Shown: positions 1-54,434, numbered from the stretch's first letter. The stretch is DNA of 54,434 bases from Sulfurimonadaceae bacterium (GCA_016744905.1 JADGDM010000004.1:42761-97194); one strand, 5' to 3'. The notes: generated by a model not told the origin, from the sequence alone. Numbers and translations: made by a program.

Positions 1-1410
1 ACTCTCTTTTGTCTCAAAGTCAGGCGCATTTTTAAAGCTCAGCGCGCTACCAGCAAGCGTAAACAGACCAGCGTCAGTTCCACCTAGAGTCAGTGTTGCC
101 ACTTCGTCAGTGATAATGCTACCGACTGCAGTCTGATTCTCAGCTACAGTAAATATTGCAGCGCTTGTAAAGCTTGGTGCTGTTGTATCAGGGATACTTT
201 CATTTACATCTATCAGGGTAATATTAATACTCTGACTTGATTCATTTGAAGCACTATCCCGAGCCGTTACACTTACACTGTAAGCGTGTGCATCCACTTC
301 ATAATCCGGAGCTTCTTTAAATGAAAGGGTTCCATCACTCTCCAGAGTAAACAAACTGGCGTCGGTTCCGCCTAAAGTCAATATTGCACTGGCATCATCT
401 GTTGTTATTTGTATAATAGTTATAACATTTTCATTGATGTTTAGTGTACTTTCACTTGTAAAACTCGGTGCCACTTCATCTACATCGCTCAAGTTTACTG
501 TGATATTCTGCGCAGTCTCATTGGAGGCTAAATCTGTTGCATCTACTGTAATGGAGTAAGTATGTGCATCCACTTCATAATCCGGAGCTTCTTTAAATGA
601 AAGGCTTCCATCACTCTCCAGAGTAAACAAACCAGCGTCAGTTCCACCTAGAGTCAGTGTTGCACTGGCATCATCCGTTGTAACATTTCCTACAACTGTC
701 TGCTCTTCATTTACAGTAAATGTTGCAGAGCTTGTAAAGCTTGGTGCTGTGGTATCTGTTGGTGTAGTACTGTTCTGTTCAGGTGTTGTGGTATTTTCAT
801 CTTCTGTTTCTGTACTACTAGAACTTCCATCTGCATTAATACCCAATGTTGCAAAAGTTTCATCAAGATGTTGTTGGGCATCTTCTTGAGAAACCAATAT
901 TCTTGGTGTTTCTGCTCTATCAAAAACCGCTTGCACTTCTGCGTCAAATGTTTCAGAAGTAAAGTCTAAGCTCTCATCAGCAAAGAGTGCTATCAGCTCA
1001 GTATCGGGAAAGATACCGTTGCTTAAATCACCATCACTATCCAGTGTTTGAACCAGTTGTGCGAAGTTCAGTGCGCTGGATGGATCATTGGCAAAGAGCA
1101 TTTGAGGGGTGATGATGGCCTGTGCTTGGATAGTAGCCAAGGTGTGTCCACCGAGACTAAAGGTGACATCATCCCCTTTATTACAGCTAAACTCACCTTC
1201 GCTGTTGGTGATACCGATTTGATCTGAACAGCTGTAGTTCACGCCCGATATTGGGCTATCAACCAAGATACCAGTTAAAGTAATTTCAGGAAGAGGATTG
1301 GTACTGTTTGTTTCAGAACCATCAACGGGGTTACTCTCATCGCCACTACATCCGAGAAAAAGGATAAGCGCGAGAGAGAGTGTGGTTATTTTCAGTGTCT
1401 GTTTAAACAT
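1..1410 (-). CDS. Cadherin-repeat surface lipoprotein, 3' end cut by window start
   Basis: The frame is open from the ATG at 1408-1410 to base 1 with no stop, so 470 codons are seen and the C-terminus lies outside. The N-terminus is a lipoprotein signal peptide with lipobox LFLGC, so the mature protein should be anchored to a membrane, probably facing outward. Residues of about 45-190 form a domain shared with the 1317-residue lipoprotein at 3180-7133 (shared motifs SPISGVNY, TFSLGGHTLATI, LNFAQL). From about residue 215 come three cadherin-like repeats of 92 residues, marked by TDDASATLTLGGTDA. Family knowledge says such repeats bind calcium and stiffen adhesins. The Shine-Dalgarno AGGAG lies 5 bases before the ATG inside a conserved leader hairpin. 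Adhesion is inferred; no enzymatic domain is seen. Confidence 0.85.
   Translation of the reverse strand, partial: MFKQTLKITTLSLALILFLGCSGDESNPVDGSETNSTNPLPEITLTGILVDSPISGVNYSCSDQIGITNSEGEFSCNKGDDVTFSLGGHTLATIQAQAIITPQMLFANDPSSALNFAQLVQTLDSDGDLSNGIFPDTELIALFADESLDFTSETFDAEVQAVFDRAETPRILVSQEDAQQHLDETFATLGINADGSSSSTETEDENTTTPEQNSTTPTDTTAPSFTSSATFTVNEEQTVVGNVTTDDASATLTLGGTDAGLFTLESDGSLSFKEAPDYEVDAHTYSITVDATDLASNETAQNITVNLSDVDEVAPSFTSESTLNINENVITIIQITTDDASAILTLGGTDASLFTLESDGTLSFKEAPDYEVDAHAYSVSVTARDSASNESSQSINITLIDVNESIPDTTAPSFTSAAIFTVAENQTAVGSIITDEVATLTLGGTDAGLFTLAGSALSFKNAPDFETKES
61..700 (-). repeat. Tandem 276-bp repeats encoding cadherin-like domains
   Basis: Blocks such as cacttcataatccgg recur exactly 276 bases apart (295 and 571), and the stretch around 331-400 closely matches that around 606-680. 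The unit equals 92 codons, one cadherin-like domain. High DNA-level similarity suggests recent copy-number change. Confidence 0.7.
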
Positions 1411-1474
1411 TTTAAACTCCTATATTCTAAAATAATAGGAGGATTTTGTTCTATATTAATTACATTTTGAATTT
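1411..1474 (-). promoter_or_regulatory. Leader element copy A (promoter-like motif plus SD hairpin)
   Basis: This 64-bp stretch directly upstream of the lipoprotein ATG differs from copy B (3118-3181) at only two bases. Read on the minus strand it has ATGTAATTAAT, then TAGAAC, then the inverted repeat CTCCTAT/ATAGGAG whose right arm holds the Shine-Dalgarno sequence. The left part resembles a promoter or operator. The hairpin could mask the ribosome site; both roles are inferred. Confidence 0.65.
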
Positions 1475-1498
1475 CTATGCTATATGTAGTCAGTCCTG

Positions 1499-1551
1499 AA
1501 AAACTAAAAACCTACTCTACAAACAAGTTAACACTACAGTTATAGAGTAGG
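1499..1551 (-). terminator. Rho-independent terminator of the 513-aa gene
   Basis: CCTACTCTA (1511-1519) pairs perfectly with TAGAGTAGG (1543-1551) across a 23-base loop. On the minus strand the stem is followed by a T-rich run (bases 1510-1499). It lies 12 bases past the stop of the gene at 1564-3105, so that gene ends here and the next lipoprotein uses its own promoter. Confidence 0.75.
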
Positions 1552-1563
1552 GAGCTTATAAAC

Positions 1564-3105
1564 TCACTTGATATTCTCCTTAAGTATCTCATCTCCACTC
1601 TCGGAAGTAGTGCTAAGGTACCACTCTCCCTTATTCATAAGTCCATACTTGTTCTCAGTGTCTTTTTTGAAACTAGCCGTTTTTATGAAGTATCTATCGC
1701 CTACTTGCTCTACAAAAGAGACATTAAATGCATCCCATCTAAGCATATACCAACCATCTGAGTATTTGAGTAGATTTGTATGGTAAAGGTTTTTAGAGAC
1801 ATTGATATGTGAGATGTTTTTTAGAGCGCTACTTTTAAACTTTGACTTTGCAACGGCAAGAAGTACAGGGTTTGAGATGGCACGAGGAAGTCTCTGGTTT
1901 TTAATGGCTGCCTTTTTTGCATCTGTCAGTTTTGTGTCGTAAGCTTTGTAGTCTTTTATATACTCTTGTGTTTTTGCGGAGAGTTTAGAGTATGTTGCTT
2001 GTTCATAGACTTTTTGATTTTCTAGAGCTTTTGTACCCAGTCTATACTCCTCCATAAGCTCTCTCACGCCACTTTGACTTTTGAGTATGGCGTTTAACTC
2101 ATTAGCCTTGTAGTTTCTGTACTTGATGATGCCATTTCTCATCTCTGTCTCCCATCGTCTGGTCGAAGTGAGTATAGCATCGTCAATGTCATCCGAAACG
2201 GAGTTTATAAACCAAGTACGGTAGCGTTTAAACTCCTGGTTTGTCCCCTCTATAGTGTTGTTTCTTACCTTCTCTAAAAACTGCTGCATATCTGGCATAA
2301 GTTGTTTGTACCCTTTGAGTTTTGACGCCCACTCTTTAACGTCTTCGGGGCTTCTTGGCTCGCCTGTTATGTAGTCGCGTTGGAGTCTTGGATCAAAGGT
2401 ACTTTTGTCAAAGACGGTCTGTATAGCCTTTAGCTCCTCTGAATTGTTACTAACACTTGATGCCATCTTTTTACTCTCGCTTGAAGCAGAAGCAAAAATC
2501 TTCTCTATTTTGCTCAGGTCTGCATCGGCTTGTTTGACTCCACGGTCAAATGTTTTGCTTCTCATAGGGTTGAGTAGAGTTTGAAGCTCTTTGAGTTTAG
2601 CTTCAAGGGGTTTTCTATAGGCTTGGTCTTGGAGTTTTACCTTGTCTACGTTTCTAAAGTAGTAGTCGTTTTGAATGTAAAGAGAGCGAAATTTTTTGAG
2701 ATTTTGTTTATCTTCAGATGTTAACTCTTGAGCCTTTTTAGTAGGCGTAGAGCTTGTATTTTTACTTTTTGAGCCACTAGCTCCTACCCCTGCTTTTTGT
2801 AAGTTTTTGTTATAAGAGGTTACCATATTTTTGTAGCCTCTTTGCATACGAACTACTTGAGAATCTTTCTGGTCTGAAAAACTTTTGATAACTTTTTTAA
2901 GCCTAGCAAAATTCTCTTCAAGTTTGGCTCTTTTTTGAGAGTCTTGATAGTCCTCTAAAGTTCTTAAGGCTGAGTAGTTTTGGTTAATAGTTGCTATCTC
3001 TTTGTTATAAGCGTTTATATATTTGTTATCATCGTAAGTGAGCGCACCAAACGCCAAAGTAGATGAAAGTATGAGCGTTGCCGCTACAAGAGAAGGGTGT
3101 ATCAT
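1564..3105 (-). CDS. Secreted protein of unknown function, 513 aa
   Basis: I do not recognise the family. A Sec signal peptide covers about residues 1-20, with likely cleavage after the LAFG segment. Most of the chain is charged and helical with many Lys, Glu and Asp, suggesting coiled coil. A Ser/Thr/Lys-rich stretch near residues 105-125 looks like a linker. The last 100 residues are aromatic and beta-like (YSDGWYMLRWDAF), possibly a small folded domain. The start at 3105 has AAGGA at good spacing (bases 3112-3116), downstream of leader copy B. It sits between two paralogous lipoproteins and shares their leader, so co-regulation and a joint cell-envelope role are plausible. No cysteine cluster or catalytic motif is visible. 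Confidence 0.8.
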   Translation of the reverse strand: MIHPSLVAATLILSSTLAFGALTYDDNKYINAYNKEIATINQNYSALRTLEDYQDSQKRAKLEENFARLKKVIKSFSDQKDSQVVRMQRGYKNMVTSYNKNLQKAGVGASGSKSKNTSSTPTKKAQELTSEDKQNLKKFRSLYIQNDYYFRNVDKVKLQDQAYRKPLEAKLKELQTLLNPMRSKTFDRGVKQADADLSKIEKIFASASSESKKMASSVSNNSEELKAIQTVFDKSTFDPRLQRDYITGEPRSPEDVKEWASKLKGYKQLMPDMQQFLEKVRNNTIEGTNQEFKRYRTWFINSVSDDIDDAILTSTRRWETEMRNGIIKYRNYKANELNAILKSQSGVRELMEEYRLGTKALENQKVYEQATYSKLSAKTQEYIKDYKAYDTKLTDAKKAAIKNQRLPRAISNPVLLAVAKSKFKSSALKNISHINVSKNLYHTNLLKYSDGWYMLRWDAFNVSFVEQVGDRYFIKTASFKKDTENKYGLMNKGEWYLSTTSESGDEILKENIK

Positions 3106-3117
3106 GAAAAGTTCCTT

Positions 3118-3181
3118 TTTAAACTCCTATATTTTAAAATAATAGGAGGATTTTGTTCTAAATTAATTACATTTTGAATTT
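3118..3181 (-). promoter_or_regulatory. Leader element copy B
   Basis: Nearly identical (62 of 64 bases) to copy A, but it precedes a gene that is not a paralog of the lipoproteins. That argues for conserved regulation rather than simple gene duplication. Its hairpin holds TAGGAG, yet this gene uses a second site, AAGGA, closer to its ATG. The element begins at the stop codon of the upstream lipoprotein gene. Confidence 0.65.
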
Positions 3182-6100
3182 ATGGTTGATTTGGATCTAA
3201 AATCAATTTATGTACCTCGGATTGAGCATCTTCTGCAACAAATATCTCTTCTCCCATAATTGCAGTAGCAACTCCATATTGTTGATTCAATTCTCCACTT
3301 GTTGATTTTTTACGTTCTATCAATTCAAAACTGTAGTCCACATGATTAAAATCATAAATATATATATAGTTATTTCCGTAAGATCCCATTACTACCCTAT
3401 CTCCTCTCATATCCATACCAAAACCGAAATTATTACCTATTATCCCTTCAGTTAAGGAAGTGCGTGCCCGCTCAACTACCGTATTTGAATTGCTGTCTAT
3501 CTCAAAAATAAATGCATCTCCAAGTTCTGTAGTACTCGTGTACGCAGACGCAGCAATTAATATATAGGGATAACGTATAACAATATTTGAGCCGAAATTT
3601 TTTGCATCACTCACCGTAAAAGCATCAAGTTCAGTAATGGTTTCATTGTCTTCTACTTTAAAAAGATATGAGGCTCCAGCACCTTTGTATCCAGAACCTA
3701 TTGCTATATATCCATTATCAATCGATACAGAAGTACCAAATTTATCTCCTGCCTCAATATCACCTGGCAACAGTTTTGCAATCTGTGTCACATTGGTATC
3801 AGAATGTCGTTTAAATACATAGGCAGCACCGGCACCCGCTCCTCCTTCATTTTCAAAAGTAGCACCCACAACAATATAGTCCCCATCAATACAAACACTA
3901 CGACCAAGATAATCACTCGTCTCAGCATCATCGGCTTGCAAGGTAGCGATAAGACGAATATCTTCATCTGAAAAACGTTTGTAAAGGTATACGGCTCCTT
4001 TATAACTGTCTATTCTTGAGTCACCTAGCGCTATATAGTCCCCACTTATAGCTACTTCATCGATAGTGTCTATTGATCTGCCTAAAGATGCAAGCTTATT
4101 TAAGACACCATTATCATCTTTTTTATAGACAAAAGATCCTTGCCTGCCGGCTGTAATAAGATAATTTCCATCAACCGCCATGGAGCTGGATTTCACCGAA
4201 TAACTCTGCTCATATAGATACTTCGCATCTGAAACACTCAAACTAAGGTTCAAATCACTACTGCTTCCTCTTGAGTCATGAACATACAGTGAAAAATCAT
4301 ACTGATTGTCGTTTCCACTATCAAGCGGAGACTCATAGTCAAAGGTAGATGAGGCCGTTATGGTATTTGATGATACATTAAACACATCCCTATCTGTCCC
4401 CTCAATACTAAAACTCAAAGATGAAGCAGGACTGTCTATTTCAAAAGTATTGATGAACTCTTCACCCTCATAAATGGTTGTATCAATATTCGGTGCGGTA
4501 TAGATATATATCTTCTCTTCTGGTCTTGACTTAAAAGCATACAAGGCACCCGCACTATTAAGATCATCTGTTGTAGCAAAGGGAACGCCAACATAGAGAT
4601 ACTGCCCATCAATATAGAGATATCCATAACCATATGAATTTACAATAGATGTACCCTTATCATCAAAGGTACCCACTTCATTAATTAAGCTTACCGAATT
4701 ATTGTCCTCTAAGTGATAGATTAAAATAGATCCATCATAATATCCTTGATGCGCGTTAATCTCATGATATAAGCCTGTATCATTTAAGCCTATCGCTAAG
4801 AACTCTCCATCAAAACTTATTTCACCAGCAAAAGAGCCAGAAAGCGTCTCATCCTTATTGATGATATTAAAAGGTGAGATACTTTCGTTATCTTCTATCT
4901 TATAAAAGTGTACTTTACCTCCTACCTTTTCACCCACAACAAAGACACTATTTTCAATATCAACAGAGGCTCCATAATAACTATAATCAACCATAACATC
5001 AGATACCAATGTATCTAAAAGTGCGATAGAAGTGTTGTCTTCTGCAACCTTGTAAACAAAAGTCTTCCCTGCGCTAGCTACTCCATCCGTTGTTGCACGC
5101 TCAGATCCAACAACAACGTAAGGCCAATCTATGCTTACATTATTTGAAAAATGTTGACCGCTCAACCCATCTAAATCAACTACTTTTCCAATTTTCGTTA
5201 ATATATTTTCTGCACTTAATGTAAAGAGATAAAGACTTCCTTGTCCAGAATTTTCATTGGGCGCACCAACAGCAATAAAGTTATCTTTTATCTTAATAGA
5301 AGCCCCGAATCCATCATTACTTCCTGCCCCTGCGTCAATATAGGTATACATCATTAATGAGCCAGAGAGATTGTCCTCTTCATCAAGTTGATAAAGATTT
5401 ATAGCATTGGTTTTAGAAATTAAAATATTTTTACCAGACATCGCCACATCTGAAATGAGGGGAACACTGAGTGTATGAAGCATACTTAGTTCAGCATTAC
5501 TGTCTCTTTTATAGATATAACCCTTATACGTTCCCCTTGCCGCTACGACAAGGTACTGTCCATCACCATCTACTTTAGCAGCAAAGGAATCACGATCCGT
5601 TACAGTAGAGGCAACAATTTTTTGGACTTGAAAATAGTGAAGGTTTTGACGTAAATTAATAAGCACAGCTACCGATTCACTATCTCCAGCACTATTGGTT
5701 GCGTCTGCCATTAAAGCATAATTGGAATATGTAGCATAATTTAAAGTAGTATCAGGTGAAACTGAAATCACGCCACTAGCGTTTATTGTAAAATGTTCAC
5801 TATTAACACCACTTAAAGTAAAATGATCAATCAAGCCATCGCCAAGCGCTAAAATAGCTATCTCTCCTATAATGTCTCCTGGCTCATAAGACTCGGATAT
5901 AGTGATTGAAAACTGCTCTATTTTTGCAACTTCCAGTGCATTTGTCACCGCAATACTTATCTCTTGAGTGCTTTCATTTCCAAACATATCGGAGGCAACA
6001 ACACTCAGTGTGTACGTTTGAACTTGCTCAAAGTCTGGAGCTATTTTAAAGCTCAGTATCCCCTCCGTTGAAAGATTAAATTTATCGCTATCCCCTCCCA

Positions 6101-7133
6101 TTAAATTAAACATTGACGTATTATCATCAGTGGTAATTTCAGCTACTTCCTGCGTATTTTCAAGAATACTAAAATGATCCGCACTTGTAAAGTCTGGGGC
6201 AATTTCATCAAGATTATTTAAGTTGATAGTAATCTCTTGAGTAGCTACATTTCCAACCGCATCAGTCGCTATAAGTGTAATAGAGTAATGTTCTTTGGTT
6301 TCAAAATTTGCTGGATTTGTAAAGCTCAGCGCACTGCTAATTAGTGTAAAAAATGCCCTATCTATTCCACTTAAAGTTAAAAGTGCATTTTCATCATCAG
6401 TTGTTACAGTTCCAACAATATTTTGATTTTCATCTACGGTAAATGTGGCGCTACTTGTTATAGCCGGAGCAGTTACATCCACAATAACAATCGGAACCGT
6501 TTCATTATTCTCTACAGGATCTGCAGTATTGTCATCAGGTGTTTCTACCATTGCCACACTCCCATCGGCGTTGATACCTAAGCCAGACAATGTTTCATCA
6601 AGGTGTTCTTGAGCATCTTCTTCACTCACTAACGCAGCGCGCTCACCTAAAACTGCTTGGATTTCACTATCAAAATTCTCTGATGTAAAATCTAAACTCT
6701 CATTTGAGAGTAATCCTAATAACTCAATGTCTGGTGAGATACCATTACTTAGATTATTATCATTATCAATTGTCTGAATTAATTGTGCAAAGTTCAGCGC
6801 ACTTATGGGATCATTTGCAAAAAGTATTGAAGGGGTAATAATCTCTTGTACTTTGATTGTAGCTAGGGTATGCCCTCCTAGACTAAAAGTAACATCATCA
6901 CCAGTATTACAAGTGAATTCTCCTGCAGTATTTGTAATACCACTTATTTTTGAACATGTATAATTAACACCCGATATAGGACTGTCCAAAAGGACACCTG
7001 TTAATGGATTTGTTAATATGATGTCCTTTGATTTTTCAGTATCTAGATTTACATTTTCATCATCACTACTACAGCCCAAGAATAAGACTAATGCCAGAAA
7101 AAGTGATGTTATTGTCAGTGTATTTTTAAACAT
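3180..7133 (-). CDS. Giant lipoprotein with cadherin-like and integrin-type FG-GAP repeats
   Basis: This is a complete 1317-residue protein. The lipobox LFLGC places the lipidated Cys at residue 21. Residues of about 45-185 match the N-terminal domain of the truncated lipoprotein at 1-1410. About residues 225-495 hold three cadherin-like repeats. About 495-875 and 975-1310 hold two blocks of FG-GAP-like repeats (FGASI, FIAVGAP, YIVVGA), as in integrin alpha-chain propellers, separated by another cadherin-like domain. Such proteins usually act in calcium-dependent adhesion or ligand binding; no catalytic motif is seen. The ATG at 7133 follows AGGAG within leader copy C. It stands upstream of the 513-residue secreted protein on the same strand. 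Confidence 0.88.
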   Translation of the reverse strand: MFKNTLTITSLFLALVLFLGCSSDDENVNLDTEKSKDIILTNPLTGVLLDSPISGVNYTCSKISGITNTAGEFTCNTGDDVTFSLGGHTLATIKVQEIITPSILFANDPISALNFAQLIQTIDNDNNLSNGISPDIELLGLLSNESLDFTSENFDSEIQAVLGERAALVSEEDAQEHLDETLSGLGINADGSVAMVETPDDNTADPVENNETVPIVIVDVTAPAITSSATFTVDENQNIVGTVTTDDENALLTLSGIDRAFFTLISSALSFTNPANFETKEHYSITLIATDAVGNVATQEITINLNNLDEIAPDFTSADHFSILENTQEVAEITTDDNTSMFNLMGGDSDKFNLSTEGILSFKIAPDFEQVQTYTLSVVASDMFGNESTQEISIAVTNALEVAKIEQFSITISESYEPGDIIGEIAILALGDGLIDHFTLSGVNSEHFTINASGVISVSPDTTLNYATYSNYALMADATNSAGDSESVAVLINLRQNLHYFQVQKIVASTVTDRDSFAAKVDGDGQYLVVAARGTYKGYIYKRDSNAELSMLHTLSVPLISDVAMSGKNILISKTNAINLYQLDEEDNLSGSLMMYTYIDAGAGSNDGFGASIKIKDNFIAVGAPNENSGQGSLYLFTLSAENILTKIGKVVDLDGLSGQHFSNNVSIDWPYVVVGSERATTDGVASAGKTFVYKVAEDNTSIALLDTLVSDVMVDYSYYGASVDIENSVFVVGEKVGGKVHFYKIEDNESISPFNIINKDETLSGSFAGEISFDGEFLAIGLNDTGLYHEINAHQGYYDGSILIYHLEDNNSVSLINEVGTFDDKGTSIVNSYGYGYLYIDGQYLYVGVPFATTDDLNSAGALYAFKSRPEEKIYIYTAPNIDTTIYEGEEFINTFEIDSPASSLSFSIEGTDRDVFNVSSNTITASSTFDYESPLDSGNDNQYDFSLYVHDSRGSSSDLNLSLSVSDAKYLYEQSYSVKSSSMAVDGNYLITAGRQGSFVYKKDDNGVLNKLASLGRSIDTIDEVAISGDYIALGDSRIDSYKGAVYLYKRFSDEDIRLIATLQADDAETSDYLGRSVCIDGDYIVVGATFENEGGAGAGAAYVFKRHSDTNVTQIAKLLPGDIEAGDKFGTSVSIDNGYIAIGSGYKGAGASYLFKVEDNETITELDAFTVSDAKNFGSNIVIRYPYILIAASAYTSTTELGDAFIFEIDSNSNTVVERARTSLTEGIIGNNFGFGMDMRGDRVVMGSYGNNYIYIYDFNHVDYSFELIERKKSTSGELNQQYGVATAIMGEEIFVAEDAQSEVHKLILDPNQP

Positions 7134-7198
7134 TTTGTACTCCTATTATTTTAAAATAATAGAGCAATGATGTTCTGAATTAATTACATTTCAGTTTA
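7134..7198 (-). promoter_or_regulatory. Leader element copy C
   Basis: This diverged copy keeps ATGTAATTAAT and AGAACA, while the spacer after them differs from copies A and B. The hairpin is now a perfect 20-bp palindrome at 7143-7162 (CTATTATTTT/AAAATAATAG) overlapping the Shine-Dalgarno. Conservation of motif and hairpin but not spacer supports function. It also lies just upstream of the plus-strand histidine kinase gene. Confidence 0.6.
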
Positions 7199-7205
7199 GG
7201 CGTGT

Positions 7206-7211
7206 TATATT
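7206..7211 (+). promoter_or_regulatory. -10 box (TATATT) for the kinase gene at 7218
   Basis: TATATT preceded by TG lies six bases before the ATG, and no Shine-Dalgarno is present. If this is the -10 box, the transcript starts at or next to the ATG and would be leaderless. Confidence 0.4.
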
Positions 7212-7217
7212 GCGTAC

Positions 7218-8396
7218 ATGTTTTATAAATATTTTCCTTACAAAGAGATGAATTACAAGCTCATTATCCTTTATGGTTTTCACTTTAGCTATGCCTTTAT
7301 CTTCTCACTAGCCGTCATTCGTGATATCATAATGCAACTTGGATTCAATGGATTTATTAATGCCAGTGCGGTGATTACAACAGTTATTAGTTACTATTTA
7401 CTTCATTTTAAACATAAACAAAAAACGGCAACCATATTAACCTTGCTCGTAGCCGTTGTACCGCTGTACACATTGATCTACTTTAATCCTATGATAAATC
7501 TGGTTATCATTTATGTCATGTTACTTCCACTGGCTACTTTTTTTCTCTTTAAATTCAAACTTGCAATTCAAATAAATAGCCTAATATATATAAGTTTTTT
7601 TGCCCTGCTCTACACTATTTATCTCAATCACCCTGATGATATTATTTTAAATAACTTAAAGGCCCTGATCAATATTAGTTTTGCTTCTATCCTAATCACC
7701 TCATTTGGTTTTCTTTATCATTTATCAATCGAATCAACACTAAATGCACTAATAGCCTCCAATAAGCAAAAAGATTTATTACTCAAAGAGGTACATCATA
7801 GAGTAAAAAATAATCTAAATATCACCGCATCTATCTTAGGTCTTCAAACTAAAGGGAAAGATGAGATAACAAAAGATGAACTGCTCAAAAGTAAAACACG
7901 TATTGAAGCGATTGCCTTGGTTCATGAGATGCTTTATAAACATGACAATTTTGAACAGATACCTTTTAATGAATATATCTTAAAAATAAAAGCACTCCTT
8001 ATCTCTATTATCAAAGAGAAACAAAACGTTAGCATCGATATTCTTAACAACAATAATATTACGCTTTCACTAGATAAAATGATCCAGTTTGGACTTATTA
8101 TCAATGAATTACTTACCAATTCTATTAAACATAATCTAGAATGTGAGAATTTAAAAATTATCATCTCTTTACAAAAAGATAACAACAAATATAAGTTTTT
8201 TTATACTGACTCTGGAAGTTCAAAAGTCACTAGTGAGGTTCTTCATACGGAAAATAGTTTGGGAATACGTTTAATTAAACTTAGTGCTAAACAACTTGAT
8301 GCCTCTTTAGAAATTATCCATAATGAGCAAAATGGCCTTACTTATAGACTCGAATTTTTAGAAGAAGCCGTAGCTAAAATAGAAGCTCAAACTTAA
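7218..8396 (+). CDS. Membrane histidine kinase, HisKA_2 type
   Basis: The 392-residue protein starts with about six membrane segments (residues 15-175). A HisKA_2 dimerisation helix follows with EVHHRVKNNLN (His193/His194), then a HATPase domain with an N box NELLTNS near residue 297. It should autophosphorylate and pass phosphate to a receiver, perhaps the regulator at 9585. No periplasmic sensor domain is seen, so the membrane segments probably sense. It is a paralog of the kinase at 8374-9507 and overlaps its 3' end. Its ATP lid motif reads DSGSS where the paralog has DNGVG, so nucleotide binding may be altered. The start at 7218 aligns with the paralog's N-terminus. Confidence 0.85.
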   Translation: MFYKYFPYKEMNYKLIILYGFHFSYAFIFSLAVIRDIIMQLGFNGFINASAVITTVISYYLLHFKHKQKTATILTLLVAVVPLYTLIYFNPMINLVIIYVMLLPLATFFLFKFKLAIQINSLIYISFFALLYTIYLNHPDDIILNNLKALINISFASILITSFGFLYHLSIESTLNALIASNKQKDLLLKEVHHRVKNNLNITASILGLQTKGKDEITKDELLKSKTRIEAIALVHEMLYKHDNFEQIPFNEYILKIKALLISIIKEKQNVSIDILNNNNITLSLDKMIQFGLIINELLTNSIKHNLECENLKIIISLQKDNNKYKFFYTDSGSSKVTSEVLHTENSLGIRLIKLSAKQLDASLEIIHNEQNGLTYRLEFLEEAVAKIEAQT

Positions 8397-9507
8397 AATT
8401 CCCATCACCCTCAAATGAATTAGAACCATTAAGTTGTCTTGTGCTTAAATCAATCAACTTAAATCCTAAACTGTCTAAATCCTGGATATCAAAATCATCT
8501 TTAAAGCCTACACCATTGTCTTTATAAAAGTATCTATATTTACCCTTATCTAAAGCCAAAGATATCTCTATTTCAGCGCACTGGTCTTTAAATGCATGTT
8601 TAAAACTATTGGTTAACAACTCATTTGTAATCAGTGCCAGTTGTAACATAGTATCGAGTCTCAAACTCAGGTCTCCAGCTTCTATAATGATACTGACTTC
8701 ATTATCTGAGAAAGTACCTCGCACCAAAGTAGAAAGCTTTTTCATATAATCTGAGAATAATATATCCGCAAAGTCATCTTGTTTATAAATCATTTCATGT
8801 GTTAATGCTATTGCATCAATACGGTTTTTTGAATTCAATAATGAAGATTTAGAATCACCCTCTTCACGTCTTGCTTGAAGTGCCAAGATAGAGCCCACCA
8901 CATTAAGATTATTTTTTACCCGATGATGAACCTCTTGTAAAAGCAGTCTATTATGCTCACTGGTTCGCTCCAATGCCTCATAAGACTTTTTGTGTGAGAG
9001 ATGATAAAAAAAGCCAAATGCCATAACTATCAAAGAGGTGATAAATATATTGAATATCGAATCAAAATCATGTACAAAATAGCTATTTTCAAAAGAGTAA
9101 TACCCATATACAATAAGTAATGCGACCAAGGTATAAAAAATAATCGTTATCCGTAAAGCTACTTTATACTCAAAAAGAAAAAATATCGCAATCGGTGCAA
9201 CAACAGAATAGACAATAGTATAGTGTCCAAATTCATTACTGACTAAAAGGCTTAAGATAGAGAAAAATGTAATGCTGGTTGTAACAATAGAGCCTTGTAA
9301 AACATCTCTGTTTTTTCTAAAATAGATGAGGCCTATTATAGTAGCAAGCAATGAGATTAACTCTAACCAAGCATCCTTATAATTTTCAACATAAAAATCT
9401 TTTATCATTGCCAATGTAAAAATGATTATGAAACTAATAAATATGCCATAAACATAGACAGCACTTCTAGGATATTTTTCAAAATGTTTAAAAATAGCTT
9501 TTTTCAT
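8374..9507 (-). CDS. Membrane histidine kinase, HisKA_2 type (paralog)
   Basis: A 377-residue paralog of the preceding kinase with the same plan: about six membrane helices, EVHHRVKNNLN with His194/His195, an N box NELLTNSFKHA, and an intact lid DNGVGF followed by a SLGFKLI G-box. It has the complete set of kinase motifs, so it is the likelier active kinase. It is divergent from the response regulator gene at 9585, sharing a 77-base intergenic region; that arrangement suggests they form a two-component pair. Its last 23 bases overlap the tail of the convergent kinase. No Shine-Dalgarno precedes the ATG. Confidence 0.88.
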   Translation of the reverse strand: MKKAIFKHFEKYPRSAVYVYGIFISFIIIFTLAMIKDFYVENYKDAWLELISLLATIIGLIYFRKNRDVLQGSIVTTSITFFSILSLLVSNEFGHYTIVYSVVAPIAIFFLFEYKVALRITIIFYTLVALLIVYGYYSFENSYFVHDFDSIFNIFITSLIVMAFGFFYHLSHKKSYEALERTSEHNRLLLQEVHHRVKNNLNVVGSILALQARREEGDSKSSLLNSKNRIDAIALTHEMIYKQDDFADILFSDYMKKLSTLVRGTFSDNEVSIIIEAGDLSLRLDTMLQLALITNELLTNSFKHAFKDQCAEIEISLALDKGKYRYFYKDNGVGFKDDFDIQDLDSLGFKLIDLSTRQLNGSNSFEGDGNFKFELLF

Positions 9508-9512
9508 AAAAT

Positions 9513-9518
9513 ATTATA
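9513..9518 (-). promoter_or_regulatory. -10 box (TATAAT) for the kinase at 9507
   Basis: A perfect TATAAT on the minus strand ends five bases before the ATG at 9507, leaving no room for a 5' leader. With no Shine-Dalgarno, a leaderless transcript is predicted. Confidence 0.45.
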
Positions 9519-9560
9519 TTCAAAATATGTTCTTTTATAGTTCTATATCCTGAATTTAAC

Positions 9561-9566
9561 TATAAT
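9561..9566 (+). promoter_or_regulatory. -10 box (TATAAT) for the response regulator
   Basis: TATAAT lies 18 bases before the ATG, followed by Shine-Dalgarno AAGGTGA. Upstream, two GTTCT half-sites (9529 and 9540) resemble the GTTCT part of the leader elements near the lipoproteins. Confidence 0.4.
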
Positions 9567-9584
9567 AATTACATAAGGTGAACT

Positions 9585-10283
9585 ATGCGGAAGAGAATAT
9601 TAATTGTAGAAGATGAACTTATTGCAGCTGAGTATCTACGTGAGATTTTAGAAGAGAATGGTTTTGATGTACTTGGGGTTATTGATACAGGAGAAGAGGC
9701 TATTAAACAAGCCGGTATTTTAAACCCTGATATTATATTGATGGATATTATGTTACGTGATCATATATCAGGAAGTGAAGCGGCCTTAAAGATACATCAA
9801 AAAAATCCTAAAATTGCTATCGTATTTCTAACTGCTTATTCAGATGATCAAAGTATTGATTACGCTATTGGTGCAAATTCTTATGCTTATTTAATGAAAC
9901 CCTATCAAGAAAAAGAGATTGTAGCAACACTCAAAGTAATCTGTGGAAAACTCTCCCAAGAGAACAAGGCACATACAAATATCAGAACCCACATCCTACA
10001 AATCGAATCAGATTTAATTTATAATCGTCAACTAAAAAAATTGATACGCGATAAAAAAGAACTTATATTAAGTAGTAAAGCCATTCAGTTTATAGACTTA
10101 CTTTGCAAAACACCAAATATATCGGTCTCTAATGAACAAATAAGTCTGCATATTTGGCAAGAAGAGAAAAGTGCTACCACGTTACGAACACTGGTACATA
10201 GAATACGACACCAATTAGACAGGGATATTATAGTAAATGTAAATTCTTTGGGATATATGATTAAAACGAAAAGTGAAGAGTAG
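9585..10283 (+). CDS. Response regulator, receiver plus winged-helix DNA-binding domain
   Basis: The receiver spans residues 1-120 with acidic Glu9/Asp10, phospho-acceptor Asp54 (LMDIML), Thr83 and Lys105 (MKPY). Residues of about 150-230 form an OmpR-like winged helix (recognition region TTLRTLVHRIRHQL, ending NSLGYMI). It probably controls transcription when phosphorylated by one or both neighbouring kinases. HisKA_2 kinases often pair with other receiver types, so an OmpR-like partner here is slightly unusual. Its targets are unknown; the lipoprotein leaders, which share GTTCT and ATTACAT with its own upstream region, are candidates by inference. Confidence 0.9.
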   Translation: MRKRILIVEDELIAAEYLREILEENGFDVLGVIDTGEEAIKQAGILNPDIILMDIMLRDHISGSEAALKIHQKNPKIAIVFLTAYSDDQSIDYAIGANSYAYLMKPYQEKEIVATLKVICGKLSQENKAHTNIRTHILQIESDLIYNRQLKKLIRDKKELILSSKAIQFIDLLCKTPNISVSNEQISLHIWQEEKSATTLRTLVHRIRHQLDRDIIVNVNSLGYMIKTKSEE

Positions 10284-10321
10284 GTAGAGTATTTGTTGAA
10301 GTTTGTTAGTGACCAAAGGCC

Positions 10322-10341
10322 AGAAGAAATTACTTTCTTCT
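10322..10341. other. Inverted repeat between convergent genes, over the rplS stop
   Basis: AGAAGAAA and TTTCTTCT form a perfect 8-bp stem with a 4-base loop between the response regulator and rplS. No T-tract follows on either strand, so a terminator role is weak. Confidence 0.3.
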
Positions 10342-10689
10342 AAGCTCTTCGATACGTGCTTTTTTACCTGCAAGACCACGAAGGTAGTAAAGTTTAGCAC
10401 GACGTACACGACCACGACGTAGTACTTTGATCTCTTCAATAGAGTCAGAGTATACTGGGAAAATTCTTTCAATACCAACACCGTTAGCACCGATTTTACG
10501 TACATTCATAGTTGACGCTGTACCTTGACCGCTTCTAGCGATACATACACCCTCATAACTTTGTACACGTGATTTCTCACCCTCTTTAATTGTAACAGCT
10601 AAACGCAAAGTATCACCTGCACGGAATGCTGGGATAGTTTTTGTAGCGATTTGAGAAGCTTCGAAATTTTCGATATATTTATTTCTCAT
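10330..10689 (-). CDS. rplS: Ribosomal protein bL19
   Basis: A 119-residue protein with the full bL19 pattern: N-terminal [14 protein letters not shown], central SYEGVCIAR, and basic C-terminal segment [17 protein letters not shown]. It lies at the 30S-50S interface of the ribosome. It is the last gene of the rpsP-khpA-rimM-trmD-rplS operon. Its ATG lies inside the end of trmD (11-base overlap), with AAGGA as ribosome site, so translation is probably coupled. Confidence 0.98.
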
Positions 10690-11386
10690 AAAATGTCCTT
10701 ATTTTTTGCTTTTTCAGCAGCTCTGGACGAAAGAACTTGGTCTTCGTCTCTGATAGAGCTAATTTTAATGCACGAATTTTACTGTGATTTCCCTTCAGAT
10801 ACTCTGAGGGAACCGCATTGCCTTCATACACTGCTGGTTTTGAAAAAGATGGTGCTTCTAACAGTGGCACTTCGAAGCTTTCAACTTCTAATGACTCACT
10901 GTTACCCAAGACCTCTTTCACGTTACGAGAGATAGCGTCCATCATCACTAGAGAAGGCAATTCTCCTCCAGTTAAAATGTAATCTCCTATGCTAAATATC
11001 TCATCAGCATAAGACTCTATAACTCTCTCATCTATACCTTCATATCGCCCAGAGACAAACACAATGTGCTTTTTCTGGTCAGCCAAACGTTTTGCATCGT
11101 TTTGCGTAAAAGGTTTACCAACTGGAGCGGTAAAAATAATGTGGGCCTCTTCATCACTTTTTTGAAGCACACTTAGTGCGTCAAAAAGTGGTTGAGGATT
11201 CATTACCATCCCTGCTCCACCGCCTGCAGCGGTGTCATCTACTTTGTTATGTTTAGAGTTTGAATAATCACGAGGATTAATAAACGCTACACTAAGTAGA
11301 CCCTTATCAAGGGAGCGTTTCAAGATAGAATCTTGAAAATAACCCTCAATAATATTTTGAAATAAGCTTACAAATGTGAACTTCAT
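10679..11386 (-). CDS. trmD: tRNA (guanine37-N1)-methyltransferase
   Basis: This 235-residue SPOUT enzyme methylates G37 of tRNAs using S-adenosylmethionine, which prevents frameshifting. The trefoil-knot motifs are visible: [13 protein letters not shown] and [11 protein letters not shown] near residues 110-140, and GGGAGMVM near residue 55. Length is usual for the family. The ATG overlaps the rimM stop by one base (TAATG), and the 3' end overlaps rplS, fitting strict operon coupling. Confidence 0.98.
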
Positions 11387-11928
11387 TAAGATGATTGTAA
11401 AAGTTCAAGCGCATCTTTTAGTTCAATACGTTTGTCTTCAATATCAATAGATACAACATATCTATCAACATAAGGGATTAAAAATCCCTTACTTTCACCT
11501 TTAGAAATCAGCGCGCTATCAGTTTTAATTGAAAAATAGTCGTCAATACTAAAACGCTCTATCTCATCAACCACACCTAACAGTAATCCATCCTCGTAAA
11601 CTTCGCATCCTATCAAATCAAACCAAAAATATTGGCCATCTTCTAGTTGACAATTTTCACGCGTCTCTTCTTCTGTCGAATAAAGTTTTACATTGGTGTA
11701 TTTTTTCGCATCTTCAATAGCCGAAACTCCGAGGATTTGAATCTTACTTGCATCTTCATTGACAAATTCGAGTGTCAATTTTTGTCCCTTATCAGTTAAA
11801 AAACTGCTTCCGTTAAAAAATTGATCTTCAAAATCACTTTTAATGTGAAATTTCATCTCGCCTTTAATCCCTACCGTTTTACCGATAGTAGCAACATGAA
11901 ATTTTAAACCATTACGCTGGTTCGACAT
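11386..11928 (-). CDS. rimM: 16S rRNA processing factor RimM
   Basis: A 180-residue protein with the RimM N-terminal beta-barrel (residues 8-85, starting [15 protein letters not shown]) and a C-terminal PRC-barrel ([11 protein letters not shown], then [10 protein letters not shown]). It helps mature the 30S head and binds uS19. It overlaps khpA by 17 bases and trmD by one base, as expected in this operon. Confidence 0.97.
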
Positions 11929-12148
11929 TAATTCTGTAACCTTTTCCGTCTTTTGCTTTACAACCAGAAACTACTGTTTTAATAGCTCCAATCATCTTAC
12001 CCTCTTTGCCAATCAGCTTACCAACGTCCGCTTGATTTGCATAAAGAATAATTTCGCTCAAATCATCACTCTCATTTACTTCGATACGAATATCATCAGG
12101 ATAAGAGCTAATTAGACGGGCATATTGAGCGATAAAGTCTTTAAGCAT
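11912..12148 (-). CDS. khpA: KH-domain RNA-binding protein KhpA
   Basis: A 78-residue protein that is essentially one type II KH domain with the GKEGK loop (VGKLIGKEGKMIGA). In other bacteria KhpA binds RNA, often with KhpB/EloR, and influences ribosome or cell-wall functions. It sits between rpsP (two bases away) and rimM, its conserved place. Confidence 0.95.
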   Translation of the reverse strand: MLKDFIAQYARLISSYPDDIRIEVNESDDLSEIILYANQADVGKLIGKEGKMIGAIKTVVSGCKAKDGKGYRINVEPA

Positions 12149-12150
12149 TA

Positions 12151-12381
12151 CTATTTACCAGTAATCTTTTTAACACGGTCAGACATTTTAGCGCCAACAC
12201 TTAACCAGTAGTCAAGACGTTCAGTGTCTACTACTAGAGTTTTTTCATCGTTCATTGGGTTATAATGACCGATAAGTTCAATCCAACCACCATCACGACG
12301 TTTTCTGCTATCTGTTACTGCGATACGGTAAAAAGGTTGCTTTTTACGACCCATTCTTGTTAATCTAATGACTGTTGCCAT
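12151..12381 (-). CDS. rpsP: Ribosomal protein bS16
   Basis: The start is set at 12381 ([20 protein letters not shown]), giving 76 residues, the usual family length; an upstream in-frame ATG would add seven uncharacteristic residues. AGAAGGA lies eight bases before the chosen ATG. The protein is a 30S assembly component and opens the five-gene translation operon. Confidence 0.97.
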
Positions 12382-12424
12382 ATTTGGTCCTTCTCTGCGC
12401 ATGTCCTATTTCAACATGCTGTAT

Positions 12425-12430
12425 ATAATA
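12425..12430 (-). promoter_or_regulatory. Likely -10 box of the rpsP operon
   Basis: TATTAT on the minus strand, preceded by a T-rich stretch as in Campylobacterota sigma-70 promoters, lies about 45 bases upstream of rpsP. No clear -35 box is seen. The intergenic region 12403-12521 holds nothing else convincing. Confidence 0.35.
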
Positions 12431-12521
12431 AATTTTTTGCATAATTAAAAGTTACCTCTTAAAAATGCTAATTTAAAAACTCAAAATAAGTATTTAAATT
12501 AACATTTAATGAGCCAGATTC

Positions 12522-13877
12522 CTATCTAGGAATCCCTGCCATACCACCTGCACCGCCACCCATTTGTGACATCATGTTTTGTAAATCTTGCATTCCCTTT
12601 TTACCAGAGAACTTTTTAGCCATCTTAGAGGCATTTTTAAACTGCTTAAGAATTCGGTTAACTTCAACTTGTGAAATTCCACAACCAAGTGCCAGACGTT
12701 TTTTTCTAGAGTTGTTTAGAAGATCTGGATCTTCACGCTCTTTTTTAGTCATAGAGCCAACAAGCGCTTTAATTTGGTTGATCTCTTTAGAGTTATCAAA
12801 GTCTACATTCTCTAGAGCTTTTGACATATTTCCCATACCCGGAATCATGCCCATAATAGATTTCATAGAACCCATTTTTTTCATGCTTTCCATCTGCTCT
12901 AAAAAGTCATTAAAGTTAAACTTACCTTTTTTGATCTTTTGAGTCAGTTTTTTGGCTTGTTTCTCATCAATGATGCCCGCAGTTTTCTCTGCCAAACCTT
13001 CGATGTCACCAAGGCCCATAAGGCGGTTAACAATACGCTCAGGTAAAAAGACTTCTAAGTCTTCCATCTTTTCACCTGCACCAATAAAGCGCAGTGGAAC
13101 ATTAACCTGAGAAGCGATACCTAGAGCAACACCACCCTTAGAATCACCATCGTATTTTGAAAGGATAACCCCATCAATACCGATCTGCTCTTTAAAGCTT
13201 GTTGCTGTTCTAACGGCGTCTTGACCCGTCATCGAATCCGCTACATAAAAAATTTCTGTAGGATTTGCTGCTTTTTTAACTTCACCAAGCTCTGCCATCA
13301 ACTCTTCATCAATCGCCAAACGACCAGCTGTATCGATCAAGACAACATCAACTAAAGAAGTCTTAGCCTGAGCAAGACCTTGTTTTACTACTTCAACAGG
13401 TGAGAGAGATTCATCTGCAAACAAATCTACTTCGATTTTTTCACTGATTTGACGTAACTGCTCAACGGCAGCCAAACGCTGTAAATCCGCTGCGATAATA
13501 AGAACTTTTTTCTTTTTACCTTTTAGATATGTTGCCAGTTTACCCGTCGTTGTTGTTTTACCAGACCCTTGGAGTCCGGTCATTAATATTACTGTAGGAG
13601 GATTTGGAGCAAATACAAAACCCTTATTTCCTTCAGTTTCTAAAATATCATATAAAGATTGGCGCATCGCATTAAGGAATTGATCTTTACCAATTCCCGC
13701 TTCTTTTGTATCAATCTCAACTCTTTCGATGAGTTCTTTAACTACTTTATGATTTACATCAGCTTTTAAAAGTGACTTTTTAAGCTCTAATAGTGCTTTT
13801 TTAAGTGCCTTTTCATCATCATGAAAACGGATCTTTTTTATAGCAGATGTAAACGAGTCAGTTAAAGTTCCAAACAA
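12522..13877 (-). CDS. ffh: Signal recognition particle protein Ffh
   Basis: This 451-residue SRP54-type GTPase brings ribosomes making membrane proteins to FtsY. The order is usual: N helical bundle (1-90), G domain with GLQGSGKTTTT (about 105-115), IDTAGR and SKYDGD, then a Met-rich M domain (about 300-440) ending in a Gly/Met tail. The conserved DxQRPAA motif reads DLQRLAA, a mild deviation. It precedes the rpsP operon by about 140 bases, apparently with its own promoter. Confidence 0.98.
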   Translation of the reverse strand: MFGTLTDSFTSAIKKIRFHDDEKALKKALLELKKSLLKADVNHKVVKELIERVEIDTKEAGIGKDQFLNAMRQSLYDILETEGNKGFVFAPNPPTVILMTGLQGSGKTTTTGKLATYLKGKKKKVLIIAADLQRLAAVEQLRQISEKIEVDLFADESLSPVEVVKQGLAQAKTSLVDVVLIDTAGRLAIDEELMAELGEVKKAANPTEIFYVADSMTGQDAVRTATSFKEQIGIDGVILSKYDGDSKGGVALGIASQVNVPLRFIGAGEKMEDLEVFLPERIVNRLMGLGDIEGLAEKTAGIIDEKQAKKLTQKIKKGKFNFNDFLEQMESMKKMGSMKSIMGMIPGMGNMSKALENVDFDNSKEINQIKALVGSMTKKEREDPDLLNNSRKKRLALGCGISQVEVNRILKQFKNASKMAKKFSGKKGMQDLQNMMSQMGGGAGGMAGIPR

Positions 13878-13903
13878 AGAATTTCCTTATAAATATTTTA
13901 AAT

Positions 13904-13938
13904 ACACAGGTGTCCCGTGTAAAAAGTTTCGCATTATA
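13904..13938 (-). promoter_or_regulatory. ffh promoter (-10) and short leader hairpin
   Basis: A perfect minus-strand TATAAT lies at 13933-13938. Just downstream in the predicted leader, 13904-13920 can form a stem (ACACGGG with CCTGTGT, one G-T pair, 3-base loop). AAGGA follows before the ATG. The hairpin may set leader stability; no T-run follows, so attenuation is not supported. Confidence 0.45.
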
Positions 13939-13972
13939 TCCAAATATTGCTTGAAATGCTAGGGTCTATATT

Positions 13973-14938
13973 TTAATAACTAATCCCAACAGCGGAACGT
14001 ACTTTTTCAATAACACTCTGCGCGCTGACTCTTGCTTTATCCGCACCCATTTTCAAGATTTCACGAACGTCATCTTGGTTATTTTCATAATACGCTCTTT
14101 TTTCACGATAAGGCGTGTAATAGTCCCACATGATTTCAGCTAAAAAGAGTTTAAAATGACCATGCCCTTCCCCTCCTCTTTTGTAGCGCGCTTGAAGTTC
14201 TAAAAGTTCACTTTCATTAAGATATAGCTTGGCTATATTGTATACATTACAGTTTTCAAACTCTTTTGGCTCTTCAAGTGCCACATTCTCAGTTACAATT
14301 TTTTTGATAGTTTTAAGTTGTTTTTTCTCTTCACCAAAGATATTTATAATATTGCCATACGATTTAGACATCTTCTGCCCATCTGTTCCAGGAACTGTTT
14401 TTACATTCTCTTCAACACGATGCTCAGGGATAACAAAAATATCCCCATGTTCATTGTTAAACTTCACTGCAATATCACGCGCCATCTCAACATGTTGAAT
14501 CTGATCTTTTCCTACAGGAATAATTTCAGAATTCATAATCAAAATATCTGCTGCCATCAATACCGGATAAGAAAAGAGTGAGTGATTTGAAGCAATTCCA
14601 CGCGCTGTTTTATCTTTATATGAGTGTCCACGCTCCAGCAGACCCATTGGGGTATAAGATGAAAGTATCCAATAAAGTTCCAGAACTTCTTTAACATCAG
14701 ACTGAACCCAAAAAGTTGATTTTTGAGGATCCATACCTAAGGCTAAGAAATCCGTTGCCGCTTGCATGGTCAATTCTGCTAAGCGTTTTCCATCACTCAC
14801 CGAACTCATCGCATGATAGTTGGCGATAAAAGCAAAAATTTCATTATCGTCTTGTGCATCAATCATTGGCTTTATAGAACCAAAATAATTTCCAATATGT
14901 AAATCCCCTGAGGGCTGAATACCTGTTAATAATCTCAT
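13973..14938 (-). CDS. trpS: Tryptophanyl-tRNA synthetase
   Basis: A 321-residue class I synthetase charging tRNA-Trp. The HIGH-type motif is in PSGDLHIGNYFGS (residues 8-20) and the KMSKS loop is GQKMSKSYGN near residue 200. Other family signatures are present (YPVLMAADIL, VPVGKDQIQH-like VGKDQIQHVE). AGGAAT precedes the ATG. The gap to ffh (95 bases) holds the ffh promoter. Confidence 0.98.
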   Translation of the reverse strand: MRLLTGIQPSGDLHIGNYFGSIKPMIDAQDDNEIFAFIANYHAMSSVSDGKRLAELTMQAATDFLALGMDPQKSTFWVQSDVKEVLELYWILSSYTPMGLLERGHSYKDKTARGIASNHSLFSYPVLMAADILIMNSEIIPVGKDQIQHVEMARDIAVKFNNEHGDIFVIPEHRVEENVKTVPGTDGQKMSKSYGNIINIFGEEKKQLKTIKKIVTENVALEEPKEFENCNVYNIAKLYLNESELLELQARYKRGGEGHGHFKLFLAEIMWDYYTPYREKRAYYENNQDDVREILKMGADKARVSAQSVIEKVRSAVGISY

Positions 14939-15040
14939 AATAATTCCTAATTTAAAAACGTAATTATACTTAAAAATCTAAAATACCTACATTTCTATCA
15001 TTTTATTACTATTGTTAACAAATATGAAGTATTTCTACTT

Positions 15041-15046
15041 TATAAT
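15041..15046 (+). promoter_or_regulatory. -10 box (TATAAT) of the hpf-trxC-hemJ operon
   Basis: TATAAT in an AT-rich track lies 30 bases upstream of hpf. The gap 14939-15076 otherwise holds only the trpS leader. No consensus -35 is present. Confidence 0.45.
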
Positions 15047-15076
15047 AAAGAATAAATAAACTATTAGGAGTTCGTT

Positions 15077-15409
15077 ATGAACGTACAAATTAGAAGCAAA
15101 GACATTACGCTAAATGATTCAACAAAAGCACATATCCAAGGTGCAATTGACAGTTTTACTAAATATTCTTTAGAAATTACAAGTATTAATGCAAATGTAA
15201 CCAAAGCAAAACAAGGTGTAAATGTAGAATTTGAGATTAATGTTGCACACAACACTCCAATCATTATTAACCAAGACGATAGTTCACTTGATGCAGCTAT
15301 TGATCTTGCAATTGATCGTGCGACTAAAGCGCTTCGCCGTCTTCATGACAAAGTTGTAGATCACAAAAAAACAGGTGTTAAAGACCTGGAAGTAGCTGAC
15401 GCTGAGTAA
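15077..15409 (+). CDS. hpf: Ribosome hibernation promoting factor (short form)
   Basis: A 110-residue protein of the HPF/YfiA family. The beta-alpha-beta-beta-beta-alpha domain is visible, from MNVQIRSKDITLN to DLAIDRATKALRRLHDK, with the basic helix that contacts 16S rRNA. It lacks the C-terminal dimerisation domain of long HPF. It inactivates ribosomes in starvation. AGGAG precedes the ATG by seven bases. Its stop overlaps the proposed start of the thioredoxin gene. Confidence 0.93.
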   Translation: MNVQIRSKDITLNDSTKAHIQGAIDSFTKYSLEITSINANVTKAKQGVNVEFEINVAHNTPIIINQDDSSLDAAIDLAIDRATKALRRLHDKVVDHKKTGVKDLEVADAE

Positions 15410-15836
15410 TTCAGTTAAAGTTGTCTGTCCACATTGCGGGAGTGTAAATAACATTCCCGTAAAGGACTCTTATAACAAGGCCAACTGTGGTCACTGTAAA
15501 GAGTCTCTTCTCGTCACCAAACCCCTAAATTTCACTACTACTACATTTGATAATCATCTTGTTAACAATGATATTCCTGTAATTATTGACTTTTGGGCAG
15601 CTTGGTGTGGACCTTGTAAGATGATGGGGCCTGCTTTCGAGAGTGCGGCAGAAGCATATCCACTTAAAGCGCGTTTTGCGAAGATAGATACTGAAAATGA
15701 AAATGCTTTAGCCGGTAGATTTAGTATTCGCTCTATCCCTACAATGATTGCTTTTAAAAATAACAAAGAGATTGACCGAGTATCTGGCGCGCTGAGCGTT
15801 GATCAGATCAAAGAGTGGGTCTCTAAATTTATCTAG
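15402..15836 (+). CDS. trxC: Zinc-finger thioredoxin (TrxC type) with probable CTG start
   Basis: The protein has two CxxC pairs (CPHC, CGHC) in its first 40 residues, the Trx2 zinc finger, followed by a thioredoxin fold with active site WCGPC and the cis-Pro loop SIPTM. Reading back from CPHC, a stop (TAG, 15393-15395) is reached with no ATG, GTG or TTG; only CTG at 15396 and 15402 remain. GGAAG at 15388-15392 is well placed for 15402, giving 144 residues starting MSNSVKVVCPHC. The first ATG (15621) would start after the active site and cannot be right. It overlaps the hpf stop, consistent with coupling. It reduces disulfides in the cytoplasm. Confidence 0.85.
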   Translation: MSNSVKVVCPHCGSVNNIPVKDSYNKANCGHCKESLLVTKPLNFTTTTFDNHLVNNDIPVIIDFWAAWCGPCKMMGPAFESAAEAYPLKARFAKIDTENENALAGRFSIRSIPTMIAFKNNKEIDRVSGALSVDQIKEWVSKFI

Positions 15837-15846
15837 GAGAATTTTA

Positions 15847-16278
15847 ATGTATCAATGGATGGTCTGGTTCCACCTCATATCTCTAATCTCATGGTTTGCA
15901 GTACTTTTTTACCTTCCACGTCTTTTTGTTTATCATATGGAACAAATTGAGAAAAAAGAGTTTGTAGAGGTTGTTAAAGTCATGGAAATGAAGATATATA
16001 AATATATCGGTATCCCTGCATTTTGGGCAACAGCTATTTCAGGAACTGCTTTGGCATTTATGTATCCTGTAAATATATTTTCAACAGGTGGATGGTTTCA
16101 TGCCAAACTACTGTTTGTAGCATTTTTAATTGTTTACTTCTTCTCATTAGGCTATTTTAGAAATATTCTACTTAAAGATGCGTGTAAAAAAAGTGGTAAG
16201 TTTTTTAGAATGTATAATGAAGTACCAACAATTTTAATGTTGCTCATTGTCGCTTTTGTTGTGGTAAAACCTTTCTAG
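15847..16278 (+). CDS. hemJ: Protoporphyrinogen IX oxidase HemJ
   Basis: A 143-residue membrane protein with about four helices. The diagnostic HemJ stretch is present (WFHLISLISWFAVLFYLPRL, then FVYH), with the conserved His residues. The family oxidises protoporphyrinogen IX in haem synthesis. The start at 15847 is chosen because AGGAGA lies directly upstream; an earlier in-frame ATG at 15799 falls inside trxC and adds non-family residues. Its stop overlaps the convergent diguanylate cyclase stop by three or four bases. Confidence 0.9.
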   Translation: MYQWMVWFHLISLISWFAVLFYLPRLFVYHMEQIEKKEFVEVVKVMEMKIYKYIGIPAFWATAISGTALAFMYPVNIFSTGGWFHAKLLFVAFLIVYFFSLGYFRNILLKDACKKSGKFFRMYNEVPTILMLLIVAFVVVKPF

Positions 16279-17357
16279 GGTTTGTCCACCACCTTTGGTG
16301 CCAAAACCACACAGTTACGCCCACTCTCTTTTGCCTTATAAAGTGCATCATCGCTACGTTTCAACATATGAATAACACTCTCATTTTCTATGAACTCAGC
16401 TACCCCAACACTAACCGTCACTTTACGGTTGTGAATAATATAACCACCACTAATCATCTCTCTGAAACGATTGGCTAAGACAACTGCATTGGCACCATCA
16501 GTCTCTGGAGCAATAACAACAAACTCTTCCCCTCCATACCTAAATGCCATGTCACTCGTACGGAGCAATTTTTTCAGAAGCCCACCAATCTTTTTTAAAA
16601 CTTCATCACCAACTTGATGACCCAGCTCATCATTAACCAATTTGAAATGATCTGCATCGATAAGAAGAATAGAAAAAGATTTTTTATGTCTTGGATATGA
16701 AGAACCCAAGTACTCTAACTGCTCAAGAAGAAAACGTCTATTGTAAAGGCCTGTCAGAGGATCAACAACTGCGGATTGTTCCAGTTCACCTTTAACCGAC
16801 TTCATGACTACGTAAATCGCAATAAAAATAAAAAGTGTATTTATGATGATTATCATCATTAGTAATTCTAAGAATTCACGCTCTTTATTTTCTGAGAATT
16901 CTTGTAAAGTATAGGTTAATCTATTAGAAATTTTCCAACATTTTTCAGAATTTTCAAGTCTATTCTTCTTGAGATATAACATCCCTTCCCAACTATCACG
17001 AAGGAGAAGAAAATCTTCAAAAAAATTCTTCTGTGTTAAAAATTCATTGCCAATATTTTGGCTAATAAACTCCTCTTCAAGCTTATCCAACAGGTTATCA
17101 ATAACTTTTTCACGTCCGTCACTTTCATGACTTAACTTCAATTTTTCATAACGCTGAATAGAGCCCCGTAAAAAACCAAAATTATTAATACTCAGGGCAT
17201 CATTTTCTATATTTTGATACTGATTATAGATGATGTACCCATTAATAGGTGTCATCAAAATAATCAATGCTAAAATAACAATCAGTCTACGTGAAATCTT
17301 TGAGACGTTAATGTTCGCCTCTTTTCCTTGCTTTAAACAGAACCGGGATACCTTCAA
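16275..17357 (-). CDS. Membrane diguanylate cyclase (GGDEF)
   Basis: Up to 360 residues: a membrane helix (about 24-45), a periplasmic helical region of about 120 residues, a second helix (about 165-185), and a GGDEF domain with active site YGGEEF. An RxxD inhibitory site (RTSD) lies exactly five residues before it, so product feedback is likely. It makes cyclic di-GMP from two GTP. The given ATG overlaps der by 50 bases and has a weak ribosome site. An ATT codon near 17312, just after AGAGG, is an alternative start that keeps the first helix. It lies 3 kb from the adhesin system; a regulatory link is only inferred. Confidence 0.85.
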   Translation of the reverse strand: MKVSRFCLKQGKEANINVSKISRRLIVILALIILMTPINGYIIYNQYQNIENDALSINNFGFLRGSIQRYEKLKLSHESDGREKVIDNLLDKLEEEFISQNIGNEFLTQKNFFEDFLLLRDSWEGMLYLKKNRLENSEKCWKISNRLTYTLQEFSENKEREFLELLMMIIIINTLFIFIAIYVVMKSVKGELEQSAVVDPLTGLYNRRFLLEQLEYLGSSYPRHKKSFSILLIDADHFKLVNDELGHQVGDEVLKKIGGLLKKLLRTSDMAFRYGGEEFVVIAPETDGANAVVLANRFREMISGGYIIHNRKVTVSVGVAEFIENESVIHMLKRSDDALYKAKESGRNCVVLAPKVVDKP

Positions 17358-18837
17358 AATCGAATTCTTGGCGTAGTTTATTGGTTAAATAACGTCTATA
17401 TGTAAAGTGAAGTCCTTTAGGCTTGTTCATAACCAAGGCAATACGTGGTGGACGAATTTCATACTGTGTTGCGTAATAGATACGAATATAAGCCCCTCTC
17501 ATAGAAGGTAATGGGTGACGGCGTTGTGCTTTAATCAATGCTTCATTTAACTTAGACGTGGTGATACGTTGAGAGTAGTTAGCATTAATTTTAATCAACA
17601 TCTCATAAATTTTATGAACGCGTTGCGCAGTATTTGCTGAAATCGAAATGATAGGTGCATAATGTAAAAATCTAAATCTGTCACGGACTGACTGAACAAT
17701 TTTTGCATAATCAGCACCATCAACCAAGTCCCATTTATTTAAAACAATCAAACAAGCCAAACGATTTGAATCAATCAATCCTGCAATCTTCTCATCAAGG
17801 TCTAAAAATGGGTTAGATGCATCAAGAACTATCAGTGCAATATTCGCATCATCTAACATCTCTTCTGTTCGCATTAAAGCAAATTTTTCAATACCTAAGA
17901 TTTTCCCACGTTTACGAATACCGGCGGTGTCAATAAAAGTTATTTTGTGATTTTCATACTCCACTTCTTCATCAATCGGGTCAATAGTTGTTCCCGCTGT
18001 AGCACTAACAACAGAGCGTTCTTCTTTTAAAAGCGCATTTAGAAGTGAACTTTTACCAACATTAACACGCCCGATAATAGCAACACGGAAGGTATTCAAA
18101 ATATTTTCATCAAAAGGTTTAACTTTATCATTTTCACCATAAACAGTTTTATCTATGTAATCTTCTTCTGCTTTAGCTGGATAAAAATATCCATCATCCT
18201 CTTCATCTTCCTCATCTTCCTCATAGTCCTCAAAGAAACTATCATCATTGTCTTCTATATATTCACCAACAAAAACATTTTCATCTTCTTCAACTTCAAT
18301 ATCTGCTTCTTTGATAATCGCTTCTAAAGTAGGCGTTTCAACAATCTCTTTTTCAGGAAGAAGATCAGCGATCCATTCAAATAGTGCATTGATATGACGG
18401 TTGTGTGAAACAGAGATACCAAAGACATGTTCTGTACCAAACTCATAATAGTCCCATACTTTTTCAAGCATTTTGTCATTGTCTACTTTGTTTACAACAA
18501 GAGCAATATCTTTACCTAAGGCTTCAAGTTCATAAAAAAACTTCTTATCTTCTTCTTCAGGAATAGATTTTCCATCAACCATATAGATGATTATGTCTGC
18601 TGAATGCGCTGCTTTAAGAGACATCTCTCTGATCTTGTCAAAAAGTTCATTTCCATCATCAAGTCCACCGGTATCATAAAGCATAACTTCTTTATCCAAG
18701 ATATCAATGACACGTTTTTTTACATCACGCGTTGTACCAGCTTGTTCAGATGTAATGGCATCTCTTTGTTTTATTATACGATTAAAAAATGAGCTTTTTC
18801 CGACATTTGGTCGGCCAACAATTGCTAAGGTTTTCAT
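17308..18837 (-). CDS. der: Ribosome biogenesis GTPase Der (EngA)
   Basis: A 509-residue protein with two tandem GTPase domains: the first starts GRPNVGKSSFF with DTGG and NKVD, the second starts GRVNVGKSSLL with DTAG and NKWD. A KH-like C-terminal domain follows. It functions in 50S assembly. The linker between the G domains is expanded to about 75 residues and is strikingly acidic (runs of Asp/Glu), longer than in E. coli. The C-terminus overlaps the cyclase reading frame. Confidence 0.97.
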   Translation of the reverse strand: MKTLAIVGRPNVGKSSFFNRIIKQRDAITSEQAGTTRDVKKRVIDILDKEVMLYDTGGLDDGNELFDKIREMSLKAAHSADIIIYMVDGKSIPEEEDKKFFYELEALGKDIALVVNKVDNDKMLEKVWDYYEFGTEHVFGISVSHNRHINALFEWIADLLPEKEIVETPTLEAIIKEADIEVEEDENVFVGEYIEDNDDSFFEDYEEDEEDEEDDGYFYPAKAEEDYIDKTVYGENDKVKPFDENILNTFRVAIIGRVNVGKSSLLNALLKEERSVVSATAGTTIDPIDEEVEYENHKITFIDTAGIRKRGKILGIEKFALMRTEEMLDDANIALIVLDASNPFLDLDEKIAGLIDSNRLACLIVLNKWDLVDGADYAKIVQSVRDRFRFLHYAPIISISANTAQRVHKIYEMLIKINANYSQRITTSKLNEALIKAQRRHPLPSMRGAYIRIYYATQYEIRPPRIALVMNKPKGLHFTYRRYLTNKLRQEFDFEGIPVLFKARKRGEH

Positions 18838-18890
18838 AAGTGCCTTTAATAAGGGTGTAAGATATAAAATAGGTTTTAAAAATTAAGGGA

Positions 18891-18896
18891 ATTATA
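18891..18896 (-). promoter_or_regulatory. -10 box (TATAAT) for der
   Basis: A minus-strand TATAAT preceded by a T-rich stretch lies 54 bases upstream of der. Between it and the ATG are only AT-rich leader sequence and an AAGG ribosome site. Confidence 0.4.
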
Positions 18897-18943
18897 ACTA
18901 AATAATAAGAGAAATAGGGAAGTTTAAGTAATGGGAGGAGGAA

Positions 18944-19339
18944 CTAGTTGTCTAGAACCATCCAAACATATAACTCTTTGGTTTTTTTATCCGTCCAAGA
19001 GTCTTTTAATGTAGCTGTTACTTTATTACTACTTTCATGCGCAGCTTGATCAACATAAGCTGAACCACGTTCAGTAGTAACAGTCGCTATTGAAGCAGTC
19101 ACGGTGACACCCAACTGACGAGAAAGTCCTTCTAAAGCATACGCTTCAGCAATTTTTTTCTGTCTTGCTGGACCATAAAAGTGATCTTGCGGTGCTACAC
19201 CAACATATCCTTTTGCCCCACTCATACCTGGACTTGAAATCCAAGCAGGCTTAGCGTAAGGGTCAACCACTTCTACTTTACTACCTCCACAGCCGATAAA
19301 CAGCAGTGTTAGTAGGGATACAAAAAAAAGCTTTTTCAA
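18944..19339 (-). CDS. LPP20-like lipoprotein with TTG start
   Basis: A 131-residue lipoprotein with lipobox LFIGC (Cys at residue 17). The pattern PAWISS, YVGVAPQD, then helix AEAYALEGLSRQLGVTV is typical of the LPP20/LPP20-related family of Campylobacterota outer-membrane lipoproteins. The start codon is TTG, directly after the TAA of the preceding gene, so it must depend on coupling. The function of the family is unclear; links to flagellar or envelope assembly exist for some members. Confidence 0.8.
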   Translation of the reverse strand: MKKLFFVSLLTLLFIGCGGSKVEVVDPYAKPAWISSPGMSGAKGYVGVAPQDHFYGPARQKKIAEAYALEGLSRQLGVTVTASIATVTTERGSAYVDQAAHESSNKVTATLKDSWTDKKTKELYVWMVLDN

Positions 19340-19930
19340 TTATTCAAAATCTTTATCTAATTGAGCTTGTGCTTTTTGTGATTGAAATTGTTGCCAAAGT
19401 GCTTCATCATTTTTAAATGAAGTTTTTACTTGTTCTTTAGCTGCAGCCATAACTTCTGCTGTAGGAGAACCCATTAAAACATAAAGTTCACCTGTTACTG
19501 GATCTGGAAATGATTTAAGTTGACGAGAACCTGTTAAAGTTGTTTTTGAAAGTTGTTTAGAAACATCAGTTGCTACACGATCAACTACTTCACTGTCGCC
19601 CACACCAGTTACACGTGTAAAGTTTTCAACTTTATTTTTAACTTGAACTTCAACTTGACGAGCAAGACCATCACGACCATTTGCTTGTGCCAAAGTACGT
19701 TGCATACCTGCACCAGCTTTAGTTGGTGCAGCGATACCTACTGCAACAATAGAATCTTTATAGTATGCAGAGTTACCACATGCCCACTCAGGTGCCAGTT
19801 GACCACTAATTTTACAACGGTCATCAAATTCTGCTTGTTCTGGAGCTACTGGCTCTGCGCCACCACATCCTGCAAATGAGAAAACCATAAGGCCTGCTGC
19901 TGCTGTTGATAATAGATACTTTTTAATCAT
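19340..19930 (-). CDS. LPP20 family lipoprotein
   Basis: A 196-residue lipoprotein: signal peptide with lipobox FAGC (Cys at about residue 22), then CKISGQLAPEWACG, VAVGIA, and a helical ARQVEVQVKN region as in LPP20 proteins. Two further cysteines (near residues 38 and 50) may form a disulfide. Shine-Dalgarno AGGAG precedes the ATG. It is the first gene of a two-gene unit, divergent from the sensor gene at 20100. Likely lipidated and exposed in the periplasm or at the outer membrane. Confidence 0.85.
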   Translation of the reverse strand: MIKKYLLSTAAAGLMVFSFAGCGGAEPVAPEQAEFDDRCKISGQLAPEWACGNSAYYKDSIVAVGIAAPTKAGAGMQRTLAQANGRDGLARQVEVQVKNKVENFTRVTGVGDSEVVDRVATDVSKQLSKTTLTGSRQLKSFPDPVTGELYVLMGSPTAEVMAAAKEQVKTSFKNDEALWQQFQSQKAQAQLDKDFE

Positions 19931-20051
19931 GTATTCACTCCTGTTTTTGTTTGTGAATAATTATAGATTATTAAAACTTAAAGTTCAAAGTAAATAAGAT
20001 AATTCCTTTATTAAATCCTATTTTAGCTTACTTTGGTACATATTTTGCTAT

Positions 20052-20057
20052 TATAAT
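20052..20057 (+). promoter_or_regulatory. -10 box (TATAAT) of the sensor-stator-TolC operon
   Basis: A perfect TATAAT in TGCTATTATAAT lies 42 bases before the first gene; AAGGA follows at 20084. The 169-base divergent region 19931-20099 has no other strong signal. Confidence 0.5.
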
Positions 20058-20099
20058 TCTACAAATAACAGATATCACATTTTAAAGGATTACTCCGCT

Positions 20100-21053
20100 A
20101 TGTTCAGTTTTATTAAATGGTTACAACTCTCTATCTCTAAACTCAAAAGAAATAAAGGTCTCTGGTTCACAACACTCTCTATTGCCTCAACAGCAGGTGT
20201 TTTAATCTCCATGTACACTATTAATATTATGACTTCAAGTGTTGCTGAACAGACTTATCAAGAAGAGCGTCGTGTTGACTTAGCACACTTTGATGCAGTA
20301 CTAACAAGAAACTATGATGAATTAGTCACTACAGGGACTGTTCTTGCCCTACACCCTCAAGTTGTTTCAAATCTGAAAAGTAAAAATTATGAAGCACTTA
20401 ACACCTTAACAGCAGGCATGATTACCTCAATTAACAAAAATATTATTGAGACGGACTTAGACATCAAATATTATGATATTGAGACTAAGATTGAAGAGAG
20501 TGAAAACCACACTTTTGCTGAAATGGTTATGGAAACAAACTATGCACTTAGTGGTCTAATGGTAAACAAAAAGGGTGTTCGTATGGTAGGAATCGTACCA
20601 GTTTTTGAAAATAATGTAACGATTGGGGCACTAGAAGTTTCTCGTAGTATCCACTCGATTAAAGAGCAATTTTTAGACCTTAATAAAGAGTTTGTATTTA
20701 TTATAGATAAACATCAACTGGTATTTTTAGATCTTAAAAGTAAAACAGGTAGATACTTAGACGTGAGTGACGAATATAAGGTTGCTTATAAAAATTATGA
20801 TTCAAATTTTTATATCAACGCTTCACAATTTGATCTTCAAGAGATGATGAGAAATAAATATCATATTGATAAAAAGTTTTTTACTACATACGAAGAAGTA
20901 ACAGATCTCAATGGTCGTATCATTGGTCTTGTCTTGATTGGTGAAGACAGTAACAATGCAAGCAGTTTTGTAAAAATTACCCAAAACATGATCAACAGTG
21001 TTACCACTGTTGCTCTTGGGCTGGTTATCTCTTTAATTCTATTTATGTTCTAA
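20100..21053 (+). CDS. Cache-type periplasmic sensor with no output domain
   Basis: A 317-residue protein with a membrane helix near residues 21-43, a periplasmic domain of about 240 residues, and a C-terminal helix (about 295-317) that ends the protein. The middle has the alpha-beta layout of double Cache sensors like those of chemoreceptors (long helix with HFDAVLTRNYDELV, later GIVPVFENN, GALEVSRS). No kinase, GGDEF or methyl-accepting part follows. It lies 13 bases before a MotA-like gene, so it may gate the stator through membrane contacts. That role is inference; the Cache call rests on pattern only. Confidence 0.7.
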   Translation: MFSFIKWLQLSISKLKRNKGLWFTTLSIASTAGVLISMYTINIMTSSVAEQTYQEERRVDLAHFDAVLTRNYDELVTTGTVLALHPQVVSNLKSKNYEALNTLTAGMITSINKNIIETDLDIKYYDIETKIEESENHTFAEMVMETNYALSGLMVNKKGVRMVGIVPVFENNVTIGALEVSRSIHSIKEQFLDLNKEFVFIIDKHQLVFLDLKSKTGRYLDVSDEYKVAYKNYDSNFYINASQFDLQEMMRNKYHIDKKFFTTYEEVTDLNGRIIGLVLIGEDSNNASSFVKITQNMINSVTTVALGLVISLILFMF

Positions 21054-21066
21054 GGGAAGGGAAAAG

Positions 21067-22326
21067 ATGAAACGTTTAAAAATTATGAAGTCATACATGG
21101 TTTTATGGCTCTTTATCTATTTTCTTGTTTATTCAAATATTGACTCTATTAGTACTTTCTTTATGGCGACACTTACCTTTAATCTGGCCGTAGTTACTAT
21201 TCTTTCTATCGGTATTATTATGATTATGAAAGCCTCTATTTCCTTAGTAATGCTTGCAGGTACTTTTGGAACCATGGCTTATAAAAAAGATAACCTCTCT
21301 TTTTATCTTAAGGGAATTGAAAAGATTATGCCAGCGAATATTGCCCATATGTTTCACTCACGCGCTGAAAAAGGGGTAATGCTTTTTACTGTTGATGAGT
21401 CACGTGCCGTTATTGATTGGATTGATGAGAAGTTTGCCAATCAAAATCGTTATACCAACTACTTTATTGGTACCGTACTGATGATTGGACTACTGGGAAC
21501 ATTCTCAGGTCTACTTATTGCGATTGATGACATGGGTCGTATTATTCTCTCCTTGAGTGGAGACATTGACCTAGCCAAAGTTATCTCTGATTTCTCTGGA
21601 CCACTAGGCGGTATGGCAGTTGGTTTTGGATCTTCTCTTTTTGGAGTTATTGCTGCTATTATTATGGGATTAAAAGGATATATTCTTAATAAAAATCAAG
21701 AGATACTTATTGAAGGTATTGAGGATTGGCTCAAAGGTAGAATCGTTGATGTCGGTGGTGCCGGTGGTGGTTCTGCACCAGCAACAGGTATCCCCGGTGA
21801 AAATGCTCTTCCTGGACACAACAGTAGTTTTATTGAGATTTTTGTAGAGACGATTGGTGGAATGACTGCGCAGATGAAAGATATTGCACAGACAAATGAA
21901 CGTCTTCACTCTATTACTATAGCATCTGTTCAACAAGCCAGAGATGAGCATGATATAACGGTTGGAGTTTTAGAAGATATTCATAAAGCATTACAAAATA
22001 AAAGTGATGACGGGGGTGATATTCCAACACTTATTCAGCGTATCGAAGAGGGTAATAAAATATCTGCAGCTGAGGCATTACATATTGAGCAGATAGAGAG
22101 CGCACAAAAATATAGTGCCAATGCACTGCATAAACAGAACAGCTTACTTAATAATATTCAACATCTACTTGATGACTCGCGTCAAAACACTCAAAGTAAT
22201 ACCAAAAGTGTTTTAGAAAAAATTGATGAAACAACACAGGCTATTGAAAACATTCAAGTAAATGTTTCTAATACTACCTCTCAAGATGAGCCAAAACCTG
22301 GCTTTTTAAACAATATCTTTAAGTAG
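21067..22326 (+). CDS. MotA/TolQ/ExbB-like proton channel subunit
   Basis: A 419-residue membrane protein. Residues of about 9-60 are two hydrophobic helices, about 132-154 hold TM3 with IGLLGTFSGLL, and about 178-203 hold TM4 with GPLGGMAVGFGSSLFGVI, the paired signature of the MotA/TolQ/ExbB fold. Between helices is a cytoplasmic segment. After a Gly/Ala/Pro linker near residue 235, about 150 residues form a coiled-coil-like tail, unusual for ExbB and recalling ZorA-type stators. It is followed nine bases later by a MotB-like partner. The pair should form a PMF-driven motor. Confidence 0.85.
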   Translation: MKRLKIMKSYMVLWLFIYFLVYSNIDSISTFFMATLTFNLAVVTILSIGIIMIMKASISLVMLAGTFGTMAYKKDNLSFYLKGIEKIMPANIAHMFHSRAEKGVMLFTVDESRAVIDWIDEKFANQNRYTNYFIGTVLMIGLLGTFSGLLIAIDDMGRIILSLSGDIDLAKVISDFSGPLGGMAVGFGSSLFGVIAAIIMGLKGYILNKNQEILIEGIEDWLKGRIVDVGGAGGGSAPATGIPGENALPGHNSSFIEIFVETIGGMTAQMKDIAQTNERLHSITIASVQQARDEHDITVGVLEDIHKALQNKSDDGGDIPTLIQRIEEGNKISAAEALHIEQIESAQKYSANALHKQNSLLNNIQHLLDDSRQNTQSNTKSVLEKIDETTQAIENIQVNVSNTTSQDEPKPGFLNNIFK

Positions 22327-22334
22327 TCTAACAG

Positions 22335-23054
22335 ATGGGAAAAAGATGTCCAGAAGAGTTTAATCCATGGCCACCCTTTGTGGATATCTTTGCCTCTGTT
22401 ATTCTCGTCTTAATGTTATTTTTATTGATTACTGTTGTAAACATCGGATACTATGCGCAGTTCAAAGCAAAAACTGCTTACACGGGAAGTACTGAAGATC
22501 CTGATGCAATGGCTTCTGAAGAGTCTTCTAAAATCAAAGTTGATTACTGTGAAAAGCGTGAAGAAGTAGTTAAAATCCAAAAACAAGACGAGATGATTAC
22601 CTTTCATAAAGTCATGGCAAATAAACTTGAAGTAGATGCAAATAGATCACTTTTCAGTGGGGGAAAATCAGCAGGTAATGCTATCGCTTATGCACCCAAT
22701 GCAGATCAAAACAATTTTGATAAACAAAGCGCTGAAGAGCGTGAACGTCAAGTGCTTATTAAGTTTGAGAATAAAGAGATATTTTTAAATACCTCTGTCA
22801 AACAGAACCTTAGACGTTTTGTTAAAAAGTATAAAACACTTAAGGGTGTAGAGTTTCATATCAGTGTGAATGATCCGCAAAGTTTTGTTAGTAAAACACT
22901 GGCACGGCAGGTTTCACTTGGACGCGCACTCAATATTAAAAAACTCATTACCAATATGAGAATACCAAAAACAAGTATCAAATTAAAACTACAAAATGAA
23001 AATCCAATTAGCAGTAAATTTGGTACAGTTATTATAAAGGCGGTTACAAAATGA
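22335..23054 (+). CDS. MotB/TolR-like stator subunit with OmpA-like domain
   Basis: A 239-residue protein with a short cytoplasmic start, then one membrane helix (residues 15-38, FVDIFASVILVLMLFLLI) with Asp17 at the position of the proton-binding Asp of MotB and ExbD. The periplasmic part ends in a degenerate OmpA-like fold (about 130-239: LARQVSLGRALNIKKLI), expected to bind peptidoglycan. With the preceding gene it makes a MotAB-like pair. Its stop overlaps the ATG of the TolC-family gene by four bases (ATGA), so the two are co-translated. Confidence 0.82.
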   Translation: MGKRCPEEFNPWPPFVDIFASVILVLMLFLLITVVNIGYYAQFKAKTAYTGSTEDPDAMASEESSKIKVDYCEKREEVVKIQKQDEMITFHKVMANKLEVDANRSLFSGGKSAGNAIAYAPNADQNNFDKQSAEERERQVLIKFENKEIFLNTSVKQNLRRFVKKYKTLKGVEFHISVNDPQSFVSKTLARQVSLGRALNIKKLITNMRIPKTSIKLKLQNENPISSKFGTVIIKAVTK

Positions 23055-24472
23055 GAAAAAGTTTCATCCTCTCTTTAATAATATGCACATTGCTTGGTGC
23101 AAATGAGTTAGATAACAACTACAGCACTCAACTTGAAAATATAGAAGCAGATCCTCTTTTCACTATAGAGCTAAAAAGTGGTGCTTCTTTATTTGAAGCC
23201 ATTGTCTATTCACTCTCGCATAATGCTAAAATAAAAGCATCTAAACAGCGTGTGTTACAAGAGTTGGCTTCACAAAGTGAAAAAGATGCAGGTCATCTTC
23301 CCACTCTGACTCTTTTTGGAGATGCAGGATATGAAAAACGTTCCAGTGAGACAGATGCCAATGTCAATCCAACTGCACAAGTAACTGAGTACAACTATAA
23401 AAAAACTGAACTCTTTTTTACTTTCACAGAAAATATTTATGCAGGTGGCGCTATAGAAAATGCAGTAAATGAGCAACGCGCTAGAGTTGAAGCCACTATT
23501 TATGATCATCGTAATAATCTTGAGCGCGCCAGTACAGAAGTGATTTCTGCTTATTTTAATGTTATCTACAATCAAATCGCCCTCAAAGTAAATAACAAAA
23601 ATATGAGGAAATTTGAAGAAATTTTAAATATAGTCAGTATCAAAGAAGAAAATGGCGCAGCAACATCAGGTGATGTAAACTTTATCAAGGCCAATGTTGA
23701 AAGTGCGAAAACAGACCGAGTCAAAACAGAAGCGAAACTTTCAAACGCCATCTCACAGTATGAATATCTACTTGGCTTTTATGATGAGACTAATCAACCT
23801 TTCGAGAGTCATGTTGAGATTAATACGGGAGAGTTAAATACTTCTTTAGATTTATTGGAAAAGAACAATGCACTGATATTAAGACAAAAGTCTTACATCA
23901 CATCAGCACAGTTTTCACTCGATGGGACAAAGGCTACTTTTACACCAAAAGTTGACTTCCAAGTTAATGGAGAAGCTAGAAATGAATTTGACAGAGGTTT
24001 AGGTGAGAGAAATAAACTCAATGCCTTGGTTAACTTTAACTATAACCTCTACAATGGAGGAAAAGATCAAGCGCGCTACCAACGTTTTTACGCCAAACTC
24101 AGTGAGCAAAAATTTTTACTTCAAGATAGAAGACGTGAGTTAAAGTTTCAAACGAAGGTTCTTTATAAATCTGTCACCTCTTCACTAGAATCTCTAAAAC
24201 TTACCGCAAGTGAAGTCACTTCAGCACGTAAGGTTGTAGACTCATATTGGATCGCTTTTCAAAATGGAACCCAGAACCTACAATCACTACAATTGGCACA
24301 AGCCAATCTAAATCGTAGTGAACTTGATTTTGTGGAATACAAAAAAAGTATGAGTATTAATTACTTTAAACTGCTACAACTCACAGGAGGGTTACTGCCG
24401 TATCTTGATATAAACTACGCTTCACGACCTTCAGGATTTAAAAATAATGAAGTAAACTTTTGGGAGAACTAG
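23051..24472 (+). CDS. TolC-family outer membrane export channel
   Basis: A 473-residue protein with a Sec signal peptide (1-18) and the two repeated helical hairpins of the TolC/outer-membrane efflux family (FTENIYAGGAIENAVNEQRA and, later, NYNLYNGGKDQARYQ, each with the YxGG strand motif). It forms the outer-membrane exit of type I secretion or efflux systems. It probably works with the LapC/LapB-type genes at 25117-28478, though it sits in the stator operon on the opposite strand. Its end overlaps the end of the convergent beta-barrel gene by four bases. Confidence 0.9.
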   Translation: MRKSFILSLIICTLLGANELDNNYSTQLENIEADPLFTIELKSGASLFEAIVYSLSHNAKIKASKQRVLQELASQSEKDAGHLPTLTLFGDAGYEKRSSETDANVNPTAQVTEYNYKKTELFFTFTENIYAGGAIENAVNEQRARVEATIYDHRNNLERASTEVISAYFNVIYNQIALKVNNKNMRKFEEILNIVSIKEENGAATSGDVNFIKANVESAKTDRVKTEAKLSNAISQYEYLLGFYDETNQPFESHVEINTGELNTSLDLLEKNNALILRQKSYITSAQFSLDGTKATFTPKVDFQVNGEARNEFDRGLGERNKLNALVNFNYNLYNGGKDQARYQRFYAKLSEQKFLLQDRRRELKFQTKVLYKSVTSSLESLKLTASEVTSARKVVDSYWIAFQNGTQNLQSLQLAQANLNRSELDFVEYKKSMSINYFKLLQLTGGLLPYLDINYASRPSGFKNNEVNFWEN

Positions 24473-25107
24473 AAAATATAGTTCAGTCCAAAATAGATCT
24501 GATTTTTGATACTTTGAACATTCTCTTCTGAGCTATCATAAACATTTTCAATGACATCGGTATCACGATACCTATATCCTAATTCAAAAGAAAATCCACT
24601 CTCAATTTCCATATTTATACCAATATTTGGACCATAATTAAAATTTTGTTGATGGAAATTATCACTTAATTTTAATCCCAATCCATTATGATTACTCATG
24701 ATTGTACTGTTTTGAGAATGCATAGTTGTATCTAAATAACCCAATCCAAAACCAATCAATAAAAATATATTCATATCATCATCTTTATAAATACGAGGGA
24801 AATACTCTACATTGGCACTCAACGAATGAGAGTCTAAAGAATATGGATCATATACCTCTTTCTCATAATAGTAACTCATATAAGAGCGTAATGTAAAATA
24901 GCGATAGCCTACTTTTAAAGTAGGTACCAAATTTTTCTCGCTAAGATCATAATGATACACTGTAGTATTACTCGCTGCTACCAAGTATTTTGAACTGTTG
25001 CTCATCACTTGAAGATCAAGACCAACAAAAACACCACTATCTTTAACTTCTACATTCCCAAATGCCAGCGCGCTAAGCAAAGAGAGAGCTAAACCTACTT
25101 TTTTCAT
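24469..25107 (-). CDS. Small outer-membrane beta-barrel protein
   Basis: A 212-residue protein with a signal peptide (cleavage near LAFGN) and alternating beta strands ending in aromatic residues, with terminal Phe (GLNYIF), the C-terminal barrel signature. The pattern fits an eight-stranded porin-like/OMP_b-brl barrel. It lies nine bases after the HlyD-type adaptor, so it is the last gene of the secretion operon. Its role there is unknown; it may stabilise the surface protein or the TolC channel. Confidence 0.8.
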   Translation of the reverse strand: MKKVGLALSLLSALAFGNVEVKDSGVFVGLDLQVMSNSSKYLVAASNTTVYHYDLSEKNLVPTLKVGYRYFTLRSYMSYYYEKEVYDPYSLDSHSLSANVEYFPRIYKDDDMNIFLLIGFGLGYLDTTMHSQNSTIMSNHNGLGLKLSDNFHQQNFNYGPNIGINMEIESGFSFELGYRYRDTDVIENVYDSSEENVQSIKNQIYFGLNYIF

Positions 25108-25116
25108 ATGTTTCCT

Positions 25117-26391
25117 TTACTGCTCAGAGAGTGAGTTTTTAGAGATATCTTTTAATGGTTTCAAAATATACTCTAATATAGTTTTCTTTCCCGTTAAAAT
25201 GTTCACATTTGCAATCATTCCCGGTAATATCGGTTCATCATCAGAAAAAGAACTTTTATTTGTCATGATACGGGCAAGATAAAAACTGTTTCCGCTGTTG
25301 TCTGTAAAACTATCTGGTGATATACCTAAGAGTTTTCCCTCTAAAAGACCATAACGAGAATAATCAAATGCCGTAATCTCTATCGTTGCACTCTGCCCCT
25401 CATAAACCTTTGCTCGATCATTGGTCTTAATATGTGCCTCAATCATTAAAACATCATCAATAGGGGTTATTTCAGCCACCTTGTCACCGGGTTTAATAAT
25501 CCCGCCAACTGTATGAAACTCCAACTTATTAATCAAGCCATTAACAGGACTAATTATAAATTTTCTCACAGAACGATCATCACTGGCTTTCTCTTTTTCT
25601 AAAAGTTTATTAATAGCAATACGTACCTTTGAAATCTCTTGAAACTGTTCAACATGTTTACTCTTTCTATAGGTAAGCATCTTACTGCGCGCTACAGCGA
25701 TATCTTCTTCGATAATGGGAATAGAGTTTTCAATACTCTGTTTTTGTGTGTAGAGGTTCTGTTTTTTAGCCAGTTCTGTAAGGTACTCCTTACGTGAAGC
25801 AGCCCCCTTACGCACCAAATTTTCAGCGATGGTAACATTTTCATTGGCAATGGCCAATTCAAGCGAGAGATTTTGAAACTTATTGCTTCGCTCTGTTAAC
25901 TCATGCTCTTTTTTATTCAACTCATCTTGAAGGAGTGCAAGTTGTGCATTAAAACTCTCAACATCGATTTTAAAAAGACGTTTTTCATTTTCAAGGATAT
26001 GAGGAATCGCCTTATTTAACTCATCAGAAAATTGTATCTTCTGCTTCTCTTTACTCTCTGCTTCCAAACGTATCTCTTGGGCTATAAGGGCATAAAGCTC
26101 GATCTTTTTTTCACGTAGATCTGCTTGAAAAAATGATTGAGACAGTTTATAGATGACATCGCCTTTTACTACACTTTGACCCTCTTTTACCAAAATCTCA
26201 TCGATAATTCCACCCTCAAGATGTTGAATTACCTTGGTCTGAGAAGAGGGAATCACTCTGCCCTCACCACGAACCACTTCATCAATCTCACTCAAACTTG
26301 CCCACGCTATAAACACCACCATAAAAAGCATGATAGGGACAGAGACAAGTCGGTAGTTCCACGAGGTATCATAAGGAATATTTGAGTTCAT
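25117..26391 (-). CDS. HlyD/LapC-type membrane fusion protein of a type I secretion system
   Basis: A 424-residue protein: cytoplasmic N-terminus, one membrane helix (about 15-32), then a beta-barrel/lipoyl region (EGRVIPSSQTKVIQHLEGG, VKEGQSVVKGD), a long coiled-coil hairpin of about 150 residues, and the second lipoyl half (SPVNGLINKLEFHTVGG). It links the ABC transporter to TolC. The ATG overlaps the transporter stop by one base and follows GGAGG. Confidence 0.95.
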   Translation of the reverse strand: MNSNIPYDTSWNYRLVSVPIMLFMVVFIAWASLSEIDEVVRGEGRVIPSSQTKVIQHLEGGIIDEILVKEGQSVVKGDVIYKLSQSFFQADLREKKIELYALIAQEIRLEAESKEKQKIQFSDELNKAIPHILENEKRLFKIDVESFNAQLALLQDELNKKEHELTERSNKFQNLSLELAIANENVTIAENLVRKGAASRKEYLTELAKKQNLYTQKQSIENSIPIIEEDIAVARSKMLTYRKSKHVEQFQEISKVRIAINKLLEKEKASDDRSVRKFIISPVNGLINKLEFHTVGGIIKPGDKVAEITPIDDVLMIEAHIKTNDRAKVYEGQSATIEITAFDYSRYGLLEGKLLGISPDSFTDNSGNSFYLARIMTNKSSFSDDEPILPGMIANVNILTGKKTILEYILKPLKDISKNSLSEQ

Positions 26392-28478
26392 TATTTACCT
26401 CCTTGAAGCATGGCTAATATTTTATTTTTTTCGCCATCGGCCACGATCTTACCATTTTCTATCACTATTACACGATCAACCAACTCTAAAGCTGCAAATC
26501 GGTGTGTAATAACAATCAATGTTTTATCTTCAACCACCCCTTTAAGACGTGCGATGACATTTTGTTCCAAGCCAACATCTAAACCTGTTGTTGGCTCATC
26601 CAAAATTAAAATCTTCGGTTCATGTACCAGTGAGCGCGCTAGGGCTACAAGATTTTTTTGACCCATAGAAAGATACTCTCCATTTTCACCGACATCCAGC
26701 GAATCACCCTGCGCTGATTTTTTAATCAAAGAGTCTAAACCTGTGAGTTCAAGCAGTTTAACCAACTCCTCTTTACTCACCGAGCGTGAAAGTGAGATAT
26801 TGTCTTTAATACTTCCTGCAAACAGATAGGGATCTTGTGGCATCACACCGATACTCTCACGAATTTCTACTGGGTGAATGGTAGAGCTTTCATGTCCATC
26901 AAGATACAGAGATCCAGAACTTGGTAAGTCCAGCGCGCTGAGTAGTCTAAGAATGGTACTTTTACCCGCACCCGTTTGACCGATGATACCGACACGCTCA
27001 CCTGCTTTTATTTTCAGATTGATATTATCAAGTGAAGGATAAGTTGCATTTTTATAATAATAGCTCACCCCTGAAAATTCGATATCGCCTTTTAAATCAC
27101 CAATCCCTATCTCACTTTTTTCAGAACGCTCTTGTGGAAGATGCCAATAATCATTAAGTGAAGTCAAAGCCTCTTTAATCTTTTTAAACTGCAACAAAAC
27201 ACCCGAGAGATTCACAATAGGTACCATCGCACGAGAGGAGAGAATCGTCACGGCAATGAGTCCCCCGATACTTAGATTTTTATTGTGTACTTCATAAACA
27301 CCCACAAAAACAACCATCAAAGTAATGGCTTGAATAATGATGTATGTGGTGTTGGTTGTGAAGTGATTTAATGTAGCAATGCGCTGAGAAAGATGTTCAT
27401 AAAAAGCGACCAATCTTCTCCACTTAAAAAGTCTTTGTGATTGTGCATTTATAAGTTTTAAAGATTCCCGTCCATGAATAGTCTCAATAAGATAGCCATT
27501 TTTACTCTGTGCTTCTTTAAACTGCTCGTGTGCCAAACTCGCCAGTGGATACTGCATGATGAGATTAAAACTCACCATAATAAGACCCGCTATAAAAGGG
27601 ATCATTGCAATCGTCGGAGAGATCCAATAAATCACAAAAAGGGCGATAAAAAAGAAAGGCAAATCCAATATCTGAACCAAGGTTTTTGAGGTAAAAAACT
27701 CTTTAACCTGTTGAAGTTCTTTAAAAAGGTTCGCCTTCGTTCCAGAGAGAAGATGATCATACTGAGTTCGTACATTCATCATACGATTTAAAAGTTTCTC
27801 TTCAAAAAGTGCTGCTATCTTTTTACCACTGTTTTCTAAGATGTAGACCCGTACACTTTTCAGTGCCAGTTCAAAAGCAAAGATAATTAAAACTCCACTG
27901 ACCAAAACAATTAACGTTTCTGTCGCAAAATTTGGGATAACCCTATCGTAAACATTCATCGTAAAAAGAGGGACGGCGAGTGCAAAGATGTTGATAAAAA
28001 GAGAAAGTACACCCACTTCAACATAGGCGCGCCATGTTGCTTTAATGGGTTCAAAAAACCACGAAAGTGTTTTCGAGCGCGCTGAGAGAACACGATCACG
28101 CTCATTTCTAAAAAAGAAGATAACCTCAGAGTACTTTTTCAGCGCACTTTTTTTGATCTCGACATTGGGGTTCTCTTCATCAACATAAAGTACTGCGCCT
28201 TGAGTGCTGATTGATTTTAAAACAGCCACTTCACCATTTTTATCCAACAAAATAAGTGGTAAAAGAAATGACTCTAAGTTAGAGATATCAAGTTGTTCCT
28301 TAGACGCAAAAAGGTTAGTCTCTTGTGCCACAGTAAAAACATCATCAATCCCAAACTCTTCTTCACTCACCCCACTAAGCGCACTAATAATTTCACGTTT
28401 AACATTTCCAAAATAGAAGTGTAGGATGTAGTGGAGGGAGTTAACAAGTGCTAAATTGTTAGGTGAGTTGTTTGGCAT
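26391..28478 (-). CDS. LapB-type type I secretion ABC transporter
   Basis: A 695-residue exporter: a C39-like N-terminal domain (about 1-135) without a catalytic Cys in its first helix, six membrane helices (about 150-440), and an ATPase with Walker A GQTGAGKST (about 499-507), signature LSMGQ (about 602-606), Walker B ILILDEPT and switch His in THR. The dead protease domain is typical of RTX adhesin exporters, which do not cut their cargo. The signature has Met in place of the usual Gly of LSGGQ. It probably exports the giant protein at 30444. Confidence 0.94.
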   Translation of the reverse strand: MPNNSPNNLALVNSLHYILHFYFGNVKREIISALSGVSEEEFGIDDVFTVAQETNLFASKEQLDISNLESFLLPLILLDKNGEVAVLKSISTQGAVLYVDEENPNVEIKKSALKKYSEVIFFFRNERDRVLSARSKTLSWFFEPIKATWRAYVEVGVLSLFINIFALAVPLFTMNVYDRVIPNFATETLIVLVSGVLIIFAFELALKSVRVYILENSGKKIAALFEEKLLNRMMNVRTQYDHLLSGTKANLFKELQQVKEFFTSKTLVQILDLPFFFIALFVIYWISPTIAMIPFIAGLIMVSFNLIMQYPLASLAHEQFKEAQSKNGYLIETIHGRESLKLINAQSQRLFKWRRLVAFYEHLSQRIATLNHFTTNTTYIIIQAITLMVVFVGVYEVHNKNLSIGGLIAVTILSSRAMVPIVNLSGVLLQFKKIKEALTSLNDYWHLPQERSEKSEIGIGDLKGDIEFSGVSYYYKNATYPSLDNINLKIKAGERVGIIGQTGAGKSTILRLLSALDLPSSGSLYLDGHESSTIHPVEIRESIGVMPQDPYLFAGSIKDNISLSRSVSKEELVKLLELTGLDSLIKKSAQGDSLDVGENGEYLSMGQKNLVALARSLVHEPKILILDEPTTGLDVGLEQNVIARLKGVVEDKTLIVITHRFAALELVDRVIVIENGKIVADGEKNKILAMLQGGK

Positions 28479-28511
28479 CTAATCAGTGTCCTTAAAGACT
28501 TTTATTTCTTT

Positions 28512-28517
28512 ATTATA
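28512..28517 (-). promoter_or_regulatory. -10 box and nested inverted repeats upstream of the ABC transporter
   Basis: A minus-strand TATAAT lies 34 bases before the ATG. Around it AAAGACTT (28494) mirrors AAGTCTTT (28542), and AGTGTC (28485) mirrors GACACT (28520). These could be operator arms; no known regulator is recognised. Confidence 0.4.
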
Positions 28518-28554
28518 TCGACACTAGGATAAAGCCTCTTTAAGTCTTTGGTGA

Positions 28555-28914
28555 TTATGTCACTACAAAATCAAGCGAAACAGAATTCACACAGTGACGT
28601 GTACTTTTTGGTGTCATCATCTCACCTCTAAACACATGACCTAAATGTCCGCCACAGTTTTTACAAACAATCTCAAAACGATGACCATCTCTGTCTGTGA
28701 GTTCTTTTACATTATCTTCAATCACGTCATCAAAACTTGGCCAACCCGTACCACTGTCAAATTTTGCACTCGATTTAAAAAGCGGAGTATTACACTGTCT
28801 ACATGTATAAACACCTTCCTCGCTGTGCTTGTTAAATTTTCCTGTAAAAGGCATCTCAGTCCCTTTTTGCAGTATTACATATTTCTCGTTTTCATCTAAT
28901 TTATTATATGCCAT
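28555..28914 (-). CDS. msrB: Peptide methionine-R-sulfoxide reductase
   Basis: A 119-residue single-domain MsrB that reduces methionine-R-sulfoxide in proteins using thioredoxin. Zinc is held by two CxxC motifs (CRQC, CKNC); the catalytic Cys lies in RHCVNSVSLDF. GTGWPSF is the substrate loop. No signal peptide is present, so it is cytoplasmic. It lies between the transporter and the TPR-glycosyltransferase gene, with promoter-like sequence on both sides, so it may be an independent insertion into the cluster rather than part of the system. Confidence 0.96.
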   Translation of the reverse strand: MAYNKLDENEKYVILQKGTEMPFTGKFNKHSEEGVYTCRQCNTPLFKSSAKFDSGTGWPSFDDVIEDNVKELTDRDGHRFEIVCKNCGGHLGHVFRGEMMTPKSTRHCVNSVSLDFVVT

Positions 28915-28936
28915 CTATCATTCCTTTTTTTATAAG

Positions 28937-28955
28937 ATTATAGGGAAGAATTATA
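28937..28955 (-). promoter_or_regulatory. msrB promoter region (two TATAAT boxes)
   Basis: Two minus-strand TATAAT boxes (28937-28942 and 28950-28955) lie before msrB, followed by AAGGAAT. Either could drive msrB and the secretion genes below it. Confidence 0.4.
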
Positions 28956-28991
28956 AAGATTTTATAAACTTATAGAGATACATTATCTTTG

Positions 28992-30443
28992 TCAGACAGC
29001 TATTTTAATTAATGACTTCAGCACTCTCTCATAAACATCACTCCATTCTCCATCACTATACTGCCTAAAAACCTTAGCACTTGGATACCATAGCGAGTCG
29101 TTAGAATCAACACCCCAGCGCCAGTCAGGGACTTTTTGAAGTAGTACCCAAACTTTTGCGCCCATACCACCAGCTAAGTGCGCAACAGAGGTGTCGGCGC
29201 TGATGACGAGGTCTAACTCTTGGATGATTTTGGCGGTGTCGGCGAAGTCATTTATGAGGCTTGAGCAGTCGGTGATTTTATTTGAAACATCCAGCGCGCT
29301 GATCTCTTTGGTGTCTTCACCTACTTGAAGGGAGTAAAACTCGATATTTTCAAGTTCAAGTAGGGGTAAAAAACCTTTAAGCGCGAGTACTTTTTTAGCG
29401 TACGAATCACCTGTATTACTCGCACCCCAGACCAAACCTACTCTATATTTACTCTTTTTAGTGCGCTTGGGTAAAAGTATCTTTTGACTCGGTGCTTTTA
29501 AATAGGGGTAGAGTTTACGCACACGTTCCAGCGCGCTGTCACAGACAAGTGGTAGACTCATCATCGCTACTTGATAATCAAATGCACCGTTTTCATCTCC
29601 ACGCGTTATCACCTTATCGATGCCATCAACACTTTCAAAAAGACGCTCCAGTCCAGTGCGGACATTTACGACTACCTCAGCACCCCGAAGAGAAAGTACT
29701 TTGGCATAGCGAATCACCATCAAAGAGTCGCCAAAACCTTGCTCTGAATGGATCAAAATAGTTTTGCCTTTGAGTTCTTGATCTACATATCTTGGTGCGC
29801 TAAAAATCTCTTGATACGTAGAGATGTGCCCCTGCATCTCCTCTTTTCTAAAACGCCACTCGTACTCTTTCCATCCTGCTTCAAACTCATCTGTTTGAAG
29901 GAGAACTGTAGAGAGGTCAAAATGTGCATTGACATGGTTAGGTTCTAATTCTATTGCTTTTTTATACATCACTTTTGCACGGTTGTAACGGCCTAAGTTT
30001 TTGTAGGCTGAACCACAGTTTGCGTAATGGTTGGCAGAATTAGGGTCAAGGTTAATCGCTTTAAGATGGAAGTAGACTGCTTGTTCATATTCATAGCTTT
30101 TGTTCAGTGCATTTCCAATGTTGGTATAGGCACCTGCATAAGAGGGTTTTAGCTCTATCGCCTTTTGATACAGCGCAATAGCGCGCTTGTAGTTTTTAAA
30201 CTTAGAGTGAATCGCCCCCAAGTTTGAGTAAGCCTCTGCGTAGTCTGGCTTACGTTTGATCGCCTCTTCAAAAAAAGTAGCCGAGTCTTTGTAGCGCGCC
30301 AGCTTATAAAAAACGACGGCGCAAGAGTTGTAACTCATAAAGTTATCAGGCTCTTCTTTTATTGATTCAAGATAAAGTTCTACGGCCTTATTTAGATTGC
30401 CTGTTTTTTCTGCGTTTTGTGCTTGTTTTAGTAATTCATTCAT
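28992..30443 (-). CDS. TPR protein fused to a GT9-like glycosyltransferase
   Basis: A 483-residue cytoplasmic protein with no signal peptide. Residues of about 1-205 hold five to six TPR repeats (AEAYSNLGAIH, AGAYTNIGNAL). About 225-480 form a GT-B-like domain: GKTILIHSEQGFGDSL and SADTSVAHLAGGMG resemble the donor site of heptosyltransferase-like GT9 enzymes. TPR-linked transferases often bind long protein acceptors. Its ATG follows directly on the giant gene's stop (TAG then ATG), so it is translated after it. Role proposed: glycosylate the giant protein before export (inference). Confidence 0.85.
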   Translation of the reverse strand: MNELLKQAQNAEKTGNLNKAVELYLESIKEEPDNFMSYNSCAVVFYKLARYKDSATFFEEAIKRKPDYAEAYSNLGAIHSKFKNYKRAIALYQKAIELKPSYAGAYTNIGNALNKSYEYEQAVYFHLKAINLDPNSANHYANCGSAYKNLGRYNRAKVMYKKAIELEPNHVNAHFDLSTVLLQTDEFEAGWKEYEWRFRKEEMQGHISTYQEIFSAPRYVDQELKGKTILIHSEQGFGDSLMVIRYAKVLSLRGAEVVVNVRTGLERLFESVDGIDKVITRGDENGAFDYQVAMMSLPLVCDSALERVRKLYPYLKAPSQKILLPKRTKKSKYRVGLVWGASNTGDSYAKKVLALKGFLPLLELENIEFYSLQVGEDTKEISALDVSNKITDCSSLINDFADTAKIIQELDLVISADTSVAHLAGGMGAKVWVLLQKVPDWRWGVDSNDSLWYPSAKVFRQYSDGEWSDVYERVLKSLIKIAV

Positions 30444-33400
30444 CTATACTTGTACCTCAATATGCATGCTGTTATTAAAGTCATAAGTGTAAGTACCCGC
30501 TGCGAGTCCAGATAAGTTTTCTATTCCACCACCTGTAGTTGTTCCTGTCAATTCAATATCTTGTCCTGCAGTAATATCTAAGATGAGTTTATCTGTCGCA
30601 TCACTTGTATCTAACCAAGCAGCAATATCTGTTTCATCTATCACCAAGTTATTTGCAGTAACTCCATTATCAATAGTCGCACCGCTTAGGTTGATAGTTT
30701 TAACATTATCAATCATGACAGCAGAAATATTTTGATCACCCCCACTTAGATCAACAGTGCTTTCAATAACTATACTATCATTGGCACTGTCATCTAGTCC
30801 GTCAAAACTAAAGGCATTAGCAATATTAGTAAAATCAATTGTCACGTTATCAACAACACTTGAACCTGTTATATTATTATTGGCACCTGAAGTTATATTG
30901 ATAGTAGACGCATCGCTAATTGTTGTAACACCTGATAAATCTAATGTTTCAGACCCTGCACTCATATTAATTGAGAGTGCATATGAATTCATATCTAAGG
31001 TCGTTGTATCATCTAATGTATTTGCACCAAAGATAATATCTATTCCAGTAAGATTAACTGTTTCAAAGTTTTGTACAGTTGCGCCACTAAGATTAGTATC
31101 TGCACTCACGTTGAGCGTATCACTTTCACTACCACCATCAAGTGTTGTTGTGTAGACTTCAGCGGCATTGGTTGTTAAAATATCGTCGCCAGCACCTAAG
31201 TCAACCACATCATTACCACCACTGAGCGCTAAGGTATCATTAAAGATCGAGCCAATGATATTGTCTGCGCCAGCGGTATCGTTGATCGTAATTGTTCCCG
31301 TAAATGAACTGTTTGTGATACTGCTTAGATCAACTGCTGTATCGCCATTGAGCACAATATCTCCATTACCACTGAGTGCGCCGGTACCGATGCTTGAGAG
31401 CTGATTGTCACTAAGTGTCAGTATCTGACCGGCATTGATGGTTAAGATATTCACGGTGCTGATATCATCTGCTGCCGCAAGAGTCAGTGTTGATGCCACA
31501 ACCATCGTCAATACTGTCGTGCCTGTAATACCTACGTAATTGTTTGCATCACTCACACCAGCGTTAAACGTCGTCGTACCTCCATTAATCACTATCGTTT
31601 TATCATCTAAGTCACTGCCATCAAGTGTCAATGTTTTTCCTGCGCTGACCGTAATAGCTGAAACATTGCTATCAAAAACAGAACCCAAATCCATCGTTTC
31701 GTTCACATTAATCGTCTCGATAAGTGTGATAGAGCTAAATGTCTCATCTATCGTAATGCTCTCACTTCCACCTAAGCCAATGATATTCACCGTTGCTGAT
31801 TGTGTCATAGAAGTAAAGTCTACACTTGAGCCACTTTTGATCGTTAAATTGGTCGTTCCAACTGAACTGCTAAGGTTTAAGTTCGTGGCCGTTGTAGTTG
31901 AAACATCACCAATATTAACTTGATTGCCACTGACCACATTTAACGCACCTGTAATATCATCACCATCTAAGGTTGTAGTTCCTGCTGCGTTGGTGATTTT
32001 ACTAACATCTGTAATTTTTGCACTAAGATTAAGACCGATATTATCCGTGATATTTTCAACTGTGCTGATACTTCCATAAGATGCTGCGCCATTTAAGATA
32101 AGGGTGTCTGCACTACCTGCTCCACCCGTTACACTGCTTACTGTTTCATTAATTGTCCAACTATTGCCTGATACACCACTGCTTGAACCCACTAAGTTTA
32201 CGGTTCCCGTAGCCCCGATAGTTTGTGCATCGATAGCCGCATTTGTTGCAGCATTAATATTAATAGTTCCTGCATTGGCCGTGATATTTAAGCTGCTTAA
32301 TGTTCCAGTTGCACTGTTGATATCTACGCTCGCAGCTGCCTCACTTACATTTAATGAGACCGCATGATCCAAATCACTAGAGGCAAAATCAAGCACTCCA
32401 CTACTTACAACCAAAGCGTCTACATCATCTAAAATTCCACTAAGATCACTATTGACTGTTGTGGTTACATTTTCTATATTACTCAGCGCGCTAACACTAC
32501 CACCAGTGTTGATAGAGAGTGAATCTGTATTTGCCACATTTCCACTGAGCGAAGTCACTGAACCCGTAAGCTCTATAGAGATCGCATTACTTGCACTGCT
32601 GCCATCAACATTGGTATGTACGTTTTCTAAGGTTATTCCACCCGTGATGCTGCCAACTGTAATCACTGTGTCCACATTGACAAGATCTACCGTTGTTGCA
32701 CCACTGTCGATCAACACTGTTCCGGCACCTGTTATAGTCTCAGAACTTGCGTCACTTGTTGAAAGTGTCACTGTCTCTCCAGCGTTAACTGCTACTGAGC
32801 TGATACCACTAAGCTTACCTGTTAAATCACTGTCTGTATCAACCTCAATCAGTTCAAATCCACTCAGAGTCACACCAGTATAATCCAAACTTCCTGCACC
32901 CGTTAAAATCAACTTATCCGCACCAGAACCTAAGGCATCGATACTGTTAAATACACTATTAACTGTGATGATATTATTATTGGCATTACCTATAAGATTT
33001 ACATTTCCTACTGGATTCAATGCGCTAAAATTGACATTTGTTTCATTTACTTCTAAAGTAAGGTTCGTAACCGAGCCTCCTGCGCTGCCCGTTAGTACTA
33101 AGTTTGTAAACCCAGACGTAGAAAGCACATCATTAATATCAAGCGTTCCATTATTAACTATTTTTAATGGATTACCCAGCGTGCTGGCACCAATATCTAA
33201 GGTATTGGTAGCATTAATCGTGATATCTGTTACATCACTAAGTTGTGCATCACTGAGTATTATATCTGTATCTATCACAAGGTTTTCAACCGCACTAATA
33301 GTTGTGTAACTTCCACCAGTGTTAATAGTAAGTGTGTCGCTTCCTGTTTTACCATCAATACTGCTGATCGCTTGATCTATCGTAAAGCTGTCATTGTCTC

Positions 33401-36400
33401 CAGCTGTTCCATTAAGGGTGATGTCTGTTAATGGTGCAAAGGTTATCGCACTCACATCAATATCACTTGCATTTCCTGAGACACCAGTAATAACCACACT
33501 GCCTGATCCAGCAAAGGTGATATTACTAAGGTTATCTCCATCAAAGTTATTTATTAAAATGTCTGCCGTACTGTTTGTATCAACACTCATAGTTCCTGAA
33601 GCTGCCAATTTTTCAGCGTCAAATGTGGTACTTACCCCATCACTTAACTCAACAAGGTCGATATTGCTGATATCTACGCCACTAAAATCTAGTGCGCCAC
33701 TGACAAAGAGTGTATCTGTTCCACTGGTTCCATTGATCGTTGTAAGTGCAGTAGTATCACTGATACGAATCGAATCATCTCCATCCCCTGTTACGATAGA
33801 GACTGTTGCACTTGTTCCACTAACATCTACATCTTCATTTGCACCCAGCGCGCTGGCATCTAAACTTGTTTGTAAATTTGTAATCGTTGTTGTATTTGTC
33901 CCAGCTGCGGTAGAAAGTACCAGCGCGCTGTCAATACTTCCAGCGTCTATAGCGTGTACACCGGCACTGTCAATAGTAATCGTGGTATTTCTTACATCAC
34001 TGTTGGCCACAAAAGTGTTGGCAATGTTTTCACCATTTTCCAATGTCGCAGTGACATCTGTAATATTTGTTGTTGAACCCGTAAGTGTTAAACTGTCTGC
34101 GCCTAAATCTACACCTGAAGCGATGTTAATTGTTGTGCTCTGGTCTGCACTGCTTGCATCGACATTATCTTTAACATTGTTCAGTGTTAGCGCGCCAGTA
34201 ATCCCCACACCTACTTCGATATCCGTAGCCACAAGCCCCATATCTACTGCGCCACTACCATCATCAATTTTCAGTGTTCCTGCACCCGTGACAGCCCCAA
34301 GATCTGCAATATCTGCTGCAGCAAAAGTCGTTGTTGTTGTATTGGCGATACTTAATGTTGTTCCTGCAGTAATCGTTACATCAGAGAGATCTGTACTGAT
34401 ATTTGCAGTAATGCTTTCAACATTAGTTATGGCGGTAGAGACTGAGCCTCCGGTGTTGATCGCCAATGTATCTGTTCCTGAACCACTCACGATGTTGTCA
34501 CTTGCACCACTAAGAACAATACTAAAGTCACCCGATCCACTTGCACTCAAATCACCTGCACCGATATTTAAAGTAGCATTGTCATCACCTGAGATACTTA
34601 GTGTTTTATCTGTTGCCATGGCTGTTGCGGTGATGGTATTTGAACCAGCCCCTGTTACTACTGTCACATTGGCATCCGTTGTTGTAAGAACCAAGTTTTC
34701 ATCACTATCAAAATCACTCGCATCCACATTTGTAGAGACATTACTTAGTGTTGTCGTTCCACTAGGTGTAGCTGTATTTCCAATAAGAAAAACACTGCTC
34801 ACACTCAGCGCACTGATATCGATGCTTTGAATGCCACCGTCTACAACCACTTGAACACTACCCGTTCCATTGATACTAAGTCCTGCATCTGCTTGTGTTT
34901 GAGAGATGACAACACTGTTGGCACCATTAACAGTAATGGCTGAGATATTTGTAATTTCAGCACTACTGATGTCCACATCAGCGGCATTTATATTCATCAC
35001 ATTGGCTGCACCTGCGCCACCATCAATGGTTCCACTAAATGAGTTGGTCAGATTAAAAGTATCATTGTCCGCATTACCATTAAGTGTACCTGTAAAGTTT
35101 GCACTGATATTAAATACATCTGCGGCACTTGAACCGACAATACTCTCTATTTCGCTCAGTGTATCCGTTTTTAAACCTTCTGTTGCGGTTGCACTCTGTA
35201 CTCCATTGACTGTAAAAGTAATGGCAGAAGCATTAGTAGAGTAATTGGCTACATCGCCTAGAGTATCATCTCCCCCACTAATCGTAGAACCAGTTACATC
35301 ATTTAAGACAAAGGTGTCATTACCGGTATCTGCATTCAGTACATTTGCGGATGCATTGTTTGTGATGGTGTCATCATTGGCACCCGCATTTACTGTCATC
35401 ACACCAGTATACGTACCACCTGCAGTAGTTAGATTAATAGCATCTACTGCGGTTGTTCCACTAATAATAATTGGAGCACTCTCATTAATAGTAACATTAC
35501 TTAAATCTAATGCATTGTCATCGGTTACTAATGTGAGTGAGCCTGTATTGTCTCCACTGTTAATGATCAATGTTTTACCATTAACTTCGCTGGCATTTAA
35601 AACAAAGTCAACACCATTGTTTAGAGTTAATACATCAATATTACTGCCCAATGTACCAGCGAATGTTCCATCATTGGTAATTGCAAGCGTTGTGGTTCCG
35701 CCTACATCTACTGCACTAAAGTCATGACTCGACGACGCCACTGAATTGATTGTCACATTTGCACTGTTTGCCCCATCAGTAATGTTTAATGAGCCCAACT
35801 GTGTATCGGTTCCACTCAGTGTATAATTTCCACCTATTAGAACATCGAAGCTACCTAGGTTCGCCGTTGTTAAGGTAAGGTTTCCTGTTACATTGGCTGT
35901 TTTAGTTCCATCTACAGTGACACCATTTAAAAGACTATCTGCACTAAGCGCTGTAATAATTACAGAAGCACTCCCCGCACCATCAGTGATACTCACCCCA
36001 TTGCTATCCGTTCCAGTAAGGGTTAATGTTTTACCATCTGCGATGACAATACTTTCTACCTGTGTATCAAATACATCGGCTAAATTAATATTATCATTTA
36101 CATTAAGTATTTCGATATTACTAATACTTCCTGCACCTAAGGTACTGGTCGTATTTAATGTTAAGACATCTGCGTCACCACCAACGGTTCCACCATTAAC
36201 ACTGCTGACTACTTGATCTATAACAAAGGTCTCATTCCCTGCTGATGTTCCAATCAGGTTAATCGTTCCAGTGTTGTTTGTCAATCCTGAAATATTAACC
36301 GTACCACCACTTGCGGCGGTAAAGTTAATCGTTCCTTGAGTCAGTGTGATTCCATCAAAGTCTGTGGTTGATGCACCGGTATTGATGGCACTTACATTCA

Positions 36401-39400
36401 TCGCACCCGTATCACTACCTGCCGCTGAACCATTAATATTGATTGTTTCATCTGTTAAATCTGCACCACTGAGTGTTGCACTCTCACCAGCATCAATATT
36501 AATAGTATCTACACTAGATACATTTGAACTCAGATCAATATTTGCACCCGCACCATTTAGGATATTGATGGTTTCGATATTTTGAATGGTTGCCGAAGTA
36601 ATATCTGCACCTGAACTTAAGTTAAGTACGTCCGCTGTTGTATCTGCTCCACCATCAAGTGTACTGTTAATTGTGGCACTAACGTTGAAGATATCATCCC
36701 CTGCACCACCATTTAACTCTCCACTAAAGTTCACATCTAATGTGAAAGTATCTCCTGCTGTAGAGGCAATGATTTTTTCTATCTCACTCAAGGTATCAAT
36801 GTCACTACCATCAGAAACTGTTCCCGTACTCGCCGTAAATGTCAAGGCAGTCGAACCTGATGAATAATCAGCTGTATCGCTATCATCTCCCCCAACAATA
36901 GTTGAATCACTTGTTGCAACGAGATTAAATGTATCATCTCCCGCTTCACCATTAAGAATATTGGCTAAGCCATTATTGGTGATAATATCATCATTGGCAC
37001 CTGCATTCACTGTCATAACGCCATTGTAAGTACTGGTTCCTTCAATTGCAAGATCCAAATTGTCCACTGCAGTTGTCCCAGTAATCACCATCGCAGTGTT
37101 ACCTGTCACTGTGATATTGCTAAGATCCAGCGCACTGGTTGCACCTGTTAAAGTCAGTGTTCCACCCGTTCCTGTGTTAAGTGTCAATGTCTGTCCATTA
37201 AGTTCTAGCGCGCTGATACTTAATGTTTTAGTATTGGTAAGTTCTATCACATCGATATTACTACCAATGCTTCCACTAAAGGTAGAGTCATCTAAGAAAT
37301 TAAGTGTTACTACAGAAGTAGTAGCGCCATTAAGGTTGATATTGTCAAAGACTGCACTCGAATTTGCAGAGATGTTCACATCCAGCGCGCTTGATGCACC
37401 ACTGTCAGTGATACTTAAACCATCAACCTGAACATCTGTTGCGGTCAATGAATTTGTATCTGTGATATCAATATCAAAACCATTAAGATCTGCCGAGCCT
37501 GCTAACGTAAGGTTAGAATCCACTGTCGCTGTGGTTGTTCCAGCTAAAACTACACCACTTAAATCAGTCGTTGCGCTCAAAGAGGTGATAATGATATTGG
37601 CACTGTCTGCACCACTATCAGTAATGCTTACACCATTAGAGTTACTTGCGGTCAATGTTAAAGTTTTACCATCTGCGATGACAATGGCCGTCGTTTCTGC
37701 GTCAAATTTATCGCTTAAATCTACACTCTCATTAACATTAATCGTCTCTATTTTTGTAATAGCTCCACTTGGAACTGAAGCAGTGTTGAGGTTTAATACA
37801 TCACTCTGTCCTGTTCCCCCATCAATAGTATTGACGGTTTGTGTCACAATAAATGTCTCACTACCTGCATCTGTTCCTGCTAGGTTGATTGTTCCACTGT
37901 TGCTTATTCCCGTAATATTGACCGTTCCATTTTGCGCAGCGTTGAGGTTTAGTACCCCATCACCAAGTGTAATGGCATCAAAAATAGCGGCGCTAGAGTT
38001 GATACTTTGAACATTAATGGTTCCATCACCAACGCTATTGAGAGAAAGTGTTTTATCCGCTAAATCTACTGAATTAAGTAAAACATCATTTCCACTGCTT
38101 ACATTGATTGTTGTAATACCTACGATAATCTCGTCTGTAAAATCTGCGCCCGTTCCATTAATGTTAATCACTTCTATACTTGTTAATGTTCCGGTATAAA
38201 TCACATCATTGGCACCAACAACTAAGGTATCTGTACCACTGTCTCCATCAATATCTCCGATAAAAGTACTGGTCGCCGTATCAAGGTTGATAACATCATT
38301 TCCCTCACCTGCGCTACTGACATTATGGTTAACTCCAATAGTAATATCATCTGCATTTCCACCACCGATAACTGTGACTGCAACGCTGCTCTCTGCTGAA
38401 GTATCTGTTACGAGTTGATTGGTTCCCGATGAGAGCATGCCTGAAGCATCAATGTTTGTCACATTGTTATTATCAATTAAGGTAAGCTCCGTGATATTAA
38501 AATCACCTGTTTCAATGGTCTCAAAGTTGGTCACGTTTGTAAGGTCACCACTACTAACTGCACCACCACCTGTAAAACGTAGTACATCAGCGTCTGAACC
38601 ACCATCAAATGTGTCTGCACTGGTTAAAGTATTGACAGCAACTTCAAGTAAGTCACTGTTTGCCCCAGCATCAACAACGTCACTACCGATACCAACAACA
38701 ATAGTATCATCGCCATCACCAGAAGTGATCGTATCATTCCCCGCATTTGACGTAATAGTATCTGCGCCTGTGCCAGAGATAACAACATCTTTTCCTGATC
38801 CACCAGTAATGGTATCTGCGCCAGCTAGAGTTGTAATGGTATTTATTCCATCGATCACTGTAACTACGTCATTAATAGCCGTTGAAGTCACTGTATCTCC
38901 ACCACCACCTGCACTCACAGAGATACTTACCTCATCTACTTTGGTTCCCATATCTACGGCACTTAAATCAACATCACTGCTGTTTGCAGCGTTAATGGTT
39001 ACTGTTTTTGAACCGGTATCATTTGAGCCATCAAACTCTGTGATATTCGCTAAATGTGTATCATTTAAGATGATCTCTTGATCACTGGTCGCTGTTGTAA
39101 ATTTCACTACTTCCACTGCTGAAAGTGTTGTATTACTTAAACTTACACTGCTCGCTTCTGAAAAAGATAAGGTATCTGTATCTGCTCCACCAGTGATGTT
39201 ATCAAAGACGCCCACACTCTCAACTTGAGTTTTACTCAGTTCTACGTTGTATCCAAGGTTATCTACATTTGATGTTGTTCCATACTGTAGGGTTTCAATA
39301 CTCGTAAATGTTTTAGAACTTAAGTCTAAAGAAGCAACACTACTAATGTCTGCTAAGTTCAACGTATCTGAACCTGCACTACCTGTGATACTATTGATTC

Positions 39401-42400
39401 CCAAAATATTTAACTGTGTCGCATTAAGGGTTACATCAGAAGCAGCATTGAGTTTAATAATTTCAAAATTTGCCAGTGTATTGCTTGCGCCTAAATCATA
39501 ACTTCCGCCAACACTGTACTCAATAGTATCCGTTCCCTCTCCAAGACTCTCAGAGAGAACATCTCCATCATAATCTGCTTGAGAAGTGTAAAGGTACAAA
39601 TCATCATTGGCTCCACCAGCAAGATTATCATTTCCAAGACCACCACTTAATGTATCATTGCCTGCGTCACCTGTAATCGTATCTCCAAGTGTGCTACCTG
39701 TAATAACATCATTGCCTGCACCACCAACAAGAGAGATTACACCTGAACCAAATCCACTTACATCGACACCTGAAATATTCAGTGCTCCACCGCCACCTTT
39801 GGCATTAAAAGTCGCCGTTCCGGTATTGTTAGTCAATGTAATATTAGAAAAGTCATTTCCAGAAGCGTTATTGATAATCACTTCAGATACACTATTACCC
39901 AGATCAATGCTTGTCGTTTTAGAATCAATATCTATACCATTAATCGTTGCTATTTTGTCCGATGCGACGTTAATTTGACTCACTTCAGCCGCCAAAGCGC
40001 CACTTAGATCATTGCTCTCATTTACATTATAAATTTCAACTTCTGTAAAATTGATCGCAGAAAAGCTCATCGTCTCTTCAATATTGACAATATCAGACCC
40101 AAGGTTACCATCGATAAGATTGGTTGTTGCATTGTCAAGATTTGAGTTGATGGTAAAAGTATCTGCATTTCCACCACCAATCAGACTCACACTTGATTGA
40201 GAAGAGAGTTTGGTGTTTAAAATATCAATACTTGTAATATCAATTTCACCACCATCCGTTGAGAGTGTTAATCTGCCATCATTTTTGAAGCCCAGCGCGC
40301 TAAGGTCGCCACTGTCTATGCCTGAGATATTAACATTACCAGCACCTTCAAAATCAAAATCATTGGCTTTGATAATGTCACCCGTTGAGCTCAGAGTTTT
40401 ACCACTGGCGATATTAATAATATCAAGGTCTACATCCAGCGCGCCAGAGAGCGTAGTATTCTCCGTCGCGATAATACTATCTACATCGCTAAATGTTGTT
40501 CCATAGTTTATAGCACTACTAAGGTTAACGATATCTGTTCCACCTGCGTCACCACCATCGACACTGGTTGCACTCGCTTGAAGATTGATAACATCATCAT
40601 CCGCACCAGCATCAATAACATCTGCACCCGTTCCTGCATTAATAGTGTCATCACCAGCATTGGCATTAATAATATTATTTTCATCTACTACGGTGATGAT
40701 ATCTTTGGTTGAACTTCCCTCAACTGTAACTGGAGCGGTTCCATCTGCGACATTGATTGTCACTTGGTCAATATCTGTAAATGTTTTCCCTGTATCAAGG
40801 TCAATATTAGCATTGGCTGCGCCATTAATTGTAATATTTTGCGCATTACCATCAACATTACCTGTAAACATATCTACACTCAGATGAGCATCTGTGAGTA
40901 TAATAGACTGCGTACCTGCACCAAATTTAATCTCTTCAATATCACTAATAGTAGTACCTGTAAAGTTATAGGCATCACCTACGTTAATAGTATCCGTACC
41001 CGATCCCCCATCAATAGAGTCAAGTCCACTCAATTGCGCAGCACTTAAACTTAGAGAATTCGTTCCTGTAGTATTTAGATTGATCTGATTGATCTCAGTT
41101 AATGTCTTTGTACTGACATCATAACTCCCTGCTGTAGTAGACGCTAAGATGTCTGTATTTCCTGCAGTTCCTTCGATATTTGTTAGGTTGCCAAGTTGTG
41201 TACTGGTAAGATTCATTGTACCGCCATCATCAAGTTTGATGGTTTCAAAATTGGCTAAGGTATTGGCTGCACCAACTGTATACGAAACGTCTGTACCTGT
41301 AAACTCAATAGTATCACTACCTTGTCCAGCACTTTCACTTAATACATCACCCGTTAAATCAGTCTGAGTTGCATAAAAATAAGTATCATCACCTTGTCCA
41401 CCACTGAGGGTATCTGCGTCAGCTCCACCACTCATGATATCATTACCAAGGCCGCCAATAATTGTATCTGATCCAGCTCCACCTAAGATAGTATCAACAC
41501 CAGAACCACCGGTTATCACATCATTACCTGCGTTACCAACCAAAGAATTTACTCCATTAATAGCAGTAATATTATCATTTCCAGTTGTTCCAAGAAGGGT
41601 ATATCCTACACCACCATTGGTTGCCGCTGCATAAACATTGATTTGCTCTACATTTCCATCAGCGGTTACATTCGCCAAGTCTACTGTTTTTATGCCCGTT
41701 CCAGCACCATCAGAGGCGATAACGGCTTTAACAGAGACATCTACGATATCATTACTGCCTGTAGCACTTCCTTTAAAGTTCAGCGAGGTTGCTTGAACCT
41801 CATCAACGGTGATGGTTTGATTTGCACCAGCAGCTCTATCAAAAAAGATCATCTCATCAATGCTTGTTAATGTTGAGTTTGAGAAGTCATAATCAGACCC
41901 ATTACCTGCAACAATAGTATCGGTTCCATCCCCACCAGCGATGGTTTCAAAAACCTCAGGTATCGTAATAATATTTGCGCCACCATCACCAAAATCCAGT
42001 GCTTCAATTGACGTGAAAGTAATGTCTTTCAAATCAAAAGTTCCCGCAGCAGATATATCCAAGGTATTGTTTCCACTACCGCCGACAATACTGTCAAAAC
42101 CAACAGTTTGAGTACCCGTAAACGTCATACTTGTTGGGTTAGAATCTTCGTAGTTTACAACTTCAATACCTGCGATATTTACACTTGAAAAATCAAGTGC
42201 ATCATTGGTATTTGAAACAATTGTATCTGTATCTGTCCCACCATCAAGAGACTCACCTGCATCTAAGTCTGTTCCAGCATTAATAATAAACTGATCATCT
42301 CCAGCATTACCCATTAAAGTATCTGCCCCATCATTACCAGTGATTATATTTTTACCAATACCTCCATTGACGATATCAATGACATCTGAGCCTTCTATAT

Positions 42401-45400
42401 TGTTGGTTAAGTTTGTAGCAGAGTTATCATCATTAACGGTAATCGTTTCTACATTAACAAATGTTTTTCCTGTTTTTAAATTTAAGTTTGAATCTGTTGA
42501 CATATTAATAATCATATCATCTGTAGCTGCCGCACCTGTAAAACTACTCAAAGCATTCGCATGTGTTTCATCCATACTGATAGAAGTCGTAAAGGTCAAC
42601 TTTTCTATATCAGTCATAGCAGAAAGGTCACTTAAATCAGCGCCCGTAACACTTAGTGCTATGGTGTCACCTCCCGTATGCGCGCCACCATCGAGACTGT
42701 CACCACTTAGGTGTGTTGTATCATTGTAAATAAAAGTATCATCACCAACATTACCGATAAGGACCTCTTTTTCATCAGAACCTGTGATACTCACGCCAGC
42801 TGCTCCATCAACACTGACAATAATTTTGTCATTCGTTCCATTGAGTCCAGAGATAGTCATACCATCAACACTAAAGTCAACACCATCTGTAATATGGATT
42901 TCTAAGGTTTCATCATTATTGTTGGCATTACCCTCATAATTTAGTCCTGCTAAATCTTGATCGATAATGACTTTTCTATTGGCACTGTTCTCACCTTGGT
43001 AAAAACGTACCGTTTCTACATCGCCGGTGTTGATAGTAGTTGTTTGAAGATCCGTTGTGATATTGACCGCAGAGTTACCTACTTGAATAACATCCGTACC
43101 CGCACCACCATCAAAGGTATCACTGTTTTCATCACCTGTGCTTTGATAAACCAGAGTATCATCTCCAGTTCCACCAAGGATAGACTCCTCAATATTAGAC
43201 ATCGTCACCGTACGCGAGCCATTATTCAAAGCTATATTGATCTGATCACCTACGTCACTCATCCCTGATATTCCGATTTTTGAAATATCCAAATCATTTT
43301 CAAGAGAGGTGACAGAAAAAATTTGTCCACCCGCATTGGTACCTATAATATTTGTATCAGCAGGATCATTGGTTACTAAGTTTTGAACAAGTGCATCATC
43401 CACACTTAAAGTAATATTTCCAGCAGTAAACTCAAATGCTTCTACATCAAATACTTCACTTGAGGTAAATGTCAAATCTACTGAAGAGGCAATAACATCA
43501 CTATCATCGCCTCCTTGAATAATATCTCCATCCGTAAAATGAGACGCCGTTGTATAGACAAATCTATCATCACCACTCGCACCTACTAATGAATCTGCTC
43601 CTGCACTGGCATTAATTGTATCTGCTCCTGCTCCACCAAAAATAGAGTTCACTGCAGCGTCTCCACTAATCGTATCCACATTCGCTGAACCGATTACATT
43701 TTCAAAGTCATAAATCTCATCTATAGAACCATAGGCATTCGTAGCGCGCTCACTCACTAAATCAACTGTCACACCCGTACCCGTGTCTGTTGAACCATAA
43801 TCAATAGTATCTTGTATACTATTATCCGTTCTGTCTTCTAGTCCAGCAAACTGAATATCAGCACCATCACTGCCAATAACTGTATCCGCACCATCTCCAG
43901 CAATGATTGTATTTACAACATTTGAACCAGTTAATGTATCATCATTTTTACCTGAAATTATGTGTTCAATACTGCTTAATGCATTGGCTGCACCACCAAT
44001 ACCGATTGCTGTTCCATCAAGTTCTGCTGTAATTTCATCAGTGTTGCTGATACCACTATAATCTATCCAGTCATTGTCACCTGCTTGACCAAAGTACTGG
44101 TCTGCACCAGCAGAAGCGATAAAAGTATCATCTTGCGCTCCACCATAGAGGAAGTTCGTTGAACTTGAACCCTCCATAGTATCGGCTAAGTCAGTTCCAA
44201 TAACATTGTTGATACTAGAGATGGTATCTTCGAACACTAAGGCTGCACCATTATATATCTGAGAATTATCACTTACAGTACTCAGGTCAAGTTCTAAGTG
44301 TCCCGTTGTAATTCCTGAATAATCAACAATAGAATTGTCTCCAAAACTATAAAGATAATCATCTCCAGCACTTCCAAAAAATGTATCATCACCCAAACTT
44401 CCAGAAAAACTGTCTGCTAAATCACTGCCGTAGAAAATATCTTTTTGATAGGTTCCTTTAACTACTTCGACATTAAAGACAACATCTTTATTTCCAATAC
44501 CAAAGCCATTTTCAACGTACTGAGCAGCTTTATCAAAACGTACAGTAATTCCTGTGCTTGAGCTGTTATTTAGTTCTGAATATGAGAGTGTATCTTTATC
44601 ATTTCCACCATCAATATAATCATTACCACCCTGGGCAATTAAAAGATCATCCCCTCCAGCACCCAAGATAGAGTTATCTCCACTGATACCTAAAACAGGA
44701 TCAGGACTGTTACCAATCAAGGTATCTACTTGGTTTGAGCCTTTAATATGCTCAAAGTTTGTAATAGTCGCTGTACTGAGACCCATATCAGTTTCACCAG
44801 CTTCAAGGTCTATTTTTTTACTGCTCGCAGTAATATTACTCGCGTCAATCCAATCACCACCGGAGCCATCATTCCAAGAACCATCTCCATTAAATGATCC
44901 AGAAATTAAGTTATCAGTACCTGCATTAATTACATCGGCTCCTGCTGAGATAAACGCCGTATCATCACCCGCATTAAGGTTTAGTACATTAACACTATTA
45001 TTACCCATAACAGTATCATCATTAGACGTACCATTAATGTTTTCAATGCCTGTGATATACCCTACATTTCCATTCACATCTGCGTAAGTGGTGCCTAAAC
45101 CAATATTTTTAATCAATCCATAATTACCCACACCCGCCGTTGCGACTATGGTTAAATCAATATCTGCTCCATTAGCACCTACAGGAGTCAGCGCGCTGAG
45201 ATCTAACAGGTCGGTATTGGCGCCACCACTAAATCTATCAACTCCATTACTGGCATAAAAAGTATCATTATGATCATCTCCGGCAAGGAAGTCATTTCCA
45301 TCACCACCAGTAATCAAGTCAATTCCATTTAAACCATTAAAAGCGATATCTGCAGCGCCTGAGGCTGAGTTTCCAACAAAAACGTCTGCGCCCCCATCAC

Positions 45401-48400
45401 TACCATAAATATACTCGATACTGTCATAGATAGAAGCCGTTCCAAGGTCTGCGTCCCCGATATCTCCATGTGCATCAATCACATCAGTCGTTAGATTTAT
45501 TGAAATCGCTGAGTTGTCACCATCATTGTTATAGTAAACATAATCATAACCTGCTCCACCGATATAGGTATCTGCGCCTGTTCCCCCGTAAAAGCGGTCA
45601 CTCGCATCTCCCCCATCAAGAATATCATCGCCTGCATTACCGTAAATAATATCACGTCCACCTTGACCATAAATGGTATCATCTCCACCACCGCCATTAA
45701 GGTACTCATAATTGGCATTGGTATCTGCATTATTGTTATTGTCTCCACCTTCAATAATATTATCATTGGTGTCACCCGTGATAGTATCACCAGCAACGGC
45801 ATTTGATCCACGTACATTTTCGATATTTTGAAGAGTATCATTGGTTCCTACTCCAAAGTCACCTGTTCCAGAGAGAAGATTAACGGTTGCTTTTGTTCCA
45901 GTTTGCGCAGAATAATCTACCCAGTCAATCCCATCTTCACCATCAAGAATATCTGCACCTGCACTGACGACTAAAGTATCAGCTCCAAGACCTGCATTAA
46001 TGATATTGTTGTTGCTATTTCCCTCTAATGTATCACCCACTCCACCAGCGATAATATCTGTTCCTATGATCGTATCAAAATCAAACAAGAAATCTTTATC
46101 TCCACCACTGGTCGCCACACCTGCTTGCGTTGGAGTCAGAGAACCAACAATATTTGAGATACTAAAACCTGTACTACCGGCAGAGGTATCCATAAAAAGG
46201 ATTCTATGAGACATGTAGGCAGTATCATCATCTAAGGTATTGCTTATGTCGTGTAGCGCGCTGACATCAGTAAGTGCAGCAAGGTCAGAAAAAAGTCCAG
46301 CGATAACATCATCACCGGTATCTCCACTCACTGCATCAAAACTCGCACTCACTGTTCCAGCATTGCTAACCACATCAAAACTATAGGTCGTTGCTGTTGT
46401 TGTATCAGGACGAGAAATAGTCAGTATAGAAGCACCATTAGTAGTTTCTAAGTCAACGTGAACCACAGAAGTCAGATCACCAATATCCGTTCCATTCACA
46501 GAGACTTCATTAAAACCAACCGTATTCACATCTGCATCACTACCACCGATGAGCACATCTGAACCCAGACCCCCATTAATAGTATCACTTCCGGTATACC
46601 CAAAGATAGTGTCATTTCCATTCGCACCAATAAGCGTATCTGCACCACCACGACCATCAAAAACATTATCACCAGTATCACCAACAAGCGTATCTGCAAA
46701 GTTGGTTGCTAAAATAATTTCCACATTTGAGATAGTATCGGTTCCACTATGGGTTCCAACAACTTGATTACCATCGAGAGAGATTTTTGCTTCCGCTGAG
46801 GTATAGTCTGCAACGTCACGATCCCCTGCACTCGTTCCCCCATCAATAATATCATCGCCAATACCACCAACTAAGGTATCATCACCTTGTCCACCACGTA
46901 ATGTATCATCACCTGCACCACCATTAAGAGTATCATCCCCAGTTTTAGTATCAAGTTCATCATCACCATAAAGGATATCATCACCTGCATTACCTGTTAG
47001 TGTATCATTGCCACTCATACCGTAGAACTCATCATCACCCGCACCAGAAATCAAGGTATCCACCTGTTCTGTAGCGATGATTTTTTCGATGCTCTCTACA
47101 TAATCAATATAGGCACCTTTATCAATGGCTTTTTGTGTAGTATTGCTCTCAAATAGTAGGTCTATTCCCGTTGCTAAAGCGTTGTAGTTGATAGTATCTT
47201 TAGTGCTTCCACCAACAATACTGTCTGAGCCATCAGAAGCGATAAAACTATCCAGTCCCTCACCACCGATTAAAGTATTGACCTCAGTCGTAATATCACT
47301 ACCTTGAATCAGGTCATCATATTTTGAACCGGTTACATTTTCGATATCTATGAGTGAATCTTTAGTCCCATATCCATCATTTTGTGTTCTAAAAGTGCCA
47401 TCATCTGCATTGGTACGAGAGAGGTTTACATCGACACCGTCGTTGGTTCCATTGTCAACAGTAGAGTAGTCTGCTGTGTCTTCATCAGCGCCACCATCTA
47501 AGATGTCTGCGCCCTCATCTCCTCTCAATGTATCCGCACCCGCTTCACCATAAAGAGTGTCTGTAGCCGCACCACCATCAATAATATCCGCACCTGCACC
47601 ACCATAAAGAAGGTTGACGCCTGTATTTCCAACAATCACATCCGCGTTATCTGAACCTTGAACATCTTCGATATCATTAAGTGTGTCATTTCCATCACCG
47701 GTAGCGATACCCGTAACAAGATTTACATTCACCCCATTGGCACTTACATCTGAATAATTAACAATATCATTATCGATAGTCAAATCACCCGCAGCAGATC
47801 CCCCATAAAATACATCTGCGTCCGCACCACCAAAAAAGGTATCATCACCTGCATCACCATAAAGGGTGTCTAAGCCTGAGCCACCTTTTAGGGTGTCATC
47901 ACCATCTTGACCTTTTAAGATATTATTTGCACTGTCTGCGGTGATAGTATCACCCGTTGCGTTGTTGGTTCCGATGATGTTTTCTACTTCACTCAGTTGA
48001 TCTCGTCCACCTTCTCCATCATTGGTAACATTGTAACCATTGATATCAGGAGTAAGAAGATCCACAACTACATTTGAGCCCAGCGCGCTAGAATAATCTA
48101 CAGTATCACTTCCACTTCCTCCGATGAGGGTATCATCGCCGGCGTCACCACGTAAGATATCATCATGAGCTTGCCCATCAATCGTGTCATTTCCTGCGCC
48201 ACCATAAAGTGTATCATTACCATCTTCTCCAAGAAGATCATTAGCCGCGCCATCACCTGTGATAAAGTCAATATTGTCCGTACCACGAATATTCTCAACT
48301 CCATAAAGATAGTCAAGATTTCCAAAACCATCATCACCCACACGGGCGATATCATTAAGTTCATCTTGTACTACGCTTAGGTCTACTGTTACACCTACAC

Positions 48401-51400
48401 CACTGTCAACATCAAAATATGAAGCGGTATCATTAAGGCTGGTATCGGTAGAAAGGTTACCACCATAAAGTCTGTCAATGCCATCACCACCACTAAGGGT
48501 ATCATCGCCATCAGCGCCCAATAAACTGTCATCACCACTCTCACCAAAAAGTGTATCACCAGAGAGTCCACCATCTAAGGTGTCATCATTGGCGCCACCA
48601 TACAGTGTATCAACAGCGTCAAGACCTTCGATAAAGTTAACATTGGCGTCACCATGAACCAAGTCAGCTTGATTGGTTCCACGTACATTTTCTAAACCAC
48701 TTAAGGTGTCCGTTCCACCTTCACCATCAACCGCTGTTGCACCCAATAAATCAACATTAACACCCGCTAAAGTAACATCTGAATAATCTAGTGTATCGGT
48801 ACCTAAACCACCTTCTAAGCTGTCATTTCCTTTTCCACCAAAAAGTGTATCATTACCACTTCCTGCGTCAAGCGTATCATCTCCATCTTTACCATAAACG
48901 GTATCCACACCAGCCAGTGAAGAGATAATATTTTTCTCTCCATCCGCGATAATGGTGTCATCTCCAGTAGAACCTATGATATGTTCTATTCCATCAAGAT
49001 AATCAACACTGCCTGTTCCATCTTCTTGAACAATGGCATTGGCATCATCAACTTGTGAACGATTCAGATCCAGATCAATACCCGTAGTTTGCGCACTATA
49101 GTCTACGGTATCATTTAAGCTTGTATCACTTAAATTATCTCCACCATAAATTCTATCAAGTCCCGCACCACCGACTAAGGTGTCATCATTTTCACCCCCA
49201 TAGAGGATGTCATCATTGGCTTTTCCATCGATGTAGTCATTACCTAACTTACCTTCGAGGACATTCACAAAGCCATCACCGATCAAGGTATCTGAACCAC
49301 TTGAACCTAGGGCATTTTCGATATTAATTAAGGTGTCATTACCCTCACCTGTAGCGCGCTGGTTTTCTAAGTCAATAGTAACGACAGAACTTGCAGAAGA
49401 GAAATCAACCGTATCTGTCCCTGCTCCACCATCAAGAGTATTGTCACCCAAGTCTCCACTAAGTTTGTCTGCGCCACTACCTGTTGTGATGTTTTCAATT
49501 TCTGAGAGTGTATCCGTATTCGTTCCATCAGTCACACTGCTAAGTGCTAATGAGGCTGTGAGGTTATCTGCTTCAGAGCTATAATCAGCGGTATCACCAT
49601 TGACTTCATTATTGGTTCCCCCTATAAGCTCTGCGCCTTGAACATCATCTAAAAATCTATCATCACCTTCATTTCCATAAAGCGTGTCACTGCCACCAAA
49701 ACCGGTAATGGTATCGTTTCCTTTAAGCCCTGAAATGGTGTTGTCTGAAGTGTCACCTTTTAAAATATCTGCACTATTTGAACCGATGATATTGTTAATA
49801 TTGACAAGTGTATCATTGCCAATATTACTCAGTGCGCCCGCATCTGTAGCCGTAGCAGCGTCCAAATCAACATTGGCTGCGGTTGTATCAGAAAAACTCA
49901 CCGTATCAGAACCTGTTCCGGCTTCAACCAGAGCAGTCGCCCCTCCACTTATGAGGTCATCACCTGAACCGCCATAAAAAAGGTCATTGTCAGTTCCACC
50001 AAACAAGGTGTCATTACCATCTTTACCACTAAGTGTATCAGCACCACTGCCACCGAAAAGGGTGTTTACTTGTACGTCACCGCTCAGTGTGTCATTCACA
50101 GATGAGCCGATGATATTTTCGACATTCACTACCAAATCATTGCCATCACCCACTATCTGAGCGATAGAGTTTGAACTTCCATTTAACGTGAGAGAAACTG
50201 CACTATTAAGATCTGAAAAATCAACCGTATCTTTAGTTCCTGCACCACCGTCAATAGTATCACTGCCCGTTCCTCCTGAGAGTAAATCATCGCCGGCTTC
50301 ACCATAAATCAGATCATCCCCTGCGTTTCCGCTCAGTGTATCTTCTCCATCTGCGCCATAAAGGGTGTCTTTCCCTGCTCCACCTGAGACCACATCTGCC
50401 CCATCACTGGCCAGGATAATATTATCACTCCCATCACCCGTAATCGTATCATCATATACAGTAGCAATTAAGCGTTCTACTTGTGAAACTTCATCCGTAT
50501 ACGTACCCGTTGCCGTTGTTTTAGCGATAACACCTGTACTTAAATCTGTTACAATTTTTGCAGTAACAATCGCACTTGAAAAATCAATGGTATCCACATC
50601 ATCCCCACCGATAATCGTATCTACGCCATCAGAGACGATAAAACTGTCATCGCCTGATTCGCCTTTTAAGATGTTCACTTCAAGAATATTATCAGAACCA
50701 CGAATAACATCTGTGTTCGCAGAACCTGTTAAATTTTCAATGTTAAAGAGGGTATCTTTGGTGTTATATCCATCTTGAGAGACCTGTTGCGTTGCGAGTG
50801 AAAGGTCTGCGATGATTCCTTTAACAGAAGAGACCGTAGAGTAATCCGCTGTATCATTCCCGCTTTGAGTTGCGATAAAATCCCCATAAAGAAGATCATT
50901 ACCTTGATCTCCACGTAGGGTATCATCACCCGCTTCACCCATGAGTGTATCATCGCCTTCAGCCCCGACGATAAGGTCATCTTCATCTCCACCAAAAAGT
51001 GCATTAACGCCATCAGAACCTTTAATCACATCGGCTAAAGCAGTTCCTTGAACATTCTCTACATTGGTAATCGTATCTACCCCATCAGCCGTAGCAGAGT
51101 TTGTTTTAAGATTAATATCCAGCGCGCTGATTGAGCTAGAATAGTCAACAATATCTTGAGAACCAACCCCACCATCAACAACATTACGTCCGCTATTGGT
51201 GACAAAGGTGTCATTACCTTCATCCCCATAAAGTGAGTCATCGCCCTCTCCACCAATCAAGGTATCATCTTGCGCACCGGCATAAATAACATCATCACCG
51301 GCTTTACCATCAATAGTATCTGCGCCATCAGAAGTAGTAATAGTATTGTCTTTTGTTGAGCCATCAATAACATCATCATAATCCGATGCTATGATATGTT

Positions 51401-54400
51401 CGATACCAGTAATCGTATCAGTGCCTTGATCTGCGCCTATCACCTGCGCTGTAATAAGTTCTAAATCAACTGTGATACCAGTACTGTTTCCACTAATAGC
51501 ACTTGAATAGTCCAGCGTATCTCCAGCACTTTCTAGTGCGTCACCCCCACTAATAATATCATCTCCCAGTCCACCACTAAGATAATCATCTCCACTACCT
51601 GCTTCTAGAGTATCTGCCCCAATGCCACCAACTAAGCTGTCATTACCACCAAGACCTTGTAAATAATTATCTTCTCCATCACCAATAATCGTATCTGCAA
51701 AAATATTTGAACCAATGATATTTTCAACACCTTTTATACGGTCATTATGTCCAGCATTAATACTAGCGATCACTTCAGTCGAGCCATTAAGGGTTACATT
51801 TACACCACGAAGGTCACTAAAGTCAGCGGTATCATTTCCTAAACCACCATCAAGAACATCACTACCTTCACCACCGAAGAGGTAATCATCACCTGCGCCA
51901 GCGAGTAAGGTATCCAATCCACTGTTTCCAACCAGTGAATCATCTCCAGCACCTGTATCAAAAATATTATCGCTTCCATCACCGATAAGAGAGTCATCTC
52001 CTCCATTAGAACCAATAATATTTTCCACATTGCTCAGTGTGTCTATTCCCGAAAAGCCATCAGCATGTGTAATATCATTGGTCACACTTGCTGTCGTTGA
52101 AGTAAGCGTCACTTCAACCCCACTCGTCGCTGTTGCGTAATCGACTGTATCACTTCCAGTGCCGGTATCTACTGTATCATTTCCACTAGACATCGTAATC
52201 GTATCATTACCTGAGCCTGAGTTTATGAGGTTTCTTCCTGCACTTGAGATCAGGGTATCGTTAAAGTTTGAGCCTATAATATTTTCAATGCCACTAACGG
52301 TATCGGTTCCTTGATCAGTCGATATCAATTGTGCATTACTGTCTGTCAGGTCTAAATTGATTCCATTACTTGCACTTGAGTAATCAATAGTATCACCTAC
52401 TGTATCCGTATTATTTCCACCACTAATAACATCATCACCTGTTCCACCAGAGATATAATCATCTCCTTCTCCACCAAGAAGAACATCAGCACCGGCCTCA
52501 CCACTTAGAGTGTCATCACCAGCGTTACCCGTAAATGCGTTATCTTTGGCGTCACCTAGGATGATATCTTTGGCACTGTCGGAGCCGATAACATTTTCAA
52601 CATTTTTAACGCTGTCATTTTCACCATCATGGATGGCTACAACAGAGTTCGATCCATCAACATCGATACTAACACCTGCTGTCGCACTATAGTCAAGCGT
52701 ATCACTACCGATTCCACCATCAACCTTATTTGAGCCAAGCGCGCTGATAATAACACTATCATCTCCACTGCCTGCGTCAAATACATCATTACCATCACGT
52801 CCATCAAGAACATCACTACCACTGCCACCAACGAGAGTATTAATCTCTGCGCTTCCTGAAATTACATCATCAAAGCTTGAGCCTATAACGTTTTCAATTC
52901 CACTTACTGTATCGGTTCCTTGATCTGTATTTGTCCCTATGATTTGCGCAGTTGTAATGTCTAAATCTAGTGTGATACCTTGTGTATCTGTAGTGTTAAG
53001 GGTTGCTGAATAATCGAGAGTATCCCCTAAGGTAGTAGTATGATTACCACCAGATATCAGATCATCACCTTTTCCTGCGGTAATATAATCATTACCATCT
53101 CCCCCATCAAGCGTATCATTTCCTGCTTGTCCATGAAGGGTATCATCACCACCTTGACCTATTAAAACATTAATATTACTATCACCCAGTATTGAGTCAT
53201 TACCCAGAAGTGATCCTGTAATATTTTCAACAGAATTGAGGATGTCACTGTCGCCCGCAAGAACTACTGCTACCGTATCAGTGCCATCATTTTTAAGTGT
53301 CACATGCACGCCACCTTCACTTGAGTAAATAACAGTATCCACGCCAGCTCCCGCAAGTAATGTATCTGCGCCTGCTTTCGCTTCTAAGATATCATCTCCA
53401 CCACCAGTGATAAAGGTATTAATATCGGCGGTTCCCACCAAAGAGTCATTTCCGGTATTCGATCCAAAGATATTCTCTACATTTGTGAGCGTATCTATTC
53501 CACTAAAGCCATCTGCATGAATAATATTATTAGTCAACGTAGGGGTCGAACCATTAAGCGTCACTTCTACACCAGTTGTTGCACTGACGTAATCAACTGT
53601 ATCACTTCCACTGCCCGTATCTACAGTATCATTCCCACTAGACATGGTAATCGTATCGTCGCCTGAATCTGTACTAATTAAGTTTCTTCCTGCACTTGAG
53701 ACTAAAGTATCGTTGAAATTTGAGCCAATAATATTTTCAATGCCACTAACGGTATCGGTTCCTTGATCAGTCGATATCAATTGTGCATTACTGTCTGTCA
53801 GGTCTAAATTGATTCCATTACTCGCACTTGAGTAATCAATAGTATCACCTACTGTATCCGTATTATTTCCACCACTAATAACATCATCACCGGTTCCACC
53901 GGAAAGATAATCATCTCCTTCTCCACCAAGAAGTACATCAGCACCTGCTTCACCACTTAGAGTGTCATCCCCTGCATTACCGGTGAATGCATTATCTTTA
54001 GCATCCCCTAAAATCACATCTTTTGCACTGTCAGAACCGATAACATTTTCAACATTTTTAACACTATCGTTTTCACCATCATGGATGGCTACAACAGAGT
54101 TTGATCCATCAACATCGATACTGACACCTGCGGTTGCACTATAATCAATGGTATCACTACCCGTTCCACCATCAACTTTATTTGAACCCAGCGCGCTGAT
54201 AATAACACTATCATCTCCACTGCCTGCGTCAAATACATCATTACCATCACGTCCATCAAGAACATCACTACCACTGCCACCAACGAGAGTATTAATCTCT
54301 GCACTTCCTGAAATTACATCATCAAAGCTTGAACCTATAACGTTTTCAATTCCACTTACTGTATCGGTGCCTTGATCTGTGTTTACTCCGATAATTTGCG

Positions 54401-54434
54401 CCGTACCCACATCTAAATCTAAGGTGATACCTTG
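30444..54434 (-). CDS. Giant RTX-type surface protein, 5' end beyond window
   Basis: The frame is open for 7,996 codons to the right edge; the only start-like codon near it is a GTG inside a repeat, so the true start is outside. From about 43.5 kb to the edge it is built of blocks with GGxGxD-type calcium-binding nonapeptides, DYSxA strands and IENxxGS linkers. Below 43.5 kb RTX units become sparse and long Ser/Thr/Asn-rich beta-repeats dominate. A stretch without RTX motifs lies at about 46.07-46.55 kb. I noticed no cysteine. The end (AAGTYTYDFNNSMHIEVQV) is a plausible type I secretion signal. It is probably exported by the LapB/LapC/TolC-type system nearby and acts in adhesion or surface layering. 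Confidence 0.9.
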   Translation of the reverse strand, partial: QGITLDLDVGTAQIIGVNTDQGTDTVSGIENVIGSSFDDVISGSAEINTLVGGSGSDVLDGRDGNDVFDAGSGDDSVIISALGSNKVDGGTGSDTIDYSATAGVSIDVDGSNSVVAIHDGENDSVKNVENVIGSDSAKDVILGDAKDNAFTGNAGDDTLSGEAGADVLLGGEGDDYLSGGTGDDVISGGNNTDTVGDTIDYSSASNGINLDLTDSNAQLISTDQGTDTVSGIENIIGSNFNDTLVSSAGRNLISTDSGDDTITMSSGNDTVDTGSGSDTVDYVSATTGVEVTLNGSTPTLTNNIIHADGFSGIDTLTNVENIFGSNTGNDSLVGTADINTFITGGGDDILEAKAGADTLLAGAGVDTVIYSSEGGVHVTLKNDGTDTVAVVLAGDSDILNSVENITGSLLGNDSILGDSNINVLIGQGGDDTLHGQAGNDTLDGGDGNDYITAGKGDDLISGGNHTTTLGDTLDYSATLNTTDTQGITLDLDITTAQIIGTNTDQGTDTVSGIENVIGSSFDDVISGSAEINTLVGGSGSDVLDGRDGNDVFDAGSGDDSVIISALGSNKVDGGIGSDTLDYSATAGVSIDVDGSNSVVAIHDGENDSVKNVENVIGSDSAKDIILGDAKDNAFTGNAGDDTLSGEAGADVLLGGEGDDYISGGTGDDVISGGNNTDTVGDTIDYSSASNGINLDLTDSNAQLISTDQGTDTVSGIENIIGSNFNDTLISSAGRNLINSGSGNDTITMSSGNDTVDTGTGSDTVDYATATSGVEVTLTSTTASVTNDITHADGFSGIDTLSNVENIIGSNGGDDSLIGDGSDNIFDTGAGDDSLVGNSGLDTLLAGAGDDYLFGGEGSDVLDGGLGNDTADFSDLRGVNVTLNGSTEVIASINAGHNDRIKGVENIIGSNIFADTIIGDGEDNYLQGLGGNDSLVGGIGADTLEAGSGDDYLSGGLGDDIISGGDALESAGDTLDYSSAISGNSTGITVDLELITAQVIGADQGTDTITGIEHIIASDYDDVIDGSTKDNTITTSDGADTIDGKAGDDVIYAGAQDDTLIGGEGDDSLYGDEGNDTFVTNSGRNVVDGGVGSQDIVDYSSSISALDINLKTNSATADGVDTITNVENVQGTALADVIKGSDGVNALFGGDEDDLIVGAEGDDTLMGEAGDDTLRGDQGNDLLYGDFIATQSGNDTADYSTVSSVKGIIADLSLATQQVSQDGYNTKDTLFNIENLTGSANTDVIRGSDNILEVNILKGESGDDSFIVSDGVDTIIGGDDVDTIDFSSAIVTAKIVTDLSTGVIAKTTATGTYTDEVSQVERLIATVYDDTITGDGSDNIILASDGADVVSGGAGKDTLYGADGEDTLSGNAGDDLIYGEAGDDLLSGGTGSDTIDGGAGTKDTVDFSDLNSAVSLTLNGSSNSIAQIVGDGNDLVVNVENIIGSSVNDTLSGDVQVNTLFGGSGADTLSGKDGNDTLFGGTDNDLFYGGSGDDLISGGATALVEAGTGSDTVSFSDTTAANVDLDAATATDAGALSNIGNDTLVNINNIIGSNSADILKGDTSDNTISGLKGNDTITGFGGSDTLYGNEGDDRFLDDVQGAELIGGTNNEVNGDTADYSSEADNLTASLALSSVTDGTNTDTLSEIENITTGSGADKLSGDLGDNTLDGGAGTDTVDFSSASSVVTIDLENQRATGEGNDTLINIENALGSSGSDTLIGDGFVNVLEGKLGNDYIDGKANDDILYGGENDDTLVGGAGLDRIYGGDNLSDTSLNDTVDYSAQTTGIDLDLNRSQVDDANAIVQEDGTGSVDYLDGIEHIIGSTGDDTIIADGEKNIISSLAGVDTVYGKDGDDTLDAGSGNDTLFGGKGNDSLEGGLGTDTLDYSDVTLAGVNVDLLGATAVDGEGGTDTLSGLENVRGTNQADLVHGDANVNFIEGLDAVDTLYGGANDDTLDGGLSGDTLFGESGDDSLLGADGDDTLSGGDGIDRLYGGNLSTDTSLNDTASYFDVDSGVGVTVDLSVVQDELNDIARVGDDGFGNLDYLYGVENIRGTDNIDFITGDGAANDLLGEDGNDTLYGGAGNDTIDGQAHDDILRGDAGDDTLIGGSGSDTVDYSSALGSNVVVDLLTPDINGYNVTNDGEGGRDQLSEVENIIGTNNATGDTITADSANNILKGQDGDDTLKGGSGLDTLYGDAGDDTFFGGADADVFYGGSAAGDLTIDNDIVNYSDVSANGVNVNLVTGIATGDGNDTLNDIEDVQGSDNADVIVGNTGVNLLYGGAGADIIDGGAATDTLYGEAGADTLRGDEGADILDGGADEDTADYSTVDNGTNDGVDVNLSRTNADDGTFRTQNDGYGTKDSLIDIENVTGSKYDDLIQGSDITTEVNTLIGGEGLDSFIASDGSDSIVGGSTKDTINYNALATGIDLLFESNTTQKAIDKGAYIDYVESIEKIIATEQVDTLISGAGDDEFYGMSGNDTLTGNAGDDILYGDDELDTKTGDDTLNGGAGDDTLRGGQGDDTLVGGIGDDIIDGGTSAGDRDVADYTSAEAKISLDGNQVVGTHSGTDTISNVEIILATNFADTLVGDTGDNVFDGRGGADTLIGANGNDTIFGYTGSDTINGGLGSDVLIGGSDADVNTVGFNEVSVNGTDIGDLTSVVHVDLETTNGASILTISRPDTTTATTYSFDVVSNAGTVSASFDAVSGDTGDDVIAGLFSDLAALTDVSALHDISNTLDDDTAYMSHRILFMDTSAGSTGFSISNIVGSLTPTQAGVATSGGDKDFLFDFDTIIGTDIIAGGVGDTLEGNSNNNIINAGLGADTLVVSAGADILDGEDGIDWVDYSAQTGTKATVNLLSGTGDFGVGTNDTLQNIENVRGSNAVAGDTITGDTNDNIIEGGDNNNNADTNANYEYLNGGGGDDTIYGQGGRDIIYGNAGDDILDGGDASDRFYGGTGADTYIGGAGYDYVYYNNDGDNSAISINLTTDVIDAHGDIGDADLGTASIYDSIEYIYGSDGGADVFVGNSASGAADIAFNGLNGIDLITGGDGNDFLAGDDHNDTFYASNGVDRFSGGANTDLLDLSALTPVGANGADIDLTIVATAGVGNYGLIKNIGLGTTYADVNGNVGYITGIENINGTSNDDTVMGNNSVNVLNLNAGDDTAFISAGADVINAGTDNLISGSFNGDGSWNDGSGGDWIDASNITASSKKIDLEAGETDMGLSTATITNFEHIKGSNQVDTLIGNSPDPVLGISGDNSILGAGGDDLLIAQGGNDYIDGGNDKDTLSYSELNNSSSTGITVRFDKAAQYVENGFGIGNKDVVFNVEVVKGTYQKDIFYGSDLADSFSGSLGDDTFFGSAGDDYLYSFGDNSIVDYSGITTGHLELDLSTVSDNSQIYNGAALVFEDTISSINNVIGTDLADTMEGSSSTNFLYGGAQDDTFIASAGADQYFGQAGDNDWIDYSGISNTDEITAELDGTAIGIGGAANALSSIEHIISGKNDDTLTGSNVVNTIIAGDGADTVIGSDGADIQFAGLEDRTDNSIQDTIDYGSTDTGTGVTVDLVSERATNAYGSIDEIYDFENVIGSANVDTISGDAAVNSIFGGAGADTINASAGADSLVGASGDDRFVYTTASHFTDGDIIQGGDDSDVIASSVDLTFTSSEVFDVEAFEFTAGNITLSVDDALVQNLVTNDPADTNIIGTNAGGQIFSVTSLENDLDISKIGISGMSDVGDQINIALNNGSRTVTMSNIEESILGGTGDDTLVYQSTGDENSDTFDGGAGTDVIQVGNSAVNITTDLQTTTINTGDVETVRFYQGENSANRKVIIDQDLAGLNYEGNANNNDETLEIHITDGVDFSVDGMTISGLNGTNDKIIVSVDGAAGVSITGSDEKEVLIGNVGDDTFIYNDTTHLSGDSLDGGAHTGGDTIALSVTGADLSDLSAMTDIEKLTFTTSISMDETHANALSSFTGAAATDDMIINMSTDSNLNLKTGKTFVNVETITVNDDNSATNLTNNIEGSDVIDIVNGGIGKNIITGNDGADTLMGNAGDDQFIINAGTDLDAGESLDGGTDTDTIVSNTNDALDFSSVNIAGIEVVNYEDSNPTSMTFTGTQTVGFDSIVGGSGNNTLDISAAGTFDLKDITFTSIEALDFGDGGANIITIPEVFETIAGGDGTDTIVAGNGSDYDFSNSTLTSIDEMIFFDRAAGANQTITVDEVQATSLNFKGSATGSNDIVDVSVKAVIASDGAGTGIKTVDLANVTADGNVEQINVYAAATNGGVGYTLLGTTGNDNITAINGVNSLVGNAGNDVITGGSGVDTILGGAGSDTIIGGLGNDIMSGGADADTLSGGQGDDTYFYATQTDLTGDVLSESAGQGSDTIEFTGTDVSYTVGAANTLANFETIKLDDGGTMNLTSTQLGNLTNIEGTAGNTDILASTTAGSYDVSTKTLTEINQINLNTTGTNSLSLSAAQLSGLDSIDGGSGTDTINVGDAYNFTGTTISDIEEIKFGAGTQSIILTDAHLSVDMFTGNVDGNAQNITINGAANANIDLDTGKTFTDIDQVTINVADGTAPVTVEGSSTKDIITVVDENNIINANAGDDTINAGTGADVIDAGADDDVINLQASATSVDGGDAGGTDIVNLSSAINYGTTFSDVDSIIATENTTLSGALDVDLDIINIASGKTLSSTGDIIKANDFDFEGAGNVNISGIDSGDLSALGFKNDGRLTLSTDGGEIDITSIDILNTKLSSQSSVSLIGGGNADTFTINSNLDNATTNLIDGNLGSDIVNIEETMSFSAINFTEVEIYNVNESNDLSGALAAEVSQINVASDKIATINGIDIDSKTTSIDLGNSVSEVIINNASGNDFSNITLTNNTGTATFNAKGGGGALNISGVDVSGFGSGVISLVGGAGNDVITGSTLGDTITGDAGNDTLSGGLGNDNLAGGANDDLYLYTSQADYDGDVLSESLGEGTDTIEYSVGGSYDLGASNTLANFEIIKLNAASDVTLNATQLNILGINSITGSAGSDTLNLADISSVASLDLSSKTFTSIETLQYGTTSNVDNLGYNVELSKTQVESVGVFDNITGGADTDTLSFSEASSVSLSNTTLSAVEVVKFTTATSDQEIILNDTHLANITEFDGSNDTGSKTVTINAANSSDVDLSAVDMGTKVDEVSISVSAGGGGDTVTSTAINDVVTVIDGINTITTLAGADTITGGSGKDVVISGTGADTITSNAGNDTITSGDGDDTIVVGIGSDVVDAGANSDLLEVAVNTLTSADTFDGGSDADVLRFTGGGAVSSGDLTNVTNFETIETGDFNITELTLIDNNNVTNIDASGMLSSGTNQLVTDTSAESSVAVTVIGGGNADDITIGVNHNVSSAGEGNDVINLDTATSTFIGDIDGDSGTDTLVVGANDVIYTGTLTSIEVININGTGADFTDEIIVGITTINVSSGNDVLLNSVDLADKTLSLNSVGDGTINVQSINSSAAIFDAITLGDGVLNLNAAQNGTVNITGISNSGTINLAGTDAGSETFIVTQTVNTIDGGTGQSDVLNLNTASVPSGAITKIETINVNESVDLSDKFDAETTAIVIADGKTLTLTASNSNGVSITDSGADSANIIITSLSATTDLSGVVLAGTTTATVDSNLTLAGSADLNGFDIDITDTNSLTATDVQVDGLSITDSGASSALDVNISANSSAVFDNINLNGATTSVVTLNFLDDSTFSGSIGSNIDVIELTNTKTLSISALELNGQTLTLNTGTGGTLTLTGATSALDLSNITVTGNTAMVITGTTAVDNLDLAIEGTSTYNGVMTVNAGANDDIITNNGLANILNGEAGDDTFNLVATSDSTIVGGDDSDTADYSSGSTALTFTASTGTVSDGSDIDTLSEIEKIIASTAGDTFTLDVNFSGELNGGAGDDIFNVSATINSTLDGGADTTADVLNLSSGADITSATIQNIETINILNGAGANIDLSSNVSSVDTINIDAGESATLSGADLTDETININGSAAGSDTGAMNVSAINTGASTTDFDGITLTQGTINFTAASGGTVNISGLTNNTGTINLIGTSAGNETFVIDQVVSSVNGGTVGGDADVLTLNTTSTLGAGSISNIEILNVNDNINLADVFDTQVESIVIADGKTLTLTGTDSNGVSITDGAGSASVIITALSADSLLNGVTVDGTKTANVTGNLTLTTANLGSFDVLIGGNYTLSGTDTQLGSLNITDGANSANVTINSVASSSHDFSAVDVGGTTTLAITNDGTFAGTLGSNIDVLTLNNGVDFVLNASEVNGKTLIINSGDNTGSLTLVTDDNALDLSNVTINESAPIIISGTTAVDAINLTTAGGTYTGVMTVNAGANDDTITNNASANVLNADTGNDTFVLNDVTGSTISGGDDTLGDVANYSTNASAITFTVNGVQSATATEGLKTDTLSEIESIVGSSAADVFNISANFTGTLNGNADNDTFNLTNSFSGTIDGGAGAANVMNINAADVDISSAEITNISAITVNGANSVVISQTQADAGLSINGTGSVQVVVDGGIQSIDISALSVSSVFLIGNTATPSGTTTLSNVSTNVDASDFDSDENLVLTTTDANVTVVTGAGSNTITATAMATDKTLSISGDDNATLNIGAGDLSASGSGDFSIVLSGASDNIVSGSGTDTLAINTGGSVSTAITNVESITANISTDLSDVTITAGTTLSIANTTTTTFAAADIADLGAVTGAGTLKIDDGSGAVDMGLVATDIEVGVGITGALTLNNVKDNVDASSADQSTTINIASGVDLGADSLTLTGSTTNITDVTATLENGENIANTFVANSDVRNTTITIDSAGVHAIDAGSIDSALVLSTAAGTNTTTITNLQTSLDASALGANEDVDVSGTSATVSIVTGDGDDSIRISDTTALTTINGTSGTDTLFVSGALDFSGVDISNIDLVELSDGVSTTFDAEKLAASGTMSVDTNSTADILINNFDGDNLSNITFAGSGSVVITGVSGNASDIDVSAITFAPLTDITLNGTAGDNDSFTIDQAISSIDGKTGSDTLTINTGGSYTTISAVENLVIDTDIILSDAQLSDVTDITINATNTLDIGASTLGNPLKIVNNGTLDINDVLSTSGFTNLVLTGSAGGSVTNLTLEVNETNVNFSALNPVGNVNLIGNANNNIITVNSVFNSIDALGSGADKLILTGAGSLDYTGVTLSGFELIEVDTDSDLTGKLSGISSVAVNAGETVTLSTSDASSETITGAGTVLIDSGATTVDLVNVDTVITVGSITGGITLENVHTNVDGSSASNAISIELTGSVTSLSGNVANTDSLSINTGGSVSALSNIENVTTTVNSDLSGILDDVDALVVSSGVLDFASSDLDHAVSLNVSEAAASVDINSATGTLSSLNITANAGTININAATNAAIDAQTIGATGTVNLVGSSSGVSGNSWTINETVSSVTGGAGSADTLILNGAASYGSISTVENITDNIGLNLSAKITDVSKITNAAGTTTLDGDDITGALNVVSGNQVNIGDVSTTTATNLNLSSSVGTTNLTIKSGSSVDFTSMTQSATVNIIGLGGSESITIDETFSSITLIETINVNETMDLGSVFDSNVSAITVSAGKTLTLDGSDLDDKTIVINGGTTTFNAGVSDANNYVGITGTTVLTMVVASTLTLAAADDISTVNILTINAGQILTLSDNQLSSIGTGALSGNGDIVLNGDTAVDLSSITNSSFTGTITINDTAGADNIIGSIFNDTLALSGGNDVVDLGAGDDILTTNAAEVYTTTLDGGSESDTLNVSADTNLSGATVQNFETVNLTGIDIIFGANTLDDTTTLDMNSYALSINMSAGSETLDLSGVTTISDASTINITSGANNNITGSSVVDNVTIDFTNIANAFSFDGLDDSANDSIVIESTVDLSGGDQNISAVMIDNVKTINLSGATIDNGVTANNLVIDETDIAAWLDTSDATDKLILDITAGQDIELTGTTTGGGIENLSGLAAGTYTYDFNNSMHIEVQV
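34950..36565 (-). repeat. C-terminal long repeat, copy II
   Basis: A stretch of about 540 codons that parallels 36566-38170. Matching marks are VIADGKTLTLT (36.03 and 37.67 kb, 1635 bases apart) and the segment near 35371 and 36988 (1617 bases apart). The copies differ by small indels; bounds are approximate. Confidence 0.55.
36566..38170 (-). repeat. C-terminal long repeat, copy I
   Basis: Partner of the preceding repeat. The protein order in both is NVN..VDLSDKF, VIADGKTLTLT, SITDSG, then GVMTVNAGAND, then a sparse RTX unit. Divergence is much greater than in the 1452-bp duplication, so it is older. Confidence 0.55.
52003..52982 (-). repeat. Near-identical 1452-bp-period repeat, downstream copy
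   Basis: Three landmarks (the AGCGCGCT at 52738, gatatcaattg at 52321, the agccat block at 52055) recur exactly 1452 bases higher. Long runs are identical. The unit is 484 codons, so the frame is kept. Similarity fades left of about 52000. Confidence 0.8.
53455..54434 (-). repeat. Near-identical 1452-bp-period repeat, upstream copy
   Basis: Counterpart of 52003-52982, running into the window edge, so more copies may lie beyond. Differences are mostly synonymous third-base changes, suggesting recent duplication under protein-level constraint. Confidence 0.8.

Follow-up and report, generated by a model that had tools for sequence, protein, structure and literature searches.

A proton-channel cassette linked to giant-adhesin type I secretion in Campylobacterota, probably a SiiAB-type motor of adhesin retention and release

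Why would a gene pair resembling the proton-driven stators share an operon with the outer-membrane channel of a type I secretion system (T1SS) and face the gene of a giant adhesin? The question is raised by a window of 54,434 nt (the whole stretch of DNA that was analysed) from a Sulfurimonadaceae bacterium, in which open reading frame (ORF) calls place four genes in a tight operon at 20100-24472 on the plus strand: a Cache-domain membrane protein of 317 aa (20100-21053), a TolQ/ExbB/ZorA-type channel subunit of 419 aa (21067-22326), a MotB/SiiA-like protein of 239 aa (22335-23054), and a TolC-family outer-membrane channel of 473 aa (23051-24472; OEP 1.6e-41, TIGR01844 1.4e-44). The spacings are, in order, 13, 8, and -4 bp, the TolC start lying within the MotB-like stop. 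A sequence-only reading made earlier had described these four genes, with exporter and giant RTX genes opposite, and the ORFs and family matches agree with it; what it called a fusion to TolC is a 4-bp overlap of genes, with no fused protein.

Apart from TolC, the genes for export and adhesion stand on the opposite, minus strand. Between TolC and the adaptor gene lies one that the earlier reading had omitted, encoding a small outer-membrane beta-barrel protein of 212 aa (24469-25107; OMP_b-brl 1.3e-5), which has homologues in loci L058, L059, L061, and L101 and keeps its position between TolC and HlyD in several relatives. Beyond it come an HlyD-type periplasmic adaptor (LapC-like; 25117-26391; TIGR01843 2e-106), an LssB/LapB-type type I secretion ABC transporter (26391-28478; TIGR03375 715 bits, cut-off 693), a TPR protein with weak glycosyltransferase-family-9 similarity (28992-30443; TPR_11 3e-30, Glyco_transf_9 0.012), and a giant RTX adhesin, with 48 RTX nonapeptide matches, of which the C-terminal 7,996 residues fall in the window (30444-54434). 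The 8,000 residues first given for this adhesin are right for the window and short for the whole gene, which starts about 2.7 kb past the window, near window-equivalent position 57126 and beyond a short stretch of Ns, and has about 8,890 codons (a short assembly gap included). The neighbours annotated at 18944-30443 are lipoproteins, TolC, beta-barrel, HlyD, ABC, and TPR proteins. The TPR/glycosyltransferase-like protein adjoins the giant gene, is seen at many stator loci, and has a Mantel r of 0.93 with the channel over 16 loci; ahead of the giant gene, this gene is accompanied by one for MsrB, named from its sequence.

What kind of proteins are the two putative stator subunits? The channel consists of a transmembrane (TM) core (residues 1-226), a cytoplasmic coiled-coil tail (252-403), and a C-terminal tip, GFLNNIFK. 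Standard family libraries barely detect either the channel or its partner, so the fold was settled by alignments and models: the channel scores 11.7 bits against Pfam PF01618 (cut-off 22.9) and is not among the matches of that family in its own genome, 44 of 47 relatives match the family at E<=0.1 (best 1.7e-6), the MotB-like protein of the window has no significant family in the standard libraries, and PDB sequence searches with both proteins and their profiles gave nothing significant. For the AF2 model of the channel (single chain, mean pLDDT 77), the best 50 Foldseek matches listed are exclusively ExbB, TolQ, ZorA, and PomA (probability 1.00, TMt 0.45-0.63, best E 1.3e-3). A VIA comparison with ExbB gives Z 12.6 over 182 residues (rmsd 3.7), the first unrelated helical entry scoring 10.3, and hhalign pairs the channel with TolQ/ExbB (E 8.4e-6, probability 83%), placing T145 and S190, both invariant in the 47 channel proteins, in register with the polar pore residues T145 and T178 of TolQ. 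By its modelled subunit fold, with TM2-TM3 as pore helices, and by its aligned pore residues, the channel fits the MotA/TolQ/ExbB superfamily. A flagellar stator was considered and ruled out: the genome has other, separate genes of MotA/TolQ/ExbB type, and beside the cassette no gene was recognised as flagellar.

The partner is made up of a TM helix (12-46), a disordered linker (49-125), and a peptidoglycan-binding-type domain (130-239). Two residues are invariant across the 47 aligned proteins: Asp17 in the membrane, and Arg197, a candidate counterpart of the peptidoglycan-binding arginines R162 and R167 of SiiA. The periplasmic domain is modelled mostly at pLDDT >90, and its best structural match is SiiA (6qvp; Z 13.0, rmsd 2.2 over 102 residues), followed by a match at 11.0 and then by OmpA, Pal, and MotB at Z ~10-11; no ZorB structure is among the best 50 matches listed, which is evidence neither way. 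The single-chain models of the two proteins are in keeping with a stator-type subunit and a peptidoglycan-binding-type partner carrying an invariant membrane Asp, as the sequence-only reading had expected.

The Cache protein runs from a short cytoplasmic N-terminus through a TM helix (20-46) and a periplasmic dCache_3-like domain to a second TM helix (296-317), and it ends at the last TM residue with no output domain, its C-terminal end being identical across relatives. That it was first taken for a sensor without output fits this order of parts; the dCache_3 family is matched in 29 of 45 relatives (best 4.4e-10). Since the same module stands at the front of full-length proteins of 650-900 aa elsewhere in these genomes, the Cache protein looks like a receptor that has lost its output.

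How constant is the arrangement? The cassette is kept in 20 relatives in the family and, among 84,980 species genomes, at 47 named loci, all of them in Campylobacterota (Sulfurimonas, Sulfuricurvum, Sulfurospirillum, Arcobacteraceae, and unnamed Campylobacterales); a plasmid search gave one further locus. The channel and MotB genes are present at all 47 named loci, the Cache gene at 46, and TolC on the same contig at 41. In a search of 347 genomes, the partner turned up in all 25 that have the channel and, as a single weak match, elsewhere; of the 29 channel genomes, 28 have a full-length Cache protein and the last has it split over contig ends. On an Arcobacter plasmid the locus is complete, its giant gene measuring 25.7 kb; there the Cache, channel, and MotB-like genes are all annotated as hypothetical. 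Pairwise distances among the channel proteins are correlated with the distances among the Cache, MotB, TolC, HlyD, and LssB proteins (Mantel r 0.79-0.92), which agrees with shared inheritance and is no proof of interaction.

Three main layouts recur, the first being that of the window. The second combines the exporter and the cassette with a longer TolC (the one scanned has a SPOR domain), a LapD-like GGDEF-EAL protein (NF045673 1.5e-31, motifs degenerate), a protein of ~165-290 aa (the ones read look like lipoproteins), and a Sel1 protein; in the third, the giant RTX gene lies directly 3' of motB and TolC is separate. Exporter and/or RTX genes lie <=10 kb away at 21 of the 24 loci with >=8 kb on each side, so the trio of channel, partner, and TolC does not occur mostly without type I secretion genes. 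No exporter lies within 10 kb at three of these well-flanked loci (L057, L085, and L097), and the genome of L057, a MAG, has none over the cut-off.

With which part of the secretion system does the cassette travel? The adhesins at stator loci have in common an N-terminal domain of ~110 residues (in the source genome at G000:C24:99536-99889, just outside the window), for which a Pfam search matched no family. Among 397 Campylobacterota genomes, the channel gene is present in 29 (303-398 bits, next match 21), and a profile of the adhesin domain is positive in 29 as well, the two lists being identical; because the profile was built from stator loci, remote forms of the domain elsewhere could be missed. 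A check in 78 genomes put the weakest true match of the domain at 118 bits and the best elsewhere at 14. The chance of the match between the two lists is 1.1e-44 when computed as if the genomes were independent, and the co-occurrence is not independent of descent, the genes being mostly linked and the 29 genomes falling into about 13 genera. An LssB-class exporter, by comparison, is over the cut-off in 138 of the 397 genomes, including 25 of the 29 stator genomes; the 113 others have it with no stator. The identity of the two lists of 29, set against the 138 exporter genomes, means that the cassette accompanies a single class of adhesin end rather than type I export generally. That a stator-type proton channel is tied to a giant-adhesin secretion locus, as first proposed, is supported by the fold models, the invariant Asp17, and the adjacent exporter and RTX genes.

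Type I substrates leave the cell C-terminus first, and retention of the N-terminus in the conduit is established for LapA-type adhesins. Given this order of export, the N-terminal domain is the end able to stay in the envelope or conduit, and a stator linked to this retained end favours retention or release over export driven by proton-motive force (PMF). The sequence-only reading, which knew of no counterpart to this full set, overlooked a published precedent, the Salmonella proteins SiiA and SiiB, a MotAB-like channel in the T1SS of a giant adhesin. In work by Wille et al. from 2014, TM2-TM3 of SiiB reportedly resemble ExbB/TolQ, and an Asp in the TM of SiiA is said to be essential. SiiA and SiiB were called 'unique' accessory proteins of the SPI4-encoded T1SS in a 2017 paper (PMC5466336) and have been listed among the PMF motors (PMC12204202); the SiiAB proton channel has been connected with PMF-dependent surface retention of SiiE, which is lowered by uncoupling and raised by acidification (PMC6272769). 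Without siiA or siiB, SiiE still reaches the supernatant and invasion of polarized cells drops; SiiA binds peptidoglycan, binding of SiiB to the ATPase SiiF has been reported, and the way in which the two proteins use PMF in SiiE control is said to be unclear (PMC12607715). Given the structural likeness to SiiA and the one-to-one association with the adhesin N-terminal domain, the best reading is PMF-dependent retention and release: the cassette is probably a SiiAB-type accessory motor of a giant-adhesin T1SS, sensed through Cache, that holds and releases the adhesin rather than driving its export. The third layout, in which the RTX adhesin gene directly follows motB, also speaks for this reading.

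From the genes, folds, conservation, and co-occurrence seen in sequence and models, we infer that the subunits assemble 5:2, that protons flow, that the complex touches the adhesin or the exporter, and that the Cache protein senses; together, these could work as follows. The two subunits would make up a peptidoglycan-anchored 5:2 complex driven by protons. The exporter would thread the adhesin out, C-terminus leading, and the N-terminal domain would remain as a plug in the periplasm or TolC conduit. The motor would act either on this domain or, by way of TolC/HlyD or its cytoplasmic rod, on the exporter, and would spend PMF to hold the adhesin or let it go. Depending on a periplasmic small molecule, the Cache protein may switch the complex on or off through the membrane helices, and the degenerate GGDEF-EAL (LapD-like) protein in the operon of many relatives could add a c-di-GMP input.

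Must such a complex do any work? It could instead be a PMF-sensing anchor with no motor, tying TolC or the adhesin to peptidoglycan and opening on a change in PMF or Cache ligand. The peptidoglycan-binding-type fold of the partner, the SPOR domain that TolC carries in one layout, the Cache module lacking an output, and the fall in SiiE retention on PMF loss (PMC6272769) would all suit an anchor; however, the conserved polar pore residues and the Asp point to real ion flow, and the 5:2 complexes known for this fold convert ion flow into movement. We consider an anchor of this kind unlikely. A little more doubtful is the proposal of the sequence-only reading itself, that PMF drives outward movement, adding work to ATP-driven export by pushing or pulling a very long protein out. 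The great length of the adhesins (single ORFs of up to 13,090 codons at stator loci), the place of the exporter's TolC in the operon, and the reported binding of SiiB to SiiF are points in its favour, but SiiE is secreted by siiA and siiB mutants (PMC12607715), LssB-type exporters occur with no stator in so many other genomes of the phylum, and the tight link is with the N-terminal end of the adhesin, the last to leave.

Two further readings give the motor a more mechanical part. In one, which we think distinctly improbable, a proton-driven rotary motor takes hold of a fibre of roughly 9,000 residues at its periplasmic end and actively reels, turns, or releases it in response to a periplasmic ligand; if true, adhesion would be motor-powered and sensor-gated, as opposed to a passive plug cut by a protease. 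In the other, the motor moves an anchored surface adhesin by turning or reeling, producing traction or a gliding-like motion comparable to GldLM/SprB or AglRQS. The superfamily is shared with the stators of gliding systems and the motor is linked to the adhesin at its cell-side end, but no track or baseplate genes were recognised at the loci and the SiiAB precedent is one of retention, and we would be very surprised if surface motion were the function. A Zorya-like anti-phage motor lying beside a secretion locus by chance was considered on PADLOC model matches (all 21 channel proteins are matched by ZorA3 models, the best at 4.6e-17, and 5 of 21 partners by ZorB1 models) and on the long cytoplasmic rods that ZorA also has, but is scarcely credible and was ruled out on the partner genes: the ZorA match of the window channel covers pore residues 130-203 only, the window partner has no ZorB match, the genes annotated beside the cassette include no helicase, nuclease, or DUF3348/DUF2894 partner, and the genes that constantly accompany the cassette are those of TolC, the exporter, and the adhesin.

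If PMF-dependent retention and release is the function, the cassette represents a second, diverse family of SiiAB-like motor, in another phylum of mostly environmental bacteria and with an added sensor. The exact co-occurrence names a candidate target of the motor, the adhesin N-terminal domain, and the open question of the SiiAB mechanism becomes specific: Asp17, the N-terminal domain, and the Cache ligand. Giant adhesins would then be held in at least two ways, by a plug that LapG cuts and by a motor that PMF runs.

Among known systems, TolQR, ExbBD, MotAB, and PomAB share the subunit fold and pore residues, but the window channel falls below the Pfam cut-off of their family and no TolA/TonB or flagellar partners were recognised. 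The pore core is closest to ZorA among the PADLOC models, and the cytoplasmic rod and peptidoglycan-binding partner are likewise found in ZorAB, yet no Zorya effector (ZorC/D, ZorE, or ZorF/G) is among the annotated window neighbours and the cassette is linked to secretion and adhesin genes. With LapA/LapBCE and LapD/LapG, the loci have in common an ABC exporter of the LssB/LapB class, HlyD, TolC, a giant RTX adhesin, and, in one layout, the LapD-like degenerate GGDEF-EAL protein. They differ in having a proton-channel motor instead of a LapG beside the cassette: both PF06035 (LapG) genes of the source genome are on other contigs, and any LapG, the protease that frees LapA-type adhesins, is missing from 6 of the 29 stator genomes, as against 1 of 49 exporter-only genomes (p 0.009). 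This absence is compatible with LapG-independent release, and proteolytic release may also occur, since 23 of the 29 carry LapG.

The closest likeness is to SiiAB, in which a Mot/Exb/Tol-type channel and a MotB-like partner (one TM, linker, and peptidoglycan-binding domain) are also encoded with T1SS genes and a giant adhesin, the Ca-binding SiiE exported by SiiCDF in Salmonella. In structure the partner domain matches SiiA itself best, and the N-terminal beta and coiled-coil parts of SiiE, which are needed for retention and release and whose deletion changes retention (PMC6272769), may have counterparts in a putative beta part of the adhesin N-terminus and, in one layout, a likely coiled coil. 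We nevertheless file the cassette as a variant apart from SiiAB proper, the kinship of its channel to SiiB being putative. Searches of freely readable papers returned no such locus described in Campylobacterota and none reported outside Salmonella; a proton motor beside giant-adhesin export genes is a rare arrangement, studied so far in Salmonella only. Unlike SiiAB, the cassette has an extra conserved Cache protein, a TolC gene overlapping the MotB-like gene, and a variable, cytoplasmic channel rod; its RTX adhesin belongs with an exporter of the LssB/LapB class, and some loci add a degenerate GGDEF-EAL protein, a Sel1 protein, and a SPOR-TolC. New here are the occurrence in this phylum, a Cache partner, a TolC gene in the same operon, the exact match in occurrence with one adhesin end domain, and, in one layout, a LapD-like receptor.

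The giant adhesin begins with an N-terminal domain of about 110 residues (locus L164, 9528-9887, minus strand; about 56767-57126 in window numbering extended beyond its end), to which no family in Pfam corresponds. Among 397 Campylobacterota genomes, those carrying this domain are exactly the 29 that carry the stator channel. The domain that opens the giant adhesins of stator loci also opens a 13,090-codon frame (G479:C1:1436172), and it heads several other open frames of more than 10,000 codons. The whole stator/adhesin locus is found on an Arcobacter plasmid (L102, CP146529.1), where the giant gene measures 25.7 kb. At loci L063-L065, L075, L076, L085, L089, L090, L093-L098, and L100, the stator operon includes a degenerate, LapD-like GGDEF-EAL protein. 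Its usual companions are a protein of about 165-290 aa and a Sel1 protein, along with a TolC that is longer; the one TolC scanned carries a SPOR domain.

Adjoining the giant gene is a TPR protein with weak similarity to glycosyltransferase family 9 (28992-30443), which recurs in many stator loci and may modify the adhesin. Where the TolC and barrel genes converge, there is a stem-loop (24458-24493; -11.9 kcal/mol, z -2.8), perhaps their common terminator. Elsewhere in the source genome (contigs C66, C37, C118, and C73 of G000) there are two genes of the LapG type and no fewer than two additional exporters of the LssB class, so that several export systems of the giant-adhesin type exist there, the stator system among them.

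Long-rod channel proteins of about 500-855 aa, and also the window's own of 419 aa (here at 22291-22326, plus strand), have at their C-terminal end a short motif resembling GFFSKLFK, possibly a docking tip. A pattern search recovered it in 17 of 49 channel proteins, with two near matches, and in none of 269 control ORFs; most short-tailed channel proteins lack it. The Cache protein (20100-21053, plus strand) ends in a helix (residues 296-317; VTTVALGLVVSLLLFMF across the family) that may pack into the channel: it resembles the third transmembrane helix of TolQ/ExbB, and in several relatives it matches PF01618, the MotA/TolQ/ExbB proton channel family (best 9.8e-5).
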